Origin: an uncultured Mycobacteriaceae bacterium
GTDB taxonomy: Bacteria; Actinomycetota; Actinomycetes; Mycobacteriales; Mycobacteriaceae
Assembly (NCBI GenBank): GCA_902826815.1
Contig: CADEGF010000029.1
Coordinates: 18,742 to 82,741 of the forward strand
Length of the DNA stretch: 64,000 nucleotides
Reading direction: 5' to 3'
How positions within the stretch are numbered: position 1 is the stretch's first letter; the number at the start of each line of letters is the position of its first letter. Shown here in pieces: positions 1 through 64,000 of this stretch. Made by a program: the position numbers and the translations under genes. The notes below the pieces were generated by a model, which was not told the origin of the DNA, ran no database searches, and saw nothing but the letters and a program-made list of their open reading frames with translations.

Positions 1-1
1 C

Positions 2-421
2 GTCGCGGGCTGGACCGGTGCGCCGCGCCCGGTTGCCGCCCGTGAGCTTCTGCCCGAGCGTGCGCTGCTCGGCGACGTTTCGGCGATCGCTGCACTGGAA
101 ACCGAGGTGATGCGACCCCTCGGGGACGCCGGACCGGCGTTGAGCGAGACGTTGGACGCCTATCTGGACTCCGGCGGCGCGATCGAGGCGTGCGCCCGCA
201 AACTGTTCGTTCATCCAAACACCGTCCGCTACCGCCTCAAGCGCATCGCTGATTTCACAGGCCGCGATGCGACAACTCCCCGCGACGCCTACGTGCTCCG
301 GGTGGCCTCGACCGTGGGCCGCTTAAATCGGCAAGCACAGCATTCGAGCACGTCGAACATGTCCGCAGGAGGGATAACCAAACGCGCGGCGGCCGACCCG
401 ACGCAGGACCGGGCAGGGTAA
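2..421 (+). CDS. mabR: MabR, PucR-type regulator of the FAS-II operon (C-terminal part)
   Basis: Only the C-terminal 139 residues lie in the window; the reading frame is open from base 2. The stretch from about base 160 to 280 encodes the helix-turn-helix of the PucR family (ARKLFVHPNTVRYRLKRI), which ends these regulators. In mycobacteria the PucR-like protein directly upstream of fabD (Rv2242, MabR) controls the fabD-acpM-kasA-kasB-accD6 operon. The gene order here is the same, and a match to the reported MabR operator lies just downstream. The tail after the HTH is short and polar. Identity rests on synteny plus domain; the sensory N-terminal part cannot be seen. Confidence 0.85.
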   Translation, partial: VAGWTGAPRPVAARELLPERALLGDVSAIAALETEVMRPLGDAGPALSETLDAYLDSGGAIEACARKLFVHPNTVRYRLKRIADFTGRDATTPRDAYVLRVASTVGRLNRQAQHSSTSNMSAGGITKRAAADPTQDRAG

Positions 422-462
422 CAGGTTGCAGGCCTGTATCGAAGGCGTCGCATCACATGCTG

Positions 463-483
463 TTTTGTGGGGTCTCCACAAAA
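463..483. promoter_or_regulatory. MabR operator: TTTTGT-N9-ACAAAA inverted repeat
   Basis: A perfect inverted repeat TTTTGT-N9-ACAAAA (inner bases extend it to TTTTGTGG/CCACAAAA around a 5-nt centre) sits 67 bases before fabD. As I recall, this is the motif reported for MabR at the fasII promoter of M. smegmatis. It overlaps the expected -35 region of the promoter whose -10 candidate is TAATCT at 501-506, so bound regulator would touch RNA polymerase. Confidence 0.8.
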
Positions 484-500
484 AGATAAGACGAGGTTCA

Positions 501-506
501 TAATCT
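501..506 (+). promoter_or_regulatory. Candidate -10 box of the fabD operon promoter
   Basis: TAATCT fits the mycobacterial -10 pattern TANNNT and lies about 18 bases after the end of the MabR-type operator, leaving a 5' leader of roughly 35-40 bases before the GTG start of fabD. No clear TTGACA -35 is visible, which is common in mycobacteria. Inference from pattern only. Confidence 0.45.
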
Positions 507-549
507 CTTACACCGCGCAGATGGGTTCCCTCAGTGTTTCCTTAAACAC

Positions 550-1467
550 GTGCTCGCAATGCTTGCTCCCGGACAGGGATCGCAGACCCCCGGCATGCTC
601 GCCTCCTGGCTTGAGCTGCCGGGAGCGGCTGACCGCATCTCCACCTGGTCGCAGTCCAGTGGTCTCGACCTGGCGCGCCTCGGCACCACCGCGACGGCGG
701 AGGAGATCACCGATACCTCGGTGACGCAGCCGCTGGTCGTGGCGGCGACGCTGCTGGCGTGGGAGGAACTGACAAAGCGCGGTCTGCTGGCCGGACGTGA
801 CTTCATCGCAGCCGGCCACTCCGTCGGTGAGATCGCCGCATATGCGATCGCAGGCGTCATCTCCAGCGACGACGCCGTCGCCCTGGCCGCCACCCGTGGC
901 GCGGAGATGGCGAAGGCCTGCGCGACCGAGCCCACCGGGATGTCCGCGGTGCTCGGCGGCGATGAGGCCGAGGTACTCGGCCGGCTCCAGGAACTGGACC
1001 TGGTGCCCGCGAACCGCAATGCGGCGGGTCAGATCGTGGCTGCGGGCAGCCTGGCCGCGCTGAGCAAGCTGGCCGAGGATCCGCCCGCCAAGGCGCGCGT
1101 CCGGCCCCTCGCCACCGCAGGTGCGTTCCACACGCACTACATGGCATCGGCCACCGACGGGTATGCAAGCGCGGTTTCAAAGGTCACCACCACTGAGCCA
1201 TCTGGACCCACCGCGACTCTGCTGAGCAATGCCGACGGCAAGCCGGTCGACTCGGCCACGGACGCCATGAGCAAGCTGGTCGCCCAACTGACCCGGCCGG
1301 TGCGCTGGGACCTGTGCACGGAGACTCTCCGGCAATCGAACGTGAGCGCGATCGTCGAGTTCCCGCCCGCAGGGACGCTCGCCGGGATCGCAAAGCGAGA
1401 ACTCAAAGGGGTGCCGACGCACGCCGTCAAATCCCCCGCAGACCTGGACGGGCTATCCGAGCTCTAG
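550..1467 (+). CDS. fabD: FabD, malonyl-CoA:ACP transacylase
   Basis: Moves malonyl groups from CoA to AcpM so that KasA and KasB can elongate meromycolic-acid chains (FAS-II, cytosol). The 305-residue protein starts LAPGQGSQ at residues 5-12, carries the nucleophile motif GHSVG with Ser91, and the catalytic His194 in the motif AFHTHYM. The GTG start at 550 gives the same N-terminus and Ser/His numbering as remembered mycobacterial FabD. First gene of the operon, 86 bases before acpM, under the MabR-type operator. Product identity is very secure. Confidence 0.97.
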   Translation: MLAMLAPGQGSQTPGMLASWLELPGAADRISTWSQSSGLDLARLGTTATAEEITDTSVTQPLVVAATLLAWEELTKRGLLAGRDFIAAGHSVGEIAAYAIAGVISSDDAVALAATRGAEMAKACATEPTGMSAVLGGDEAEVLGRLQELDLVPANRNAAGQIVAAGSLAALSKLAEDPPAKARVRPLATAGAFHTHYMASATDGYASAVSKVTTTEPSGPTATLLSNADGKPVDSATDAMSKLVAQLTRPVRWDLCTETLRQSNVSAIVEFPPAGTLAGIAKRELKGVPTHAVKSPADLDGLSEL

Positions 1468-1553
1468 AGGTGTGGCCGCTGGCGCCGCCGGCGGTCAGTA
1501 CAACCGCACAACAACGTAAATCGAAGTAACACAACAAATTAGAAGGAGCCATA

Positions 1554-1856
1554 GTGGCCGCCACGCAGGAAGAAATCATTTCGGGTCTCGCTGAGATCAT
1601 CGAAGAAGTCACCGGCATCGAGCCGTCGGAGGTCACCCCGGAGAAGTCGTTCGTCGACGACCTGGACATCGACTCGCTGTCGATGGTTGAGATCGCCGTG
1701 CAGACCGAGGACAAGTACGGCGTGAAGATCCCCGACGAGGACCTCGCGGGCCTGCGCACCGTTGGTGACGTCGTCTCCTACATCCAGAAGCTCGAAGAAG
1801 AGAACCCAGAGGCTGCTGCCGCGCTGCGCACGAAGATCGAAGCTGATCGCACGTGA
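1554..1856 (+). CDS. acpM: AcpM, meromycolate extension acyl carrier protein
   Basis: Carries growing acyl chains between FAS-II enzymes on a 4'-phosphopantetheine arm. The arm attaches at Ser41 in the motif [10 protein letters not shown]. The 100-residue length includes the extra acidic C-terminal tail ([20 protein letters not shown]) typical of mycobacterial AcpM and absent from ordinary 80-residue ACPs. GTG start with a strong AGAAGGAG ribosome site 7 bases upstream. The stop overlaps the kasA start (GTGA), so the two are translationally coupled. Confidence 0.98.
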
Positions 1857-3103
1857 CCAGGCCTTCCACTGCTAGCGGCGGTTTCCCCAGCGTTGTGGTG
1901 ACCGCCGTCACGGCGACGACATCGATCGCGCCGGACATCGAGAGCACGTGGAAGGGCTTGTTGGCAGGCGAAAGCGGCATCCGCGTCCTCGAAGACGAGT
2001 TCGTCACCAAGTGGGACCTTCCGGTGCGGATCGGCGGCCACTTGAAAGAGAACGTCGACGATCACATGGGCCGGCTGGATCTGCGGCGCATGTCGTATGT
2101 CCAGCGGATGGCCAAGTTGCTTGGTGGCCAGCTCTGGGAGACCGCGGGTACCCCCGAGGTCGATGGCGACCGCTTCGCGGTCGTCGTCGGCACGGGCCTG
2201 GGTGGCGGCGAGAAGATCGTCGAGACCTATGACCTGATGAACGAGGGCGGCCCCCGCAAGGTGTCACCGCTCGCTGTTCAGATGATCATGCCGAATGGCG
2301 CCGCAGCCGTCATCGGACTGCAACTCGGTGCACGCGCCGGCGTCATGACGCCGGTGTCGGCCTGTTCATCGGGCTCGGAGGCTATCGCGCACGCCTGGCG
2401 GCAGATCGTCATGGGCGACGCCGACATCGCCGTCTGCGGCGGTGTCGAGGGCGGCATCGAAGCGCTGCCGATCGCGGCGTTCTCGATGATGCGTGCCATG
2501 TCTACCCGCAACGACGAGCCGGAAGCCGCTTCTCGTCCGTTCGACAAGGATCGCGACGGCTTCGTGTTCGGCGAAGCGGGCGCGCTCATGGTCATCGAGA
2601 CCGAGGAGCACGCCAAGGCGCGTGGGGCTCAGCCGCTCGCTCGACTGATGGGCGCCGGCATCACGTCGGACGCCTTCCACATGGTGGCGCCTGCCGCCGA
2701 CGGGCTGCGCGCCGGTCGGGCGATGGCGCGGTCGCTGGAACTTGCGGGTCTCGACCCCAAGGACATCGACCATGTCAACGCCCACGCGACGGCCACTCCG
2801 ATCGGTGACACCGCGGAGGCAAACGCCATTCGCGTTGCAGGTGTGGAACACGCTGCTGTGTACGCGCCCAAGTCGGCGCTCGGCCACTCCATCGGTGCGG
2901 TCGGTGCGCTCGAGTCAGTCCTCACGGTGTTGTCGCTGCGAGATGGCGTCATACCGCCGACACTGAACTATGAAACTCCGGATCCGGAGATCGATCTGGA
3001 TGTCGTCGCGGGCGAGCCCCGGTACGGCGACTTCAAGTACGCGATCAACAACTCATTCGGATTCGGCGGACACAACGTGGCGCTTGCCTTCGGCAAGTAC
3101 TGA
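1853..3103 (+). CDS. kasA: KasA, beta-ketoacyl-ACP synthase I of FAS-II
   Basis: Performs the early Claisen condensations that lengthen C16-C18 primers with malonyl-AcpM toward meromycolate; the target of thiolactomycin. The 416-residue protein has the full KAS catalytic set: Cys171 in [10 protein letters not shown], His311 in NAHATATP, Lys340 and His345 in KSALGHS. Starts at GTG 1853, overlapping the acpM stop. About 60-65 percent similar by eye to the next gene, kasB, reflecting an old tandem duplication. Nothing unusual. Confidence 0.98.
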
Positions 3104-3135
3104 GCCGTCGGGGGGAAAGGAACCATCTCGGCACC

Positions 3136-4389
3136 ATGACAGGGTTGGCTACGGGGAACGGACTCCCCAACGTTGTCGTCACCGGCGTTGCCATGACGAC
3201 TGCTTTGGCAACCGATGCGATCACCACGTGGCAGCGACTCCTTGACGGGCACAGCGGAATCCGCAAGCTCGATGATCCGTTCGTTGAGGAGTATGACCTA
3301 CCCGTTCGCATCGGCGGTCACCTGCTTGAGGATTTCGAAAGCGAACTGACGCGCATCGAGTTGCGTCGGCTTTCGTACCTGCAGCGCATGTCGACGGTAT
3401 TGAGCCGGCGGGTGTGGCAGGACGCCGGTGAGCCCGAGGTCGATCCCAAGCGGCTGATGGTCTCGATCGGCACGGGTATGGGTTCCAGCGAGGAACTCCT
3501 GTTCGCCTACGAGGGCATGAAGAAGAAGGGCCTCCGCGGCGTTTCACCGCTGGCGGTCCAGATGTACATGCCCAACTCGGCCGCTGCCGCGGTCGGTCTG
3601 GAGCGCAAGGCCAGGGCAGGGGTCATCACCCCTATCTCGGCCTGCGCCTCCGGATCCGAAGGCATCGCACACGCATGGCGCAACATCGTGCTCGGCGAAG
3701 CCGACATGGCGATCTGCGGCGGTGTCGAGACGCGGATCGAGGCGGTGCCGATCGCCGGATTCGCGCAGATGCGAATCGTGTTGTCCACCACCAACGATGA
3801 CCCCGCGGGTGCATGTCGCCCGTTCGACAAGGACCGCAACGGATTCGTATTCGGCGAAGCGGGTGCGTTGCTGGTCATCGAGACGGAGGAGCACGCCAAG
3901 GCGCGCGGCGCCACCATCTACGCACGGCTGATGGGCGCCAGCATCACCTCGGACGGCTTCCACATCGTGGCGCCCGATCCCAACGGCGAGCAGGCCGGTC
4001 ACGCGATGACGCGGGCGATCGAGCTCGCAGGCCTGCAGCCCACCGACATCGACCACATCAACGCGCATGCCACCGGCACCAGCGTCGGCGACGTGGCCGA
4101 AGGTCAGGCGATCAACAACGCGATGCGCGGGCACAAGCCCGCGGTGTACGCGCCGAAGTCCGCGCTCGGTCACTCGGTCGGCGCAGTCGGCGCAGTCGAA
4201 TCGATTTTGACGGTGTTGGCATTGAAGAACGGTGTCGTTCCGCCGACGCTCAATTTGAAGAACCTGGATCCAGAGATCGACCTCGACGTCGTCTCCGGTT
4301 CGCCGCGACCCGGCAACTACAACTATGCGATCAACAACTCGTTCGGATTCGGTGGGCACAACGTGGCGCTCGCCTTCGGGAAGTACTAA
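3136..4389 (+). CDS. kasB: KasB, beta-ketoacyl-ACP synthase II of FAS-II
   Basis: Completes elongation of meromycolate chains to full length. The protein is 417 residues; catalytic Cys170 ([10 protein letters not shown]), His311 (NAHATGT), Lys341 and His346 (KSALGHS) are present. The ATG at 3136 follows a GGAAAGGAA ribosome site that is about 15 bases away, rather far; the M. tuberculosis protein, as I recall it, has about 20 more N-terminal residues, but no convincing upstream start is seen here. Lies 32 bases after kasA in the same operon. Confidence 0.97.
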
Positions 4390-4433
4390 AAGGTACTGCG
4401 CGCCCGTTTAATCCGGCCCTATAGGAGGTTCCG

Positions 4434-5858
4434 ATGACACTCACGGCCCCCGAGGCAGTCGGCGAATCAACCGATCCCCGCGACCCGCTTCTACGACTCA
4501 AGACGTTCTTCGACGACGACTGCGCGCTCGAGCTTCTTCACGAGCGGGACCGCTCCGGCGTGCTCGCCGCGGCAGGAACCGTCAACGGTGTGCGCACGGT
4601 CGCGTTCTGCACCGACGGCACCGTCATGGGCGGCGCGATGGGTGTCGAAGGCTGCGCCCACATCGTCAACGCCTACGACACCGCCATCGAGGAGCAGAGC
4701 CCGATCATCGGGATCTGGCACTCGGGCGGTGCGCGGCTCGCCGAGGGCGTCAAGGCGCTGCACGCGGTCGGCTTGGTGTTCGAGGCGATGATCCGGGCGT
4801 CGGGTTACATCCCGCAGATCTCGATCGTCGTCGGATTCGCCGCGGGAGGAGCGGCTTACGGCCCCGCCCTCACCGACGTCGTCATCATGGCCCCCGAGGG
4901 CCGGGTCTTCGTCACGGGTCCCGACATCGTGCGCAGCGTCACCGGCGAGGACGTCGATATGGCGTCGCTCGGCGGCCCCGACACCCACCACAAGAAGTCC
5001 GGCGTGTGCCACATCGTCGCCGACGGCGAGCTCGACGCCTACGCGCGCGGCCGCCGGCTGGTCGGATTGTTCTGCCAGCAGGGTCATTTCGACCGCAACA
5101 AGGCAGAAGCGGGTGACACCGACCTGCACGCGTTGCTGCCGGAGTCGCCCCGCCGCGCATACGATGTGCACCCGCTCGTCGAAGCGCTTCTGGACGCCGA
5201 TGCCCCGTTCGAGGAGTTCCAGGCCAAGTGGGCGCCGTCGATGGTGATCGGCCTCGGCAGGCTGTCCGGACGCACCGTCGGTGTGCTGGCCAATAACCCG
5301 CTGCGGCTGGGTGGCTGCCTGAACTCCGAAAGCGCGGAGAAGGCAGCACGTTTCGTGCGGCTGTGCGACGCGTTCGGCATACCGCTGGTCGTCGTCGTCG
5401 ACGTCCCAGGTTATCTGCCCGGTGTGGATCAGGAGTGGGGCGGCGTGGTGCGCCGCGGCGCCAAGCTGCTGCACGCATTCGGCGAGGCCACCGTCCCCCG
5501 CGTCACGCTGGTGACCCGAAAGATCTACGGCGGCGCCTACATCGCGATGAACTCGCGGTCGCTGAACGCGACGAAGGTGTTCGCATGGCCGGACGCGGAG
5601 GTCGCCGTGATGGGCGCCAAGGCCGCGGTCGGCATCCTGCACAAGAAGAAGTTGGCCGCCGCATCCGACAATGAGCGCGAGGCACTCCACGAGGAGCTGG
5701 CCGCCGAGCACGAGAGGATCGCTGGCGGGGTGGATTCCGCCATCGAGATCGGTGTGGTCGACGAGAAGATCGACCCGGCGCACACCCGCAGCAAGCTGAC
5801 CCAGGCTCTGGCCGAGGCGCCTGCCCGTCGGGGACGGCACAAGAACATCCCGCTGTAA
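4434..5858 (+). CDS. accD6: AccD6, acetyl/propionyl-CoA carboxylase beta subunit
   Basis: Carboxyltransferase subunit that, with a biotinylated AccA subunit encoded elsewhere, makes malonyl-CoA for FAS-I and FAS-II. The 474-residue protein shows the two crotonase-like halves: an N-terminal half with GIWHSGGARLAEG and FAAGGAAYGPA, and a C-terminal half with VDVPGYLPG and KIYGGAYIAM. A near-perfect TAGGAGG ribosome site stands 6-7 bases before the ATG. Last gene of the fasII operon, 44 bases after kasB. Confidence 0.97.
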   Translation: MTLTAPEAVGESTDPRDPLLRLKTFFDDDCALELLHERDRSGVLAAAGTVNGVRTVAFCTDGTVMGGAMGVEGCAHIVNAYDTAIEEQSPIIGIWHSGGARLAEGVKALHAVGLVFEAMIRASGYIPQISIVVGFAAGGAAYGPALTDVVIMAPEGRVFVTGPDIVRSVTGEDVDMASLGGPDTHHKKSGVCHIVADGELDAYARGRRLVGLFCQQGHFDRNKAEAGDTDLHALLPESPRRAYDVHPLVEALLDADAPFEEFQAKWAPSMVIGLGRLSGRTVGVLANNPLRLGGCLNSESAEKAARFVRLCDAFGIPLVVVVDVPGYLPGVDQEWGGVVRRGAKLLHAFGEATVPRVTLVTRKIYGGAYIAMNSRSLNATKVFAWPDAEVAVMGAKAAVGILHKKKLAAASDNEREALHEELAAEHERIAGGVDSAIEIGVVDEKIDPAHTRSKLTQALAEAPARRGRHKNIPL

Positions 5859-5962
5859 GCCGAATTCGCTCCAGACCTCGGCAAACTCTCGCTTCACCTA
5901 CTGTGGGAAGCGGCCCATTGAGTTGGGGGAAACCTAAAGGGCCCTGACAGAGGAGTTGAGGT

Positions 5963-6349
5963 ATGCGAATTTCTGGAATGACGATGCGCCGCGGATTCGT
6001 CGGCGTAGTTGCCGCCGGAGCGCTGGCGGGACTGACCGGCGCTGTCGCAATGCCGACGGCATCAGCCGACGCCGACTGCACCGTGTCCGGGCTCAGCAAC
6101 GCGATCGGCACGGTCGGTTCGCAGACCGGTCAGTGGTTCGCCAGCCATCCGGACGCCAACAAGGCGGTCACGGAAGCAGGTGCTGGCGGCGACGCCGAGG
6201 GCGCGATCAGGAACTACTTCGTCGCGCACCCGTCGGAATGGGCTGAGCTGCAGCGCATTGCGCAGCCGCTGCGCTCTCTGCGCTCGCAGTGCGGCTCGAA
6301 CGTGGCGCCAGCCGACATCGCGCGGCTCTTCGACGCGATGGCCTCATAG
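5963..6349 (+). CDS. Secreted haemophore-like haem-binding protein
   Basis: A 128-residue exported protein. Residues 1-36 form a signal peptide (MRRGF followed by a hydrophobic stretch and PTASADA cleavage region). The mature part begins CTVSGLSNAIG and has a second Cys in LRSQCGSN; two cysteines plus a helical body with the segments SQTGQWFASHP and FVAHPSEWAELQ match the mycobacterial haem-binding haemophore family (Rv0203-like). GAGGAG ribosome site 7 bases before the ATG. Probably helps take up haem iron at the cell surface. Family call is by eye; function inferred. The last bases overlap an antisense AraC remnant. Confidence 0.75.
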   Translation: MRISGMTMRRGFVGVVAAGALAGLTGAVAMPTASADADCTVSGLSNAIGTVGSQTGQWFASHPDANKAVTEAGAGGDAEGAIRNYFVAHPSEWAELQRIAQPLRSLRSQCGSNVAPADIARLFDAMAS

Positions 6350-6439
6350 CCACCGACCGGATCCGCTGCACGTTCGCAGCCGTTCGGCGTCCTGCCCCGG
6401 CGGGACGCCGAACATCCGGCGGTATTCGCGGTTGAACAC
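6344..6439 (-). pseudogene. AraC/XylS regulator, C-terminal remnant
   Basis: On the minus strand bases 6436 to 6347 read FNREYRRMFGVPPGQDAERLR and a short tail before a TGA at 6344-6346. This is the final helix and tail of the second HTH of AraC-family regulators (normally preceded by about 250 residues). Nothing upstream in frame belongs to the family: the sequence passes directly into an aldo/keto reductase fragment on the other strand. A deletion therefore seems to have removed the rest of the regulator together with the start of the reductase. Too short to be functional. Confidence 0.6.
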
Positions 6440-7341
6440 CAACGGCCACTCCGAGAAGATCCTCGCCGCATACCTGGACCGCGGCCAACCCCGGTCAACG
6501 CGACCGCGTCGTGTTGGCGTCGAAGTTCTTCACCAACATGTACCCAGGCAACCCGAACGGTGGAGGCGCGGGCCGGGCATCGATCAGGACCCAGTTGCAC
6601 GAGACACTGCGTCGCCTGCAGACCGACTATCTGGACATGTACTGGCTGCACAACTGGGACCGCAACACCCCGATCGAGGAGACCCTGCGCGCGCTGGACG
6701 ATCTCGTGCGCGAGGGCACGATTCGCTACATCGAGTTCTCCAATACCCCGGGCTGGGTCACCGCACCGGCGCAGGCGACGGCCGTGCTGCGGGGCTGGAC
6801 ACCGCTGATCGCTTTACAGGTGGATTACTCGCTTCTGGCCCGCACCGTCGAAGGTGAACTGGCGCCACTGGCGCTCGATCAGGACATGGCGCTTGTGCCG
6901 TGGAGCCCGTTGCGCAACGGTTTCCTTTCCGGCAAGTACCGGCGCGGCGCGCAGGTCAACGACTCGGTGCGGGCGGCCTACGTCGGCGGTCCCAGCGACG
7001 AGGACTACGTCGTCGTCGACGCCGTCACGGCGATCGCAGAAGAGCTCCAAACCAGCTCTGCGGCAGTAGCACTGGCATAGCTGCGCGCACGCGAAGGGAC
7101 GGTGGTGCCGATCGTGGGCGCCCGCAGGCTAAGTCACCTGGAGGACAACCTGGCCGCGGTGGATCTGACGCTGACACCCGAGCACCTGCGCACGCTCGAC
7201 ACGGTGTCGGCGCCGACACTGAACTACCCCGCCGACATGACCGGCGCGACACGCTCGATGCTTCAGTTCGCGGGCAGCACCGTCGACGGTGAGTCGTCGA
7301 CGGTGTATCCCCCGCTGCTGGCCAGCGACGTGCGGTACTGA
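6437..7341 (+). pseudogene. Aldo/keto reductase, truncated, frameshifted and with a stop
   Basis: Three separate lesions are visible. The first about 40 residues are missing; homology begins at TNGHSEKILAAYLDRG near 6440. A frame change near 6485-6495 is needed to join this to QRDRVVLASKFFTNMYPG. A TAG at 7078-7080 interrupts VALA-LRAREGTVVPIVGARR where family members have Trp, so TGG probably became TAG. Downstream sequence stays in frame to 7341 and keeps the family C-terminus. Conserved pieces include YLDMYWLHNWD, VPWSPLRNGFLSGKY and VPIVGARR. The body may still be expressed from GTG 6511, but the enzyme should be inactive. Confidence 0.85.
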
Positions 7342-7342
7342 G

Positions 7343-7999
7343 TCAGGCTTGCGTGATCCCGGTCATCACGGGTGCGAGCAGATCGGCGAGCGCAGCCCAG
7401 GCCACGGTCTTGGTCTCGGGCAGCGCGATACCGAATTGGTAAGGGGCGAAATGGATCTCCAGACCCTCGGCGGTGGGGATCCAGTTCGCGAAGTTCTCGG
7501 CCCTCGGCTCGGCTCCGGTCAGTTCGCAAAGCCGGTTCAGCCCGGCCTGGCCGTCGGCGAAGAGGTCGGTGAGCATGATCGGGTCGGCGCTTCTGCTGTC
7601 TATCACCACGGTGCTGATATACGACGTGGGGTGGGCGCCGTAGTAGTGCGTGCCGAGGATCAGCTGGCCGACCGCGATGCTGCGGAATGTCACCTGTCCG
7701 TTCGACTCAAAATTCCACTGTTCGCCCGGGTTGCTCTCGACCTTGGCCCTGTCGATCTGCTCCTCTGCCGATATGCGGCTGGCGTGGTTGAACGCCTCCA
7801 CCACCGCCGGGTCGCCTTCGGACAGCTCGACGACCCGGGCGTCCCAGGTGCCCATGTGGTCGGTGGTGGCGCCGTCGATCGATGTCACCGCCACGGCGTA
7901 GGTCTCTTCGTTGGACACGCCGGTTTCGGCAGCACCCGGCGTCGCCAGCGTGACCGCCGCAGCCAACAGTGCAGCGGTCATCGCCGCGATACGTCTCAT
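7343..7999 (-). CDS. Exported protein with RsiV/DUF3298-like domain
   Basis: A 218-residue secreted protein. The ATG at 7999 opens a signal peptide (MRRIAAMTAALLAAAVTLATPGAAET); the longer frame upstream lacks one. The mature part has the pattern of DUF3298-type proteins: ISTVVIDSRSADPIMLTDLFADGQAGLNRL, then EGLEIHFAPYQFGI, which resembles the extracytoplasmic domain of RsiV and the MPT64 group. Lies 58 bases after glpD on the same strand and ends one base from the aldo/keto reductase pseudogene. Function unknown; surface or cell-wall role is a guess. Confidence 0.7.
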   Translation of the reverse strand: MRRIAAMTAALLAAAVTLATPGAAETGVSNEETYAVAVTSIDGATTDHMGTWDARVVELSEGDPAVVEAFNHASRISAEEQIDRAKVESNPGEQWNFESNGQVTFRSIAVGQLILGTHYYGAHPTSYISTVVIDSRSADPIMLTDLFADGQAGLNRLCELTGAEPRAENFANWIPTAEGLEIHFAPYQFGIALPETKTVAWAALADLLAPVMTGITQA

Positions 8000-8057
8000 T
8001 TGATGGCCACGTCCTTGGCCGGTAGCCGCGCCTCGACCCGACCGTGGGCAAGACTCA

Positions 8058-9626
8058 TCACACACCTCCAGCGAGCAGTTCCCCCGCCACAGTCAACACT
8101 GTGTCCCTGTCGGAGTCGACAAGGCCGATGCGGGTGCGCCGGTCGACGATGTCGTCGACTGTCAGGGCACCCTCGTGCGTCACCGCGTACTCGAATTCGG
8201 CGCGGATCACGTCGATGCCGTCGGCGACCGGATCAGTCGGCCGGTCACAGGTGGCCTTGGCGATGACGTTGGGCGCCTCGGCGCCGAACCGGGCGACAAG
8301 CGACGACGGCAGGTCGGTGGGGACGCGCAGAGTCGCAACCGGATTCGACGGCGCGCCGACGAGCGGCAGATTTCGGGTCCGGCAGCGGCCTGCGGACAGG
8401 TTCCGCAGCCCGACGGCCTTGTCGAGGACGTCCTCGGCCATGTAGCGGTACTCGGTCAGCTTGCCGCCGATCACGCTGATCACTCCCGACGGCGATTCGA
8501 CGACGGCGTGGTCGCGGGACACGTCTGCCGTCCTACCGTGCTTTTTCCCGATGCTCCTCTCGTCCGCGCCCTCTGCGTCGATCAGCGGCCGCAGTCCGGC
8601 GTAGGCGCCGATGACGTCGTCGCGGCCGAGCTGGTGGTCCAGCGCCGTGTTGACGGTGTCCAGAAGGAAGCCGATCTCCTCGGAGGTCGGCTCAGGTACG
8701 TCGGGGATCGGGCCGGGTGCATCCTCGTCGGTCAGGCCGAGGTAGACCCTGCCCAGTTGCTCCGGCATGGCGAATACGAATCGGTTGAGCTCTCCGGGAA
8801 TCGGGATGGTCAGCGCGGCGGTCGGGTTGCCGAGCGCGTTGGCGTCGAATACCAGATGTGTGCCGCGGCTGGGGCGCAGTTTGATCGAGGAGTCGACCTC
8901 CCCCGCCCAGACCCCGCTGGCGTTGATCACGGCCCGTGCGGTGACATCGAACGACTCGCCGGTCAGCTGGTCGGTCAGGCGCACCGAGGTGCCAGTGGCA
9001 TCCGAGGCGGCGACCCGGGTCAGGATCTGTGCGCCGTGCTGGGCGGCGGTCCTCGCGACGGCGGCGACCAGGCGGGCGTCGTCGATCAACTGGCCGTCGT
9101 AGGCCAGCAACCCTCCGGCCAGACCGTCGCGCCGAACCGTTGGCGCCATGTCGACGGCGCGGTCCGCGGAAATGCGACGCGACCGCGGCAGCGTCGACGA
9201 TCGGGTTCCCGCCATACAGCGCAGTGCATCGCCTGCCAAAAAGCCGGCGCGCACCAGCGCGCGCTCCGGCGTGCCCATCGCGGGCAGCAGCGGAACCAGC
9301 TGCGGCATGGCGCTGACGAGGTGGGGTGCGTTGCGTGTCATCAGGATTCCGCGTTCGGCTGCGCTGCGCCGTGCGATACCGATGTTTCCCGTCGCCAGAT
9401 AACGCAGACCGCCGTGCACGAGCTTGGAGCTCCATCGGCTCGTCCCGAACGCGAGGTCGTGCTTCTCCACCAGCGCCACCGTCAGCCCACGCGATGCGGC
9501 ATCTAATGCAATGCCGGCTCCGGTGATCCCGCCGCCGATGACGACGACATCGAGCGACTGGCCGTCGGCCAGCGCGGCCAACTCGCTACTGCGACGAGCT
9601 GCGTTGAGTGCGGCCGAGTTCGTCAA
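8058..9626 (-). CDS. glpD: Glycerol-3-phosphate dehydrogenase, FAD-dependent
   Basis: Oxidises glycerol-3-phosphate to dihydroxyacetone phosphate at the membrane, feeding electrons to quinone. The 522-residue protein opens with the FAD dinucleotide fold (VVVIGGGITGAGIALDAASRG) and continues with KHDLAFGTSRWSSKLVHGGLRYL, typical of GlpD; it aligns by eye with GlpD1 (Rv2249c). The best start is TTG 9626, whose bases overlap the TGA of the upstream tetR gene, so the two are translationally coupled. The frame is open far upstream across tetR, but that part is not homologous. Confidence 0.93.
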   Translation of the reverse strand: MTNSAALNAARRSSELAALADGQSLDVVVIGGGITGAGIALDAASRGLTVALVEKHDLAFGTSRWSSKLVHGGLRYLATGNIGIARRSAAERGILMTRNAPHLVSAMPQLVPLLPAMGTPERALVRAGFLAGDALRCMAGTRSSTLPRSRRISADRAVDMAPTVRRDGLAGGLLAYDGQLIDDARLVAAVARTAAQHGAQILTRVAASDATGTSVRLTDQLTGESFDVTARAVINASGVWAGEVDSSIKLRPSRGTHLVFDANALGNPTAALTIPIPGELNRFVFAMPEQLGRVYLGLTDEDAPGPIPDVPEPTSEEIGFLLDTVNTALDHQLGRDDVIGAYAGLRPLIDAEGADERSIGKKHGRTADVSRDHAVVESPSGVISVIGGKLTEYRYMAEDVLDKAVGLRNLSAGRCRTRNLPLVGAPSNPVATLRVPTDLPSSLVARFGAEAPNVIAKATCDRPTDPVADGIDVIRAEFEYAVTHEGALTVDDIVDRRTRIGLVDSDRDTVLTVAGELLAGGV

Positions 9627-10204
9627 GGCTTGAGGTATCCGTTCAATGAGTGGGCGAGTTCGACGGCGAGCGCGTCGGCATCGAGGATCGGTTCCACGAT
9701 CTGCGCTGACTGGATCGTCGACTGGGTGATCAGCAGGCACATCGCGGCGAGCTGGCGCGGGTCGCCCGCCCGCACGCTGCCGTCGCGCTGGGCGGCCCTC
9801 AGCTCGGAGGCCACCGCCTCGATCAGGATCTGCTGGCTGGTGCCGAGTCGTTCGGCGATGTAGACCATGGCCAGTTCCGGCGCGGAGTGAAAGACCGACA
9901 TGACAACCTCGTCGTGGCGCAGTCGTTCGGCGACGCCGACGATCCGCTCCACAAGTGCTTCGCGGCCGCCGTCGCGTGTGGGCAGATCGCGCAGCACAGC
10001 GGTGATCCTGGCCGTCAGCAGAGCGGCGAGGAGTGCACGGGTGTCGGGCCAGCGACGGTAGATGGTCGGCCTGCTCACCCCGGCGCGACGCGCGATTTCG
10101 GCGAGCGTCACCCGCTCGACACCGTAGGCCAGCACACAACTCGCCGCGGCGTCGAGGATCTTGTCGCCCAAGTCCGGTGATGTGTCGTTACTGATTGACA
10201 ACAT
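9623..10204 (-). CDS. TetR-family regulator next to glpD
   Basis: A 193-residue TetR-type repressor. The N-terminal HTH spans residues 20-60 (YGVERVTLAEIARRAGVSRPTIYRRWPDTRALL). The ATG at 10204 is chosen because upstream sequence is low-complexity Arg/Ala and belongs to the divergent gene. Matches Rv2250c in position and type. Its start is only 17 bases from the start of the divergent FAD oxidase, and the shared region carries inverted repeats, so it probably controls itself, glpD and the oxidase. Ligand unknown. Confidence 0.9.
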   Translation of the reverse strand: MLSISNDTSPDLGDKILDAAASCVLAYGVERVTLAEIARRAGVSRPTIYRRWPDTRALLAALLTARITAVLRDLPTRDGGREALVERIVGVAERLRHDEVVMSVFHSAPELAMVYIAERLGTSQQILIEAVASELRAAQRDGSVRAGDPRQLAAMCLLITQSTIQSAQIVEPILDADALAVELAHSLNGYLKP

Positions 10205-10219
10205 ATGTAATACTGTAAC
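10187..10219. promoter_or_regulatory. Shared operator/promoter between tetR-glpD and the FAD oxidase
   Basis: GTTAC (10187-10191) and GTAAC (10215-10219) form the outer arms of an inverted repeat centred on the perfect 8-bp palindrome ACATATGT (10201-10208), which contains the tetR start codon. TAATAC (10208-10213) can serve as -10 for the plus-strand gene, and TACAGT on the minus strand for tetR; both would give nearly leaderless messages. The AT-rich 33 bases stand out from GC-rich surroundings. Inference. Confidence 0.6.
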
Positions 10220-10221
10220 GC

Positions 10222-11805
10222 ATGATGAAGTGGGATGCATGGGGAGACCCGGAAAAAGCCAAACCGCTCTCCGACGGGATTCGGAATCTGCTGGAGCAGG
10301 CGCTCGGCGTCGGGGACTCACCGCTTCCCGAGCTGCAACCAGAGCAGGTCCGGCTGCGGCCTTCGGCGCTCTCGGCTGTCGACCGGGACGCGCTCTCCGA
10401 CATCGTCGGCGCGGAGCACTGCGGGGTCGACGACGACGCGAGGCTGCTTCGTGCTGGTGGTAAATCCACCCTCGACCTGCTGCGACGCCGGGACCCCGGG
10501 GTGCAGGACGCACCCGATGCCGTGCTGCTGCCCGCCTCCGACGACGAGATCGCCGCCGTGCTGCGAGTGTGCGCGCAGCGCAGCATCGCCGTCGTCCCGT
10601 TCGGCGGTGGCACCAGCGTGGTCGGCGGCCTGGACCCGCTGCGCGGTCAGTTCAAAGCCGTCATCTCGCTCGATCTACGCAGGCTCAACGAACTGCACTC
10701 CCTCGACGAGGTGTCCGGTGAGGCCGAACTCGGCGCAGGCGTGACGGGTCCGGACGCTGAACGGCTGCTCGGTGAACGGGGCTTCTCGCTCGGGCACTTT
10801 CCCCAGAGCTTCCAGTTCGCGACGATCGGCGGATTCGCCGCAACCAGATCGTCCGGCCAGGACTCGGCGGGCTACGGGCGATTCAACGATATGGTCCGCG
10901 GCCTCCGAACGGTCACGCCTGCCGGGGTGCTCGACCTCGGCCGCGCACCGGAATCCGCTGCGGGCCCGGACCTGCGCCAGCTGATGATCGGGTCCGAGGG
11001 CGTCTTCGGTGTCATCACCCGCGTTCGCGTCAAGGTTCACCCGACACCCACCGCCACCCGTTACGAAGCGTGGTCGTTCCCCGACTTCGGCACCGGTGCG
11101 GACGCCCTGCGCACCGTCGTACAAACCGGGACCGGCCCGACCGTGCTGCGGCTGTCCGACGAAGCCGAGACCGGGGTGAACCTGGCCACCGCGGACAGCA
11201 TCGGCGAAGACACCGTCACCGGCGGCTGCCTGGCCATCACCGTGTTCGAGGGAACCGAGGATCACGTCGAGAGCAGGCACGCAGAAACCCGACGTCTGAT
11301 GGAAGCCAAGGGTGGCACCTCGCTGGGCGAGGCGCCGGCGCGGGCTTGGGAACACGGCCGCTTCAACGCGCCTTACCTGCGCGACTCACTGCTGTCCGCC
11401 GGCGCGCTGTGCGAGACCCTCGAAACCGCCACCAACTGGTCCAACGTTCCCGCGCTGAAGGCCGCGGTGACCGAGGCGCTGACGACCGCGCTCGCGGAAA
11501 CCGGCACGCCCGCCCTTGTGCTGTGCCACATTTCGCATGTGTATCCCACCGGGGCGTCGTTGTACTTCACCGTCGTCGCGGGGCAGCGGGGCAATCCCAT
11601 CGAGCAGTGGCGCAAGGCGAAAACCGCCGCGTCGAATGCGATGGTGCGCAACGGCGCCACCATCACCCACCACCATGCCGTCGGCGCCGATCACCGACCC
11701 TGGATGCGCGACGAGGTCGGCGACCTCGGCGTGCAGGTGCTGCAGGCAATCAAGGCGACACTCGATCCGGCCGGAATCCTCAACCCCGGCAAGCTGATTC
11801 CGTGA
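10222..11805 (+). CDS. FAD-binding oxidase, alkyldihydroxyacetonephosphate synthase-like
   Basis: A 527-residue flavoprotein of the VAO/GlcD fold. Residues 92-135 carry the FAD-binding motif (PASDDEIAAVLRVCAQRSIAVVPFGGGTSVVGG), followed by the second FAD segment (SFQFATIGGFAATRSSGQDSAGYG) and a C-terminal GILNPGKLIP. It corresponds to Rv2251, annotated as an alkyl-DHAP synthase-like oxidase. Its neighbours are glpD and a lipid kinase, all touching glycerol-phosphate or diacylglycerol metabolism, which fits an ether-lipid or related reaction; the exact substrate is not known. GTGA overlap couples it to the next gene. Confidence 0.88.
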   Translation: MMKWDAWGDPEKAKPLSDGIRNLLEQALGVGDSPLPELQPEQVRLRPSALSAVDRDALSDIVGAEHCGVDDDARLLRAGGKSTLDLLRRRDPGVQDAPDAVLLPASDDEIAAVLRVCAQRSIAVVPFGGGTSVVGGLDPLRGQFKAVISLDLRRLNELHSLDEVSGEAELGAGVTGPDAERLLGERGFSLGHFPQSFQFATIGGFAATRSSGQDSAGYGRFNDMVRGLRTVTPAGVLDLGRAPESAAGPDLRQLMIGSEGVFGVITRVRVKVHPTPTATRYEAWSFPDFGTGADALRTVVQTGTGPTVLRLSDEAETGVNLATADSIGEDTVTGGCLAITVFEGTEDHVESRHAETRRLMEAKGGTSLGEAPARAWEHGRFNAPYLRDSLLSAGALCETLETATNWSNVPALKAAVTEALTTALAETGTPALVLCHISHVYPTGASLYFTVVAGQRGNPIEQWRKAKTAASNAMVRNGATITHHHAVGADHRPWMRDEVGDLGVQVLQAIKATLDPAGILNPGKLIP

Positions 11806-12707
11806 TCACCGGCCGCGTCACGATGCTGACCAACCCCGCATCGGGGCACGGCAGCGCGCCGCATGCGGCCGAACGGGCGGTGGCCCAGTTGCACAAGCGG
11901 GGGGTCGACGTCGTCGCGATCGCGGGTACCGACGCCGAACATGCGCGACGACTTGTCGACGGCGCACTCGAACGCGGGATGGACGCGCTCGTCGTCGTCG
12001 GCGGAGACGGCATCATCTCGCTCGCGCTGCAAGTCCTCGCACAGTCAGGCATTCCGCTGGCCATCATTCCCGCGGGAACCGGCAACGACCATGCCCGCGA
12101 ATTCCGGATCCCCGCAAAGGATCCCGAGGCCGCGGCCGACGTCGTCGTCGACGGGGTCGCGCAAACGATCGACCTCGGCCACATCAAGGGCGCAGACGGC
12201 ACGGACAGATGGTTCGGCACCGTGATGGCAGCGGGTTTCGACTCGCTGGTCACCGACCGCACCAATCGGATGCGATGGCCGCACGGCAGGATGCGATACA
12301 ACATGGCCATGATCGCCGAGCTGTCCAAGCTGCGGCTGCTGCCGTTTCGGCTCTCGTTCGACGGCGAGGAACTCGAAACAGAGCTCACCCTTGCCGCCTT
12401 CGGCAACACCAAGAGCTACGGGGGCGGCATGAAGATCTGCCCGAACGCCGACCCCACCGACGGGCTGCTCGACGCGACCATGGTGGCATCGGCATCGCGG
12501 ACGAAGCTGATTCGGTTGTTCCCCACCGTGTTCAAGGGCACGCACGTCGACCTCGACGAGGTACGCACCGCGCGGGCGAAGACGATCACCGTCGAGTGCC
12601 GGGCTTCGCCTCAAATCACGGCCTACGCCGACGGCGAGTACGTCTGCCCGCTACCGGTCGAGGTGTCGGCGGTCAGCGGAGCGCTCAAGATTCTTGTGCC
12701 GGGCTAA
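11802..12707 (+). CDS. Diacylglycerol kinase-like lipid kinase
   Basis: Phosphorylates diacylglycerol or a related lipid (DAGK/sphingosine kinase catalytic fold). The 301-residue protein has the N-terminal NPASGHGSA nucleotide motif, the signature VVVGGDGIISLALQ, IPAGTGNDHAREF, and the later NADPTDGLLDATMV; all are hallmarks of the YegS/DgkB group. Matches Rv2252, reported to act in phosphatidylinositol mannoside synthesis. GTG 11802 overlaps the stop of the FAD oxidase. The longer open frame upstream is only a shadow of that gene. Confidence 0.93.
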   Translation: MITGRVTMLTNPASGHGSAPHAAERAVAQLHKRGVDVVAIAGTDAEHARRLVDGALERGMDALVVVGGDGIISLALQVLAQSGIPLAIIPAGTGNDHAREFRIPAKDPEAAADVVVDGVAQTIDLGHIKGADGTDRWFGTVMAAGFDSLVTDRTNRMRWPHGRMRYNMAMIAELSKLRLLPFRLSFDGEELETELTLAAFGNTKSYGGGMKICPNADPTDGLLDATMVASASRTKLIRLFPTVFKGTHVDLDEVRTARAKTITVECRASPQITAYADGEYVCPLPVEVSAVSGALKILVPG

Positions 12708-12721
12708 CTCCGGCGAGCAGG

Positions 12722-13234
12722 TTAACCGACTCCGCGGTTCAGCCAGGACACCTCGCCTGTGTCGCCGCCGCTCCGATAGGGCTCCAGCGCTTCATCCCAC
12801 GCGGTGCCAAGCACCGAATCCAGCTCTGCCTCAAGCATCTCGGCGCCGGACGACATCAACGACCGCAGCCGCATCTCGCCGACCATCACATCGCCGTTGG
12901 CGCTCATTGCTCCGCTCCACAGCCCGAGCTGCGGAGTGTGACAGAAGCGCTGGCCGTCGACCCCCGAGCTGGCGTCCTCGGTGACCTCGAAGCGCAGCAC
13001 CGACCACGAGCGAAGTGCGTTGGCGAGCTGTGCGCCTGCGCCAACCGGGCCGACCCAGTTGATGACGGCGCGTAGCTGCCCTGGCATCGCCGGTTGCGGC
13101 GTCCAGGTGAGATTTGCCCGCGACCTCAGGGTCGACGACAACGCCCACTCGACATGCGGGCACACGGCCGCGGGTGAGGCGTGGATAAAAACCACGCCCG
13201 TCGTCGAGTCGGCGAATTGGTTCGACGCGCGCAT
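12722..13234 (-). CDS. DUF3145 family protein (Rv2256c-like)
   Basis: A 170-residue soluble protein of a family confined to actinobacteria. Recognisable parts are GVVFIHASPAAVCPHVEWALSS, ANLTWTPQPAMPGQLRA and LRFEVTEDASSGVDGQRFCHTPQLG. ATG 13234 is preferred over the upstream codon at 13273 because GAAGGAG lies 7 bases before it. Function unknown. Its position next to the lipid kinase and serine hydrolase is the same as I recall in M. tuberculosis, which argues for a conserved housekeeping role. Confidence 0.85.
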   Translation of the reverse strand: MRASNQFADSTTGVVFIHASPAAVCPHVEWALSSTLRSRANLTWTPQPAMPGQLRAVINWVGPVGAGAQLANALRSWSVLRFEVTEDASSGVDGQRFCHTPQLGLWSGAMSANGDVMVGEMRLRSLMSSGAEMLEAELDSVLGTAWDEALEPYRSGGDTGEVSWLNRGVG

Positions 13235-13359
13235 CTGCTGCTCCTTCGGCTCCACGAGGGACGTCTTCCCCAACGACCTGGCGGATGAAATGAGCTGCAG
13301 TTGTGTCGTACGTGTCTATTGTGCCTTGTGAGGCCCCTGTTGCGCTAGTCCCAGTCCTG

Positions 13360-14181
13360 TTAGCTGCCGAATTCGGCAATCACGGCGTCGGACAGCGCCG
13401 GCCAGCGTTCGTAGGCCCAGTCGCCGAAATCGAGATCGGCCAGCGCGACAAGTGCCAGGTCACGGTCGGGATCAACCCAGATAAACGTTCCTGACTGGCC
13501 AAAATGCCCGTAGGTGCGGCTGGAATTGGCCGAACCGGTCCAGTGCGGCGCCTTGGCGTCGCGAATCTCGAAACCCAGGCCCCAGTCGTTGGGCCGCTGC
13601 ACCCCGAAGCCGGGCAACACGCCGCCAAGGCCGGGAAACTGCACCTCGGTCGCCCGGCTGTGCATTTCGGCCGACACGAGCGTGGGTCGTAGCAGGTCAC
13701 CGGCGAAAGCGAGCAGATCGGCGACGGTCGACGTCACGCCGTAACCCGCCGCCGCGGCGCCACCTTCGAGTTCGCTGGACGCCATGCCGAGCGGTTCGAA
13801 GACCGCCTCGGCCAGGTATCGGCCGAACTCGATGTCGGCTTCCTTCTCCACCACCGCAGCGGCCACGCCGAACCCGTAGTTGGAGTAGATCCGCCGCTTC
13901 CCCGGCGCCGACATCAGCTGGTCGTTGTGCATCGCGTAGCCCGACGTGTGGGCCAACAGGTGACGCACGGTCGAATCCGGCGGGCCTGCGCGGGTGTCGA
14001 GGTCGACGACGCCCTCCTCGATCGCGATCTGCACGGCGCGCGCAGCCAATGGCTTCGTCACCGATGCCAGCGCGAACCGGTGCGCGGTGTCACCGTGCTC
14101 GGCGAGAACGCCGGACGGGTTGACGACCGCCGCGGCGGCGTTTCGGACCGGCCAGTCGGCGATCAGATCGAGGGCAGGCAT
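13360..14181 (-). CDS. Serine hydrolase of the class C beta-lactamase/esterase fold
   Basis: A 273-residue protein with the catalytic motifs of the beta-lactamase-related esterases: SxxK as ASVTKPL near residue 50, YxN as IYSNYG, and HFGQSGTF in place of KTG. No signal peptide, so probably cytosolic; activity could be esterase or peptidase. ATG 14181 is used because sequence upstream belongs to the neighbouring mmuM shadow. Corresponds to Rv2257c in position and length (272 residues there, as I recall). The natural substrate is not known. Confidence 0.85.
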   Translation of the reverse strand: MPALDLIADWPVRNAAAAVVNPSGVLAEHGDTAHRFALASVTKPLAARAVQIAIEEGVVDLDTRAGPPDSTVRHLLAHTSGYAMHNDQLMSAPGKRRIYSNYGFGVAAAVVEKEADIEFGRYLAEAVFEPLGMASSELEGGAAAAGYGVTSTVADLLAFAGDLLRPTLVSAEMHSRATEVQFPGLGGVLPGFGVQRPNDWGLGFEIRDAKAPHWTGSANSSRTYGHFGQSGTFIWVDPDRDLALVALADLDFGDWAYERWPALSDAVIAEFGS

Positions 14182-14191
14182 CGGCTGGAGC

Positions 14192-15130
14192 CTAGTTCGT
14201 CCTCCATGCCGAGACGATCGCGGCCACGTGACGGGCGTCGGTGCCGCAGCAGCCGCCCAGCACCTTGACATGGGGTAGCCCGTCTTGCAGCGCGGCATGC
14301 TGTGCGCCGAGCTCTTCCGGGTTGCCCTCGTCGAGCTCGGTCGCCTCGTCGAGCTCCGCATGACTCCTGACCGACGAGTTCGCGCGCAACCCGACGAGCC
14401 GCTGCCGCCACGCGCCATCGTGGGTAAGCGCAGACGAGAAGTGCGTCGGGTGAGCGCAGTTGATCATGAAATAGGCTGCGCCGGTGTCGGTTTCCGCGTC
14501 GATCTGTGCTATCGCCTCATGCAGCGGCTGGCCCGTCGAGAGCCTGCCATCCGTCTCGACGGTCAACGACATGGCCACCGGGACCCCTGCCGCCGCGGCT
14601 GCTGCCACGATGCCGATCGCTTCCTCGGCGTTGTTGATCGTCATTGCGGTCACCTGATCGACAGACGTGTCGGCGAACGTGCCGATCTGCACTGAGTGAT
14701 AGCGCTGCGCCTGCTCTGAAGTCATCGCGTTGGCGGGGTCGTACCCGTCGCCGCGAGGACCGACACAGCCGCTGACCACCGCGGTGATTCCGTCCGCGGT
14801 CGCGGCGGCTCGGACCTCCTCGGCGAGAGCCACTGCGGCGCGGTTGTTCTCGTCGAGCCGGGCCGCCGAATAGCCCAGCTGCTCGGCCCAGTCGGGGTTC
14901 GCGCGCCATGTCGGTGTCTCCACGACAAAGCCCGCGCCGTGCTCGCGGGCGATGTCCAGGTAGTCGTCGTAGTAGCTGCGCAGCTGCTCGCGACCGCCCG
15001 ACTGGTCGAGCAAAGGAAACGCCGCGAAGCAGGGAAGGTCGATGCCGTGGTGAAAGACCAGGTCCGTCTCCAGCCCGCCGTCCGCAACGAACAGCTGTTC
15101 ACCACTGAGCTGAGGCAACGGTTGCCGCAT
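14192..15130 (-). CDS. mmuM: Homocysteine S-methyltransferase
   Basis: Transfers a methyl group, usually from S-methylmethionine or SAM, to homocysteine to give methionine. The 312-residue barrel starts FVADGGLETDLVFHHG and ends with the zinc-binding double cysteine GGCCGTD; a third metal Cys lies in FMINCAHP. ATG 15130 directly follows GTG 15133, either of which overlaps the TGA of the upstream TPR gene, so the two are coupled. This gene and its two upstream neighbours occupy the spot where M. tuberculosis has Rv2258c. Confidence 0.9.
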   Translation of the reverse strand: MRQPLPQLSGEQLFVADGGLETDLVFHHGIDLPCFAAFPLLDQSGGREQLRSYYDDYLDIAREHGAGFVVETPTWRANPDWAEQLGYSAARLDENNRAAVALAEEVRAAATADGITAVVSGCVGPRGDGYDPANAMTSEQAQRYHSVQIGTFADTSVDQVTAMTINNAEEAIGIVAAAAAAGVPVAMSLTVETDGRLSTGQPLHEAIAQIDAETDTGAAYFMINCAHPTHFSSALTHDGAWRQRLVGLRANSSVRSHAELDEATELDEGNPEELGAQHAALQDGLPHVKVLGGCCGTDARHVAAIVSAWRTN

Positions 15131-15867
15131 CACGATTTCCTGCCGATGCTGGCGTCGGATGCGTCGATCACGACCCCGGTGACGACGACCCAGCGTCGCA
15201 TCGACTCTGTCCAGGCTTGGCGGTGCTGCGCGTCTGCTTGCCCATCCGAGCGGAGCACCAACCGATAGACATCACCGGCCCACTCCGGTGGCACACGGTC
15301 GTCGAGTACGGGTAGCAGTGTCTCATCGAGCATCCGGTAGCCCTCCGCCACACGGGATTCCAGCAGTGCGGCGATCCCGTCGATCACCCGGCTGAGCACG
15401 TCGAGTGTCGCGTCGCTGGTATCTGCGACGGTTTGCCGCAGCACAGTGTTGGCCCGGGTCAACGCCAGCGCATCACGCTCGGCGAGTGCGGCCGCGGCGT
15501 CGAGGTATGCCAGATAGCCGAGTGTCCGACTCGAGGGCGCACCGATGATCAGTCCTCGGGCACGATCCGCCCAGACCCGCGACAGCGCCTCGTGAGCGCG
15601 CACCCGCCACTGCAACGCCAGGATCGTGGCCTTCATCGCCGCGGCGGCGGGATCGGTGCGCACCAACCTGTCGTAGGCCCGCTCGGTCAGCCGGACGGCT
15701 TCGTTTTCGCGACCGATGCGCCAGGCGGCGGCGCCGTAGGCGTCGAGGTCGTCGATCCCCAACGATCCGAGTCCGTCGCTGCGGACGAAGGCGGTGTAGC
15801 TCGCCCGCCAGTCGTTACGCCGGTAGGCCTCGCGGGCCTCGGTGACGAAGTCGATCAGAATGTCCAT
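15130..15867 (-). CDS. TPR-like helical protein resembling the sensor part of a LuxR regulator
   Basis: A 245-residue, all-helical, Ala/Arg/Leu-rich protein with degenerate TPR units (AREAYRRNDWRASYTAFVR, AAWRIGRENEAVRLTERAYDRL, LGYLAYLDAAAALAERDALA). Similar sequences form the helical half of some mycobacterial LuxR-type regulators that end in an HTH; here the protein stops after ESMRRWVVVTGVVIDAS with no HTH. It may be a shortened regulator or a scaffold protein. ATG 15867, 10 bases after the dioxygenase gene stop, coupled to mmuM downstream. No catalytic motif seen. Confidence 0.65.
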   Translation of the reverse strand: MDILIDFVTEAREAYRRNDWRASYTAFVRSDGLGSLGIDDLDAYGAAAWRIGRENEAVRLTERAYDRLVRTDPAAAAMKATILALQWRVRAHEALSRVWADRARGLIIGAPSSRTLGYLAYLDAAAALAERDALALTRANTVLRQTVADTSDATLDVLSRVIDGIAALLESRVAEGYRMLDETLLPVLDDRVPPEWAGDVYRLVLRSDGQADAQHRQAWTESMRRWVVVTGVVIDASDASIGRKS

Positions 15868-15877
15868 GACCCCTCCA

Positions 15878-16678
15878 TCACACCAGTTGAATCGACCGTT
15901 TCGCCAGGCCCATCCAGTAGCCGTCGATGACCTGTCGCGGGGCCTGCTCCGGGTCTCCCGACGCACCGAGCGCCACGAACAGCGGCGCGAAGTGCTCCAC
16001 CGTTGGGTGCGCGTACGGCATCCCCGGCGCCGTGTTCCGAAAGTCGATGAGCGCGTCGAGATCACCCGCCGAGAACCGCTCGGACGCCCATACGTCGAAC
16101 TCCACCGACCACTGAGGCGGAGTGGCGCCCGGCGACGGGTCATCCAGGAACGGCAGGCCGTGCGTGGTGAACCCCGATCCGATCACCAGCACGCCGTCGT
16201 CGCGCAGCGGCCGCAGCCGTTCGCCGAGGTGAAGCAGTCGTTGCGGATCCAGAGTGGGCAGGGAGATCTGCAGCACCGGGATGTCGGCGTCGGGATACAT
16301 CACGGTGAGCGGCACATACGCGCCGTGGTCGAGCCTGCGGTCGCGATCGTGGGCGACGGATTCGCCGTCGGGCATCAGCGCTTCGACCGTCGCGGCCAGG
16401 GCACTCGCGCCAGGCGCGTGGTAGGTGACGTCGTAGTAGTGCTCGGGAAAACCCCAGAAGTCGTAGGTCAGTGGCGTCTCGACCGTGGTCGAGCCGATCG
16501 TCAGCGGAGCGGCCTCCCAGTGGGCGGAGACGATGAGAATCGCCTTCGGCACCGGAAGGTCGGCGGCCCAGGCCGCGAGCTGCGACACCCAGAGTTCGTC
16601 GTCGACGAGTGGCGGGGCGCCGTGGCTCAGGTAAATGACCGGGGGCGCTCCGGCGCTGACATCAGACTCGGGCGTCAT
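15878..16678 (-). CDS. DODA-type extradiol aromatic ring-opening dioxygenase
   Basis: A 266-residue member of the LigB/YgiD (4,5-DOPA dioxygenase) family. The metal-binding histidines are visible in YLSHGAPP (residues 16-23), SAHWEA (51-56), LDHGAYVPL and HPTVEHFAPLF. Opens catechol-type rings between carbons outside the diol. It may act on a plant-derived or endogenous catechol; the substrate cannot be read from sequence. Divergent from mscR with 53 bases between starts and likely co-transcribed with the TPR protein and mmuM. Confidence 0.88.
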   Translation of the reverse strand: MTPESDVSAGAPPVIYLSHGAPPLVDDELWVSQLAAWAADLPVPKAILIVSAHWEAAPLTIGSTTVETPLTYDFWGFPEHYYDVTYHAPGASALAATVEALMPDGESVAHDRDRRLDHGAYVPLTVMYPDADIPVLQISLPTLDPQRLLHLGERLRPLRDDGVLVIGSGFTTHGLPFLDDPSPGATPPQWSVEFDVWASERFSAGDLDALIDFRNTAPGMPYAHPTVEHFAPLFVALGASGDPEQAPRQVIDGYWMGLAKRSIQLV

Positions 16679-16731
16679 CGTTCCAGCGTTCCACTTTCGG
16701 GCCGCCGATGCCTCCCGCTAAGGTTTGACTC

Positions 16732-17820
16732 ATGGGTCAAACAGTGCGCGGCGTGATCTCACGGAAGAAGGGTGAACCGGTCGAGGTGGTGGATGTGGTC
16801 ATCCCCGACCCGGGTCCGGGCGAGGTGGTGGTCGACATCCTCGCCTGCGGCGTCTGCCATACCGATTCGACCTACCGCGAGGGCGGCATCAACGACGAGT
16901 TCCCGTTCCTACTGGGCCACGAGGCGGCGGGCACTGTCGAGTCGATCGGCGCGGGCGTGACGAACGTGCAGCCAGGCGACTTCGTGATCCTGAACTGGCG
17001 CGCGGTGTGCGGGCAGTGCCGGGCATGCAAGCGCGGCCGCCCGCATCTGTGCTTCGACACCTTCAACGCCGAGCAGAAGATGACGCTGACCGACGGCACC
17101 GAGCTGTCACCGGCGCTGGGTATCGGGGCCTTCGTCGACAAGACGTTGGTACACGAGGGGCAGTGCACGAAGGTCGATCCCGCCGCCGACCCCGCCGTGG
17201 CCGGGCTGCTTGGCTGCGGTGTGATGGCCGGTATCGGTGCGGCGATCAACACCGGCGCGGTGAACCGCGACGACACCGTCGCCGTGATCGGCTGCGGCGG
17301 CGTTGGTGATGCCGCCATTGCCGGAGCGGCACTCGTCGGCGCCAAGCGGATCATCGCCGTCGACACCGACAACAAGAAGCTGGACTGGGCCCGCGGTTTC
17401 GGCGCGACGCACACGATCAACGCCAAGGAACTCGATCCGGTGGAGACCATCCAGGATCTCACCGACGGCAACGGTGCCGACGTCGTGATCGACGCGGTCG
17501 GCCGACCGGAGACCTGGAAGCAGGCGTTCTACGCCCGCGATCTCGCCGGAACCGTTGTGCTGGTTGGCGTTCCGACACCGGATATGAAGCTGGAGATGCC
17601 GCTGGTCGACTTCTTCTCCCGCGGTGGGGCACTGAAATCGTCCTGGTACGGCGACTGTCTTCCTGAACGCGACTTCCCCACCTTGATCAGCCTCTACCTG
17701 CAGGGCCGGCTGCCGCTGGAGAAGTTCGTCTCCGAGCGCATTGGCCTCGACGACATCGAGGACGCGTTCCACAAGATGCACTCGGGCGAGGTGCTGCGTT
17801 CGGTGGTGGTGTTCAAGTGA
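16732..17820 (+). CDS. mscR: MscR, S-(hydroxymethyl)mycothiol dehydrogenase / nitrosomycothiol reductase
   Basis: Zinc-dependent medium-chain alcohol dehydrogenase that detoxifies formaldehyde bound to mycothiol and reduces S-nitrosomycothiol. The 362-residue protein has catalytic zinc ligands in ACGVCHTD (Cys41-type) and GHEAAG, structural-zinc cysteines in [15 protein letters not shown], and the NAD fold [12 protein letters not shown]. It is nearly identical by eye to Rv2259. ATG 16732 gives the expected N-terminus (GQTVRGVIS). GTGA overlap with the MBL-fold gene. Confidence 0.95.
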
Positions 17821-18446
17821 ACGGCGGACCGATACAGCGGCTAGTCACCCACGGCCTCTTCGAACTCGACGGCGGCAGTTGGGAAGTCGACAACAACATC
17901 TGGATCGTCGGCGACGACAAAGACGTCGTGGTGTTCGACGCCGCACATGACGCGAACCCGATCGTCAACGCGGTCGGCGGCCGAAACGTGGTTGCCGTCA
18001 TCTGCACGCACGGACACAACGACCATGTGACGGTGGCGCCGGAACTCGGCGATGCGCTCGACGCGCCGGTGCTGCTGCATCCGGCCGACGACGTGTTGTG
18101 GCGGATGACCCACCCGGACAAGGATTTCCGCGCGGTCGGCGAGAACGAGACCGTGACCGTGGCAGGCACCGAGATTCGCGCCATGCACACACCTGGTCAC
18201 TCCCCCGGCTCGGTCTGCTGGTACGCACCCGAACTCGGGGCGGTGTTCAGCGGGGACACCTTGTTCGAGGGCGGCCCAGGGGCGACGGGCAGATCGTACT
18301 CCGACTTCCCGACGATCCTCGAGTCGATCGCGGGCAGGCTCGGCAAGCTACCCGGCGAAACCGTGGTCTACACCGGGCACGGCGACTCGACCACGATCGG
18401 TGACGAGATCGTGCACTACGACGAATGGGTGGCCCGCGGCCACTAG
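17817..18446 (+). CDS. MBL-fold hydrolase partner of MscR
   Basis: A 209-residue metallo-beta-lactamase-fold protein with the full metal motif [12 protein letters not shown] (HxHxDH), the HTPGHSPGS histidine, the FSGDTLF aspartate and the final [11 protein letters not shown] histidine. Same place as Rv2260. Directly coupled to mscR through a GTGA overlap, so a role in the mycothiol-aldehyde pathway is likely, for example hydrolysis of the S-formylmycothiol product; this is inference from context. Ends overlapping the convergent HxlR gene by four bases. Confidence 0.9.
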
Positions 18447-18781
18447 CCTTTTGCGTTGCGCACAGACGCGGTGGCCCATCGGTCCGACCAGGCTTGGAGA
18501 CTGACGAGCGTCTCCATCAGGCTACGGCCGCTTTCACTGAGTCGATAGCCGCCGTTCTCGTGATCGACGGTTCCAAGCTCGCGTAGGTCTTTCAGCCGTG
18601 CGTTGAGCGAGCCGGGGTTGGATTCGCACGCCTCCTGAAGCGCGCGAAAAGTCAATGGGCCGTCGCGAAGTTCCCACAACACTCGAAGCGCTCCACGACG
18701 ACCCAGCACGTCGAGAACGACCATGATTGGTCGCCCAGTGGACGAGCCCCGTGCCGGTCGACCGACCCTTGGACTATTCAT
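18443..18781 (-). CDS. HxlR-family winged-helix regulator
   Basis: A 112-residue HxlR-type regulator: VLDVLGRRGALRVLWELRDGPLTFRALQEACESNPGSLNARLKDL is the winged helix, followed by NGGYRLSESGRSL. The conserved Trp after GRR in many relatives (GRRWALR) is Gly here, and there is only one Cys (in EACESN). Faces the tautomerase gene across a 245-base region rich in inverted repeats; such regulators often control the divergent gene and respond to quinones or electrophiles. The control link is inferred. Confidence 0.85.
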   Translation of the reverse strand: MNSPRVGRPARGSSTGRPIMVVLDVLGRRGALRVLWELRDGPLTFRALQEACESNPGSLNARLKDLRELGTVDHENGGYRLSESGRSLMETLVSLQAWSDRWATASVRNAKG

Positions 18782-18793
18782 GCTTTACATTTT

Positions 18794-18842
18794 GTAGCAC
18801 CACAGCGTACGGTGCAACTATGACATGCTATAAGTTTCATAG
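18794..18842. promoter_or_regulatory. Two inverted repeats in the HxlR/tautomerase divergent region
   Basis: GTAGCACC (18794-18801) and GGTGCAAC (18811-18818) form an imperfect inverted repeat with a 9-base spacer. Right beside it CTATGA (18818-18823) and TCATAG (18837-18842) form a second, spacer 13. The segment is AT-rich and starts 13 bases from the HxlR start codon, so it is a good candidate for the regulator's own operator. Inference. Confidence 0.45.
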
Positions 18843-19026
18843 CGCACGAATTGGCTCGACGCCCTCTCCGCTTCCTGCCGTCGACAACGACCTCTCGGAC
18901 AGCCTCTCGAACTAACGCTCTAGCCGACTACACCGCGCTTCGCTGACCTTCCGCCATGGTCGGTCAGCGAGAAGTCCGGCCAGCAATCCCGCTGGCCGGC
19001 AAAAGAATAAACAGAAGGAGAAGACG

Positions 19027-19254
19027 ATGCCATTCGTCAATGTGAAGGTCATCGAGGGAGTGTTCTCGGCTGCGCAGAAGCAGGAAATCGTGCGCAGCGT
19101 GACCGACGCAATGGTCGAGATCGAGGGCGAGAACATGCGACCGGTCACCTGGGTGGTGGTCGAAGAGATCGCCAGTGGCGGCTGGGGGGTCGGCGGTACG
19201 CCGCTGCACACCGCCGACGTCAAGGCACTCGCCGCAGGTCAACCCGTCGCCTAG
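19027..19254 (+). CDS. 4-oxalocrotonate tautomerase-like enzyme
   Basis: A 75-residue tautomerase-superfamily protein. After Met removal the N-terminal residue is Pro (PFVNVKVIEGVFSAAQKQEIV), the catalytic base of this family. The segment RPVTWVVVEEIASGGWGVGG holds the beta strand and loop typical of 4-OT enzymes. GAAGGAGAAG ribosome site 5 bases before the ATG. Likely handles an unsaturated keto-acid or dehalogenation-type substrate. A strong hairpin terminator lies just downstream. Confidence 0.88.
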   Translation: MPFVNVKVIEGVFSAAQKQEIVRSVTDAMVEIEGENMRPVTWVVVEEIASGGWGVGGTPLHTADVKALAAGQPVA

Positions 19255-19268
19255 TGATCGCCGTTGCG

Positions 19269-19297
19269 AGCGGACGGCCCAGGATGGGCCGTCCGCT
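19269..19297 (+). terminator. Hairpin terminator after the tautomerase gene
   Basis: A perfect 13-bp stem, AGCGGACGGCCCA with its complement TGGGCCGTCCGCT, closes a 3-base loop 15 bases after the tautomerase stop. There is no T run after it, which is usual for mycobacterial terminators. It separates two convergent genes and could end transcription from both sides. Confidence 0.7.
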
Positions 19298-19354
19298 GTC
19301 GGGTTCCTTATGAGACCGGACCGCTGGAGGTCACCCGTCACTGCGCCAGTGACA

Positions 19355-20089
19355 CTAGCCGTTCAGGATCCGGCGCTTCTCCGCCTCGAACTCCTCCTCG
19401 GTGAGCGCACCTGAGTCACGCAGCGCCGCCAGGTTTTTGAGCTGTTCGATCCGTATCCCGTCGTCTGTCGGCGTGTATGGATCGGCGACCCCGTACGAGT
19501 CGCCGACGTTGAACATCGACCCGACGGGTGCCGCGGGTACCGGGCGCTTACCCCGCCTCACCGCATAGATGATCGCTGCCGTCAGCTCGAGCAGGCCGAC
19601 GACGAACAGGCCGGCGAACGCCCATACCAACGTGCTGTTGGAGGAATCGTGGCCGAATGCCAGTTGCGGGTTGATGTAGCCGTTGACATTGCCGTCGGTG
19701 GTGATGTCGTAGGCGCCGTCGGCGGGGATCTGCACCACCCAGACCCGGATGCGGGCGTCGTTGTTGACGGTGGTTGTGGTTCCCCAGCTTTCGGTGACTT
19801 CGGGCTTCGGTATTCCTGCGGGAGGAACAATGGTCAACCCCAGCCGCGGGACGGGGAGACCGCCGCCGCTCGGGCTGCCGATGGTCTGGGTATGGAAGCT
19901 GATCGTCGCCTCGCCCGCGGGTAGGTGCAGGCTGCTCGAACCCGGGATCGGCACCTCACCGTAGGCGTCGTACTCATCGAAGACGAAGGCGTTCAGCACC
20001 AACGTGACGATGAAGCCGATGACAGCCACCACCAAGGTCAGAACCGCCGCGAGGACGAAGATCCGCGGCGCCACCCGTCCGCCAGTCAT
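19355..20089 (-). CDS. Membrane protein with C-terminal SHOCT domain
   Basis: A 244-residue protein with two membrane helices: residues 8-34 (IFVLAAVLTLVVAVIGFIV region) and about 153-176 (WAFAGLFVVGLLELTAAIIYAV). Between them lies an extracytoplasmic beta-rich segment that ends in VQIPADGAYDITTDGNVNGY. The last 30 residues (IEQLKNLAALRDSGALTEEEFEAEKRRIL) are a SHOCT motif, a short oligomerisation or binding element. Function unknown. Confidence 0.8.
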   Translation of the reverse strand: MTGGRVAPRIFVLAAVLTLVVAVIGFIVTLVLNAFVFDEYDAYGEVPIPGSSSLHLPAGEATISFHTQTIGSPSGGGLPVPRLGLTIVPPAGIPKPEVTESWGTTTTVNNDARIRVWVVQIPADGAYDITTDGNVNGYINPQLAFGHDSSNSTLVWAFAGLFVVGLLELTAAIIYAVRRGKRPVPAAPVGSMFNVGDSYGVADPYTPTDDGIRIEQLKNLAALRDSGALTEEEFEAEKRRILNG

Positions 20090-20337
20090 TGGCGCAGTTT
20101 CTCACGCCTCACCCTGCACCGCTGCACCTATCAGCCAGGTGGCCAGTCCCGCCCGGAGCCCTTCGACGAACCGCTCGTGCGGGTCGGGATAGCCCATCTC
20201 GGCCATGACCGTGCGCACCGGATCAGTAGGGACCGACTGCCGCAGGCTGTGGGAGGCATCCGAGGAACACGCCGGGGTGAAATACCAGCAGCCGAACTGA
20301 CCGGTCTGCGGGCACGACGACGGCTACCGTTGTCGCC

Positions 20338-21447
20338 ATGCCCGAGAAGCCGTCGGCGGTACCCGAGTCGAGCGTGGTCGTTCGGCCCGAGCCGATGGAC
20401 AGCGAGAAATTCACCGTCAACTCGCGGCTGCAGGCCACTGGATTGCGCCCGGCGATAGAGCTTTTCGAACAAGCAGCCCACACGGTGCCGCTGCCCCAGC
20501 CACCGCAGCCCATCGTGATCGCCGACTACGGCGCGTCGACCGGCCACAACTCGCTGCCTCCGGTGTCGGCGGCGCTACCGCTGCTGCGCAGCCGTACTCG
20601 CCCCGAGCATTCGATCCTCGTCGTGCACACCGATGTGCCGGACAACAACTTCACCGTCATGTTCGACACGCTGGCCAACGACCCCGATACGTATCTGCAC
20701 AAGGACGCGGCGACGTTCGCGTCGGCTGTCGGGAGATCGTTCTACAGCCAGATCATCCCGTCCAACAGCGTTCACCTGGGCTGGTCGTCATGGGCGGTCC
20801 AATGGCTGCGCCGGGTGCCCGCACCGGTCCCCGACCACGTGCAGGTGTCGTACAGCGCCGACGAAGACGTGCGCGCCGAATACGCAAAACAGGCCGCACA
20901 CGACTGGCACGAATTCGTCGCGTTCCGGGGACGTGAGCTCTGTCCCGGCGGAAAGCTCGTCGTGCTGACCATGGCGCTCGACGACAACGGCCAGTTCGGC
21001 TATCGGCCGCTGCTCGACGCGATCGTCGACGCGCTGACCGAGCTGGCCGCCAGCGGCCTACTGACCGAGGACGAAGTAAATCGGATGTCCCTGCCTGCAG
21101 TGGGGCGGCGCGAGTCCGACTTCCGGGCGCCGTTCGCGCCGTCGGGCCGGTTCGAACGTCTCGCCATCGACCATCTCGAGGTGTTCGACGCGCAGGACCG
21201 GTTCTGGGCGCAATACCAAGTCGACCACGACGCAACAGCTTTCGGCGCCGTGTGGGCGGGTTTCGTCCGGGCTTCGATCTTCCCCACCTTGGCGACGGCG
21301 CTGGCCGACGGTCGCTACGACCCCCGGTCTCAGGAGTTCTTCGACCGCCTCGAGTCAGGTATCGCCGAGCGCTTGGCCGCCGCACCCGAACAGATGCAGA
21401 TCCCGTTCGCCAAACTCGTGCTGACGAAACTACGGAGGGCTAAATGA
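20338..21447 (+). CDS. SABATH-like SAM-dependent carboxyl methyltransferase
   Basis: A 369-residue methyltransferase related to the plant SABATH family, which methylates carboxyl groups of small acids such as salicylate. The SAM-binding start is IADYGASTGHNSLPPV (residues 61-77), and the family pattern continues with DVPDNNFTVMFDTL, GRSFYSQIIPSNSVHLGWSSWAVQWL and LCPGGKLVVLTM. ATG 20338 lies 7 bases after TACCGT, a possible -10, so the message may be leaderless. ATGA overlap couples it to a second methyltransferase. Bacterial substrates are unknown to me. Confidence 0.82.
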   Translation: MPEKPSAVPESSVVVRPEPMDSEKFTVNSRLQATGLRPAIELFEQAAHTVPLPQPPQPIVIADYGASTGHNSLPPVSAALPLLRSRTRPEHSILVVHTDVPDNNFTVMFDTLANDPDTYLHKDAATFASAVGRSFYSQIIPSNSVHLGWSSWAVQWLRRVPAPVPDHVQVSYSADEDVRAEYAKQAAHDWHEFVAFRGRELCPGGKLVVLTMALDDNGQFGYRPLLDAIVDALTELAASGLLTEDEVNRMSLPAVGRRESDFRAPFAPSGRFERLAIDHLEVFDAQDRFWAQYQVDHDATAFGAVWAGFVRASIFPTLATALADGRYDPRSQEFFDRLESGIAERLAAAPEQMQIPFAKLVLTKLRRAK

Positions 21448-22472
21448 CTTCTGCCGACAAGGCGCAGCTGCACGACTCGATCGTCCGACAGCTGTACCGC
21501 CGGTCGGGTGCGACGGGACAGATCCAGCTTCCCGCGGTGCCCGGCCTGATCGACGAGTACGTGACGATCTGCGACACGTTGTTCGCCGGTGTCGGCAGGA
21601 AGTTCACCGCAGAGGAACTCGCGCACCTGCGGGAGTTGCTCGCCGGCCAACTGGCCGAGGCGTACGCGGCGTCGCCGCGCTCGATGATCACGATCTCGTA
21701 CAACGCGCCGTCCAGCCAGCTGCTGAACTACCACATCAAACCGGAGTGGTGGACGATCGAGGGCGCGTACGAGAACTGGATCGGCATCCGCCAGCCGCCC
21801 TATTTCGGCACCGAGCCCGACGCCCGCGTTGTCGCGCTGGCCGGCGAAGCCCAGGACCCAAGGACTTTTCGGGTGCTCGACGTCGGTGCGGGCACCGGCC
21901 GCAATGCGCTCGGGCTTGCCCGCCGGGGACATCCCGTCGACGCCGTCGAGCTCACGCCGAAGTTCGCCGACATCATCCGCACCGAGGCCGACCGCGAACT
22001 GCTCGACGTACGAGTCGTTCAGCGCGACGTCTTCGCCACCCTCGACGATCTGCGGCGTGACTATCAGCTGATCCTGGTGTCCGAAGTCGTCTCCGACTTC
22101 AGGACGACCCAACAGCTGCACGGGCTGTTCGAGCTCGCAACCCACTGTCTGGCCGTCGACGGACGACTGGTGTTCAACGCCTTCCTTGCGCACGAGGGGT
22201 ACGAACCCGACGAGGCCACCCGCGAACTCGGGCAGCAGTCGTACACGTCCATGTTCACGCGCGACGAGATGGCCACCGCCGCGGCCGGGCTCCCACTGAC
22301 CCTGCTGTCCGACGACTCGGTGCACGACTACGAGAAGGAACATTTGCCCGACGGCGCATGGCCGCCGACGAACTGGTACCCGAATTGGACTGCGGGCCAG
22401 GATGTCTTCGATCTGCAGCGGGAGTACGTACCGATCGACATGCGGTGGCTGGTCTACCGCAGGACCGGGTAG
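21444..22472 (+). CDS. Class I SAM-dependent methyltransferase
   Basis: A 342-residue Rossmann-fold methyltransferase. Residues 1-130 form an unassigned helical N-terminal domain (SYNAPSSQLLNYHIKPEWW); SAM motif I is VLDVGAGTGRNALGLARRG near residue 142, followed by VDAVELTPKFADII and a TehB-like core. Translationally coupled to the SABATH-like gene upstream, so the two probably modify the same compound in turn or act as a complex. Ends five bases from the convergent acyl-CoA dehydrogenase gene. Substrate unknown. Confidence 0.82.
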   Translation: MTSADKAQLHDSIVRQLYRRSGATGQIQLPAVPGLIDEYVTICDTLFAGVGRKFTAEELAHLRELLAGQLAEAYAASPRSMITISYNAPSSQLLNYHIKPEWWTIEGAYENWIGIRQPPYFGTEPDARVVALAGEAQDPRTFRVLDVGAGTGRNALGLARRGHPVDAVELTPKFADIIRTEADRELLDVRVVQRDVFATLDDLRRDYQLILVSEVVSDFRTTQQLHGLFELATHCLAVDGRLVFNAFLAHEGYEPDEATRELGQQSYTSMFTRDEMATAAAGLPLTLLSDDSVHDYEKEHLPDGAWPPTNWYPNWTAGQDVFDLQREYVPIDMRWLVYRRTG

Positions 22473-22476
22473 CCGC

Positions 22477-24222
22477 TCAGGGCCGCATCTCGTAGGCGCC
22501 GTCGTAGGCCTTGACGCGTTCCCACACCCGGTCGAAGCGATCGGCGTCGGAGACGGGTTTGCGAATCGCACCGAGCGCCCAGTCCTGCTGCGCCTGTGTT
22601 GAGCTCGACTTACCGTGCAGGGCAACGGCATACGTGCTGAAGTCGCGCACCTGGAAATCGAAGATCTGGTCGACGATGTCGTTGTCGACACCAGTGAGCG
22701 CCGCCTGCTCGAGAATCAGCTGGCCGTACACGATCAGCGAAAACAGGTGGCCGACGTTCAACAGGAAATCAAGGTCCTTCTGCTGGTCGGCATCGGGGGC
22801 GGCCGTGATGAGGAACTGCCTGAATTCCTGCGCCTGCTGGTAGAACCGGGCGACGTTGGGGATGTCGCGGTGCCGTTCGTAGGCGGGTGTCCAGTCGGCG
22901 AACTGAACCTTCCCCGCACCGCGTGTCGGGCCCTGCTTCCAGAAGAAGACGTCGTCGGCGGGATCGTTACGGGTCGGAATCTCGGGATATTCTCCTGGAT
23001 TGAGCATGTAGTTCGGCATGAACTTCAGCACGAGACCGACGTTCACGTGAACGGTGCCCTCCAGCCGCGGCAGCGCGCCGATGAGCTGAGCCACCTCGCG
23101 GAACATGGTGTTCTTCTCGTAACCCTTTGCGGCGACGACATCGTGCAGCGCCCGCATGATGGTCTCGCCCTCCATCGTGACCTTGGCCTTGGTCACCGGG
23201 TTGAACAGCAGATAGCGCCGATCCTCGAGGCTCGCGCTTCGCAGGTAGTCCACGGATCGCTGGCTGAACAGTTTCATCGCCACGATCCGCGCGTAGGAGT
23301 CGACGAAATTGGCTCGTACATGGGCGAAGTCGGTGACCGGTTTGCCGTACAGAATCCGGTTCTGCGCGTGCGTGATCGCTTCGTAGAACGCGTGCTCGAC
23401 CATTCCGATCGAACAGGTGCACAGGTTGAACTTGCCGATGTTGACGGTATTCAGCGCCGCGGCAAAGGCTTCCACTCCGGTGTGCAGGATGTCCTCTGCG
23501 CGCACCGGATAGTTCTCCAGCCGGAACGTGCTGACGTAGATCTGCATATGCACGACGTTGTCGACCAGGTGGTAGTTCTCGTGGCGGCTGTCGGCGGCGA
23601 AGAAGACATACCCTTCCTGGCCTTCCACGTCACCGCGGCGGCCGAACACCGAGACCATGCTCGCCACATTGCCGTTGCCGATGTAGTACTTCTCCCCCGT
23701 TGCGCGGTAGAGGATGCCGTTGGCGACGTCCTCCTCGCTCGCGGGCGTCAGCACCATATCGGTGTTGTAGACGTCGGCGCCGTGTTCGCGCTCGGACAGC
23801 CCGAACGCCATCACCTCGCCCGCCGCGAGATCGTCGGCGGCCTTGAGCTTGGCGTCCTTGTTCTCGCTCTGCCAGATCGGCCCGAGGCCGAGGATGGTGA
23901 CCTGCTCGGTGTACCAGTACGTCAGCCCGTAAAACCCGAAAATCTCCGAGAGCGCGGCGTTGCGCGCGGCATCCCACCGCTTGTTCTCGTCACCGTCGGC
24001 GAACTCCGACGGCGTCAGGAACGTCGCGAACAGGCCCTCGCGCTTCACGAACTCGACGAAATCGGCGGGCCACACCACCTTCAGGTCGTCGTCGAGCAGG
24101 CGCTTCTTGCCCTGACCCTCGAAGAAGTCGATCGTCGCGCGCAGCAACCGGCGGGTCTCGGCGTCGAACTGCTCCGGATCGTAGGTGTTCGGGTTGAACA
24201 GCAGGCCGTCCGTCTGAGTCAT
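22477..24222 (-). CDS. Acyl-CoA dehydrogenase family protein
   Basis: A 581-residue flavoenzyme, longer than the usual 380-400 residues. The central part has GLSEREHGADVYNTDMVLTP and GEKYYIGNGNVASMVSVFGRR, the FAD and substrate region of the acyl-CoA dehydrogenase fold, and NTVNIGKFNLCTCSIGMVEHAFYEAI. N- and C-terminal extensions resemble the large FadE group. ATG 24222 is chosen over 24273 because upstream residues are Arg-rich and overlap the neighbour's stop. Probably forms an operon with the Hsp70-like gene 10 bases upstream. Chain-length specificity unknown. Confidence 0.85.
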   Translation of the reverse strand: MTQTDGLLFNPNTYDPEQFDAETRRLLRATIDFFEGQGKKRLLDDDLKVVWPADFVEFVKREGLFATFLTPSEFADGDENKRWDAARNAALSEIFGFYGLTYWYTEQVTILGLGPIWQSENKDAKLKAADDLAAGEVMAFGLSEREHGADVYNTDMVLTPASEEDVANGILYRATGEKYYIGNGNVASMVSVFGRRGDVEGQEGYVFFAADSRHENYHLVDNVVHMQIYVSTFRLENYPVRAEDILHTGVEAFAAALNTVNIGKFNLCTCSIGMVEHAFYEAITHAQNRILYGKPVTDFAHVRANFVDSYARIVAMKLFSQRSVDYLRSASLEDRRYLLFNPVTKAKVTMEGETIMRALHDVVAAKGYEKNTMFREVAQLIGALPRLEGTVHVNVGLVLKFMPNYMLNPGEYPEIPTRNDPADDVFFWKQGPTRGAGKVQFADWTPAYERHRDIPNVARFYQQAQEFRQFLITAAPDADQQKDLDFLLNVGHLFSLIVYGQLILEQAALTGVDNDIVDQIFDFQVRDFSTYAVALHGKSSSTQAQQDWALGAIRKPVSDADRFDRVWERVKAYDGAYEMRP

Positions 24223-24232
24223 GGACGAGAGC

Positions 24233-25996
24233 CTATGGCGCGGGCTGCGGCGGTTGTATCGGTCTCGGAACAAACGGCAGACCGGGGATGGTCTCGTAGG
24301 GCAGCGTCGGGACCAGTCGCGGCGGCGTGGACGGCGACGACGGGGACTCCGGCGCAGGCGGCGGCGCCTCCGAGGTCGGCGGAGGCGGCGGGGGCGCCTC
24401 GCTCGTCGGAGGCGGGGGCGGTGCCTCCTGCGTGACCGTCTGTGGCGCCTCGGTGATCGTCTGCGTCACCGGCGGCGGTTCCGGCGGGGGCGCCTCGTCG
24501 GTCGCCGGCGGCGCCTCGGTGGCCGGCGGCGGTGCGGCGGGAGGCGAATTGGTGGTGACGGTCGTCGACGATTCCGACGGCGTGCTCTCGCTGTTGCGCA
24601 GCACAAACCACACTGCCAAGGCGGCCGCGAGGAGGACGACGACTACACCGCCGATCAACAGCGCGAACGGGCTGCGCCTGCCGCTTGCCTCGTGTTGGCC
24701 GGTCTCCGGTTCGAATTGCATCGGCGGACGCGGACCGCCCATCGCATCGGCGGTGGCACCGCCGCCATACGGGGCGTATTCGTACGGATCGGTCGCGGCG
24801 ACGACGTCGGGCACGTCGTCGGCCTCCGACCACGCCAGGCCCGAAGACCCGCCCGACCCCGCGTCGTCGGGATGGACTTCCGGCGCCATCTGCGTAGCGC
24901 CCAACGCTGCAGCGGCGGCCGCCGTCGGCGGGCTCACCGCTTCAGCCATCGCGGTCGCGCCCTCTTCGGCCGTCCCACGGGCGGCGTTGAGACCGCCCCC
25001 GATGGCCGCGGTCAGCTCAGGCTGCGGGGTGGTGATGACCGGCACCCCGAAGTGCTCGGACAGCGTGGTCGTGATCAGCGGTATGCGTGCCCCGCCGCCT
25101 GCGGAGGCCACGGCGGCCAGGCCGCGCGCGCCGTTGCGGTCAAGCGTCTCCTGCACCACCCCCGCGAATTCGATGAGCGGCGCACGGATCGCGTCGTCGA
25201 GCTCGTTGCGGGTGAGGCGGACCTCCCCTTGGTGTCCCGGCAGGTCGGCGGCCAGGGAGGTGGCGGCCGAGGTCGACAACCGCTCCTTGGCCGCGCGGCA
25301 CTGGGCGCGGAGCCTGGTCAGCGGACCGATCGCAGAGGTGCCCGTCACGTCAACCGCCCCGGCCTGGGACAGCCCGTCGAGGACCTGCGTCAGCACCGCC
25401 GTATCGATCAGGTCACCGGACAGTTCGGGATGACGGACGGTGTGGCCGATGACTTCGCTGCCGGTGGCCGCGTCGACCAGCGTGATACTCGTTCCGCTGC
25501 CGCCGAAATCGCAGAGCGCGATCACCCCGCTGGTCGGCAGGCCTGGATCATCGCGCAGCGCCGTCACGGTCGCCCTGGCGTCGGAGACAAGGGCCGCCCC
25601 GGCGAACTCGCGCATCGGGGCAAGTGCCTCACGCAGCGCATCCACCGTGGCCGCACGCCAATGCGCCGGGTGTGTCACCACGACCGGGTCGAGCGCCCGA
25701 CCGCCCGTGACTTCGTAAAGCATCTCGCGGAGCGCCTCGGCGAGAAGCACCTCGCCGCGGTGGGCACTGCCGTCGGGCGCCACGATGCCGACCGGGTCGC
25801 CGACTCGATCGACGAAGCCGGTGATGATCAGGCCGCGTTCGTCCGAGTTCAGCCGCGGGTTCTCACTCGGCACGCCGACCTCGAGTGGCCGGCCCGGAAA
25901 AAGGGTCACCACGGCGGACCGCGTCACCGCAGCCCGGCCTACCGCAACAGCCGTCAGGTTGGTCGCACCAACCGACAGCCCTACCCCATCAGCCAT
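24233..25996 (-). CDS. Hsp70-like membrane ATPase with proline-rich external tail
   Basis: Residues 1-340 are an actin/Hsp70-type ATPase: GVGLSVGATNLTAVAVG replaces the usual GIDLGTT, phosphate 2 region is VIALCDFGGSGTSITLVD, and AVASAGGGARIPLI is the adenosine motif. An acidic linker follows, then one membrane helix (LLIGGVVVVLLAAALAVWFVL, about residues 441-464) and a Pro/Thr/Glu-rich tail of some 120 residues with repeated SEAPPPPP units outside the cell. No peptide-binding domain, so it is not a chaperone DnaK. Similar mycobacterial proteins are thought to serve envelope processes; role here unknown. Confidence 0.8.
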   Translation of the reverse strand: MADGVGLSVGATNLTAVAVGRAAVTRSAVVTLFPGRPLEVGVPSENPRLNSDERGLIITGFVDRVGDPVGIVAPDGSAHRGEVLLAEALREMLYEVTGGRALDPVVVTHPAHWRAATVDALREALAPMREFAGAALVSDARATVTALRDDPGLPTSGVIALCDFGGSGTSITLVDAATGSEVIGHTVRHPELSGDLIDTAVLTQVLDGLSQAGAVDVTGTSAIGPLTRLRAQCRAAKERLSTSAATSLAADLPGHQGEVRLTRNELDDAIRAPLIEFAGVVQETLDRNGARGLAAVASAGGGARIPLITTTLSEHFGVPVITTPQPELTAAIGGGLNAARGTAEEGATAMAEAVSPPTAAAAAALGATQMAPEVHPDDAGSGGSSGLAWSEADDVPDVVAATDPYEYAPYGGGATADAMGGPRPPMQFEPETGQHEASGRRSPFALLIGGVVVVLLAAALAVWFVLRNSESTPSESSTTVTTNSPPAAPPPATEAPPATDEAPPPEPPPVTQTITEAPQTVTQEAPPPPPTSEAPPPPPPTSEAPPPAPESPSSPSTPPRLVPTLPYETIPGLPFVPRPIQPPQPAP

Positions 25997-26055
25997 CTCA
26001 TTCCAATCTCATGAGCAACCCTATCGTCCATCTCGAATGGGGCCGCAGGCGTTAC

Positions 26056-27129
26056 TCAGCGAATGGTGCCAACCCCGGCGATCAGGGGCAGGTCAAGCGC
26101 GGTCACCCACCCGGGCGACAGGTCGTTGACGGCGGACACGGCGTTGAGCGCGCGCATTCCGGTTGCGAGGCAGCCCGCGGCCGCGGCATCCCTGCCCGAG
26201 CCGTCGGTGAACCGGAATGCGGTCTCCTGGAAGATGCTTGGCGTGCCCTCGATATCGACGCGGTACACGTCGTTCTGGTTGCCGGTGGGCCAGTCCGGGG
26301 CCGCGTCGTCGCCGATGCGGTTGACGTGCTCCAGCTGGATTCGGTTCTCGCCCTGGTAGACACCGTTGATCGTGAACCGCACGGCGGCTACCTGACCTGC
26401 CGGGATGACGCCCTTGGCCGACTTGCGCTCGGTGGGAGTCACCCACTTGTCGTATGTGGTGGTGATCTCGTCGAGCATGATGCCCGCCGCATGAGCGATC
26501 ATGGGAACCGTTCCACCCCAGGCGAATACAAGGATGTCAGGGGTTTCGAGCATCGCCTTCTTCTCCGGCGGCCTTCCGATCCCCATCTCGCGCTCGTAGT
26601 CGCCGGTGTAGTTGGTGTAGTCCAGCAGCTCCGACGCGCGCACCTTGCGAACCTCTGCACAAAGTCCCATCAGCGACATCGGAAACAGGTCGTTGGCGAA
26701 GCCGGGATCGATGCCGGTGGTGAAGCAGGACGATTCGCCGAGTTCGCATGCTTCGGTGACGGGTTCAATCCAATTCGGCGGATTCAAATGCATGGTCGGC
26801 CACACCCACGGCGTCATGGACGTCGAGCAGACGTCGATCCCGGCCCGCAGGAAGCGGGTGATCAGCGAGATGTTGTCATCCGCGTGGGCCGCCGTCGGGC
26901 CGTAATGCACGAGCGCATCGGGTTTGAGATCGATCAACGCGTCGACGTCGTCGGTGGCGTTCAGGCCGAGCGGCGCGGGTAGACCGCAGATCTCGCCGAC
27001 GTCGCGACCGACCTTATCGGCACGGCTCACACCGACTCCGACCAGCTCGAAAAGCGGGTGTTTCACCACTTCGGCGATAACCATCTTGCCGACAAAACCG
27101 GTGCCCCACACCACAATTCGCTTGGTCAT
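26056..27129 (-). CDS. DapB-like NAD(P)-dependent oxidoreductase (first paralogue)
   Basis: A 357-residue protein with an N-terminal Rossmann fold (RIVVWGTGFVGKMVIAEVV) and the layout of the dihydrodipicolinate reductase-like proteins common in mycobacteria; true DapB is about 245 residues. GIDPGFANDLFPMSL and GVGVSRADKVGRDVGEICGLP also occur in modified form in the paralogue at 32477-33565. ATG 27129 has GGAAGG eight bases before it. Divergent from an SDR gene. Likely reduces or oxidises a carbonyl/amine of a hydrophobic substrate; substrate unknown. Confidence 0.8.
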   Translation of the reverse strand: MTKRIVVWGTGFVGKMVIAEVVKHPLFELVGVGVSRADKVGRDVGEICGLPAPLGLNATDDVDALIDLKPDALVHYGPTAAHADDNISLITRFLRAGIDVCSTSMTPWVWPTMHLNPPNWIEPVTEACELGESSCFTTGIDPGFANDLFPMSLMGLCAEVRKVRASELLDYTNYTGDYEREMGIGRPPEKKAMLETPDILVFAWGGTVPMIAHAAGIMLDEITTTYDKWVTPTERKSAKGVIPAGQVAAVRFTINGVYQGENRIQLEHVNRIGDDAAPDWPTGNQNDVYRVDIEGTPSIFQETAFRFTDGSGRDAAAAGCLATGMRALNAVSAVNDLSPGWVTALDLPLIAGVGTIR

Positions 27130-27267
27130 CAACTACCTTCCACTCGTTCCCCGGTTTTGCCCCCGGTTTCGGAACCGGCCGCTGGCACCAGCCGGGTTTG
27201 CGGGCTCATCAAGCGCTGACCCTAACGCAGGCGGGAATTTTGCCCGTGTGGTTGGCTTTAACGCACC

Positions 27268-28008
27268 ATGACAAAACTTCAAGGTCGCCGGGCTCTGGTC
27301 ACCGGCGCATCCCGCGGCATCGGTGCGGCGATCGTCCGGCGTCTGGCCGCCGACGGTGCAGCCGTTGCCTTCACATACGGCAGGTCGTCCGCAGAGGCCC
27401 AGAAGCTGGTCGCCGACGTCACCGCAGGCGGCGGAACGGCCGTCGCGATCCAGGCCGACAGTGCCGATGCCGCAGAGGTCGCGAAATCCGTCGACGACGC
27501 GGCAGCTCAGCTCGGCGGGCTGGACATCCTGGTGAACAACGCAGGCATTGCCGTCATCGGTGACGTCGAGTCGTTGTCCCTGGAAGACTTCGACCGACAG
27601 TTGGCGATCAACGTCCGCGCGGTCTTCGTCGCGAGTCAGCGCGCGATCCCGCATCTCGGTGGCGACGGCCGCATCATCAACATCGGCAGCATCAACGCCG
27701 ACCGGGTCCCCGGTCCCGGCCTGGCCACCTATGCGATGACCAAAGCCGCGGTGGCCGGTCTGACCCGAGGATTGGCCCGCGACCTCGGTCCCCGAGGCAT
27801 CACGGTCAACAATGTGCAGCCCGGGCCCACCGCGACCGACATGAATCCGGACGAAGGCGAATTCGCCGCGCTCATGAAGGACGTCATGGCGACAGGAAAG
27901 TATGGCCAGCCCAGCGATATCGCAGGCGTGGTGAGCTACCTGGCCGGACCCGACACCGGATACATCACCGGCGCGAACTGGAACGTGGACGGCGGGTTCA
28001 CCGTCTAG
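27268..28008 (+). CDS. Short-chain dehydrogenase/reductase (FabG-like)
   Basis: A classical 246-residue SDR. TGASRGIG (12-19) binds the cofactor, NNAG lies at 90-93, and the catalytic triad is Ser141, Tyr155 and Lys159 (SINADRVPGPGLATYAMTKAA). Arg near the first Gly motif suggests NADP preference. The C-terminus GYITGANWNVDGGFTV is typical of 3-oxoacyl-ACP reductase-like SDRs. Divergent from the DapB-like gene with 138 bases between starts, in which CCGGTT/AACCGG (27163-27178) forms a small inverted repeat. Confidence 0.9.
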   Translation: MTKLQGRRALVTGASRGIGAAIVRRLAADGAAVAFTYGRSSAEAQKLVADVTAGGGTAVAIQADSADAAEVAKSVDDAAAQLGGLDILVNNAGIAVIGDVESLSLEDFDRQLAINVRAVFVASQRAIPHLGGDGRIINIGSINADRVPGPGLATYAMTKAAVAGLTRGLARDLGPRGITVNNVQPGPTATDMNPDEGEFAALMKDVMATGKYGQPSDIAGVVSYLAGPDTGYITGANWNVDGGFTV

Positions 28009-28014
28009 CGGGAC

Positions 28015-28569
28015 TCACCGGCAGAGCCGGTTGCCTGCCGGTTCACACACCAGCGGGTATTTGTCGACCGGAATCGGCAACGGCCGCAGGAACGACAGCG
28101 TGAACGACGATTTCTTCATCCCGGCGGGAATGCCGCAGACCGCGTTGTTCAGCGAGGTGTGTGTACCGGTCAGCGTCGCATCGTCGAACTTGTAGGTGTC
28201 GACGGTCGGCGCGAGGCTGCCGTCCGGACACTGCAAGCCCTCTTCCTTGCGCGTGGTGAGCGCCCATTGTCCTTCGGTGAGCCTTGCGTCACCGCCCCAG
28301 TTGAGGTTGGTCAGATCGAAGCTCGCCTTGTTGTTGGTCGCGCTCACCACCTTCAGCGTGCAAGCGACGGGCAGTTCCAGCGGCTCGCGCAGATCGCCGA
28401 CGGTCGGCACACAGATGGGGTAGATCGTCCACTGCGCGGGCGGCATCCCCTCGGTGTTGAACGTGTAGATGCCCTCCATGGTCTGGTCCGCCGACGACGG
28501 GCCCGCGGTGCCGAGGGCCGCACCCACCACAACGACGGCAATACCAAGCAGACGAGCGATCGTCCCCAT
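28015..28569 (-). CDS. Secreted mycobacterial protein (paralogue of 43274-43717)
   Basis: A 184-residue exported protein: signal peptide residues 1-27 (LLGIAVVVVGAALGTAGPSSADQ), then GIYTFNTEGMPPAQWTIYPIC and GQWALTTRKEEGLQCPDGSLAP...YKFDDATLTGT. Six cysteines suggest disulfides. The order TW..-C-GQW-CPDG-TL-GT is repeated in the secreted protein at 43274-43717, so they belong to one small family with no function known to me. Convergent with the SDR gene, seven bases apart. Confidence 0.75.
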   Translation of the reverse strand: MGTIARLLGIAVVVVGAALGTAGPSSADQTMEGIYTFNTEGMPPAQWTIYPICVPTVGDLREPLELPVACTLKVVSATNNKASFDLTNLNWGGDARLTEGQWALTTRKEEGLQCPDGSLAPTVDTYKFDDATLTGTHTSLNNAVCGIPAGMKKSSFTLSFLRPLPIPVDKYPLVCEPAGNRLCR

Positions 28570-28683
28570 GTCCCCTCCTCAGGCCAACCCAAGGAGTATC
28601 ACAGGGCCGCCCACCGGCAGCAAGGATCGGTCACCGTCAGGCAAACACGGCCGTGCGGGCCTGCGTTCTTCTAGACTCCCGCC

Positions 28684-29385
28684 ATGACCAGGCCGCTGCC
28701 GATGTTCGCGCTATGTGTGGCCGTCGCGTTCGGCGTCCTGACGACCGGCTGCACCAGCGTCGTGCAGGGCGCGGCCGTCAAGCCGAGTTCCTCGGTGCCG
28801 TCGGACGGTGTTCCGCCGCTCGAGGAGTCCGCGCTGGACAGTCTGATGCTCAGCAACAGGGCACTCAACGACATCTCGGGCGTCGAACTCGAGTCGTTCT
28901 ACGACTCCGAGGAGATGAACGACAACGCCGACCTGATCTCCGATCCCGACTGCCTCGGCGCGATCTATCCCGGTGAGGACGCGGTCTACGACGGAAGTGA
29001 CTGGACCGCGATACGTGACGAGTTGCTCCTCGAGGCCAACGAAGACGATGACGGTCGCCTCGTCGAGCAGACTCTGGTTCTGTTCGACACTCCCGACGAC
29101 GCCGTCGAGTTCTTCGATATGTCCAAGGCCAAGTGGCGAGAGTGCGCCCAGGTCAAGGACATCGAAGTCGAGGACGGTGCATGGGTGCCCGACGAGGTGC
29201 AGGATGTCGACGAACGCTCCATGTCGCTCAAGGCGGAAGTCAGTGGCACGCTTGAAGGGACATGCCAACACGCCATGGGTGTCGTCTCCAACCTGATCGT
29301 CGAGGGCTTCTCATGCGACGTCGACGATCATGACGATGCCCAGAAGATCGCCTCACAGCTTCTCGAAGATGCCGCCGAGCAGTAG
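28684..29385 (+). CDS. Lipoprotein with PknH-like sensor domain
   Basis: A 233-residue lipoprotein. The lipobox LTTGC (Cys23) follows a short hydrophobic leader. The remainder matches the extracellular PknH C-terminal sensor domain: two disulfide-type cysteine pairs (DPDCLGAIYPG with WRECAQV; GTCQHAM with GFSCDVD) and the closing helix AQKIASQLLEDAAEQ. Stand-alone sensor domains of this kind are frequent in mycobacteria; ligand unknown. Its 3' end overlaps the next lipoprotein gene by 17 bases. Confidence 0.85.
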   Translation: MTRPLPMFALCVAVAFGVLTTGCTSVVQGAAVKPSSSVPSDGVPPLEESALDSLMLSNRALNDISGVELESFYDSEEMNDNADLISDPDCLGAIYPGEDAVYDGSDWTAIRDELLLEANEDDDGRLVEQTLVLFDTPDDAVEFFDMSKAKWRECAQVKDIEVEDGAWVPDEVQDVDERSMSLKAEVSGTLEGTCQHAMGVVSNLIVEGFSCDVDDHDDAQKIASQLLEDAAEQ

Positions 29386-29893
29386 GGCGGCGACGCTGTG
29401 CGCAGCGCTCGGCGCGCTCGCCCTGTTGGTGTCTTGCGCCTCAAAGGATTCCGACGGAACCCCCGCCGCGACGTCGCAGGTATCGGAGGCATCGACAGCG
29501 CCGTCCACGATCGTGTTGTCACCGACGCCTGCGGGCCCGCAGTCGAAGAACTGGTTCGATCTGAAGGTCGGTGACTGCCTGACCGAGATCCCCGCGGTCG
29601 ACACGGGTGTCGTCACGACACCGGTCGTCGACTGCGCGACGCCACATCTGGCGGAGGTGTTCCTGCTCGCGCCGCTCGCGGTCAACACCGCGATCAACCA
29701 GGTGGCGATGGAGAAGTGTGGGAAGGGATTCGTGGATTACACCGGGCAGCCGTTCGTCGGCGGTCCCTTCGCGGTGACGTACCTGATCGACTCGAATCAG
29801 GATCGGACGGCTGACAATCCGACGCCGAGTACCGCAATTTGCTTCCTGCGCAACGCCAATGGCGAGCCGCTGACGGAGTCCGAACGCTCTTAG
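29369..29893 (+). CDS. Lipoprotein with septum-formation domain
   Basis: A 174-residue lipoprotein: hydrophobic leader and lipobox LLVSC (Cys23 from ATG 29369), a Ser/Thr/Pro linker, then the septum-formation family domain, recognised by VGDCLTEIPAV, VVDCATPHLAEVFLL and the final AICFLRN. ATG 29369 is preferred to 29330 because it puts the leader at the N-terminus; it overlaps the sensor lipoprotein gene by 17 bases, so they form an operon. Role in division is only suggested by the family name. Confidence 0.8.
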   Translation: MPPSSRAATLCAALGALALLVSCASKDSDGTPAATSQVSEASTAPSTIVLSPTPAGPQSKNWFDLKVGDCLTEIPAVDTGVVTTPVVDCATPHLAEVFLLAPLAVNTAINQVAMEKCGKGFVDYTGQPFVGGPFAVTYLIDSNQDRTADNPTPSTAICFLRNANGEPLTESERS

Positions 29894-30516
29894 GCCCTGC
29901 GGTGGTGGTCGACGTAGTCGGCGATCACATCAGTCAGGGCGCGCAACTCGCGACTGACGTCGACGGGGCCAGGCACCGCCATCTTGGCGACCATCGCTCC
30001 CATCAACGTCGTCCAGATCAAGTTGCCGACCGCGTCGGCGCGGTCAGGCTCCAGCCCGTCGGCGACGTACCGGCCGAGGCGGGTGAGCGTGGTGAACAGC
30101 TCGAGCAGGTGTCTCTGGTCAGGGTCGGCACGCCCCGAACGCGTCGCGATCAGAATCTCGAGTGCGGCGATCGACGTCGGACTCAGGAACGCATCTGAGA
30201 CCGCGTTGACGACGAGTTCGGCCCTGGCGCGCCCCTCGGTCGAATCCAGTTCCGGTTCCATTCCGCGCAGCGTCTCGGCCAATTGGCCGAACCCCTTGTC
30301 CACCACGGCCATCAACAAGCCGTCCCGGTCACCGAAGTGATACTGGATCACCCCCCACGTGACGCCTGCCCGCTCGGTGATGTGCTTGGCACTCGCCGCG
30401 CCGAAACCCTCCTCGATGACGCACCGCACGGTCTCGTCGATGACCATCGCCCGCGTTCGGTCGGCACGCAGTTGCTTGCCGTTCACGGGCCTGCGCGGCG
30501 AAATGCTGGTGGCCAT
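29890..30516 (-). CDS. TetR-family regulator
   Basis: A 208-residue TetR regulator. HTH at residues 20-68: AMVIDETVRCVIEEGFGAASAKHITERAGVTWGVIQYHFGDRDGLL. The ligand domain includes LEILIATRSGRADPDQR. ATG 30516. Stop overlaps the convergent lipoprotein gene by four bases. Directly followed upstream by a second TetR gene on the same strand (20 bases apart), and the two may regulate the P450/Rieske cluster that follows. Ligand unknown. Confidence 0.88.
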   Translation of the reverse strand: MATSISPRRPVNGKQLRADRTRAMVIDETVRCVIEEGFGAASAKHITERAGVTWGVIQYHFGDRDGLLMAVVDKGFGQLAETLRGMEPELDSTEGRARAELVVNAVSDAFLSPTSIAALEILIATRSGRADPDQRHLLELFTTLTRLGRYVADGLEPDRADAVGNLIWTTLMGAMVAKMAVPGPVDVSRELRALTDVIADYVDHHRRA

Positions 30517-30536
30517 GGGTCAGATGTCGATTCTGC

Positions 30537-31088
30537 TCATGATGCGAACGCCGGAGAGATAAACCGCTTGACCATCTGATGCTCGACGTCTGCGTCCCCG
30601 ACCGGCCAGTACAACAGTGACAAGACAACGCGGACAATCCATTGCGCCGCCTCGGTGTCGTCGTCGGTCAAACCGTTGAGGTCGGCCGCGAACCGCGCCA
30701 CGATCGGCGACTCGGTGAGCCAGGCACGTTCCTCGGCACCCCGGATGGCGCTGAACATCAACTGGCCCAGTGGATCCGACCGGATCTCGTCGAGCGCGAC
30801 GCGGATTGCGGTGACGATCCGTTCAGCGCCCGCCAGACCGTCGACGGCCAGGCGCACGGCCGCCACGATCCGTGCCGCCGAGCGTTCCATGACCGCGTCG
30901 CGGATCTGGCGCTTGCCGCCCGCACACCGGTAGACCGTGGCGCGCGAGCAGTGCACCCGCGATGCCAGCGTGTCGATGTCGAATGCGTCCATACCGTCGC
31001 GCGCGATCAGGTCCGTCGCGGCGGCGTAAATCCGTTCGGCGGCCGCGGTTCGACGGTCCCCTCCGACCAGCCAGTCACTGCGAGTCAC
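30537..31088 (-). CDS. TetR-family regulator divergent from the P450 gene
   Basis: A 183-residue TetR regulator with HTH RIYAAATDLIARDGMDAFDIDTLASRVHCSRATVYRCAGGKRQIRDAV (residues 19-66). It diverges from the P450 gene with 164 bases between, where two short inverted repeats occur; control of the P450 gene is therefore likely. GTG start at 31088. Its effector may be the P450 substrate. Not recognised as a named regulator. Confidence 0.86.
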   Translation of the reverse strand: MTRSDWLVGGDRRTAAAERIYAAATDLIARDGMDAFDIDTLASRVHCSRATVYRCAGGKRQIRDAVMERSAARIVAAVRLAVDGLAGAERIVTAIRVALDEIRSDPLGQLMFSAIRGAEERAWLTESPIVARFAADLNGLTDDDTEAAQWIVRVVLSLLYWPVGDADVEHQMVKRFISPAFAS

Positions 31089-31099
31089 AGGCTCAACTT

Positions 31100-31126
31100 T
31101 CTCATGCTGAGACGAATCTGGCCAGA
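31100..31126. promoter_or_regulatory. Inverted repeats between TetR and P450 genes
   Basis: TCTCA-TGC-TGAGA (31100-31112) and the perfect palindrome TCTGGCCAGA (31117-31126) lie 12 to 38 bases upstream of the TetR start and about 130 bases upstream of the P450 start. Their position suits autoregulation by the TetR protein. Pattern only. Confidence 0.4.
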
Positions 31127-31252
31127 ATTCTCACCGTCGCCGCAGTTCGGGATGCCGATGTGAGACGGCGGACCGGATACCCGCGGACCTGCATATTTCG
31201 AGTTCACGGCACAGCGTTGACGCAGTGCGCCGGCGTGGCTCAGCCTTGACGA

Positions 31253-32470
31253 ATGCGTGTGAGCGACGGTCGGCTCGGGCTCGACTTGTTCGACGACCGG
31301 TTCGTCCAGGACCCCTACCCGTTGTACGAGCGCATGCTCGCAGACGGTCCGGTCCATCCGGTCGGAGACTCCGGCTTCTACGCGGTGTGCGGCTGGGATG
31401 CGGTCAACGACGTCGTCGCCCGGCCGCGGGACTTCTCGTCCAACCTGACGGCGACGATGACGTACCACGACGGCACGGTCGGCGCGTTTCCGATGGGCGA
31501 ACTGGGCGCGGAGATGCAGGCGCTCGCCACCGCCGACGACCCCGCACATGCGGTGCACCGAAAGTTGTTGGTGCCGCACCTGGCCGCCAAGCGCATCAAC
31601 ACGCTGGAGTCGTTCGTCGGGGTGGCCGAGAACCTGCTGTGGAACGAAGGCGTGCACGACGGGGTCATCGAGTGGATGTCGGTGATGGCCAACCGGTTGC
31701 CGATGATGGTGGTCGGTCGGTTGATCGGCGTCCCCGACGAGGACATCGATCAGCTCGGGCGGTGGGGATACGCTGCGACGAAAGTGGTAGAGGGTCTTGT
31801 CGGTCCAGACGAACTCACCGCTGCCGGCGTCGCGGTGATGCAGCTCGCCGGCTACATCATGGACCGCTTCCCTTCGGCGGCCGCCGATCCGAAGGACAAC
31901 CTTTTCAGCGAAATCGCGTTGGCCTGCGCCGCAGGAGAACTGGCTGATCTGACCGCACTGAATATGATGGCGACCCTGTTCAGCGCCGGCGGCGAATCGA
32001 CCGCATCGCTGATCGGATCCGCCGCCTACATCCTCGCAACCCGACCGGACATTCAGCGGCGGGTACGCGATCGCCCGGATCTGCTGGCCACATTCCTCGA
32101 AGAGGTGCTGCGATACGAGCCGCCGTTCCGTGGTCATTACCGGCATGTGCTCAACCACACCTCGCTCGCGGGCGTCGACATCGCTGCGGGATCGCGCCTT
32201 CTGCTGCTGTGGGGTGCGGCCAACCGGGACTCGTCGCATTTTGATAACGCCAACGACTTTCGGCTTGACCGCGCCAGCGGCAAGGCACACATCTCGTTCG
32301 GCAAGGGCGCACACTTCTGCGTCGGCGCCGCGCTCGCTCGCATGGAGGCCAGGATCGTCATCGGCCGACTACTCGAGCGCACAACATGGTTCGAAGCGCC
32401 GACGACCGGTCGCTGGCTGCCCAGCCTGCTCGTCCGACGACTCGAACACCTGGACCTCACTGTCGCCTGA
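31253..32470 (+). CDS. Cytochrome P450
   Basis: A 405-residue soluble P450. The I-helix oxygen-activation motif is FSAGGESTASL, the ExxR motif lies in FLEEVLRYEPPFRGHYR, and the haem-binding loop FGKGAHFCVGAALARME places the thiolate at Cys356. Bacterial class I type, needing ferredoxin and a reductase encoded elsewhere. ATG 31253; divergent from a TetR gene and convergent with the DapB/Rieske pair (6 bases apart), suggesting a shared catabolic or modifying pathway for a hydrophobic substrate. CYP family not assigned. Confidence 0.93.
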   Translation: MRVSDGRLGLDLFDDRFVQDPYPLYERMLADGPVHPVGDSGFYAVCGWDAVNDVVARPRDFSSNLTATMTYHDGTVGAFPMGELGAEMQALATADDPAHAVHRKLLVPHLAAKRINTLESFVGVAENLLWNEGVHDGVIEWMSVMANRLPMMVVGRLIGVPDEDIDQLGRWGYAATKVVEGLVGPDELTAAGVAVMQLAGYIMDRFPSAAADPKDNLFSEIALACAAGELADLTALNMMATLFSAGGESTASLIGSAAYILATRPDIQRRVRDRPDLLATFLEEVLRYEPPFRGHYRHVLNHTSLAGVDIAAGSRLLLLWGAANRDSSHFDNANDFRLDRASGKAHISFGKGAHFCVGAALARMEARIVIGRLLERTTWFEAPTTGRWLPSLLVRRLEHLDLTVA

Positions 32471-32476
32471 GCAGGC

Positions 32477-33565
32477 TCACAGTTTGAAGCGGCCGGCGAA
32501 CCCGCGCAGCGGCAGGTCCGCACTGGTCACGATTCCCGGTGGTGCGGCGATCACCGACCTGATCGCGGCGAGCGCGGGCATACCTGTGACCGTCATCCCG
32601 ATCGACGCAAAGTTCTCCGGGTTCGACAGGTCGACACCGTGTTTCGGGAAGATCATGTGCTTGTTGTAGATGCACGGGTCACCCTTGATCTGGGTGATGT
32701 AGCAGCCCTTGATGTCCCAGCTCGGATCGGTGTGCGGGGTCATCTGCCACTCGAGGTGCGTCTCGACCCTCGGCACCCCGTCGACCATGCCCTGGTACTT
32801 GATGTAGTTGCCACCGAGCGAGCCTTTGGGCAGCGTGTACCAGCCGAGGTCGACGTCCTTCGTGCACGCACCGAGCTCGTAGGAGAACTTCACCTCGTCG
32901 AGCTCGAGGTCGAAGCAGTCGGCCATCATCAGCACGCTGTCGGCGAACACGCGGGTGTACTTCTCCAACTTCCCCGGAATGCTCGGATCGTCAACGGGCA
33001 GACCGTAACCGACCTCGATCCAGGTGTCCCTGCTGTGGTGGCACGATACGTCGACGGATTCGATCGTCGTGACGTTCTCGATCTCTGCGACGTCGGCCGA
33101 GCAGACCACGCCGAGGATCTGGTTGAGGCCCGGGTTCATCCCCGTCCCGTAGAACGTGGCACCCCCTTTGACGCAGGCGTCGGCCAACAGCTGCGAGACG
33201 GACTTCCCGGATGGATGCGGGTGGTTGGTGTCGCGGTGCCAGCCGGTGATCCAGTCGGCGGTAGTGACGATGTCGATGCCGGCCTCGAGGACCTTCACGT
33301 ACAGATCCTCGTCGGGGAAGACGCCGTGGAACGTCAGCACATCGGGTTTGGCGGCGATGATCTCGGCGATGGTGCCTGTCGCCGTCACACCGTTGGGTGC
33401 CAGCCCGGCCAATTCACCTGCGTCCCTTCCGACCTTGTCCGGCGAGTAGCAGTGCACGCCGATCAGCTCGAGATCGGGTTGATCGGCGATGCGCTTGATC
33501 ATCTCCGAACCGACGTTGCCCGTCGCGACCTGAAATACCCGAATCGGCTTGGCGGTGCGGCTCAT
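32477..33565 (-). CDS. DapB-like NAD(P)-dependent oxidoreductase (second paralogue)
   Basis: A 362-residue relative of the protein at 26056-27129: Rossmann start RVFQVATGNVGSEMIKRIA, then LIGVHCYSPDKVGRDAGELAGL and GTGMNPGLNQILGVV. Such proteins are often found beside P450 and Rieske genes in mycobacteria. It overlaps the Rieske oxygenase stop by an ATGA, so both are made from one message and probably act on the same molecule. Reaction and substrate are not established. Confidence 0.82.
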   Translation of the reverse strand: MSRTAKPIRVFQVATGNVGSEMIKRIADQPDLELIGVHCYSPDKVGRDAGELAGLAPNGVTATGTIAEIIAAKPDVLTFHGVFPDEDLYVKVLEAGIDIVTTADWITGWHRDTNHPHPSGKSVSQLLADACVKGGATFYGTGMNPGLNQILGVVCSADVAEIENVTTIESVDVSCHHSRDTWIEVGYGLPVDDPSIPGKLEKYTRVFADSVLMMADCFDLELDEVKFSYELGACTKDVDLGWYTLPKGSLGGNYIKYQGMVDGVPRVETHLEWQMTPHTDPSWDIKGCYITQIKGDPCIYNKHMIFPKHGVDLSNPENFASIGMTVTGMPALAAIRSVIAAPPGIVTSADLPLRGFAGRFKL

Positions 33566-34590
33566 TCGGTTCGACCTCTCTGTGCATACACTTCGGCGGC
33601 GCTGCCACCGATCCCGTCGGGATAGAACTGCTTGGCCCAGTTGCGGATGGCTGTGAAGCCCTGTTGCTCGGCGCCGGCGAGCGCGGGCGGATCCGAGTAG
33701 CGCTGGTGCTGCCAGATGTGGATGTCCTGGGTGAACTGGCGGATGATCTCGTTGCCGAACTCGCGTGCCTTGGCCTCCGCCTTCGGTGAGTCGTCACCGG
33801 CACGGCGGCCGATGTAGACCATGAAGCGGACATCGGAGGTGCGATCGTCGACGGGTGTGATCGCCGAGATGGTGCGGTTGTCGACCATCCCCCAGCTCTT
33901 CGTCACCGCGATCCCCAGGCCACCGTTGATCGCCTCGACGCCGCTGCGGACATCATCGATCGTCTGGTCCTCGTCGCCTTCGAAGGTGATGGTGAAATCG
34001 ACGTACGACACCGGTTCGTCGAAATCGTGGCGGGTGAACACCGGGACGATCGGGGTCTGGTGCACGTACTTGAAATGCGCGAAGTCGACCCCGTTTTCGA
34101 GGACGTACTGCGGATGCATCTCCAAGGCTTCGCGGTAGAGCCGTTGTTGGGGGTAATAGTCGGCGGCGCTACTGCCGTCGGAGAAGCCCGCGAAGATGTC
34201 CGGCACGTCGAAGTACGGTTCGCCCCCGTCGACGTCATGCCAGATGTAGACCGACTCGTTGCGCTCGACGACAGGGAAGGTCCGGATGCGGCGACCCTTG
34301 TTCGGGCGGTCCTGATACGGGATGCACACGTTTCGGCCGTCGTGGTTCCACTGCCACCCATGGAACGGGCACTGCAGTACCTCCCCCACGACGTGTCCGC
34401 CATAACCGAGGTGGGCACCCAGGTGTTCGCAGTAGGCATCCATCACCGTCAGCTGTCCCGATTCAGCCCGCCACGCCACCAGTTCGCGGCCGAAGTACGT
34501 CATCCGGTGCACGTCGCCCACCTTGATCTCGTCTGACCAGGCGACTTGGAACCAGCCGGTTGGCGACATCGATAGCGGCGGCTTGGCCAT
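33562..34590 (-). CDS. Rieske non-haem iron oxygenase (KshA-like)
   Basis: A 342-residue oxygenase subunit of the KshA/CarAa type. The [2Fe-2S] ligands are Cys54, His56, Cys74 and His77 (YCEHLGAHLGYGG and LQCPFHGWQW). The mononuclear iron site is shown by NGVDFAHFKYVH, with His172 and His177. Needs an external reductase. The family includes 3-ketosteroid 9-alpha-hydroxylase, so a steroid or terpenoid substrate is plausible but unproven. First gene of an operon with the DapB-like enzyme. Confidence 0.9.
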   Translation of the reverse strand: MAKPPLSMSPTGWFQVAWSDEIKVGDVHRMTYFGRELVAWRAESGQLTVMDAYCEHLGAHLGYGGHVVGEVLQCPFHGWQWNHDGRNVCIPYQDRPNKGRRIRTFPVVERNESVYIWHDVDGGEPYFDVPDIFAGFSDGSSAADYYPQQRLYREALEMHPQYVLENGVDFAHFKYVHQTPIVPVFTRHDFDEPVSYVDFTITFEGDEDQTIDDVRSGVEAINGGLGIAVTKSWGMVDNRTISAITPVDDRTSDVRFMVYIGRRAGDDSPKAEAKAREFGNEIIRQFTQDIHIWQHQRYSDPPALAGAEQQGFTAIRNWAKQFYPDGIGGSAAEVYAQRGRTE

Positions 34591-34779
34591 GAGTCAAAAT
34601 CATAGAGCATTCAATGTAAATGGTGAACCCCCGCGGGTGCTCTCCGCCGAAATGGCATTCCAGCAGCAGAAGTTCGAGTGCACGCCTGCTGGCATGCAAT
34701 CTCGGGAGGACGATTGGGCGTTTCAATCGCGGTGCAACCCGGGTAGATACCGAGGGGTCGACGATTTGGGGTGATAGGG

Positions 34780-36315
34780 ATGGCGAGAGCGGCGAGGTGG
34801 TGCGCCGCCGGCTTCGTCGCCTCGTTGATCGCCGTCCTCGTTGCCTGCTCAACCGGCGAAAAAGTCGATCTCGGCGGCGACTCGTCCGGCCGCTTGATCG
34901 CCGCGATTGCCGGTGAGCCCGACCAGCTCGACCCCAACAAGACCAGCGCCTACTTCTCCTTCGAGGTCCTCGAGAACGTCTACGACACGCTCGTCGAACC
35001 CGACGCCGACCTCCAGATGCGACCCGCACTCGCCGAGTCATGGGACGTCACCCCCGATCAGCTCACCTGGACCTTCCACCTGCGCCGCGGCGTAAAATTC
35101 CACGACGGCAGCCCACTGACCGCCGACGACGTCGTCTACACCTACCGCCGCATCATCGACGAGGAGCTGACCAACGTCGACAAACTCAGCGCGGTCACCG
35201 ACGTCAAGGCGACGAACCCGTCGACGGTCGTCATCCGCCTCAAGCAGCCGTCGCCGAACCTGTTGACCAACCTGGGTGGCTTCAAGGGCATGGCGATCGT
35301 GCAACGCAAGAACGTCGAAAGCGGTGAGATCACCACCCATCCAATCGGTACGGGCCCGTTCTCGTTCGAAGGTCAGAAGAGCGGCGACTCGATCACGCTG
35401 AACGCCAACCCCGACTATTGGGCGGGCCCGCCGAAGGTGTCGGGGGTGATCTTCCGGTTCATACCCGAGAAGTCCACCGCGCTGTCGGCGCTGCAGGCAG
35501 GCGAAATCGATTGGACCGATTCGATTCCCACCCAGCGCGTCAACCAACTCAAAGACGATGACTCCGTCAACCTCGCCGTGGTGCCGAGCAACGACTACTG
35601 GTATCTCGCGCTCAACGAGGCGCGCAAACCGTGGAACGACGTCCGGGTTCGGCAGGCCATCGCCTACGCGATCGACAGGGCCGCGATCGTAGCGGCCACC
35701 AGCTACGGCACCGCCGCCAAGAACGAGCTCGCGATTCCCAAGGGCAACTTCTGGCACACCGACTACAGCAGGTATCACTACGACATCGATCAGGCCAAAC
35801 GTCTACTCGCGGAGGCCAACGCGTCGCCGCAGAACCTGGACATGCTCGTCACCACCGAGTATCCGGAGACGGTGACCGCAGCGCAGATCATCGCCGATAA
35901 CCTTGCACCTCTTGGCATCACGGTGAATATCCGCACGGTCGACTTCGCAACCTGGCTGGACGAACAGAACACCGGACACTTCGACATGCTGATGATGGGC
36001 TGGCTGGGCAACATCGACCCCGACGACTTCTACTACGCACAACACCACACCGACGGCACGAGCAACGCACAGAAGTACTCCAACCCCGAGGTCGACAAGC
36101 TGCTGGACGCCGGCCGCGTCGAGACGAACCAGGATGCGCGCGCCGATATCTATCGCAGGGCGGCGACGATCATCGCCGACGACTGCAGCTACATCTACCT
36201 GTACAACCCGTCGGTGATTCAAGCGTGGAACAAGGACATGTCCGGATATGAAGCGCGCCGCGACAAGGCCATTCGGTTCCGGACCGCGAGCATCAGCGAA
36301 GGCGGGACGCAATGA
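34780..36315 (+). CDS. Peptide/solute-binding lipoprotein of an ABC importer (DppA/OppA-like)
   Basis: A 511-residue substrate-binding lipoprotein. The leader ends in a lipobox (LVACS; Cys25 counted from ATG 34780). Family motifs include PDQLDPNKTSAYFSFEVLENVYDTLVEPD, TWTFHLRRGVKFHDGSPLTADDVVYTYRR and VRQAIAYAIDR. GTG 34771 is an alternative start adding three residues; neither has a strong ribosome site. First gene of a four-gene operon in which each start overlaps the preceding stop. Substrate may be oligopeptides, nickel or glutathione-type compounds. Confidence 0.9.
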   Translation: MARAARWCAAGFVASLIAVLVACSTGEKVDLGGDSSGRLIAAIAGEPDQLDPNKTSAYFSFEVLENVYDTLVEPDADLQMRPALAESWDVTPDQLTWTFHLRRGVKFHDGSPLTADDVVYTYRRIIDEELTNVDKLSAVTDVKATNPSTVVIRLKQPSPNLLTNLGGFKGMAIVQRKNVESGEITTHPIGTGPFSFEGQKSGDSITLNANPDYWAGPPKVSGVIFRFIPEKSTALSALQAGEIDWTDSIPTQRVNQLKDDDSVNLAVVPSNDYWYLALNEARKPWNDVRVRQAIAYAIDRAAIVAATSYGTAAKNELAIPKGNFWHTDYSRYHYDIDQAKRLLAEANASPQNLDMLVTTEYPETVTAAQIIADNLAPLGITVNIRTVDFATWLDEQNTGHFDMLMMGWLGNIDPDDFYYAQHHTDGTSNAQKYSNPEVDKLLDAGRVETNQDARADIYRRAATIIADDCSYIYLYNPSVIQAWNKDMSGYEARRDKAIRFRTASISEGGTQ

Positions 36316-37280
36316 CCGGTGTGCTTTCCAGCCCCGTGCTGCGATTCGTGGCACGCAGGCTGCTGTACTCGGCCGTCGTGATGATCGGCGTGCTCGTCGT
36401 GGTCTTCATGCTCGTGCATCTGGTTCCTGGCGATCCCGTCCGCATCGCGCTCGGCACCCGCTACTCCCCGCAGGCCTATGACGCGCTGCGCGCCGCAAGC
36501 GGTTTGGACCGACCGATCGTCGAACAGTTCTTCGGCTACATCGGTTCGGCGCTCACCGGAAACCTCGGGGTCAGCTTCCGCAACGGCGACCCTGTGACGC
36601 TCACGCTGCTCGAGCGGCTGCCCGCCACCGTGTCACTCGGCATCGTCGGCATCGTCTTCGCGATGCTCATCGCCCTGCCCGCAGGGGTTTGGTCCGCACT
36701 GCACGAGGGCCGCGTCAGCGATGCGATCGTCCGTATCACAAGCCAGTTCGGAGTTTCAGTTCCGGACTTCTGGATGGGGATTCTGCTGATCGCGTTCTTC
36801 GCGTCCACGCTGCACTGGCTTCCGACGTCGGGGTATCGGCCACTTTTCGACGATCCTGGTGGTTGGTTACGCCACGTCATCCTTCCCGGCCTGACGGTCG
36901 GGCTGGTCGCGGCGGCGATCATGACCCGCTATATCCGGTCGGCGGTATTGGAGGTCGCCGCAATGGGTTACGTGCGCACTGCGCGGTCGAAGGGACTGCC
37001 GCCGCGGGTGGTCACCTTGCGGCACACCGTGCGCAACGCGGCAATCCCGGTGCTGACGATCACCGGCATCCAGCTTGCGACGATTCTCGGTGGTGTCATC
37101 GTCGTCGAGGTGGTGTTCGCCTGGCCCGGACTCGGCCGCCTGGTGTACAACGCCGTCGCAGCACGGGACTATCCGGTCATCCAAGGTGCGGTGCTGCTCA
37201 TCGCGGCGCTGTTCCTGCTCATCAACCTCGTGGTAGATCTGCTCTACGCGTTGGTGGATCCCAGGATTCGGCTGTCATGA
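36312..37280 (+). CDS. ABC importer permease (DppB-like)
   Basis: A 322-residue permease with about six membrane helices. The N-terminus RFVARRLLYSAVVMIGVLVVVFMLVHLVPGDP is diagnostic of DppB/OppB. The coupling loop that docks on the ATPase is in VRTARSKGLPPRVVTLRHTVRNAAIPVLT (EAA motif). ATGA overlaps with the binding-protein gene and with the next permease gene. Confidence 0.92.
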   Translation: MTGVLSSPVLRFVARRLLYSAVVMIGVLVVVFMLVHLVPGDPVRIALGTRYSPQAYDALRAASGLDRPIVEQFFGYIGSALTGNLGVSFRNGDPVTLTLLERLPATVSLGIVGIVFAMLIALPAGVWSALHEGRVSDAIVRITSQFGVSVPDFWMGILLIAFFASTLHWLPTSGYRPLFDDPGGWLRHVILPGLTVGLVAAAIMTRYIRSAVLEVAAMGYVRTARSKGLPPRVVTLRHTVRNAAIPVLTITGIQLATILGGVIVVEVVFAWPGLGRLVYNAVAARDYPVIQGAVLLIAALFLLINLVVDLLYALVDPRIRLS

Positions 37281-38155
37281 CCGTCGAGGAAAGCACGCGG
37301 CTGTCGGCCTGGCGTCTGCTGGCGAGTAACCCGGTCACGGTGGTCAGCGGGGTCGTCCTTGCCCTCGTGGTGTTCATCGCGGTGACTGCGCAGTGGATCG
37401 TGCCGTTCGGTATCAACGACATCGATGTGCCGAACGCGCTGCGCCCGCCGAGCGGCGAACACTGGTTCGGCACCGACGAACTCGGCCGCGACGTGCTATC
37501 CCGAGTCCTGGTGGCGGTGCAGGCGTCGATGCGGGTCGCGGTGGTGAGCGTCGTATTCGCCGTGGTCGTCGGCGTGACGATCGGTGTGATCGCGGGCTAC
37601 CGGGGCGGTTGGCTTGACACGGTCGTGATGAGGGTCGTCGACGTGATGTTCGCATTCCCGGTGCTGCTGCTCGCGTTGGCGGTAGTGGCGATCCTCGGCC
37701 CAGGTGTGACCACGACGATCCTGGCAATCGGAATCGTGTACACGCCGATCTTCGCGCGCGTCGCACGTGCCAGCACGCTGAGCGTACGAGTCGAGCCCTT
37801 CGTCCAGGTGTCACGCACGATGGGCACGGGTCACCTGTACATGCTCGGCAGGCACATCCTGCCCAATATCGCCGGACCGCTGATCGTGCAGACCTCGCTC
37901 TCGCTCGCGTTCGCCATCCTGTCGGAGGCGGCGCTGTCATTCCTGGGTCTCGGCATCCAACCGCCGCAGCCGTCGTTGGGCCGGATGATCTTCGACTCGC
38001 AAGGGTTCGTCACCCTCGCTTGGTGGATGGCGGTCTTCCCCGGCGCAGCCATCGTCGTGACGGTGCTGTCGTTCAATCTGCTCGGCGACGGCCTGCGCGA
38101 TGTGTTGGACCCCAAGCAGCGCACCATGATCGAGGCCCGGAGGCGAAGTGGCTGA
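37277..38155 (+). CDS. ABC importer permease (DppC-like)
   Basis: A 292-residue second permease. It contains LRPPSGEHWFGTDELGRDVLSRVLVA and the EAA loop VQVSRTMGTGHLYMLGRHILPNIAGPLIV, with ALSFLGLGIQPPQPSLGRMI typical of DppC/OppC. The ATG at 37277 overlaps the TGA of the DppB gene; the open frame extends far upstream only as a shadow. Pairs with the DppB-like subunit to form the channel. Confidence 0.92.
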   Translation: MTVEESTRLSAWRLLASNPVTVVSGVVLALVVFIAVTAQWIVPFGINDIDVPNALRPPSGEHWFGTDELGRDVLSRVLVAVQASMRVAVVSVVFAVVVGVTIGVIAGYRGGWLDTVVMRVVDVMFAFPVLLLALAVVAILGPGVTTTILAIGIVYTPIFARVARASTLSVRVEPFVQVSRTMGTGHLYMLGRHILPNIAGPLIVQTSLSLAFAILSEAALSFLGLGIQPPQPSLGRMIFDSQGFVTLAWWMAVFPGAAIVVTVLSFNLLGDGLRDVLDPKQRTMIEARRRSG

Positions 38156-39776
38156 CCCCGTCCTGAGCGTCAGGGACCTATGCGTGCGAATCGGTCGACG
38201 AGACATCGTCGGTGGCGTCGGGTTCGACGTCGAACGCGAGTCGACGCTTGGCATCGTCGGCGAGTCCGGTTCGGGTAAGTCGATGACCGTGTTGGCCGCA
38301 ACCGGACTGCTGGACGCGCCCGGAGCGGTCGTCAGCGGTACGAGCACGTTGGGGGGTGCAGGTGATTCGGCGGCGACCCATCTCGTCGGCGCATCGGCCC
38401 GGGTGCTGCGCCAAGTCCACGGCGGTCGCATCGGATTCGTCTTCCAGGATCCAGGGACCTCACTCAATCCCCTGCTCACAGTCGAGCGCCAGATCACGGA
38501 ATCCCTTGAAGCTCACCGCAAGATGACCCGACGACAGGCAAGTGCCCGCGCGCTCGAGCTGATCGAGGCCGTCGGGTTGCCCGAGCCGCAGACACGCATG
38601 CGCTCCTATCCGCACCAGCTGTCCGGCGGGCAGCGGCAGCGGGTGATGATCGCGATCGCGCTGGCGTGCGACCCCGAGCTGCTGATCGCCGATGAGCCGA
38701 CCACGTCACTCGACGTTACGACGCAATCGCAGATCATCGATCTGGTGCGTGATCTACAGCGGGACTTCGGCACTGCGGTGGTGTGGATCAGCCATGACCT
38801 CGGGGTCATCGGCCAGGTTGCCGACGACGTGACCGTTCTGCAGCACGGCGGTGTCGTCGAGCAGGCGCCGGTCCTGGACGTGTTCGACAATCCGCAACAG
38901 GTCTACACCCGAGAGCTGTTGGCAGCGCGCCCCATCGTCGGCGTGTCCGGTCCGCCGAAGGCCGACGCTGACGCACCGGTGCTGCTCACCGTCGAGGGAC
39001 TCGATGTGCGCTTCCCGGTGAGTACTCCAGTCGGCAGATCGACCGTTCATGCGGTGAAGGACTTGAGCTTTCAGATTCGGCGCGGAACGACGCTTGGGCT
39101 GGTCGGCGAATCGGGGTCGGGTAAGTCAACCGTGGCGGCCGCGCTGACCGGGCTCGTCGAACCCGACGCAGGCACCGCGACACTGGATCGAACCAATGTG
39201 TTCGATGTGCGCGGCAGCGCGGAGAAGGCCCTGCGCCGACGGATCAGCCTCGTGTTCCAGGACCCGTTCTCGTCCCTCAATCCCCGCACCCGGGTGGGGA
39301 CGGCGATCGCCGAACCCCTTCGTGTGCACCGTCTTGCCAACGGCAAGCAGGCGCGCCTGAAACGGGTCGCCGAACTGCTCGACCTTGTCGGCCTACCGGT
39401 ATCGTTCGCCTCGCGCTACCCACACGAGTTGTCCGGCGGACAGCGTCAGCGTGTCAGCATCGCCCGTGCCATCGCCACCGAACCTGACCTTCTGATCCTC
39501 GACGAATCGACCGCGTCGCTGGATGTCTCGGTTCAATCGCGCGTGCTCGACCTGCTCGCCGATCTTCAGCGCGATCTGCACCTGACGTATCTGTTCATCG
39601 GCCACGATCTCGCGGTGATCCAACGGGTGAGTCACGACGTGCTGGTCATGCGGGAGGGCGCCGCTGTCGAATATCGACCCGCGGCCGAGATCTTCGCCGA
39701 TCCAGAGCAGGAGTACACCCGCGCGCTTCTGGCCGCGGTCCCGCCTTCGCGACCCCGCGCGTCGGTATCCGGCTGA
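38148..39776 (+). CDS. Fused twin ATPase of the peptide ABC importer (DppD-DppF)
   Basis: A 542-residue protein with two complete ABC domains, DppD-like then DppF-like. Walker A motifs GESGSGKS occur near residues 38 and 320; signatures LSGGQRQR and DE-containing Walker B (LLIADEPTTSLD, LLILDESTASLD) occur in each half. Note Ser in place of Pro after DE in the second Walker B. GTG 38148 overlaps the DppC gene by eight bases. One chain powers the whole importer, a common actinobacterial arrangement. Confidence 0.93.
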   Translation: MADPVLSVRDLCVRIGRRDIVGGVGFDVERESTLGIVGESGSGKSMTVLAATGLLDAPGAVVSGTSTLGGAGDSAATHLVGASARVLRQVHGGRIGFVFQDPGTSLNPLLTVERQITESLEAHRKMTRRQASARALELIEAVGLPEPQTRMRSYPHQLSGGQRQRVMIAIALACDPELLIADEPTTSLDVTTQSQIIDLVRDLQRDFGTAVVWISHDLGVIGQVADDVTVLQHGGVVEQAPVLDVFDNPQQVYTRELLAARPIVGVSGPPKADADAPVLLTVEGLDVRFPVSTPVGRSTVHAVKDLSFQIRRGTTLGLVGESGSGKSTVAAALTGLVEPDAGTATLDRTNVFDVRGSAEKALRRRISLVFQDPFSSLNPRTRVGTAIAEPLRVHRLANGKQARLKRVAELLDLVGLPVSFASRYPHELSGGQRQRVSIARAIATEPDLLILDESTASLDVSVQSRVLDLLADLQRDLHLTYLFIGHDLAVIQRVSHDVLVMREGAAVEYRPAAEIFADPEQEYTRALLAAVPPSRPRASVSG

Positions 39777-39782
39777 TCGGGT

Positions 39783-40637
39783 TCAGGCTGTCGTCACCCA
39801 TCGGAGCCCGCCGACCACGACATTGCCCGCCATCTTGATGACCGTTGCCTCGACCGGAGGGACGTACGGCAACCACAACGGCGCGCGCGCCCATGCGGGC
39901 AGCATCGAAATCGAGGTCGCTGCGATGACACCGTATGGTCCCCGCATCACCAACGGCAGCGGAGGCGTCAACAACAGGAACCTGGCGGCATCCCGGGCCG
40001 ACGCAGTGCCGCGAAGCTCGGGGCGGAAGTCGGAGATCCGTTGCCGCAGTTGTTCTTCGGTGCGCGGAGGATCGGCCACACCGAGCGCTTCTGCGACGCG
40101 GGCGGTGTCGGCCACATAGCCGTCGCGGCCCTCCTGGTCGAACGGTGCCGCCCCGTACCGCTGGTACGCCTGCAGGAAGCTGTCGACTTCGGCGATGTGC
40201 ACCCACTCCAGCAGGTGGGGATCCGATGCGGCATAAGGCGTCCCGTCGGGCGCCACGCCGTGCACCCGGCGGTGAATCCCGCGCACCTTGTCGACTGCAC
40301 GCTGCGCGTCGTCGGCCGTGCCGAAGGTGGTGACCGCAAGAAAGGTGCTGGTGCGCTGCAGTCGCCCCCATGGGTCTCCGCGGTAGTCGGAGTGGTCGGC
40401 CACCCCGGCCATGGCGAGCGGGTGCAGCGACTGAAACAGCAGCGCCCGCAGTCCGCCCACGTACATCGAGGCGTCTGCGTGTACCTGCCGGATCGGACGC
40501 CCTTCGGCGAACCACCGCGGGCCAGGCGTGTCGTGGATGCGCGCCCTGTTGTCGGCGCCGTCGGGCCCCGCGATCAGGCCGAAGAGCGCGCGGCCCAAGC
40601 CGGCACGCACTCCGCCCAGGTCGGCCAACAGGCTCAT
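39783..40637 (-). CDS. MpaB-like oxygenase (DUF2236 family)
   Basis: A 284-residue DUF2236 protein, the family of MpaB/latex-clearing-type haem oxygenases. Diagnostic parts are RQVHADASMYVGGLRALLFQSLHPLAMAGVADHSDYRGDPWGRLQRTS, FGTADDAQRAVDKVRGIHRRVHG and DPHLLEWVHIAEVDSFL, with conserved histidines that can hold haem. ATG 40637 is used rather than the longer Arg-rich frame. Divergent from an ECF41-like sigma factor gene 44 bases away, so it is the prime candidate target of that sigma factor. Confidence 0.85.
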   Translation of the reverse strand: MSLLADLGGVRAGLGRALFGLIAGPDGADNRARIHDTPGPRWFAEGRPIRQVHADASMYVGGLRALLFQSLHPLAMAGVADHSDYRGDPWGRLQRTSTFLAVTTFGTADDAQRAVDKVRGIHRRVHGVAPDGTPYAASDPHLLEWVHIAEVDSFLQAYQRYGAAPFDQEGRDGYVADTARVAEALGVADPPRTEEQLRQRISDFRPELRGTASARDAARFLLLTPPLPLVMRGPYGVIAATSISMLPAWARAPLWLPYVPPVEATVIKMAGNVVVGGLRWVTTA

Positions 40638-40681
40638 ACCTTCGACGGTACCGCCACCGCGCCCTGTGTTTGGATGACCGC

Positions 40682-41575
40682 GTGGCCGGCGGCGACGCGT
40701 CATCAGCTGACCTGGATCAAGCGACGGCGGAGTTCGTCGCGGTCCGAGGGCGCCTCTTCGGCATCGCCTACCGCATGCTCGGAACCCGGACTGAGGCCGA
40801 GGACATCGTTCAGGACGTCTGGCTGCGGTGGCAGCGCTACGACCGGAGCAAGGTCATCGAACCGGCCGCCTTCCTGGCGACGACGACGACACGGCTGTGC
40901 ATCAACGCCCTGCAGTCGGCCCGGGCACGCCGCGAAACCTACATCGGCCCGTGGCTTCCCGAGCCAGTCGACACAAGTGCCGATCCCGCCCTCGGTGCGG
41001 AGCGTGGCGAGGCACTGGAGTTGGCGACGCTGATGCTCCTCGAAAGGCTCACTCCCACAGAGCGGGCCGCCTATGTGCTGCGCGTGGCGTTCGACTATCC
41101 CTACGCCCAGATCAGCCAGGTATTGGAGATCGAGGACGACAACGCGCGTCAGCTCGTCGCCCGCGCACGTAAGCACATTGCGGCAGAGCGGCGGGCACCG
41201 GTCGATTCAGCGGAGCAGAAGCGGCTACTTGAAGCGCTTGTGGCGGCGGCCCAACAGGGCGATCTGCAGCGACTGGAGAGGCTTCTCGCCGAGGATGTCG
41301 TCAGCTACACCGACGGCAACGGAATGCGCAGCGCCTCACGCGTCGCGGTACACGGCAGGCAGACGGTGGCCAAGTTCCTGCGCGCGTTCGCGCCGAACTT
41401 CTGGCCCGGCACTTCGCTGTCCTGGATCGAGGCGAACGGCTGTCCCTCAGTGCTGATCTCGCGCGAGGGCGCTGTCGTCGGCCTGCTGGCATCGAGTGCG
41501 TCCGCGGACGGAATCGAGCAGTTGATGTGGGTATTGAGTCCCGACAAGTTGAGCGGTTTCGCCGGCCCTCGGTAG
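40682..41575 (+). CDS. ECF41/SigJ-like RNA polymerase sigma factor with SnoaL-like C-terminus
   Basis: A 297-residue extracytoplasmic-function sigma factor. Region 2 is FVAVRGRLFGIAYRMLGTRTEAEDIVQDVWLRW, region 4 is LTPTERAAYVLRVAFDYPYAQISQVLEIEDDNARQLVARARKHI. A C-terminal domain of about 120 residues (LLEALVAAAQQGDLQRLERLLAEDVVSYTDGNGMRSASR) is the SnoaL-like extension of the ECF41 group, where the DGGGK-type loop tunes activity; here it reads TDGNGMRSAS. GTG start at 40682. ECF41 factors usually have no separate anti-sigma and switch on the adjacent oxidoreductase gene. Confidence 0.9.
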   Translation: MAGGDASSADLDQATAEFVAVRGRLFGIAYRMLGTRTEAEDIVQDVWLRWQRYDRSKVIEPAAFLATTTTRLCINALQSARARRETYIGPWLPEPVDTSADPALGAERGEALELATLMLLERLTPTERAAYVLRVAFDYPYAQISQVLEIEDDNARQLVARARKHIAAERRAPVDSAEQKRLLEALVAAAQQGDLQRLERLLAEDVVSYTDGNGMRSASRVAVHGRQTVAKFLRAFAPNFWPGTSLSWIEANGCPSVLISREGAVVGLLASSASADGIEQLMWVLSPDKLSGFAGPR

Positions 41576-41684
41576 CAGACGGTGACGTAGATCTCGTCGG
41601 ATGGACGTCACGTACGCCCAGGTCATCCGGTCATAGCTGGTATCCGGCGACAACGAAGCCGCCGACCAGACCGAAAGGCACATC

Positions 41685-41897
41685 ATGGAAATCCGCAGAC
41701 GAATCAGTTCGGGCATAAGAACGATCGCCCTCCTCGTCGTCTCGATCACGATCACCGCCACGATCCTGGCGGCCATGCTCATCGACACGCTCGCCACCAC
41801 GTCGCTGTCGGCGGCATATCCGCTGCGCTGCTCGAAGCTCGTTCATCCGGAGGTGCTGTCCCTCGTATTCGTCGAGGACTGCCGACGGGTCAGATGA
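41685..41897 (+). CDS. Small single-pass membrane protein, hypothetical
   Basis: A 70-residue protein: basic N-terminus (MEIRRRISSGIR), one strongly hydrophobic helix at residues 13-35 (TIALLVVSITITATILAAM), then a short tail with two cysteines (RCSKLVHPE, EDCRRVR). GAAAGG stands six bases before the ATG, which supports translation. It overlaps the convergent prenyltransferase gene by eight bases. Codon use looks ordinary. Not recognised; could be spurious. Confidence 0.5.
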   Translation: MEIRRRISSGIRTIALLVVSITITATILAAMLIDTLATTSLSAAYPLRCSKLVHPEVLSLVFVEDCRRVR

Positions 41898-42900
41898 CCT
41901 TCAGCACAGCGCCGATCGCGAGGCCGACCACCAGCAACGCGCCGGCTTGCCGCACGTGCAGCCAGGCCAGCGCTGCGTACCACAGAGGCCAGATCGGGTA
42001 GTTCGGCGGCGGTTCGTCGGGCGGTGGGCGCAGGAATCGCGGCCAGATCTTCCAAAGCCGCGGCAGCGCAAGAAGAACGAGCAGCGCAGGCCACGGCATC
42101 GCGCCGAGTGCGACCGCCACGCCGACGAGAACGTAGAAGCCGACCATCATCGCCAGCGTCGCGATCCGGGCCCGACGCTCGCCAAGAATGACTGGGAGCG
42201 TGTGGATTCCGAGCGGCTCGTCGAACGGGATCTTGTCGATGTGCTTGCCCATCAACACCGTCACGCACAACAGCCCGTATGGAATCGAGGCGAGGACGAT
42301 GCCCCATCCGACGGTGCCGACCGCCGAGTAATAGGTCCCGCACACCATCAGCGGGCCCCACACGACGAAGACGTCGGGCTCGCCGAGGCCGCGCTTCTTG
42401 AGCCGCAACGGCGGCGCCGTATAGGCGACGCTGAGCACGAACCCCGCGAGCGCGAAGGCCAGCACCGGCCAGCCGCGAGCCAGCGTGAGCACGACGAGGA
42501 TGGCGAGATCGGCGACGTTGACCAGGAGGATCGAGATCACCAGGGTCTTGCGGTTCACCAGTCCGGACAGCACGGGGTGGGGTGCGTACAGCGCGCGCGG
42601 ATAGCTGGCGCTGTCGGTGCCTACCTGGGTGTCGAACAGGTCGTTCATCAGGTTGTTGGCCACGTGCGCGAGGGTGATGCCGATCAGCGCCAGCACCAGC
42701 CAGCGCCAGTCCAGGCCCGGCTCCCCGATCGCGAGCAGGGCGGCGACGAGGCCGGACACCAGGGTCATCGGCAGCACCGCTGCCCTCGTCACCACGAGCC
42801 AGCGGGTGACCACATCGACCGGGGCGTCGGGCGGCGGATTGGTGGTGCGCAGGGCATAAGCCCAGGAGGAAAGCCTGGAGCGAGTCTTGACCTCGGTCAT
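41890..42900 (-). CDS. UbiA-family prenyltransferase
   Basis: A 336-residue integral membrane protein with about eight or nine helices. The first Asp-rich motif is NNLMNDLFDTQVGTD, the prenyl-diphosphate/Mg site; the second is weaker (KHIDKIPFDEPLG). The family includes MenA, UbiA and heme O synthase; the sequence is not the usual mycobacterial MenA, and the acceptor cannot be read. ATG 42900 overlaps the stop of the WhiB4-like gene (ATGA), so the two are co-translated. Confidence 0.82.
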   Translation of the reverse strand: MTEVKTRSRLSSWAYALRTTNPPPDAPVDVVTRWLVVTRAAVLPMTLVSGLVAALLAIGEPGLDWRWLVLALIGITLAHVANNLMNDLFDTQVGTDSASYPRALYAPHPVLSGLVNRKTLVISILLVNVADLAILVVLTLARGWPVLAFALAGFVLSVAYTAPPLRLKKRGLGEPDVFVVWGPLMVCGTYYSAVGTVGWGIVLASIPYGLLCVTVLMGKHIDKIPFDEPLGIHTLPVILGERRARIATLAMMVGFYVLVGVAVALGAMPWPALLVLLALPRLWKIWPRFLRPPPDEPPPNYPIWPLWYAALAWLHVRQAGALLVVGLAIGAVLKVI

Positions 42901-43193
42901 TCTCGAATCGTATGCCCGCCGAAGTAGTCCGACCAGGACTTCACCTCGGGATGCTGTTTGACCAGCTTGCGGCGCTGACGCTCGGTCATGCCTCCCCAGA
43001 CGCCGAACTCGATCTGGTTGTCCAGCGCCTCGGCGAGGCATTCGGTGGCGACAGCGCATTGACGGCAGATGACGGCCGCGCGTTTCTGCGCCGCGCCGGT
43101 CACGAAGAGTTCGTCGGGATCAGCGGTGCGGCATCGTGCCTGCGCGACCCATGCGAGACGGCGCTCGCCTGGCAGCGGAGCTAACAGCGTCAT
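42897..43193 (-). CDS. WhiB4-like iron-sulfur regulator
   Basis: A 98-residue WhiB protein. The four cluster ligands are Cys21, Cys43, Cys46 and Cys52 (ARCRTADP, ICRQCAVATEC), and the GVWGG turn precedes the basic segment TERQRRKLVKQHPEV. It is closest by eye to WhiB4 but lacks about 20 N-terminal residues of that protein and has a different C-terminus (DYFGGHTIRE). Likely senses oxygen, NO or redox state. ATGA-coupled to a prenyltransferase gene; a 16-bp palindrome lies 36 bases upstream. Confidence 0.9.
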   Translation of the reverse strand: MTLLAPLPGERRLAWVAQARCRTADPDELFVTGAAQKRAAVICRQCAVATECLAEALDNQIEFGVWGGMTERQRRKLVKQHPEVKSWSDYFGGHTIRE

Positions 43194-43228
43194 GCAGATA
43201 TCTTGGGAGAGCCGGCCGCAACACAGGT

Positions 43229-43244
43229 AAGTAGTCGACTACTT
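43229..43244. promoter_or_regulatory. 16-bp perfect palindrome upstream of the WhiB4-like gene
   Basis: AAGTAGTCGACTACTT is a perfect palindrome located 36-51 bases upstream of the WhiB4-like start codon and 30 bases from the stop of the oppositely lying secreted-protein gene. It sits where a repressor or activator would overlap the promoter. It is AT-richer than its surroundings. The binding protein is unknown. Confidence 0.6.
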
Positions 43245-43273
43245 CATCTTTGCGCGAGCAAATTTTGACGCTT

Positions 43274-43717
43274 TTAAGCCTTGTCCATGAAGACGATGAC
43301 CGGGCCCGAGGTGATCGGTGCCGGGCTACCGCAGGCCGCACCGTCAGAAGTACTGATGATCGTGCCCCTCAGCGTCTGGGCGTCAAGCGAAAACACCGAC
43401 GTACCCGGCGCTGAATAGCCGTTCTTGCAGTCGACTGCGGTCTCGGAGTGCCTGCTGGCGGTCCACTGACCATTCTCCAACTGCGTATCCCACGTCGTGC
43501 CCTGGCCGTCGGATATCTGCGCGCAGTCGGCTCCGCAGCGCGTCACGGTCCACATCGTGGGCGTGTTTCCCGGCTGCGTTACGCCGCTCTCGTCCACGCC
43601 ATACATGCCGCTGGTGAGTTCCTCGGCCCCGGCCGGGCATGCGAAGCCGATGGCGATCGCGCCGAGAAGCGCCGCCGCTGCCACCGATTCAACGATCCTC
43701 TTGGTCTCCACGCGCAC
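43274..43717 (-). CDS. Secreted mycobacterial protein (paralogue of 28015-28569)
   Basis: A 147-residue exported protein. Leader residues 1-31 (ESVAAAALLGAIAIGFACPAGAEE), then MWTVTRCGADCAQISDGQG, NGQWTASRHSETAVDCKNGYSAPGTSVFSLDAQTLRGTI and ACGSPAP. The arrangement GQW...C.(D/N)G..AP...TL.GT repeats that of the secreted protein at 28015. Function unknown; probably surface or culture-filtrate protein. Starts 83 bases from the giant gene, on the opposite strand. Confidence 0.75.
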   Translation of the reverse strand: MRVETKRIVESVAAAALLGAIAIGFACPAGAEELTSGMYGVDESGVTQPGNTPTMWTVTRCGADCAQISDGQGTTWDTQLENGQWTASRHSETAVDCKNGYSAPGTSVFSLDAQTLRGTIISTSDGAACGSPAPITSGPVIVFMDKA

Positions 43718-43800
43718 ATTCTGCGGCCAAGTCGGCCGGCAAGTCGCAGGTTCGGTGAGATAGGGCGCGGAACACAGTCCCTTTACCCGATCTTGACCAC

Positions 43801-46800
43801 GTGTTGAATCGGCCCATCAACGATGGTCGAGTGACTACGCTTCAAGCGGTGGAGCTGCGGGTTTTGGGACCTCTGCAGGCCCAACAGGGCGGCGCGCCGG
43901 TGGCGATACCCGGCGCAAAACCGCGCGCCATCCTCACCATGCTCGGGCTGCACGGCGGCGCGATCGTGTCGGCCGACACGCTGATCGAACTGCTGTGGGG
44001 TGATGACCCCCCACGCACTGCGGCCAAGGCCCTGCAAACCCACATCTCCGCTCTGCGGCGCACCCTCGGCGACGGTGTCGTCTTGACGCTGGGAACGGGT
44101 TGGACCCTGGCCGACACCGAGGTCGACGCATCGCGGTACAAGGTGGCGGCGAGACTCGGCCGTGACGCCGCTGCCGCAGGCAATACCGCCGAGGCGGTGG
44201 CAAGTTTCGAGGAAGCGCTTTCGCTGTGGCGCGGTGTCCCCGAACTGCCCGATGGCCAGCGCGGGTCATCGGAGAAGACTCGCTGGATCGAGGCGCACGC
44301 CGCCCTTGTCGAGGACAGGGCGGATGCGTTGCTTGCGACGGGCCGTGCGGCGGAGATCGTCGGCGAACTCGAGGCCGCGGTCTCCGATGCACCGCTTCGC
44401 GAACGACGCTGGGGCCAGTTGATGCTCGCGCTCTACCGCGCGGGCAGACAAGGTGAAGCGCTCGGCGCGTACCAACGGGCGCGATCCCTGCTGGCCGATC
44501 AGTTGGGCGTCGACCCCGGCCCGGAACTCCGACGCCTAGAAGCTGCCATCGTCGGCCAGGACGCGGCGCTGGATACGCCTGTGGCACAGCAAGCGTCGAG
44601 CGTCACCAGGGCGGTGACCTTCCTGCTGACCGACATCGAGGGGTCGACTGCTGCATGGGAGGCCGACGCCGACGCCATGGCCGCGGCCCTCGCGCGCCAC
44701 GACGAGCTCGTCGAACACGTCGTGACATCGCGCGGCGGGCGGCTGATCAAGACACGCGGCGAAGGCGACGCCACGTTCTCGGTCTTCGATCGGCCATCGG
44801 CGGCGGCCGCGGCGGCCATCGAGCTACAGGACGCGATCGCCCACGAACCGTGGACGTTGGGTGAGCCGCTGCGCATCCGGGTGGCGTTGCACACCGGCGA
44901 GGTCGAACTGCGCGATGGCGACTATTTCGGTCGGGCTGTCAACCGCGCTGCGCGCCTGAGGTCACTGGCCGCGGGTGGCCAGATCCTCTGCTCAGGTGCG
45001 ACGGCCGAGCTTGTCGTCGACTCGCTGAGCGACGACGTCGTGCTCGCCGATCTCGGTGTGCGCCAGCTGCGCAACCTCGCGCGACCTGAGCATGTGTTCG
45101 AACTCCGGATGCAAACCGACGACGAGGAACTGGCGACGCGTGCGGATGAGGCGCCCGTCGAGCGGCCCGATCTGCCCGCGGTCCTCACCGGCCACGGGCC
45201 GTTCGTCGGCCGTGGCCAAGAGCTCCAAGCGCTTTCGGCGACGTGGCAGAGCGCTCTCACCGGCAGCATGCGGGCGGTGCTGATCGCGGGCGAGCCCGGT
45301 GTGGGCAAGACGCGTCTCGCCGGCGAGTGGTCCCGCCAGGCCTATGAGCAGGACGCTGCCGTCCTCTACGGCCGTTGCGATGAAGATCTCGGGGCGCCGT
45401 ATCAGCCGTTCGCAGAAGCGCTTCGCTCGCTTGTGCCATGCCTCGCTGCGAGCAGGCTGCGCGGCTTGCGGGGCGTAGAGGCACTTCTGCCGCTGGTACC
45501 GGGCCTCACCGATGTCCTGCCCGACCTCGCCGCGCCGACGCGCGCCGACCCGGACACCGAACGCTATGCACTGTTCGACGCGGTCGTTGCGCTGTTGGAA
45601 TCCGCCTCGGTAAGCGCGCCGGTCATCCTGATACTCGACGACCTTCATTGGGCGGCCAAATCGACCCTGCTGTTGTTGCGGCATCTGCTGCGCTTCGGCG
45701 ACCAGGCGCGCGTGCAGATCGTCGGCACGTACCGCAGTACCGATCTCGACCGCTCCCATCCGCTTGCGGCGATGCTCGCCGACCTCCACCGCGACGGCAC
45801 CGCCGAGCGGCTGGCACTCAGCGGGCTCGATGAGGACGACGTCACGACATACGTCGCCGAGGCCGGCTACGACGACGAAGAGCTCGGCCGGGCCCTGGCT
45901 TCGGTCACCGGCGGTAACCCGTTCTTTCTCATCGAGGCGCTGCGGCATGTCGATGAAAGCGGAGGGGTGTGGGATCAAAGCACCCTGCCGCAGGGTGTGC
46001 GCGAAGCCGTGAGCCGCAGGCTTTCTCGGCTGCCCGCTGAGACCAACAAGGCACTGGCCGCCGCGGCGGTCGTCGGCAGCCGGTTCGCGGTCGACATGGT
46101 CGAGCGCGTCATCGACCAGGACCTCGTCGATGCGTTCGATGAAGCGTGCAAGGCCGGAATCGTCATCGAAGAACCGGGCGGCCGCTATCGCTTCAACCAT
46201 GCCTTGATCCGGCAGTCGTTGCTCGCCGAGCTGCCGTCCGTGCGCCGGATGCGGCTACATCAGCGCATCGCAACGACTTTGGAGAACAAGCCCGGCGCCG
46301 ACGACGAGCTGCTGGCCGAGCTGGCCCACCACTACTTCGAATGTGCGTGGGCAGGTAACGCGGCCAAGGCCGTCGAATACTGCAGGCGGGCCGCCGACCA
46401 GGCGATGGCCCGGCTGGCGTACGAGGGCGCCGCCGACCTGTACGACCATGCGCTCCACGCGCTGGAGGAGATCGACGACGAGCTACCCGATCGCGAAGAC
46501 CAGACGACCGAGTTGCTCGTCGCGCGCTGCGAAGCGCTCTTGGCTGCGGGGGACGTGGCTTCGGCGGCGGGAGCGGTGACGCAACTGCAGGAGGCGACGC
46601 GCGACTCGGCCCGGATCGCGGCGTGGGCGGCGTGTTACGACGGCCAATTGTCGATGCTTGTTCATCCCGACCGTTTGGACGCCGTCGAGTCGACGGTCGG
46701 TGCGGCAGCGGACACCCTCGCCGAATTACGTGATGCCGCAGGCGAAGCCAAGGCGCACACGGTCCGAGCACTGGCGCTGGGCCGACTCGGCAGAATCGGT

Positions 46801-49800
46801 GATTCCGAGATCGCCTTGGATCGCGCGCTCACCGCCGCGCGACGCGCGCGTGAACATCGTCGGGTGAACGCCGTGCTCGCGGTCGCGCCACTCGCGGCGC
46901 TGTGGGGCCCCAACCCGGTTCCGCGCGCGGGCGGACGTTGTCTTGACGTGGTACGTCTGCTCCGGATCACAACCGACTCCCCCGCAGTCGAAGCGACGTC
47001 AACACGGTGTCAGGCCGTGCTGGAGGCCTTCCGCGGGCGCGAATCCGCTGCCCGACGGATGATCGACTCCGCCCGCCGCACGGTCAGCGAGCTAGGTCTG
47101 CGTCATGCGCTGCTCGAGGTCGAGCAGTTCGCTGGCATCGTCGAGTTGGTCGTCGATGATCCTTCCGCGGCTGAGCCACATCTGCGTAAGGCCTACAACG
47201 GCTTTCGCCGGATGGGCCTCGATGCAGACACCGCCGAGACCGCGGCACTGTTGGGCCGAGCGTGTTTGGCGCTTGACCGTGACGCCGAGGCCGATGAACT
47301 GTGTTCGGAGAGCGAGCGACTCGCCGGGCACGCGCTCAAGGCGTCGATCGCATGGCGCACGCTGCGCGCACATCTGCTGTCGCGGCGTACTGACCACAAC
47401 GGGGCTATACAGGCTGCGGAAGCGGCGATCGCTCTTGCCGAGCGCACCGATGCGTTGGTCGATCACGGCGATGCCTGCCTGGCGCTCGCGACGGTGCTAG
47501 GCGCAGCCGGCGACGCCGCCGGTAGTCGAGCGGCGGCCGGACAAGCCGTCGACCTGTACGAACGGAAAGGCGCAGCGGCGCTTGCCGATGGAGCACGGGC
47601 CGTACGCGGGCAGGACACACAGCGACCCGCCCCGGCGTCGAAACAAGCCGGACACGTGCCGACCAACGAAGTGGTGCGGGTCGGCGACCGGCTGATCTCG
47701 GCCGTGAATCGCAAAGCCTGGGACGAGGTCGAGCGACTTTTTGCTCCTGAGGTACGGATCGAGAGCCGTCGCAAGATCGTGGGTTTCGCGAGCATGAATG
47801 TTCCGGCTCATCAGTGGCCTCGCGAGATGAGCCGTTACTACGACGCGGGCATGGAGCAGTACCGCCACACGTCTGTCGAGGTGAGAGGCGAACGCCTTGC
47901 TCTGTTTCGGATCGAGGCGCGCACAGCCGACTCGAGTCCAGGAGCACCGCTTGACGAAATGCTCGAGGTGATCAGCATCAACGCTGATGGACTCATCGCG
48001 CAGCAAGTTTGGTTCGACCTCGACGATATGGACGCCGCGATCACTGAACTCGATGCTGCCTACGCCGCTCTCGAGGAAGCGACGCGGGCGCCTCGACTCG
48101 AGAATGCGGCAAGCCGAATGTACGAACGGTTCAAGGCCTGCTACGCGTCGCGGGACATGGACACGCTCGCCGAGATCATTGCCGACGACATCTGCACCGA
48201 TGACCGCCGACGCGTCGTGAACGCCGGTGTCCGGAGGGGCCGGGAAGCGGCGATGGCAGAGATCGTGTCATTCATTGAGGTCGGCGCTCTCGCAATGTCC
48301 TTCGATGTCACAGCGACTCGCGGAGATCGACTTATCCTGAACCGCTCTCGAATCCAGGCCTGGGATCAGCGGAGTGACCTGCTGGACACCGAGGTGATCG
48401 AGATCATTGAGATCGACGCCGACGAACGCTTGGTGCGACGCGTGCTGTTCGACACCGACGATATCGACGGGGCATCCACCGAACTCGAAGCCCGCTATCT
48501 GGCAGGCGAAGCCGCTCCGTTTGCGGACACATGGTCGGCGGTCGCAGAGGCTTATGCCTCACTCCACCGACACAGACTGCCCGCACTCGCACCTGACTTT
48601 GTGGACATCGACCACCGATCTCTGGCCCCAATCGGTTCGGGTGATCTCGTCGCATACATCGGCGCTGCAATGAATGACCTCGCGCCCGGCGCGACCATGC
48701 ATGTCGAAGCCGTACAACGGCTTAGCGATCTCGGGGCGGTCATCTCTCATTCCGCGCACGGCGTCACACCCGAAGGCGTGGACGCGGAGTGGCGCATGAT
48801 GATCGTCGTCACGGTGGCCGGCGAAGCCCTCAGTCGCGTCGAAATCTTCGATGAGGTGGACCTTGATGCCGCGCTCGCCCGGTTCGAAGAACTGCATCCG
48901 CACGAGCGACGGCTGGAAAACGCGGCCACCCGTGTGAGTCACCGATATGCGATGGCTTTCGCTTCCCGAGATTGGGTCGCCGTTTCGGAGCTACTGGCCG
49001 ACGACTTCTGCATCGACGATCGCCGGCCGACTGTGAACGGGGGGATCCGACTTGGCCGCAAGACGGCGATCGAAGATCTACAAGCGGCGGCCGGTGTCGG
49101 CTTCGCGGAAGCGACGGGGTTCACCCTCGCCACCAGGGGCGAGCGGCTCGCCCTGACCCGGGCCCATTTTTCCGGCGACGGTGAGGAACCGTTCGAGAAC
49201 GAACTCCTCAACGTCATCGAGATCGACGCCGATGAGCGGATGGCGGCGGTCGTTGTGTTCGAAACAGACGACGTCGACGCAGCCTTGGCGGAGCTCGATG
49301 CTAGATACCTGGCGGGTGAGGCGGCACCGCACGCAACCACGTGGTCACTCATCGCGGAGGCCTACACGACGCTCAACGCCGGCGGGTTTCCGCCTGCCGC
49401 ACCCGATTACGCCATCGTCGACCATCGTCTGCGTACGACGATCGAGGCTAGCGGCTTTGCCGACTACATGGACGCCTCGCGGAAGCTCACACCGAACCTT
49501 CACATGTATGTAGAGGCCGTGCACCGACTGAGTGATGTCGGCACAGTCGTCACGCACGGGGCAAGAGGAACCTCGACAGACGGATTCGACGCCGATTGGC
49601 GGATCGTCGAAATCCTGACGGTCGAAAACGGCTTGTGTAAACGTTGCGAGCTCTTTGAAGAGGCGGACCTCGACAAGGCGCTCGCGCGGTTCGATGAGCT
49701 GCAACCAAAGACGAGGAAGCTGGAGAACGCGGCGAGTCGAGCCTACGAGCGCGCCTTCAGGTATTTCGAGGCGCGGAACTGGGCCGCGATGGCGGACGCA

Positions 49801-52800
49801 ATGGCGCCGGACGTATGCGACGACGACCGCCGCCGCGTTGCGAACGGTGGCGTGCAGCGCGGCCCAGATCATGTGATCGCGAATTCGCAGAATGCCGCCG
49901 CTCTCGGTGCGACGAGCATCTCGCTGAACCTCATCGCGGTCCGGGGAGATCGACTCGCCCTCTCTCGCCTGTCCTTCTTCGGCCCAGATCCGGCACCCGA
50001 TGCCTTCCATGCTGACGTGCTTGCCGTTGTCGAGATCGACAATGACGAGAAGTTCACCGCATACGTCGCATTCGACTCGGACGACTTCGATGCTGCTGTC
50101 GCAGAACTCGATGCGCGCTACATGTCCGGCGAAGGCGCCGCATACGCGCACACGTGGTCGGTTGTAACGAAAGCTCATGCGGCGTTCAACCGACGCGAAC
50201 TTTTCTCGCCCACACCGGAGTTGCTCGACCATCGTCCGGTCGTAACAGTTCACGCGGGAGAACCGGCCGACAACATCCGCGACATGTGGGAGTTCACGCC
50301 AGACCTCACGATTTACATCGAGACCGTGCATCAACTGAGTGACCACGGAGCGGTCCTTACGCAGGCTTCGCATGGCACATCGCAAAAGGGCTTCGAAGCT
50401 GAGTGGAGGGTCGTCGAACTCATCGCCGCCGAAGGTGACCTAGTAACCCGCTGCGAATTGTTCGAAGAGACCGATCTCGATACCGCGCTCGCCCGGTTTG
50501 AGGAATTGCATCCGCAGAAGCGCCGGCTCGAAAACGCGGCAAGCCGAATGCTCGCGCGCTTCCTGCCGCACTTCGCGACCCGCGAATGGGAAGTCATGGC
50601 GGAAATGCTGACCGCGGACATCAGCCTGGACGATCGGCGGCGCGTGATCAATGGCGGGGTGCTACGGGGTCGAAACACGGAGATGGCGAATGTGCGCGCG
50701 ATCGCTGACGCCGGAGTTACAGAGATGAAGTCGACTCCCGTTGCGACGCGCGGGGAACGCCTAGTTCTACATCGTCTCAGCTTTTACGTCCCCGAATGGC
50801 CCGAGGAACAGAACCACGAAATACTCGAGGTCGTAGAAATCACCGTCGACGGCCTCGCCTGCCTTCACATCGCATTCGACCCCGACGATTTCGATGCTGC
50901 CGTTGCCGAACTCGACGCACGCTACATGGCCAGCCAAACGCCCGACGAGGCGCGCATATGGTCAGTTGCCACCCGAGCTCAGGCGGCACTCGATCATCGA
51001 CGCCAGTTGCCTCATGTCAAACCCGGCTGGGTGAACATCGATCACCGCCACGGGATCAGTTTTGCGCCCGGCGATATGACTATGTACGTCCGGGCGGGGT
51101 GGGGGCACTTCACAAATGCGATCGGGTACATCGAGATCGCGCACGCGATCAACGACCGTGGAGCGGTTTATGTCAACGTTTTCAATGGTTCGTCATTAGA
51201 AGGGTTCGACGCGGAGTGGCGGTTTGTCGAACTGATGATGGTCGACGGTGATCTCATCAGCCATGTCGAGTTATTCGATGAGGACGACCTCGATGCCGCC
51301 CTTGCCCGATTCGACGAACTTTCTCGACCGCGGCTGGAGAACGCCGCGACACGGTTATCCGAGCGTCTCTGTGCGTACTTCGCGGATCGCGCCTGGGACA
51401 CGATGGCGCAGTCGATGGCCGACAGCATCTGCAGTGATGATCGGCGTCGCGTGGTCGGCGCCGGGATTCGACATACAAGAGCCGCCGCGGTCGAAGACCT
51501 GCGGGCGATCGCCGACGTCGGGTTCACCGACGTAGCGATGACTACGGTTGCTACCCGCGGACATCGCTTGGCGCTCACACGCAACTACTACTCGGGTCGG
51601 GAACAGGGACCGCTGCCGTTCCACGCCGAGTCAGTCGCCATCCTCGAGATCGACGCCGACGATAAGCTGGCGGCGGCTATCGTCTTCGATCTTGACGAGA
51701 TTGACGCTGCTTTCGCCGAACTGGAGGCGCGCTACCTCGCCGGCGAGGCAGCCCCACATGCCAGCTGTTGGTCATCCATCACCGAAATATGCACTGCACT
51801 TAACCGTCGCGAACTTCCCGAGACAACGGTGGATTGGGTTACCCTCGACCATCGCCGAGGGGCCTCGACCGCGCCGGGCGACTGGACCGCGGACATCCGT
51901 GCCGCCTACCAACAAGCACCGGACATCGGTTTTCACATCTCAGCCGTACATCGACTTTCCGATGTCGGAGCAGTCATGACTGGGACGGCAGACGGCACGT
52001 CGCGAGAAGGCTTCGAGGCCGAATGGCGACTTCTCGCTCTGTTCATGGTCAACGATCACAAGGTCAGTCGTGTTGAGATTTTCGATGAGGACGATCTCGA
52101 TGCTGCGCTTGCCCTGTTCGACGAAGTGGCCGAGCAGAAGCCGCGGCTGCACAACGAGTCGACGCGAATATGGGAACGGACAGCCGACGCGTTCAACCGT
52201 CGCGATCTGGCCGGATTTCTCTCGCTTTCGACCACAGACGGCTCGACGGTCGACAGGCGGAAGGGTCTTCATTCTGAAGTGAAGGGGAACGCGAGGCGAA
52301 AGGGCCTTCAAGCGGTGCTCGATGTTTCGCCAGCCAGCTGGCGCTTGTTCACCGCGTCCATCGCAATCAGGGGCACGCGCCTCTCGCTGACTCGAGTGGA
52401 GTGCGTGGATTTCGGCCTGGACGACCGTCCGGCAACGGCTGAGCTGTTGGTCGTCATGGAAGCCGACAACGGGCTCACACACAACATCGTGTGTTTCGAC
52501 ATCGACGATATCGACGCTGCTTTCGCCGAACTTGATTCCCGCTACCTCGCCGGCGAAGGGGCCGTCCACGCGCACGCCTGGTCTATCGTCGCGGGCGCCT
52601 ACGCAGCTCTGAACTCTCAGCAGCTTCCCGCACGGACCACAGACTGCGTGATGGTCGACCGTCGGTCGTCGATCTCGTACGAAGGCGACGGCGCGCAGTT
52701 TCTCAACGCCACATGGGAAATGACTTCCGACATCGCTTTTCGCATCGAGGCGGTGCATCGCCTTACCGATCTCGGAGCGGTGGTCGCCTTTAAGTCCTAT

Positions 52801-52986
52801 GGAACGTCGGAGAAGGGATTCGCTGCCGAATGGCGAGCGCTCAACATTCTGACCATCGAGGGCAACCTGATCAGCCGCGGTGAGATCTTCGACGAGTCCG
52901 AACTCGAAACCGCCCTGGCCCGGTTCGACGAACTCGGCCGACAGGCACCCGAGAATCCTGGGCACGGGCAAATCTCCGAATCCTGA
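43801..52986 (+). CDS. Giant SARP-cyclase-ATPase-TPR protein with 13 NTF2-like repeats
   Basis: One uninterrupted frame of 3061 codons. Residues 15-110 are an OmpR-type winged helix (VELRVLGPLQAQ; AALRRTLGDGV region) and 110-255 the BTAD helices, as in SARP regulators. Residues 268-440 are a class III nucleotidyl cyclase: metal Asp278 and Asp323, Lys317, Asp374, Asn381 and Arg385 are all kept. Residues 467-780 form a STAND-type ATPase, Walker A GEPGVGKT (497-504) and Walker B LILDD (Asp613, Asp614). Residues 840-1270 are TPR-like. From 1286 to about 3050 there are 13 tandem NTF2/SnoaL-like modules. GTG 43831 is an alternative start ten codons in. Cytosolic, soluble. Domain order is clear; the function (ligand-gated cAMP-making regulator) is inferred. 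Confidence 0.92.
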   Translation: MLNRPINDGRVTTLQAVELRVLGPLQAQQGGAPVAIPGAKPRAILTMLGLHGGAIVSADTLIELLWGDDPPRTAAKALQTHISALRRTLGDGVVLTLGTGWTLADTEVDASRYKVAARLGRDAAAAGNTAEAVASFEEALSLWRGVPELPDGQRGSSEKTRWIEAHAALVEDRADALLATGRAAEIVGELEAAVSDAPLRERRWGQLMLALYRAGRQGEALGAYQRARSLLADQLGVDPGPELRRLEAAIVGQDAALDTPVAQQASSVTRAVTFLLTDIEGSTAAWEADADAMAAALARHDELVEHVVTSRGGRLIKTRGEGDATFSVFDRPSAAAAAAIELQDAIAHEPWTLGEPLRIRVALHTGEVELRDGDYFGRAVNRAARLRSLAAGGQILCSGATAELVVDSLSDDVVLADLGVRQLRNLARPEHVFELRMQTDDEELATRADEAPVERPDLPAVLTGHGPFVGRGQELQALSATWQSALTGSMRAVLIAGEPGVGKTRLAGEWSRQAYEQDAAVLYGRCDEDLGAPYQPFAEALRSLVPCLAASRLRGLRGVEALLPLVPGLTDVLPDLAAPTRADPDTERYALFDAVVALLESASVSAPVILILDDLHWAAKSTLLLLRHLLRFGDQARVQIVGTYRSTDLDRSHPLAAMLADLHRDGTAERLALSGLDEDDVTTYVAEAGYDDEELGRALASVTGGNPFFLIEALRHVDESGGVWDQSTLPQGVREAVSRRLSRLPAETNKALAAAAVVGSRFAVDMVERVIDQDLVDAFDEACKAGIVIEEPGGRYRFNHALIRQSLLAELPSVRRMRLHQRIATTLENKPGADDELLAELAHHYFECAWAGNAAKAVEYCRRAADQAMARLAYEGAADLYDHALHALEEIDDELPDREDQTTELLVARCEALLAAGDVASAAGAVTQLQEATRDSARIAAWAACYDGQLSMLVHPDRLDAVESTVGAAADTLAELRDAAGEAKAHTVRALALGRLGRIGDSEIALDRALTAARRAREHRRVNAVLAVAPLAALWGPNPVPRAGGRCLDVVRLLRITTDSPAVEATSTRCQAVLEAFRGRESAARRMIDSARRTVSELGLRHALLEVEQFAGIVELVVDDPSAAEPHLRKAYNGFRRMGLDADTAETAALLGRACLALDRDAEADELCSESERLAGHALKASIAWRTLRAHLLSRRTDHNGAIQAAEAAIALAERTDALVDHGDACLALATVLGAAGDAAGSRAAAGQAVDLYERKGAAALADGARAVRGQDTQRPAPASKQAGHVPTNEVVRVGDRLISAVNRKAWDEVERLFAPEVRIESRRKIVGFASMNVPAHQWPREMSRYYDAGMEQYRHTSVEVRGERLALFRIEARTADSSPGAPLDEMLEVISINADGLIAQQVWFDLDDMDAAITELDAAYAALEEATRAPRLENAASRMYERFKACYASRDMDTLAEIIADDICTDDRRRVVNAGVRRGREAAMAEIVSFIEVGALAMSFDVTATRGDRLILNRSRIQAWDQRSDLLDTEVIEIIEIDADERLVRRVLFDTDDIDGASTELEARYLAGEAAPFADTWSAVAEAYASLHRHRLPALAPDFVDIDHRSLAPIGSGDLVAYIGAAMNDLAPGATMHVEAVQRLSDLGAVISHSAHGVTPEGVDAEWRMMIVVTVAGEALSRVEIFDEVDLDAALARFEELHPHERRLENAATRVSHRYAMAFASRDWVAVSELLADDFCIDDRRPTVNGGIRLGRKTAIEDLQAAAGVGFAEATGFTLATRGERLALTRAHFSGDGEEPFENELLNVIEIDADERMAAVVVFETDDVDAALAELDARYLAGEAAPHATTWSLIAEAYTTLNAGGFPPAAPDYAIVDHRLRTTIEASGFADYMDASRKLTPNLHMYVEAVHRLSDVGTVVTHGARGTSTDGFDADWRIVEILTVENGLCKRCELFEEADLDKALARFDELQPKTRKLENAASRAYERAFRYFEARNWAAMADAMAPDVCDDDRRRVANGGVQRGPDHVIANSQNAAALGATSISLNLIAVRGDRLALSRLSFFGPDPAPDAFHADVLAVVEIDNDEKFTAYVAFDSDDFDAAVAELDARYMSGEGAAYAHTWSVVTKAHAAFNRRELFSPTPELLDHRPVVTVHAGEPADNIRDMWEFTPDLTIYIETVHQLSDHGAVLTQASHGTSQKGFEAEWRVVELIAAEGDLVTRCELFEETDLDTALARFEELHPQKRRLENAASRMLARFLPHFATREWEVMAEMLTADISLDDRRRVINGGVLRGRNTEMANVRAIADAGVTEMKSTPVATRGERLVLHRLSFYVPEWPEEQNHEILEVVEITVDGLACLHIAFDPDDFDAAVAELDARYMASQTPDEARIWSVATRAQAALDHRRQLPHVKPGWVNIDHRHGISFAPGDMTMYVRAGWGHFTNAIGYIEIAHAINDRGAVYVNVFNGSSLEGFDAEWRFVELMMVDGDLISHVELFDEDDLDAALARFDELSRPRLENAATRLSERLCAYFADRAWDTMAQSMADSICSDDRRRVVGAGIRHTRAAAVEDLRAIADVGFTDVAMTTVATRGHRLALTRNYYSGREQGPLPFHAESVAILEIDADDKLAAAIVFDLDEIDAAFAELEARYLAGEAAPHASCWSSITEICTALNRRELPETTVDWVTLDHRRGASTAPGDWTADIRAAYQQAPDIGFHISAVHRLSDVGAVMTGTADGTSREGFEAEWRLLALFMVNDHKVSRVEIFDEDDLDAALALFDEVAEQKPRLHNESTRIWERTADAFNRRDLAGFLSLSTTDGSTVDRRKGLHSEVKGNARRKGLQAVLDVSPASWRLFTASIAIRGTRLSLTRVECVDFGLDDRPATAELLVVMEADNGLTHNIVCFDIDDIDAAFAELDSRYLAGEGAVHAHAWSIVAGAYAALNSQQLPARTTDCVMVDRRSSISYEGDGAQFLNATWEMTSDIAFRIEAVHRLTDLGAVVAFKSYGTSEKGFAAEWRALNILTIEGNLISRGEIFDESELETALARFDELGRQAPENPGHGQISES
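47656..52950 (+). repeat. 13 tandem NTF2/SnoaL-like modules, alternating A and B types
   Basis: An initial divergent module (47656) is followed by six A-B pairs. A modules start at 48091, 48910, 49717, 50524, 51331 and 52144 with (R/K)LENAASR and contain DDRRRVVNGGV..G, ATRGERLALTR and FDxDDxDAAxAELDARYLAGEAAP. B modules start at 48520, 49330, 50146, 50947, 51757 and 52567 with HATxWS and contain VDHR, VHRLSDVGAV and GFDAEWR...LARFDELxP. Pairs are close to 810 bases long, so the array grew by duplication of a pair. The last A module has lost the DDRRRVVN core (it reads TVDRRKGLHSEV). Confidence 0.88.
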
Positions 52987-53161
52987 CAATAGCCTGAGAG
53001 AACAGGGTAATTTACGGCCTGGTCACTACACGGGTGCGGTGGGTCCTGTGTGGCGACCACGGCAGTGCCACCCGACTACGAGCCACCGCTCCCCCGCGCA
53101 CTGGGCCCGCAGGACGCCGCGACTCTGCCGTCTCACAACACAGGCACGCAAAGGAGCTGTC

Positions 53162-55243
53162 ATGGGTTACGCGAGGCACATCGGTCGGGTCGGAGCACTA
53201 GCGGTGACTCTCGGCGTGGGGGCGGCCATCGCCAACGCGCCCGGGATCGCGTATGCCGAGACACCGGGTGCCTCGCCTGGCGGCGATTCCGACCAGAAGA
53301 CCACGTCGACGACGAATGAGTCGCCGTCGACGTCGAACACTGCGACCCAAGAGGGCGCGACTGCAGGCGCCCCCGATCCGTCGACCCCGGATCGGAAGTC
53401 GCAACGCAGGTCGGTGTTGCGCTCAGTCGTCGGAGCTATCCGGGATATCGCCGATAGCGCTGTCGCCGCAGGAAATGCCGCCGGAGCAACCAGCAGACTC
53501 GACAGGCAGGGTTCAGCCAGCGGCGATTCGGCCGCCGCCCGCAAGACACTGAACACCTCGGCGGATGCAACCAGGATCCGCACCCGCACAAACGATCTCG
53601 CTGACGCGACGGAGAACGTGGAGTCGGCCGTCACCACGTTCACTCAACGCGTGGAGCAGGCCGTCCAGAAATACACCGCACCCACGCTGGCCAGCACGCA
53701 GCGCGTCGCGGCCACGCCCACACCTCAGACATTTGCGACGGCCGCCGCGCTGGTGCAACAACCGGCGCCTCAGCCGCGGACGAGCGTCATCCCGATTTTC
53801 ACCAACGCACTCGGTTCGGTGCTGCAGCCGCTGATCTACCCGGGCAACGGGTCGCCGCCGCTGCAGTTGCCGACGCTGATGGCGGTAGTGGCGGCGGTGC
53901 GAGATGAGGTGGAGCGCATTCTGGTGCCCCGCCAGACGCAGGTCGCGTACCCGGTCGGCCAGTCCCAGACCTACCCGAACCCGCCGACAGATCCGACGAA
54001 ACAGCACGTGCTGATTGTTGCGGTCGACGGCACGAACTTGAGCAAGGTGCTGGAAAACCCCGAAAACGAGAACTTCGTCGAACTGATGAACACCAGCACC
54101 AGTTCCGCGCCGAGCATCGTCGGACACACCACCGTCTCCAACCCCTCGTGGACAGCGATCCTGACCGGTGCATGGGACAACAAGACCGGCGTGATCAACA
54201 ACGTCTACACGCCGGGAACGTACGACAGGTGGCCGACGGTCTTCACCCAGCTCGAGGGCTACAACCCGGACATCAGGACCAAGTCGATCTCCGACTGGGA
54301 CGTCATCGGCGCCATCTCCGCGTCCGGCGAGGGCGCCGACGAGGTCGTATACATCTCACAGGTCGCCGACGACCCCTACTGGGGGAAGACGGACAAGGCG
54401 GTAACGGATGAGGCGGTCGACACCCTCGACGGCCCGAACGACGACTACGCGAACGAAGCCCCGAACTTCATGGTCACCTACCTGGTCCAGGTCGACGAGA
54501 ACGGGCACATGTACGGCGGTGATTCGCCCGAGTACGCGGCGGCCGTTGCCCGCACCGACGACAATCTCGGTGCGATCATGGACGCTGTGGCCGCGCGTGA
54601 GGCGGCAACTGGCGAGGACTGGACCATCATCGTCGTGACCGACCACGGTCACCAGCCGCAGCAGGGCTTCGGGCACGGCTTCCAGTCACCCCGTGAGACA
54701 GCGACTTTCGTCATCGTCGACGGCCCGCAATTCGGCGCGGACTGCCCGAACAGCCAGTGCGGCAAGTTCAACCCGGACTACGAGATCGTCGACGTCACAC
54801 CGACTGTCCTGAGCCTATTCGGGGCCCCACAGGGAGACAGGCTCGACGGTGTGCCGCTGCAGTCGCTCCACGACAGCGACTCCCGCGAGCTGACTCAGGC
54901 CGAGTTGCAAGACCTGATCGAGGCCCAACTCGCTTCGAGCGACTATCCCAACATCGTCGTCAACGCGGCCCTGAGCCTGCGCACGATCGTCGCCTTCGTT
55001 CCGTATTTCGTGCACGGCGCGGATCTGCCTGCCCCTCTCGGCGACATCCTGTATGTCGTGACGAACGTGCCCGCGCAGTTCGTCGCGATCGGCACCGGCG
55101 TATGGGGCGCCAGGCTGTTCCCGCTCCTGCCGCCGCCACCGGCGATCACGTTCATCCCGGATCAGGCGAATTCGATCGACGCGTTCCTCCGTCAGGACTG
55201 CGGAGGCACCAGCCTCGCTGCGGCAGGGTGCATCGCGGTGTAG
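53162..55243 (+). CDS. Exported nucleotide pyrophosphatase/phosphodiesterase-type phosphatase
   Basis: A 693-residue secreted enzyme of the alkaline phosphatase superfamily. Residues 1-36 are a signal peptide (GALAVTLGVGAAIANAPGIAYAE), then a Thr/Ser-rich linker and helical stretch to about residue 250. The catalytic domain follows: metal Asp in LIVAVDGTN, nucleophile Thr region GHTTVSNPSWTAILTG, VDENGHMYGG and VTDHGHQPQ for the second metal. ATG 53162 has AAAGGAG eight bases before it; earlier in-frame starts overlap the giant gene. Releases phosphate or cleaves phosphodiesters outside the membrane; the substrate is unknown. Confidence 0.88.
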   Translation: MGYARHIGRVGALAVTLGVGAAIANAPGIAYAETPGASPGGDSDQKTTSTTNESPSTSNTATQEGATAGAPDPSTPDRKSQRRSVLRSVVGAIRDIADSAVAAGNAAGATSRLDRQGSASGDSAAARKTLNTSADATRIRTRTNDLADATENVESAVTTFTQRVEQAVQKYTAPTLASTQRVAATPTPQTFATAAALVQQPAPQPRTSVIPIFTNALGSVLQPLIYPGNGSPPLQLPTLMAVVAAVRDEVERILVPRQTQVAYPVGQSQTYPNPPTDPTKQHVLIVAVDGTNLSKVLENPENENFVELMNTSTSSAPSIVGHTTVSNPSWTAILTGAWDNKTGVINNVYTPGTYDRWPTVFTQLEGYNPDIRTKSISDWDVIGAISASGEGADEVVYISQVADDPYWGKTDKAVTDEAVDTLDGPNDDYANEAPNFMVTYLVQVDENGHMYGGDSPEYAAAVARTDDNLGAIMDAVAAREAATGEDWTIIVVTDHGHQPQQGFGHGFQSPRETATFVIVDGPQFGADCPNSQCGKFNPDYEIVDVTPTVLSLFGAPQGDRLDGVPLQSLHDSDSRELTQAELQDLIEAQLASSDYPNIVVNAALSLRTIVAFVPYFVHGADLPAPLGDILYVVTNVPAQFVAIGTGVWGARLFPLLPPPPAITFIPDQANSIDAFLRQDCGGTSLAAAGCIAV

Positions 55244-55400
55244 GCAAGGAATCGTCCGTGCAAGCCGGGCGTGAGCAGAATGCGGTAAAGGCGTAGATCG
55301 CCGCTTGTGCGAGTTGTGCGCACAAGCGCGAACTGCTGGTCAGACGCACGTAGCTTCGGTCTCAATCGCTACAGCCGTGACGCCAGCAAGGAGTTCGATC

Positions 55401-57767
55401 ATGTCCGTTGAGTCCGCGACCGGTATCCAGCACGATCCCGCGATGCAGGAGATGCCAACGGCCGTACTGCCGTGCGCTCAAGCGCTCATGCCGTCGATCC
55501 CCGGCCCGGCCCTCGACGTGCGATGGCAATCGTTGCAACGCAGATTTCAACCGGGCCGCGACATCGTGGTCGGACGCGACCCACAGGCCGACATACGCGT
55601 CGAAAGCCCGCTGATTTCCCGCGTGCACCTGATCATGCGATTCGTCGATGGTCGCTGGGTCGCGGTCGACAACGGAAGTCTCAACGGCATGTTCATCGGC
55701 GGCCGCCGCATGTCGTCCGTCGTGATCACCGACGGTCTCACCATCAACATCGGCGAACCCGACGGCCCACCAATGACATTCGGCGTGGGGCGAGCCGCCG
55801 GTCGTGCTCCCGCTCCGAAATCGACACCGCCGCGCCGCCAGCCGACCATCTCAGGGGCGATGACGGTCGGTCGCACCCCCGACAACGACATCGTGGTTGC
55901 CGACGTCCTGGCCTCACGCCATCACGCAATGCTTGTTCCGACGGACGGGACCATGGAGATCCGCGACGCCGGAACCCTCAACGGCACGTTCGTCAACGGC
56001 GTCCGCATCGAGGCCGCGCCGTTGCGCGAGGGCGACGTGGTGACGATCGGAAATCTCGATCTCGTCTTCAGTGCGGGCACGTTGGTCGGCCGCAGCAAGA
56101 CCGAGACGGCGCCCCAAACCGGCGGCCTGCAGGTCCAGGGCGCCACCCTGACGATCGAGCAAGGCCGCACCCTGTTGGACAACATCACGTTCTCGGCTCG
56201 GCCCGGGACGCTGACCGCGGTGATCGGACCGTCGGGCGCGGGTAAGTCGACGCTCGCGAAACTGATCGCCGGGGCGACGGTGCCGACGCAAGGCCGAGTG
56301 TCGTTCGAGGGCCACGACATTCACGGCGCGTATGCGTCGTTGCGCAGTCGAATCGGTCTGGTGCCGCAGGACGATGTGGTGCACAGCCGGCTCACCGTGG
56401 ACCAGGCACTGAATTACGCCGCGGAGTTGCGGTTACCGCCGGACACCACCAAGGAAGACAGGCGCCAGATCGTTGCGCAGGTCCTCGAGGAGCTTGAACT
56501 GACCCCGCACGCGAACACGCGCGTCGACAAGCTCTCCGGCGGCCAGCGCAAGCGTGCGTCGGTGGCGATGGAACTGCTGACAGGTCCGTCGCTGCTCATC
56601 CTCGACGAGCCGACGTCCGGGCTGGATCCTGCGCTGGACCGGCAGGTGATGGCGATGCTGCGCAAGCTCGCCGACGCGGGCCGGGTCGTCATCGTGGTGA
56701 CCCACTCCCTGACTTATCTGAAAGTGTGCGACCAGGTCGTGCTGCTGGCCCCGGGCGGCAAGATCGCATTCAGCGGGCCACCCGCCGATGTCGAAACGGC
56801 GATGGGCACGACAGATTGGGCCGACATCTTCAGCGACGTCGCCGCGAATCCCGATGCGGCGCACGGACGTTACGTTGCACGCACAGGCCCATCGCCCGCC
56901 CCGGCGCAGACTGAGAAGCCGGCAGATCTGGGCAAGCCCGTCCAGACCAGCTTTGTGCGGCAGTTCTCCACGATCGCCCGCCGTCAGCTGCGGCTGATCC
57001 TGTCCGACCGTGGCTACTTCGTGTTCCTGGCCTTGCTCCCATTCATTCTGGGTGGGCTGTCGTTGGCGGTTCCCGGGAATGTGGGATTCGGGATACCCAA
57101 CCCGATGGGTCTCTCCCCGGACGAGCCGAGCGAGATTCTGGTGCTGCTGAACATCGGCGCGGTTTTCATCGGAATCGCCCTGACGATCCGCGATCTCATC
57201 GGTGAGCGTCCGATATTTCGCCGTGAGCAGGCTGTCGGGCTGTCGCCTTCGGCGTATCTGCTCGCGAAGGTGGTGGTGTATTGCAGCGCCGCCGTGATCC
57301 AGGCGGTCGTCATGGTCGGGATCGTTCTGTACGGCAAGAACGGGCCGACGCGCGGCGCGGTGCTCCTGCACAACGCGCCGTTCGAGTTGTTCGTCACGGT
57401 GGCAGCCACCTGCGTGGCGTCGGTGATCCTCGGCCTCGCACTGTCCGCGCTCGCCCGTTCCAACGAGCAGATCATGCCGTTGCTGGTGGTGGCGATCATG
57501 GCGCAATTGGTGCTGTCCGGCGGACTGCTCCCGGTCGCCGCCCGGGTGGGGCTCGAGCAGTTGTCGTGGGTCACCCCGGCACGTTGGGGCCATGCCGCCG
57601 CGGCTTCGACCGTCGACTTGCGGGTGCTGGAGCCCGCCCCGGGTCCACAGGATGCCCACTGGGCGCACGTGCCTGGCGCATGGCTGTTCGATATGGCGAT
57701 GCTGGCCGCGCTGTGCCTTGTCTACGGAAGCTTCGTTCGGTGGAAGCTGCGCCTGAAGGCCAGCTGA
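55401..57767 (+). CDS. FHA-domain ABC transporter, Rv1747-like
   Basis: A 788-residue exporter half. Two FHA domains (VVGRDPQADIRVESPLISRVH...GSLNGMF near residues 50-120; MTVGRTPDNDIVVADVLASRHH...GTLNGTF near 155-230) bind phosphothreonine. The ABC ATPase follows: Walker A GPSGAGKST at 276, signature LSGGQRKR at about 375, Walker B LLILDEPTSGLD. Six C-terminal membrane helices end in the permease. ATG 55401 has AAGGAG eight bases upstream. Rv1747 is controlled by the kinase PknF and affects glycolipid export, so a similar link to a Ser/Thr kinase is expected. Confidence 0.93.
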   Translation: MSVESATGIQHDPAMQEMPTAVLPCAQALMPSIPGPALDVRWQSLQRRFQPGRDIVVGRDPQADIRVESPLISRVHLIMRFVDGRWVAVDNGSLNGMFIGGRRMSSVVITDGLTINIGEPDGPPMTFGVGRAAGRAPAPKSTPPRRQPTISGAMTVGRTPDNDIVVADVLASRHHAMLVPTDGTMEIRDAGTLNGTFVNGVRIEAAPLREGDVVTIGNLDLVFSAGTLVGRSKTETAPQTGGLQVQGATLTIEQGRTLLDNITFSARPGTLTAVIGPSGAGKSTLAKLIAGATVPTQGRVSFEGHDIHGAYASLRSRIGLVPQDDVVHSRLTVDQALNYAAELRLPPDTTKEDRRQIVAQVLEELELTPHANTRVDKLSGGQRKRASVAMELLTGPSLLILDEPTSGLDPALDRQVMAMLRKLADAGRVVIVVTHSLTYLKVCDQVVLLAPGGKIAFSGPPADVETAMGTTDWADIFSDVAANPDAAHGRYVARTGPSPAPAQTEKPADLGKPVQTSFVRQFSTIARRQLRLILSDRGYFVFLALLPFILGGLSLAVPGNVGFGIPNPMGLSPDEPSEILVLLNIGAVFIGIALTIRDLIGERPIFRREQAVGLSPSAYLLAKVVVYCSAAVIQAVVMVGIVLYGKNGPTRGAVLLHNAPFELFVTVAATCVASVILGLALSALARSNEQIMPLLVVAIMAQLVLSGGLLPVAARVGLEQLSWVTPARWGHAAAASTVDLRVLEPAPGPQDAHWAHVPGAWLFDMAMLAALCLVYGSFVRWKLRLKAS

Positions 57768-57779
57768 CGAACCGGCGGC

Positions 57780-58442
57780 CTAGCCCCGCGTCGCCCGACC
57801 GATGACGATCGGATGGACGATTGCAGGCATGCCGCGCCACACGGCGTCATCGGCGGTGACCGTGAACCCGTTGGCGCGCATCAGCTCAACGGTCCGGCGG
57901 TTGCAGCAGCATCCACCCGCGAAGGCACGCCACGGCCGAAACAGATAGTCCTGACACGCCGCGAGAAATCGGGAACTCGCACGCACGTGTTCGACGAACA
58001 GCAGCTGCCCGCCCGGGCGGAGCACGCGGGCGATCTCGCCGAGAGTGCGCTCCGGGTCGTCGACGGTACACAGAACCAGCGTCGAGACGACCGTGTCCAC
58101 TGAAGCGTCGTCCAGCGGCAGGCGTTCGGCGGGCGCGTCGACGATCCGCGCGACGCGCTCGTTGCGTTGCAGACGGCGCTCGAGCCGTCGGCGCATCGAC
58201 CCATCGGGCTCGGTGAGCACGAGCCCACCGATGTCGTCGGGATAGTGCGCAATGTTCAGCCCGGTTCCGGCGCCGATCTCGACGACCCGCCCGTGGGCAT
58301 TGGCCAGAAGGGCGCGTCGCCGTCTGCGCATGCCTACGATCTCGCCCAGCCAGAGAAACGCGTCGTAGACAAGGGCGAAAACCCGCATCCACGTCCCGGA
58401 GGGCGGCGTCACTTGAGGCTCGGTGCTGACTGTGTCTGTCAT
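57780..58442 (-). CDS. Class I SAM-dependent methyltransferase
   Basis: A 220-residue methyltransferase of the UbiE/PMT type: GRVVEIGAGTGLNIAHYP (motif I), LTEPDGSMRRRLERRL, DTVVSTLVLCTVDDPERTLGEIARVLRPGGQLLFVEHV (motifs II-III). The last third has AGGCCCNRRTVELMRANGF. The ATG at 58442 is the best start. Found next to a convergent FHA-ABC transporter gene. Similar mycobacterial proteins methylate small lipids or quinone-like compounds; substrate unknown. Confidence 0.88.
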   Translation of the reverse strand: MTDTVSTEPQVTPPSGTWMRVFALVYDAFLWLGEIVGMRRRRRALLANAHGRVVEIGAGTGLNIAHYPDDIGGLVLTEPDGSMRRRLERRLQRNERVARIVDAPAERLPLDDASVDTVVSTLVLCTVDDPERTLGEIARVLRPGGQLLFVEHVRASSRFLAACQDYLFRPWRAFAGGCCCNRRTVELMRANGFTVTADDAVWRGMPAIVHPIVIGRATRG

Positions 58443-58522
58443 GCCGCGAAGGTACGGGCGGCCGCATGGTGCGCGCATCGCCGCAACCGGCCATCTTTCG
58501 CAGATGGCCGGTTCCGGCTACC

Positions 58523-59566
58523 TCATAGAAGTCCTAGGCGCGCCGCTTCTGCGACAGCTGCCGACCGCGACGTGCGCCCGAGCTTGCGGCGAATGTTGGC
58601 AACGTGGCGGTGGACGGTATGCGAGCTCAGCACCATCTGCTCGGCGATCTCGCGGTCGCTCAGACCCCGCGCGACGCAGGCGAGGATCTCACGTTCGCGT
58701 TCGGTCAGCAGGGTCGGTTCCGTCTCGCTCGGGTGCTGCGACGGGGTCTTCTCCGGCACCAGCGCTTCGCGGCACGCGCGGGCCACGGAATCGACGTCAC
58801 CGTGCCACGGGAAGTGCGCGCTCCCCTGCAGCGGGATGAACGTCGCGCCGGGAATCGCGGCGGCGACCTCACGGCCGAGCCGGAACGGGATGGCGCGGTC
58901 ATCGCGACGATGCACGACCGTTGTCGGTGCCCGAACACCGGCAAGACAATCCCGTACGTCAAGACGGTAGACGAGAGCGAGCAGTGCAGCGGCGGTCTCC
59001 GCGGTCGCCGCCTCCCGTTGCAACCGCGCGAAGCGTTCATGGTCCGCGGCGTCGGCAGCACCCAGGAAGATATCGCTGAGCATGCGCGCGCCCAGTCCCC
59101 AGTGGGCACGCACTGCCCCGATGATCGCGTCGCCCACTCCCGGTGGCGTGATCTCCGCGCCATCGGGGTATGAGCCGTACAGAACCAGGCGCTCCACCCG
59201 CTCGGGATACGTTGCGGCGAAGGCGATTGCGGTGCAGCTTCCGCACGAGCCGCCGACGAACGTCACGCGATCCAGCTCGAGCTCGTCGAGGAGCGCGCGC
59301 AGCGTCGCCACTTCTTCGTCGATGGTCAGATCCGACTCGTGGACTTCGCGGTCCGACATGCCGACGCCGAGCCGGTCGTAGCGGATCAGCGTGTAGCCGT
59401 CCGCGACGCCTTCCCAGAATCGCCGAAAGTCTGTGCTCTGCCAGTCCAGTTCGAGATGGCTCACCCACCACGCCGGTGCGACGAGCGGTGGCCCGTCGCC
59501 GCGCAACTCGTACGCCACGCGCCTGGCGCCGAGTGGAAGGAACCGGATCTCGGAGTTGTCGAGCAT
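58523..59566 (-). CDS. Alpha/beta hydrolase fused to a LuxR DNA-binding domain
   Basis: A 347-residue one-component regulator candidate. Residues 1-265 are an alpha/beta hydrolase: nucleophile in VGGSCGSCTAI (GxSxG), Asp in VVHRRDDRAIPF, His in QGSAHFPWHGD. Residues 285-347 are a LuxR/GerE HTH (LTEREREILACVARGLSDREIAEQMVLSSHTVHRHVANIRRKLG). ATG 59566 is favoured over GTG 59572. The enzyme-like half probably binds or hydrolyses a signal that controls DNA binding. Related fusions occur in actinobacteria; no regulon is known to me. Confidence 0.88.
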   Translation of the reverse strand: MLDNSEIRFLPLGARRVAYELRGDGPPLVAPAWWVSHLELDWQSTDFRRFWEGVADGYTLIRYDRLGVGMSDREVHESDLTIDEEVATLRALLDELELDRVTFVGGSCGSCTAIAFAATYPERVERLVLYGSYPDGAEITPPGVGDAIIGAVRAHWGLGARMLSDIFLGAADAADHERFARLQREAATAETAAALLALVYRLDVRDCLAGVRAPTTVVHRRDDRAIPFRLGREVAAAIPGATFIPLQGSAHFPWHGDVDSVARACREALVPEKTPSQHPSETEPTLLTEREREILACVARGLSDREIAEQMVLSSHTVHRHVANIRRKLGRTSRSAAVAEAARLGLL

Positions 59567-59590
59567 CGCCACGAGCGTACGACGGCAACC

Positions 59591-60234
59591 TCAGTCGTCG
59601 CGGCCGGTATCTCGATCGGGTGCGCTCATGTCCCCCGTCCCCGGCGTGCCATCGGCGAGCCCGTAGCGCAGGTAAACCGAACCCTTCGGGCTGGCCACCG
59701 GCGGTTCGAGGAGTACGACGTTCGTGGGCACGGCGCCACCGTCGAACACCTTCTTGCCTTCGCCGAGCATGATCGGGTGCAGCCAGAGGTCAAGACGGTC
59801 GAAGAGCTTCTCCCGCAGCAGCGTCTGCACCAGGTTCAGACTCCCGACGACCTTCACGTGCTCGTGGCGGTCACGGACTCGCGGACCGCGGACGCGAGAT
59901 CCGGCCCGAGTTGGGTGGATCCGTCCCACGACAAGTCGGGCGTGCCGCGAGAGGCCACGTACTTCGGGACGCGGTTGAAGAGCGTCGCGATGTCGTCGTC
60001 CTGCCCGCCTTCCTGATGTGGCCAGAAGGCGGCGAAGATGTCATACGTCCGCCGCCCGAGCAGGAGTGCGTCCGTGTCCTCGTACGCGGCGCCGACTTGC
60101 GCCCCAGCGACGTCGTCCATGAGCGGCGCCTGCCATCCGCCGAAGGCGAATCCCTCCGGATCCTCGTCGGGACCGCCGGGCGCCTGCCCGACGAGGTCGA
60201 GGGTTGCGAACATCTCGATATGGATGAGGCCCAT
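59591..60234 (-). pseudogene. DHFR-family (RibD C-terminal) reductase broken by a frameshift
   Basis: The first 115-120 codons from ATG 60234 read a dihydrofolate reductase-like protein (GLIHIEMFATLDL, LLLGRRTYDIFAAFWPH) and end at SAVRESVTATST. The rest of the family sequence (RDRHEHVKVVGSLNLVQTLLREKLFDRLDLWLHPIMLGEGKKVFDGG) continues in another frame to 59591. A one-base loss near 59870-59885 explains this. Sequence quality is high around it, but a sequencing error cannot be excluded. If real, the reductase is dead; intact relatives are 190-215 residues. Confidence 0.8.
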
Positions 60235-60317
60235 GCGTTACTCCCGATGAGTTGGTTGTCTCGGTCGCAACATAGACCCGTGGCAGCCGCCAAATTCATC
60301 GCGCCACTGACGGGCTG

Positions 60318-61724
60318 TCACTCTCCACGATGCTTGACGTGGGGTACGGGCGTGCCCTCCTCGGCGAGTGTCTCCTCCTCGATCCTCATCGTCAGCGGCG
60401 AGCGGAAGAAGCGGGTCATGAAGAGGAGCAGGATGATTCCGAGTGCGAGCCAGATGGTGCCGTACAGCAGCGCATCGATGTGCAGGTTCGCCCAGAGCAC
60501 GCCGGTGAGACACATGCCGATGAACGGCAGCACGATGTTTCTGAAGATCTCCTTGGGCGTGTGCCGCTGATTCAAACGGAACGCGTAGTAGACGATGACT
60601 GTCAGGTTCACCACCGTGAACGCGATGAGGGCACCGAAGTTGATCATCGCCGAGATGAACTCGAGTGTGAACCTGACGGCCAACAGCGACACGACTCCGA
60701 CGATGAGAACGGCGTGCGTCGGGGTCAGGTACTTCGGGTGGATGTACGACAGGTAGCGCGGGACAGCGCCCCGGCCGTTGCGGCCCATCACGTAAATCAT
60801 GCGGGACACGCTGGCATGCGACGAGAGGCTCGAGGCGACCACGGCGGCCAGCGCGGCTGAGGTGAACAAGATCTTGAAGAACGCGCCGCCCACGAACAAG
60901 GCCATCTCGGGAAGCGTGTCGTCGGTGACCTCGAAGCCGTCGAGGGTCGGGAACACGGCTTGGCCGAACCATGCCGCGATGAAGAAGATCGCGCCACCGA
61001 TGAGCAGTGCCAAGACGATGGCCCTGGGCACGGTGTCCGGCGTCTTGGCCTCCTCGCTGTACATCGTGATCGCGTCGAATCCGATGAACGAGAAGCACAC
61101 CACCGTGGCACCCGCCAACACGGCACCTACTTCGACGCCCGCGTGGTAGAGCGGGTTCAGCGTGAAAATGGTGCCCTCGCCCATGCCGTCCTTCAGCGCG
61201 AGCCACGCCAGGACGATGAAGGTCGCGATGAGCACGACCTGGAACACCACCAGGATCCCGTTGACCCGTGACGTTCCCTTCATGCTCAGGAAGTTGAACG
61301 CGGTGATCACGCCGACGTATATAAGGACGAACACCCACGACGGGGCCTCGGGGAAGAACGACTCGAAGTAGATGCGACCGATGACCGCGTTGACCATTGG
61401 CAGAAGCAAGTAGTCGAGCAGCGATGACCACCCGACGAGGAAACCGAAGTTCGGATGGATCGTCTCGGACGCGTAGGTGTACGCCGAGCCGGCCGAGGGG
61501 TAGACGCGCGTCATCCGGCCGTAGCTGATCGCCGTGAACACCATCGCGACCAGTGCCGCGAGGTAGGCCAGCGGTACCACCGCGTTCGTCTCACCCGAGA
61601 CGATTCCGAAGGTGTCGAAGACGGTCATCGGGGTCATGTAGCCGAGACCCAGGCCGACGATCGCCCACATGCCGAGCTGTCGGGACAGGTGCGGAGTGGA
61701 CTTGCCGGCGATCTCTTGGGACAA
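60318..61724 (-). CDS. APC-family amino acid permease
   Basis: A 468-residue transporter with about 12 membrane helices. The N-terminal helix has GLGLGYMTPMTVFDTFGIVSGET, an APC-type substrate-binding turn, followed by YPSAGSAYTYASETIHPNFGFLVGWSSLLDYLL and FSFIGFDAITMYSEEAKTP. Similar to putrescine/amino acid importers (PuuP/YfnA-like). TTG 61724 has an ideal AGGAGG site nine bases upstream; the in-frame GTG at 61733 would be too close. Substrate uncertain. Confidence 0.88.
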   Translation of the reverse strand: MSQEIAGKSTPHLSRQLGMWAIVGLGLGYMTPMTVFDTFGIVSGETNAVVPLAYLAALVAMVFTAISYGRMTRVYPSAGSAYTYASETIHPNFGFLVGWSSLLDYLLLPMVNAVIGRIYFESFFPEAPSWVFVLIYVGVITAFNFLSMKGTSRVNGILVVFQVVLIATFIVLAWLALKDGMGEGTIFTLNPLYHAGVEVGAVLAGATVVCFSFIGFDAITMYSEEAKTPDTVPRAIVLALLIGGAIFFIAAWFGQAVFPTLDGFEVTDDTLPEMALFVGGAFFKILFTSAALAAVVASSLSSHASVSRMIYVMGRNGRGAVPRYLSYIHPKYLTPTHAVLIVGVVSLLAVRFTLEFISAMINFGALIAFTVVNLTVIVYYAFRLNQRHTPKEIFRNIVLPFIGMCLTGVLWANLHIDALLYGTIWLALGIILLLFMTRFFRSPLTMRIEEETLAEEGTPVPHVKHRGE

Positions 61725-61930
61725 CGTAATCACCCTCCTGCCACCGATGCGGAATCAGCTCGGCCGCCAGCAACACGCTAGTACATGGGCGACTCCGCGA
61801 ATGGCGTTCTGGGGCAACAGATCAGCGGCACATTGCCGCTTGAGTTCACAGCAAGTTACCAGCCAAAGAGGAACCGAATGGCCAGGGAGGACACGGATGG
61901 GGCAAATTCAGATGTGATGCAACCGAAGTC

Positions 61931-61966
61931 CTATAGCATCACTTATTAATATAAGTGATGCTATAG
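61931..61966. promoter_or_regulatory. Perfect 36-bp inverted repeat covering the fic promoter
   Basis: CTATAGCATCACTTAT and its exact complement flank a TAAT spacer (61947-61950). The right arm ends in TATAGT (61962-61967), a good -10 placed about seven bases before the GTG start of fic at 61974, so transcription would start at or near the start codon and the repeat would cover -10 and -35. AT content is far above the surrounding sequence. A dimeric or tetrameric repressor site is the simplest reading. Confidence 0.85.
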
Positions 61967-61973
61967 TCACCTC

Positions 61974-63362
61974 GTGGCATCAGTTGGTTCGGGCACCGCG
62001 ATCGAGTACGAAACGCTGATTTGGGACGCGCCCGCGGAGGCGGGCTACGGGCTGGCAGACCTACGTGCCGCCCAGCGGCAAGCCGGGAAGTACGACGCCG
62101 CGGTCCCCGCTTCCATCGCCGAACTAGCCGTCGCGCTGCCCGCGGCAGTGCTGGCCGACGCCGAAGAAGCAAGCAACGAGATCACTCGTTTCGACGCTGA
62201 GCTCGGCGACGAAATTGCGCCCTTCTCTGCCGTGCTGCTGCGATCCGAATCAGCCGCAAGCTCGAACATCGAAAACCTCACGGCATCAGCGAGGGCCATC
62301 GCCGAAGCCGAAGCCCTCGGTGACACAAGCCGTCGCAATGCCGCCCTGATCGTGTCTAACACCGAGGCGATGAAAGCGGCCGTTGCGCTGGCCGACCGAC
62401 TCGACCAGAACGCGATCCTTGCCATGCATGCCGCGCTGATGCGTGACAGCGATCCCGTCTCGGCCGGCCATTGGCGGACTGAACAAGTTTGGATCGGCGG
62501 CGGAAACTTCGGTCCCCGCGGCGCCGACTACATCGCCCCGCATCAAGCGCGCGTCCCCGACACAATTGCAGACCTGATCGCCTTCACCCGTCGCACCGAC
62601 GTGCCCACACTCCCCCATATCGCTATCGCGCACGCTCAATTCGAAACCATCCACCCCTTCACCGACGGCAACGGTCGCACCGGGCGAGCACTGATCCAGG
62701 CGATGCTGCGCCATAAGCGACTCACCCGGCAGATCACCGTGCCCGTGTCGGCCGGGCTGTTGACCGACACCGATGCCTACTTTGGCGCCCTGGGATCCTT
62801 TCGTGACGGTGATCCCATCCCGATCGTCGAGCGCCTTTCGGAAGCGTCGCTACTTGCGGTCGCAAACGGTCGCCAGCTCATTGCCGACCTCAGGTCACTC
62901 CGCGAAGACTGGAATGCAAGGATCATCGCCCGCCGCGACTCAGCTGTGCACCGCGTCGCTGACCTACTCATCAAGCACCCAGTCTTCAACGCGCAACTGC
63001 TTCAACGCGAACTCGGCATCAGAACTGGAAATGCACGCCGATATGTTGACCCGCTGGCCGAGGTCGGAATCATCGTCGAATTCACCGATCGCGCACGCAA
63101 TAGAGCTTGGCGCGCACCAGAGGTCTTGAGCGCTCTTGACGCGTTCGTCGTGCGCGCCGGACGTCGGAACGATGTGCCGACCCCGAGCGGAATGGGAAGC
63201 GGAACTCGGCAAGGCCAAGAAGGCCCGCGAATACGGCATCCCCATCATCAACGAGGAAGCGCTCACCCGCCTGCTAGAACTCAGCCAAGTCAGCGGGTAG
63301 CCGAACGATCGGCGCTCCCAGCAGCATCGGGATTGAGAATGTACAACCCCGCGATCGTCTGA
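61974..63362 (+). CDS. Fic-family AMP-transferase with C-terminal winged helix, 3' end altered
   Basis: Residues 80-110 hold the inhibitory helix motif SSNIEN (Ser96 to Asn101; Glu100 blocks the site), so this is a class II Fic protein. The catalytic loop HPFTDGNGRTGR begins at His227. A winged helix follows at about 325-395 (VADLLIKHPVFNAQLLQRELGIRTGNARRYVDPLAEVGIIVEF). Family members normally end near residue 400 (ALDAFVVRAGRR); here about 65 unrelated residues follow to a stop at 63362, overlapping the opposite gene by 73 bases. Modifies proteins by AMPylation; target unknown. Probably autoregulated through the inverted repeat. Confidence 0.88.
   Translation: MASVGSGTAIEYETLIWDAPAEAGYGLADLRAAQRQAGKYDAAVPASIAELAVALPAAVLADAEEASNEITRFDAELGDEIAPFSAVLLRSESAASSNIENLTASARAIAEAEALGDTSRRNAALIVSNTEAMKAAVALADRLDQNAILAMHAALMRDSDPVSAGHWRTEQVWIGGGNFGPRGADYIAPHQARVPDTIADLIAFTRRTDVPTLPHIAIAHAQFETIHPFTDGNGRTGRALIQAMLRHKRLTRQITVPVSAGLLTDTDAYFGALGSFRDGDPIPIVERLSEASLLAVANGRQLIADLRSLREDWNARIIARRDSAVHRVADLLIKHPVFNAQLLQRELGIRTGNARRYVDPLAEVGIIVEFTDRARNRAWRAPEVLSALDAFVVRAGRRNDVPTPSGMGSGTRQGQEGPRIRHPHHQRGSAHPPARTQPSQRVAERSALPAASGLRMYNPAIV
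63172..63300 (+). pseudogene. C-terminal fragment of a BRCT domain
   Basis: In a different frame from fic, bases 63187-63297 read EWEAELGKAKKAREYGIPIINEEALTRLL, the last helix and tail of BRCT domains found at the C-terminus of DnaQ-like exonucleases and DNA ligases. An in-frame ATG at 63172 would give only 42 residues. The fragment is joined directly to the fic 3' end, replacing the fic stop, so it marks a recombination scar. Family call by eye. Confidence 0.6.
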
Positions 63363-63946
63363 TCGTCACGGAAGGTGATGCGAGCGATGAAATCACCCGC
63401 CTCGAACGTCAATGGCGTATTGGTAATGGTGAAATCGGCCGCGCGCACGACGTCGCTGATTCCATGGTCTTCGTATGCGCCGGCCAGCGCGACAATCTGA
63501 GCCCACGCTTCGGCAAGTCCATCCTCCGTAAGCCCTTCACGCATGGTGGCATCAAAACGCGCGCTGACATCAGCCCACCGGGAATGGGCGAGTTCTTCGA
63601 TGACCGTCCCGGCCAGTTCGTCGGCTCCGGTGAGTGGGCTGGTCTTCATGACTTCGCCGGTTCGGGGATCAATGGGTTTGCCGTACCGGTGGAAGGCGGC
63701 CTGACGCGTCACACCGAGAACGTCGCCGATCTCCTGCCAGGTCCGGCCTGCCTCGCGGGCCTGCCGCACGGCGGCCGCAATCAACTTCTCAGCCTGGTCC
63801 TGAACATCGTGCGCCGCACGGACAAGCTCAAGCGGATCGTTCTCGCCGCGCAGCACGGGGGCGGCCAGGATCTCAGCGAGCTGGCGATGAAGCTGTTGAC
63901 CAGTGGCAGTGAACGAACGAGTCAACGGATCCCTCCCGATCGCCAT
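63290..63946 (-). CDS. HTH protein with DUF3887-like C-terminal domain
   Basis: A 218-residue protein. Residues 50-95 contain a helix-turn-helix (AVRQAREAGRTWQEIGDVLGVTRQAAFHRYG), which is the type seen in mycobacterial DUF3887/NTF2-linked regulators. The second half (ARFDATMREGLTEDGLAEAWAQIVALAGAYEDHG...TFEAGDFIARITFRDDQTIAGLYIL) resembles DUF3887. ATG 63946 follows directly the tRNA region. Possibly a regulator sensing a small molecule; nothing known to me about its targets. Overlaps the extended fic tail convergently. Confidence 0.8.
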   Translation of the reverse strand: MAIGRDPLTRSFTATGQQLHRQLAEILAAPVLRGENDPLELVRAAHDVQDQAEKLIAAAVRQAREAGRTWQEIGDVLGVTRQAAFHRYGKPIDPRTGEVMKTSPLTGADELAGTVIEELAHSRWADVSARFDATMREGLTEDGLAEAWAQIVALAGAYEDHGISDVVRAADFTITNTPLTFEAGDFIARITFRDDQTIAGLYILNPDAAGSADRSATR

Positions 63947-63965
63947 CCTAGATTGAACGCTGAAG

Positions 63966-64000
63966 TGGGGCGGGCGGGGCTCGAACCCGCGACCAATGGA
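63966..64000 (-). tRNA. tRNA 3' half (probably tRNA-Lys), cut by the window end
   Basis: On the minus strand the last 35 bases hold a T-arm: stem GCGGG, loop TTCGAGC, stem CCCGC, then the 3' acceptor strand CCGCCCC and discriminator A at 63966; no CCA is encoded. The preceding TCCAT-TGGTC (anticodon stem 3' strand and variable loop) fits tRNA-Lys(CTT), but the anticodon lies outside the window, so the isotype is a guess. Confidence 0.8.

Follow-up and report, generated by a model that had tools for sequence, protein, structure and literature searches.

A family of giant mycobacterial regulators joins a SARP-LAL-type head to a mosaic array of predicted NTF2-like modules behind a nearly private operator-like site

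What kind of switch is built when a single bacterial protein joins a DNA-binding domain, a nucleotide cyclase, an ATPase and a long chain of small repeated modules, and which of these parts are kept constant between species? The question is raised by a locus in a stretch of 64,000 nucleotides from an uncultured Mycobacteriaceae bacterium (assembly GCA_902826815.1, contig CADEGF010000029.1), referred to here as the window. On its forward strand, one frame (43801..52986) encodes a SARP domain, a class III cyclase, a STAND ATPase, a TPR region and 13 SnoaL/NTF2-like modules (Table 1). A first-pass annotation, made from the sequence alone, had proposed a continuous frame encoding a 3061-residue protein. 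The frame is indeed open over 3061 codons down to a TGA stop, but the proposed start is probably not the real one: GTG 43801, the first in-frame start, lies inside a conserved operator-like block, and the actual start is likely GTG 43831, which would give a protein of 3051 residues.

The head domains named in that annotation were recovered by Pfam profiles in the window protein, with Trans_reg_C at residues 40-91, BTAD at 108-250 (E 1.1e-37), Guanylate_cyc at 269-405 (E 1.5e-9) and AAA_16 at 467-640 (E 4.6e-28). The SARP part matches EmbR (2fez, E 5.9e-37) and AfsR (8hvr, E 8.4e-35), and the cyclase domain matches PDB entry 3mr7 (E 1.4e-19). Both Walker motifs of the STAND part, GEPG[VI]GKTRL (A) and DDLHWA (B), are present in 78/78 heads, and read GEPGVGKTRL and LILDDLHWA in the window. 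The C-terminal LuxR-type HTH (GerE) gave no Pfam match up to E 1 across the whole window protein. Likewise, no TPR profile matched the window protein, and TPR_12 matched in relatives; residues 761-1270 are thus labelled TPR-like from their position and from these weak profiles.

Table 1. Positions of the predicted domains, modules and promoter elements of the giant regulator gene in the window.
Feature	Position	Strand	Basis or remark
Operator repeat 1, TTTACCC	43782..43788	+	core TTTAC 98-100% conserved in 72 aligned upstream regions
Operator repeat 2, TTGACCA	43793..43799	+	11 bp after repeat 1; CTTGACC 90-100% conserved per base
Operator repeat 3, TTGAATC	43804..43810	+	11 bp after repeat 2; TTGAAT 95-100% conserved per base
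-10-like element AACGAT (consensus GACGAT)	43819..43824	+	8 bp after repeat 3; key A, A, T 98-100% conserved
Coding sequence, 3051 aa	43831..52986	+	likely leaderless GTG start, judged by spacing
SARP domain (OmpR-type DNA-binding part + BTAD), residues 15-262	43843..44586	+	Pfam; EmbR, AfsR matches
Class III nucleotide cyclase domain, residues 269-440	44605..45120	+	Pfam, PDB 3mr7, motif counts; metal-2 Asp replaced by Glu
STAND-type ATPase, residues 463-760	45187..46080	+	AAA_16, Walker motifs
TPR-like helical region, residues 761-1270	46081..47610	+	TPR_12 in relatives; best-scoring region between the two array families
Module A0, residues 1276-1432	47626..48096	+	self-comparison
Pair A1-B1, residues 1433-1704	48097..48912	+	self-comparison
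Pair A2-B2, residues 1705-1973	48913..49719	+	self-comparison
Pair A3-B3, residues 1974-2242	49720..50526	+	self-comparison
Pair A4-B4, residues 2243-2511	50527..51333	+	self-comparison
Pair A5-B5, residues 2512-2782	51334..52146	+	self-comparison
Pair A6-B6, residues 2783-3051	52147..52953	+	self-comparison

Self-comparison of the protein revealed a period of 269-272 residues and confirmed the 13 modules counted earlier, as a lone A0 (1276-1432) followed by A1B1 to A6B6 up to residue 3051, the repeat unit being an A-B pair of about 270 residues in six copies. SnoaL_2 matched the window protein in four stretches (E 6.5e-17) and, in a segment-wise Pfam scan, 52/57 five-module segments (A0 to B2), in line with the initial NTF2/SnoaL-like call; the modules are accordingly described as SnoaL/NTF2-like, a predicted fold taken from Pfam profiles. 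The window pairs are mutually 35-48% identical, and Tandem Repeats Finder returned 0 rows for the array DNA, the copies being too diverged for it and pointing to no recent DNA duplication. A profile comparison of A against B gave E 8.2e-5; shared ancestry of the two types is likely but weakly shown, since only 40 columns align. The modules might be tandem enzymes resembling SnoaL, LinA or limonene epoxide hydrolase, with the regulator reporting their substrate or product; the polar motifs conserved in most modules and the Pfam neighbours (SnoaL and SnoaL_4, with LEH in a sister family described below) agree with such a role, but matches to solved enzymes are insignificant (best E 0.25, to limonene epoxide hydrolase) and no linked pathway genes are widely shared, and we regard it as very improbable.

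Upstream of the gene, 72 of 78 regions could be aligned (three were dropped for want of the anchor string and three for being shorter than 500 bp), and the only block these have in common runs TTTAC, CTTGACC and TTGAAT in steps of 11 bp, with GACGAT following after 8 bp and GTG after a further six bases. The bases between the repeats vary and the repeats are mostly 90-100% conserved, therefore the block reflects selection rather than mere closeness of the genes. As a sequence pattern, heptameric direct repeats with 4-bp spacers are thus present in all 72 aligned promoters. The AfsR study states for SARPs a spacing of 11 or 22 bp between direct repeats, the 3' one lying 8 bp from the -10 element (PMC10936776), and the PimR footprint covers three heptamers with 4-bp spacers (PMC3367932). 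In mycobacteria, a GTG at the 5' end of a transcript suffices for translation, and nearly one quarter of transcripts are leaderless (PMC4633059); in the window, GTG 43831 lies six bases beyond the -10-like box. From this arrangement we infer that the gene has its own leaderless, SARP-driven promoter, and that it would regulate itself, probably with a positive sign.

The operator-like site is nearly private to this gene. In the window genome, the 27-base pattern occurs once at up to three mismatches, at this gene, and a looser pattern gave three sites, two of them weak and neither of these before an obvious gene start; a regulon with weaker sites may exist. Across 198 genomes of the genus, 115 sites were found (62 exact, 25 with one mismatch, 7 with two and 21 with three), and, taken together, those with two or three mismatches are close to the chance level, since a reversed control pattern gave 16 matches. 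Sites with at most one mismatch (87) are present in 77/198 genomes, and 74 of these 77 also match the array. Genomes G047 and G147, with a near-exact site and no array match, carry SARP-head fragments at contig ends; G045 has kept the operator and lost the gene except for an apparent tail of its last B module, behind which lies an S51-peptidase-like gene; in G037 a two-mismatch site directly precedes such a gene. Twelve array-matching genomes have no near-exact site: five carry the sister family (G042, G092, G166, G175 and G183), the SARP-type gene of G021 is preceded by a site with three mismatches, G069 is a genome 73% complete, and G046, G088, G131, G157 and G185 are unexplained. Two genomes act as an internal control: G092, whose sister gene is without a SARP, gave 0 sites, and the single site of G011, which carries both types, lies at the SARP gene.

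The cyclase domain retains Asp at metal 1, Lys and Asp for the substrate, and Asn and Arg for the transition state in 78/78 heads, and its metal-2 position holds Glu (GEGD) instead of Asp in all 78; these catalytic roles are the ones we assume for the residues concerned. An out-of-genus SARP-cyclase protein (L166) likewise reads GEG. Because the metal-2 Asp is replaced throughout, cyclase activity may be low, altered or absent.

The statement that no described system has this combination holds for the whole and not for the head, since SARP-LAL regulators are a described class in which a SARP, a cyclase-like part and an AAA/LAL half form the head, with PimR as prototype (PMC3367932 and PMC10972967). 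On sequence grounds the window head is a member of this class: like PimR, PteR, SanG and FilR of Streptomyces, it has an N-terminal SARP, a cyclase-homologous segment and an AAA/STAND half, and no C-terminal LuxR HTH. By sequence pattern, its putative operator of three direct repeats with 4-bp spacers resembles that of PimR (PMC3367932). Unlike PimR, which is described without the N-terminal cyclase signature and as acting on pimM, the window protein keeps the first signature (TDIEGST), and its operator-like site sits in its own promoter. A further difference from SARP-LAL proteins is the 13-module NTF2-like array added here, together with the absence of a biosynthetic cluster; from its described architecture, we take PimR to have no such array. 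AfsR resembles the window protein in SARP fold, operator geometry, and STAND and TPR regions (PMC10936776); in contrast, it has neither a cyclase nor an NTF2-like array. A single SnoaL_2 domain on a transcription regulator is found in sigma factors which we take to be of the ECF41/SigJ type, and these differ from the window protein in having one domain rather than an array and a sigma factor rather than a STAND part; a sigma factor resembling this type, with a C-terminal SnoaL_2 domain, is also encoded upstream in the window. STAND receptors of the MalT/LAL and NLR types combine a conserved ATPase core with a C-terminal sensor region, as here, whereas the effectors here are a SARP and a cyclase, and the sensor would be a chain of SnoaL/NTF2-like modules. 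Searches of open-access literature found no paper on SARP/BTAD, cyclase, SnoaL/NTF2 and STAND together in mycobacteria; beside the known SARP-LAL head, what is new in the literature searched is the array with its A0(AB)n grammar and mosaic evolution, as well as the self-only operator.

The array was matched in at least 136 of 297 sampled genomes of the genus (at least 134 of 275 when only good-quality genomes are counted); each matching genome gave one to eleven of the matches listed, and the window's own genome gave one. At least five array-matching genomes carry the sister family. The sample holds one genome per species, so that the differences reported are between species. A family-wide search with two A-B pairs matched 16/301 genomes, all of the home genus (1/31 genera). 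Twenty loci of up to 20 kb, taken from 19 genomes, share the order SARP-cyclase-STAND-TPR-A(AB)n, n ranging from 5 to 15, and three of them have an extra A near the start or end; the frame is split in L033, and L043 and L047 are cut. A scan of genome contigs gave 243 relatives. Of these, 79 named loci were retained, and 77 usable genes came from 76 of the 79, the remaining three being cut or split. Carriers include M. kyorinense, M. interjectum, M. scrofulaceum, M. colombiense, M. asiaticum and M. genavense, as well as Mycolicibacter and Mycolicibacterium species. Strict A0(AB)n is found in 45 of 69 complete genes (the window's included), with n from 2 to 12, and in the other 24 A0 is present in two to four copies, a partner is missing or the end is broken; incomplete frames reach n = 15, and the largest family members have about 5,480 residues. 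The module count in homologues, suggested in the first-pass annotation, thus returned mostly the same grammar, and an assembly artefact is very unlikely because the architecture recurs in the loci of other genomes, some of them single multi-megabase contigs, and in 76/79 named loci.

Across 19 relatives, identity to the window protein is 0.74-0.84 for the SARP, 0.83-0.92 for the cyclase, 0.83-0.88 for the STAND part and 0.75-0.86 for the TPR region, but only 0.43-0.54 for the single-copy A0 in its constant slot. In the ten closest gene pairs, dN/dS was 0.06-0.12 for heads against 0.19-0.24 for module pairs of more than 75% identity (at broadly similar dS, one gene pair having a single qualifying module), and the array is therefore constrained, albeit less than the head. 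Positive selection as the average mode is rejected, these module values being below 1, and relaxed decay is not favoured, as modules stay in frame and under purifying selection, although broken copies exist. At some array positions amino-acid changes far exceed silent ones, in pairs that are few and not independent.

In close species the arrays are mosaics, with identity changing at the junctions between modules. The heads of M. sp. E183 (L107, n = 9) and M. scrofulaceum E3039 (L126, n = 7) share 96.5% identity, and their arrays are collinear, but pair 1 of L126 corresponds to A of L107 pair 1 with B of pair 2, and pair 3 of L126 to A of L107 pair 4 with B of pair 5, with a drop in nucleotide identity, from about 90% to some 55-60%, close to the A/B junction. 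The M. colombiense-labelled L072 and L083 display the reverse kind of swap, with heads 95.4% identical and A0 only 58%. Among 41 high-identity tracts (head identity at least 0.88), 31/34 starts and 30/32 ends fall at module junctions (within 30 residues before or 15 residues after a module boundary) where about one third would be expected if uniform, a count biased upwards since the junction sequence is itself conserved, so that tract (HSP) ends there are partly expected. Of the A-B pairs with both halves matched at more than 75% in the ten close pairs, 21 keep their partner and 3 do not. Rebuilding of the array by module gain, loss and swap at junctions within lineages is the best explanation. 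Horizontal exchange as the main source of modules is rejected for this sample, from which wide sharing is absent, since only 2 tracts (at least 250 nt and 90% identity) connect genes with head identity below 0.86; donors may be unsampled.

These patterns bear on a serious rival reading, in which the array is a structural spacer or oligomerisation scaffold whose modules pair and set distance or valency, the signal enters elsewhere (through the TPR region or the nucleotide state), module number drifts by unequal crossing-over, and sequence diverges since few surface residues matter. The variation of n from 2 to 15 beside a conserved core, the duplication of A0 in some genes, an array constraint about two to four times looser than that of the head, and the lack of high-identity exchange with distant lineages (the 2 tracts excepted) all agree with it. 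It accords less well with purifying selection on the modules, with the exact A0(AB)n phase of the 45 strict genes, and with the charged signatures that each module type retains, e.g., DDRR, DHR and RGeRL. Moreover, the array is the only part that lineages rebuild, which speaks for a recognition role.

A sister family without SARP provides a second case. The proteins of G011 and G092 (2498 and 2452 residues) comprise a zinc ribbon, cyclase, STAND, TPR and an A/B-like array with a period of about 275 residues, and a targeted search found the family in 6/13 genomes, with open frames of 1904 to 4095 residues. Its members (L160, L161 and L226-L229) share the cyclase, STAND, TPR and variable-length NTF2-like array with the SARP type, and differ in the zinc ribbon that stands in for the SARP and in a canonical cyclase (KxxGDG in 6/6); no operators were found in the sister family when tested for. 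Compared with L161, identity is 0.74-0.78 in the cyclase, 0.65-0.69 in the STAND part and 0.76-0.79 in the TPR region, and 0.43-0.50 in the first module (for L228 over 51 columns only). Core identities being high and that of the first module being low, the core-array asymmetry recurs here, a further point against a scaffold, a reading which we consider rather unlikely. When the two families are compared with each other, the TPR region reaches about 380 bits and the STAND part 50-70 bits, which suggests that TPR and array have been passed on together as a single receiving unit. Across the phylum, a piece of the sister array matched 3/346 genomes, all of the home genus. Among 21 matched out-of-genus genomes, only G809 aligned into the module region; its protein (L185), from a genome of the class and not a sister-family member, carries six NTF2-like modules that do not alternate as A/B, after a zinc ribbon, cyclase, STAND and TPR; the zinc ribbon and a GDAV motif were read by eye from the translation. 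In two of the other genomes, the full ORFs (L187 and L188) contain no modules.

The surroundings of the gene are not widely shared. When neighbour ORFs within 7 kb were clustered, no cluster occurred in more than 16/77 loci (some flanks being truncated), and the nearest downstream gene lies on the same strand in 37/67 and on the opposite strand in 30/67 complete genes; with no widely shared neighbours and mixed strands, a role in an operon or biosynthetic cluster is rejected as a general rule. An S51-peptidase-like gene occupies one site in a group of species and is a neighbour at 16 loci. Plasmids gave 0 array matches; searched with the head, they matched in the SARP part alone, no record covering 80% of SARP-cyclase. 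The conserved STAND core, the hypervariable recombining C-terminal repeats and the patchy presence would suit a receptor for defence or recognition, as in Avs and other NLR-type STAND proteins, in which the array would sense molecules of phages or competitors and the cyclase and SARP would raise an alarm state. PADLOC, however, gave 0 families at 1e-5, and the protein is without a nuclease, toxin or membrane effector; we regard a defence role as improbable.

Taken together, we think it probable that the protein is a stand-alone, self-regulated SARP-LAL-type STAND switch with a recombining sensor array. The multivalent array on an inducible STAND switch proposed at the outset fits the data, given SARP-spaced repeats at the gene's own promoter and an array, not a head, that varies between species. 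Autoinhibition, ligand sensing, oligomerisation and cyclase output are what we infer for its working. In AfsR, the NOD and TPR parts inhibit the SARP and ATP relieves the inhibition (PMC10936776), and an autoinhibited switch is proposed here for that reason: by analogy, STAND and TPR would keep the SARP and cyclase inactive at rest. Recognition of something by the array would be read out by the TPR region and release the STAND ATPase, which would bind ATP and may oligomerise. SARP protomers would then occupy the three 11-bp-spaced repeats at the gene's own promoter, giving more leaderless transcription and a positive feedback. Class III cyclases function as dimers, hence oligomerisation could also bring cyclase domains together and yield a cyclic nucleotide; the cyclase may be a second output or a dimerisation part.

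A bolder interpretation, which we advance tentatively, is that the family represents a bacterial counterpart of diversifying immune-type receptors, with a conserved core writing mainly to its own promoter and 5 to 31 NTF2-like recognition modules gained, lost and swapped into a species-specific repertoire. If the self-regulated switch proposed here is correct, mycobacteria would harbor widespread giant regulators whose switch is retained through evolution and whose sensor is rebuilt, and NTF2-like domains would gain a role as tandem, recombining recognition modules. The operator would be a ready reporter, ligand searches would have a defined unit in the A-B pair, and the contribution of the SARP could be told apart from that of the cyclase with the help of the SARP-less sister family.

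Other coding features of the window are an ECF sigma factor gene, located about 2.4 kb upstream of the array gene, which encodes another regulator fused to the domain superfamily of the array, and three genes lying downstream.

Other genes in the window
Feature	Window position	Strand
ECF sigma factor with C-terminal SnoaL_2-like stretch	40370-41575	+
ABC transporter ATPase and membrane part, fused to two FHA stretches	55305-57767	+
LuxR-type HTH joined to alpha/beta hydrolase	58523-59572	-
Fic-domain protein	61974-63362	+

Among the relatives, the frame was found split in the head or the array at loci L064, L094, L101, L117, L121, L137 and L186 (genome G100), as well as in genomes G101 and G077, whose copies are given by coordinates; therefore, either the array gene is undergoing loss in some species, or these assemblies are imperfect. 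At each of the loci L113 and L069, a single site carries a tandem pair of array genes or heads.

The putative SARP operator was also identified in front of an S51-peptidase-like gene at two loci where the giant gene is absent, namely L203 (genome G045, minus strand near 861) and L206 (genome G037, 1038-1089), and the peptidase gene may now be driven by this leftover operator. An apparent short module remnant persists in G045 where the giant gene is gone. At L213 (genome G075, minus strand, ~922-975), the operator is duplicated in tandem, as two overlapping matches 25 bp apart.

Outside the family, locus L185 (genome G809, of the same class) encodes a 1940-residue zinc-ribbon cyclase-STAND-TPR protein with six NTF2-like modules; thus, the mycobacterial version of the array is younger than the array plan itself.
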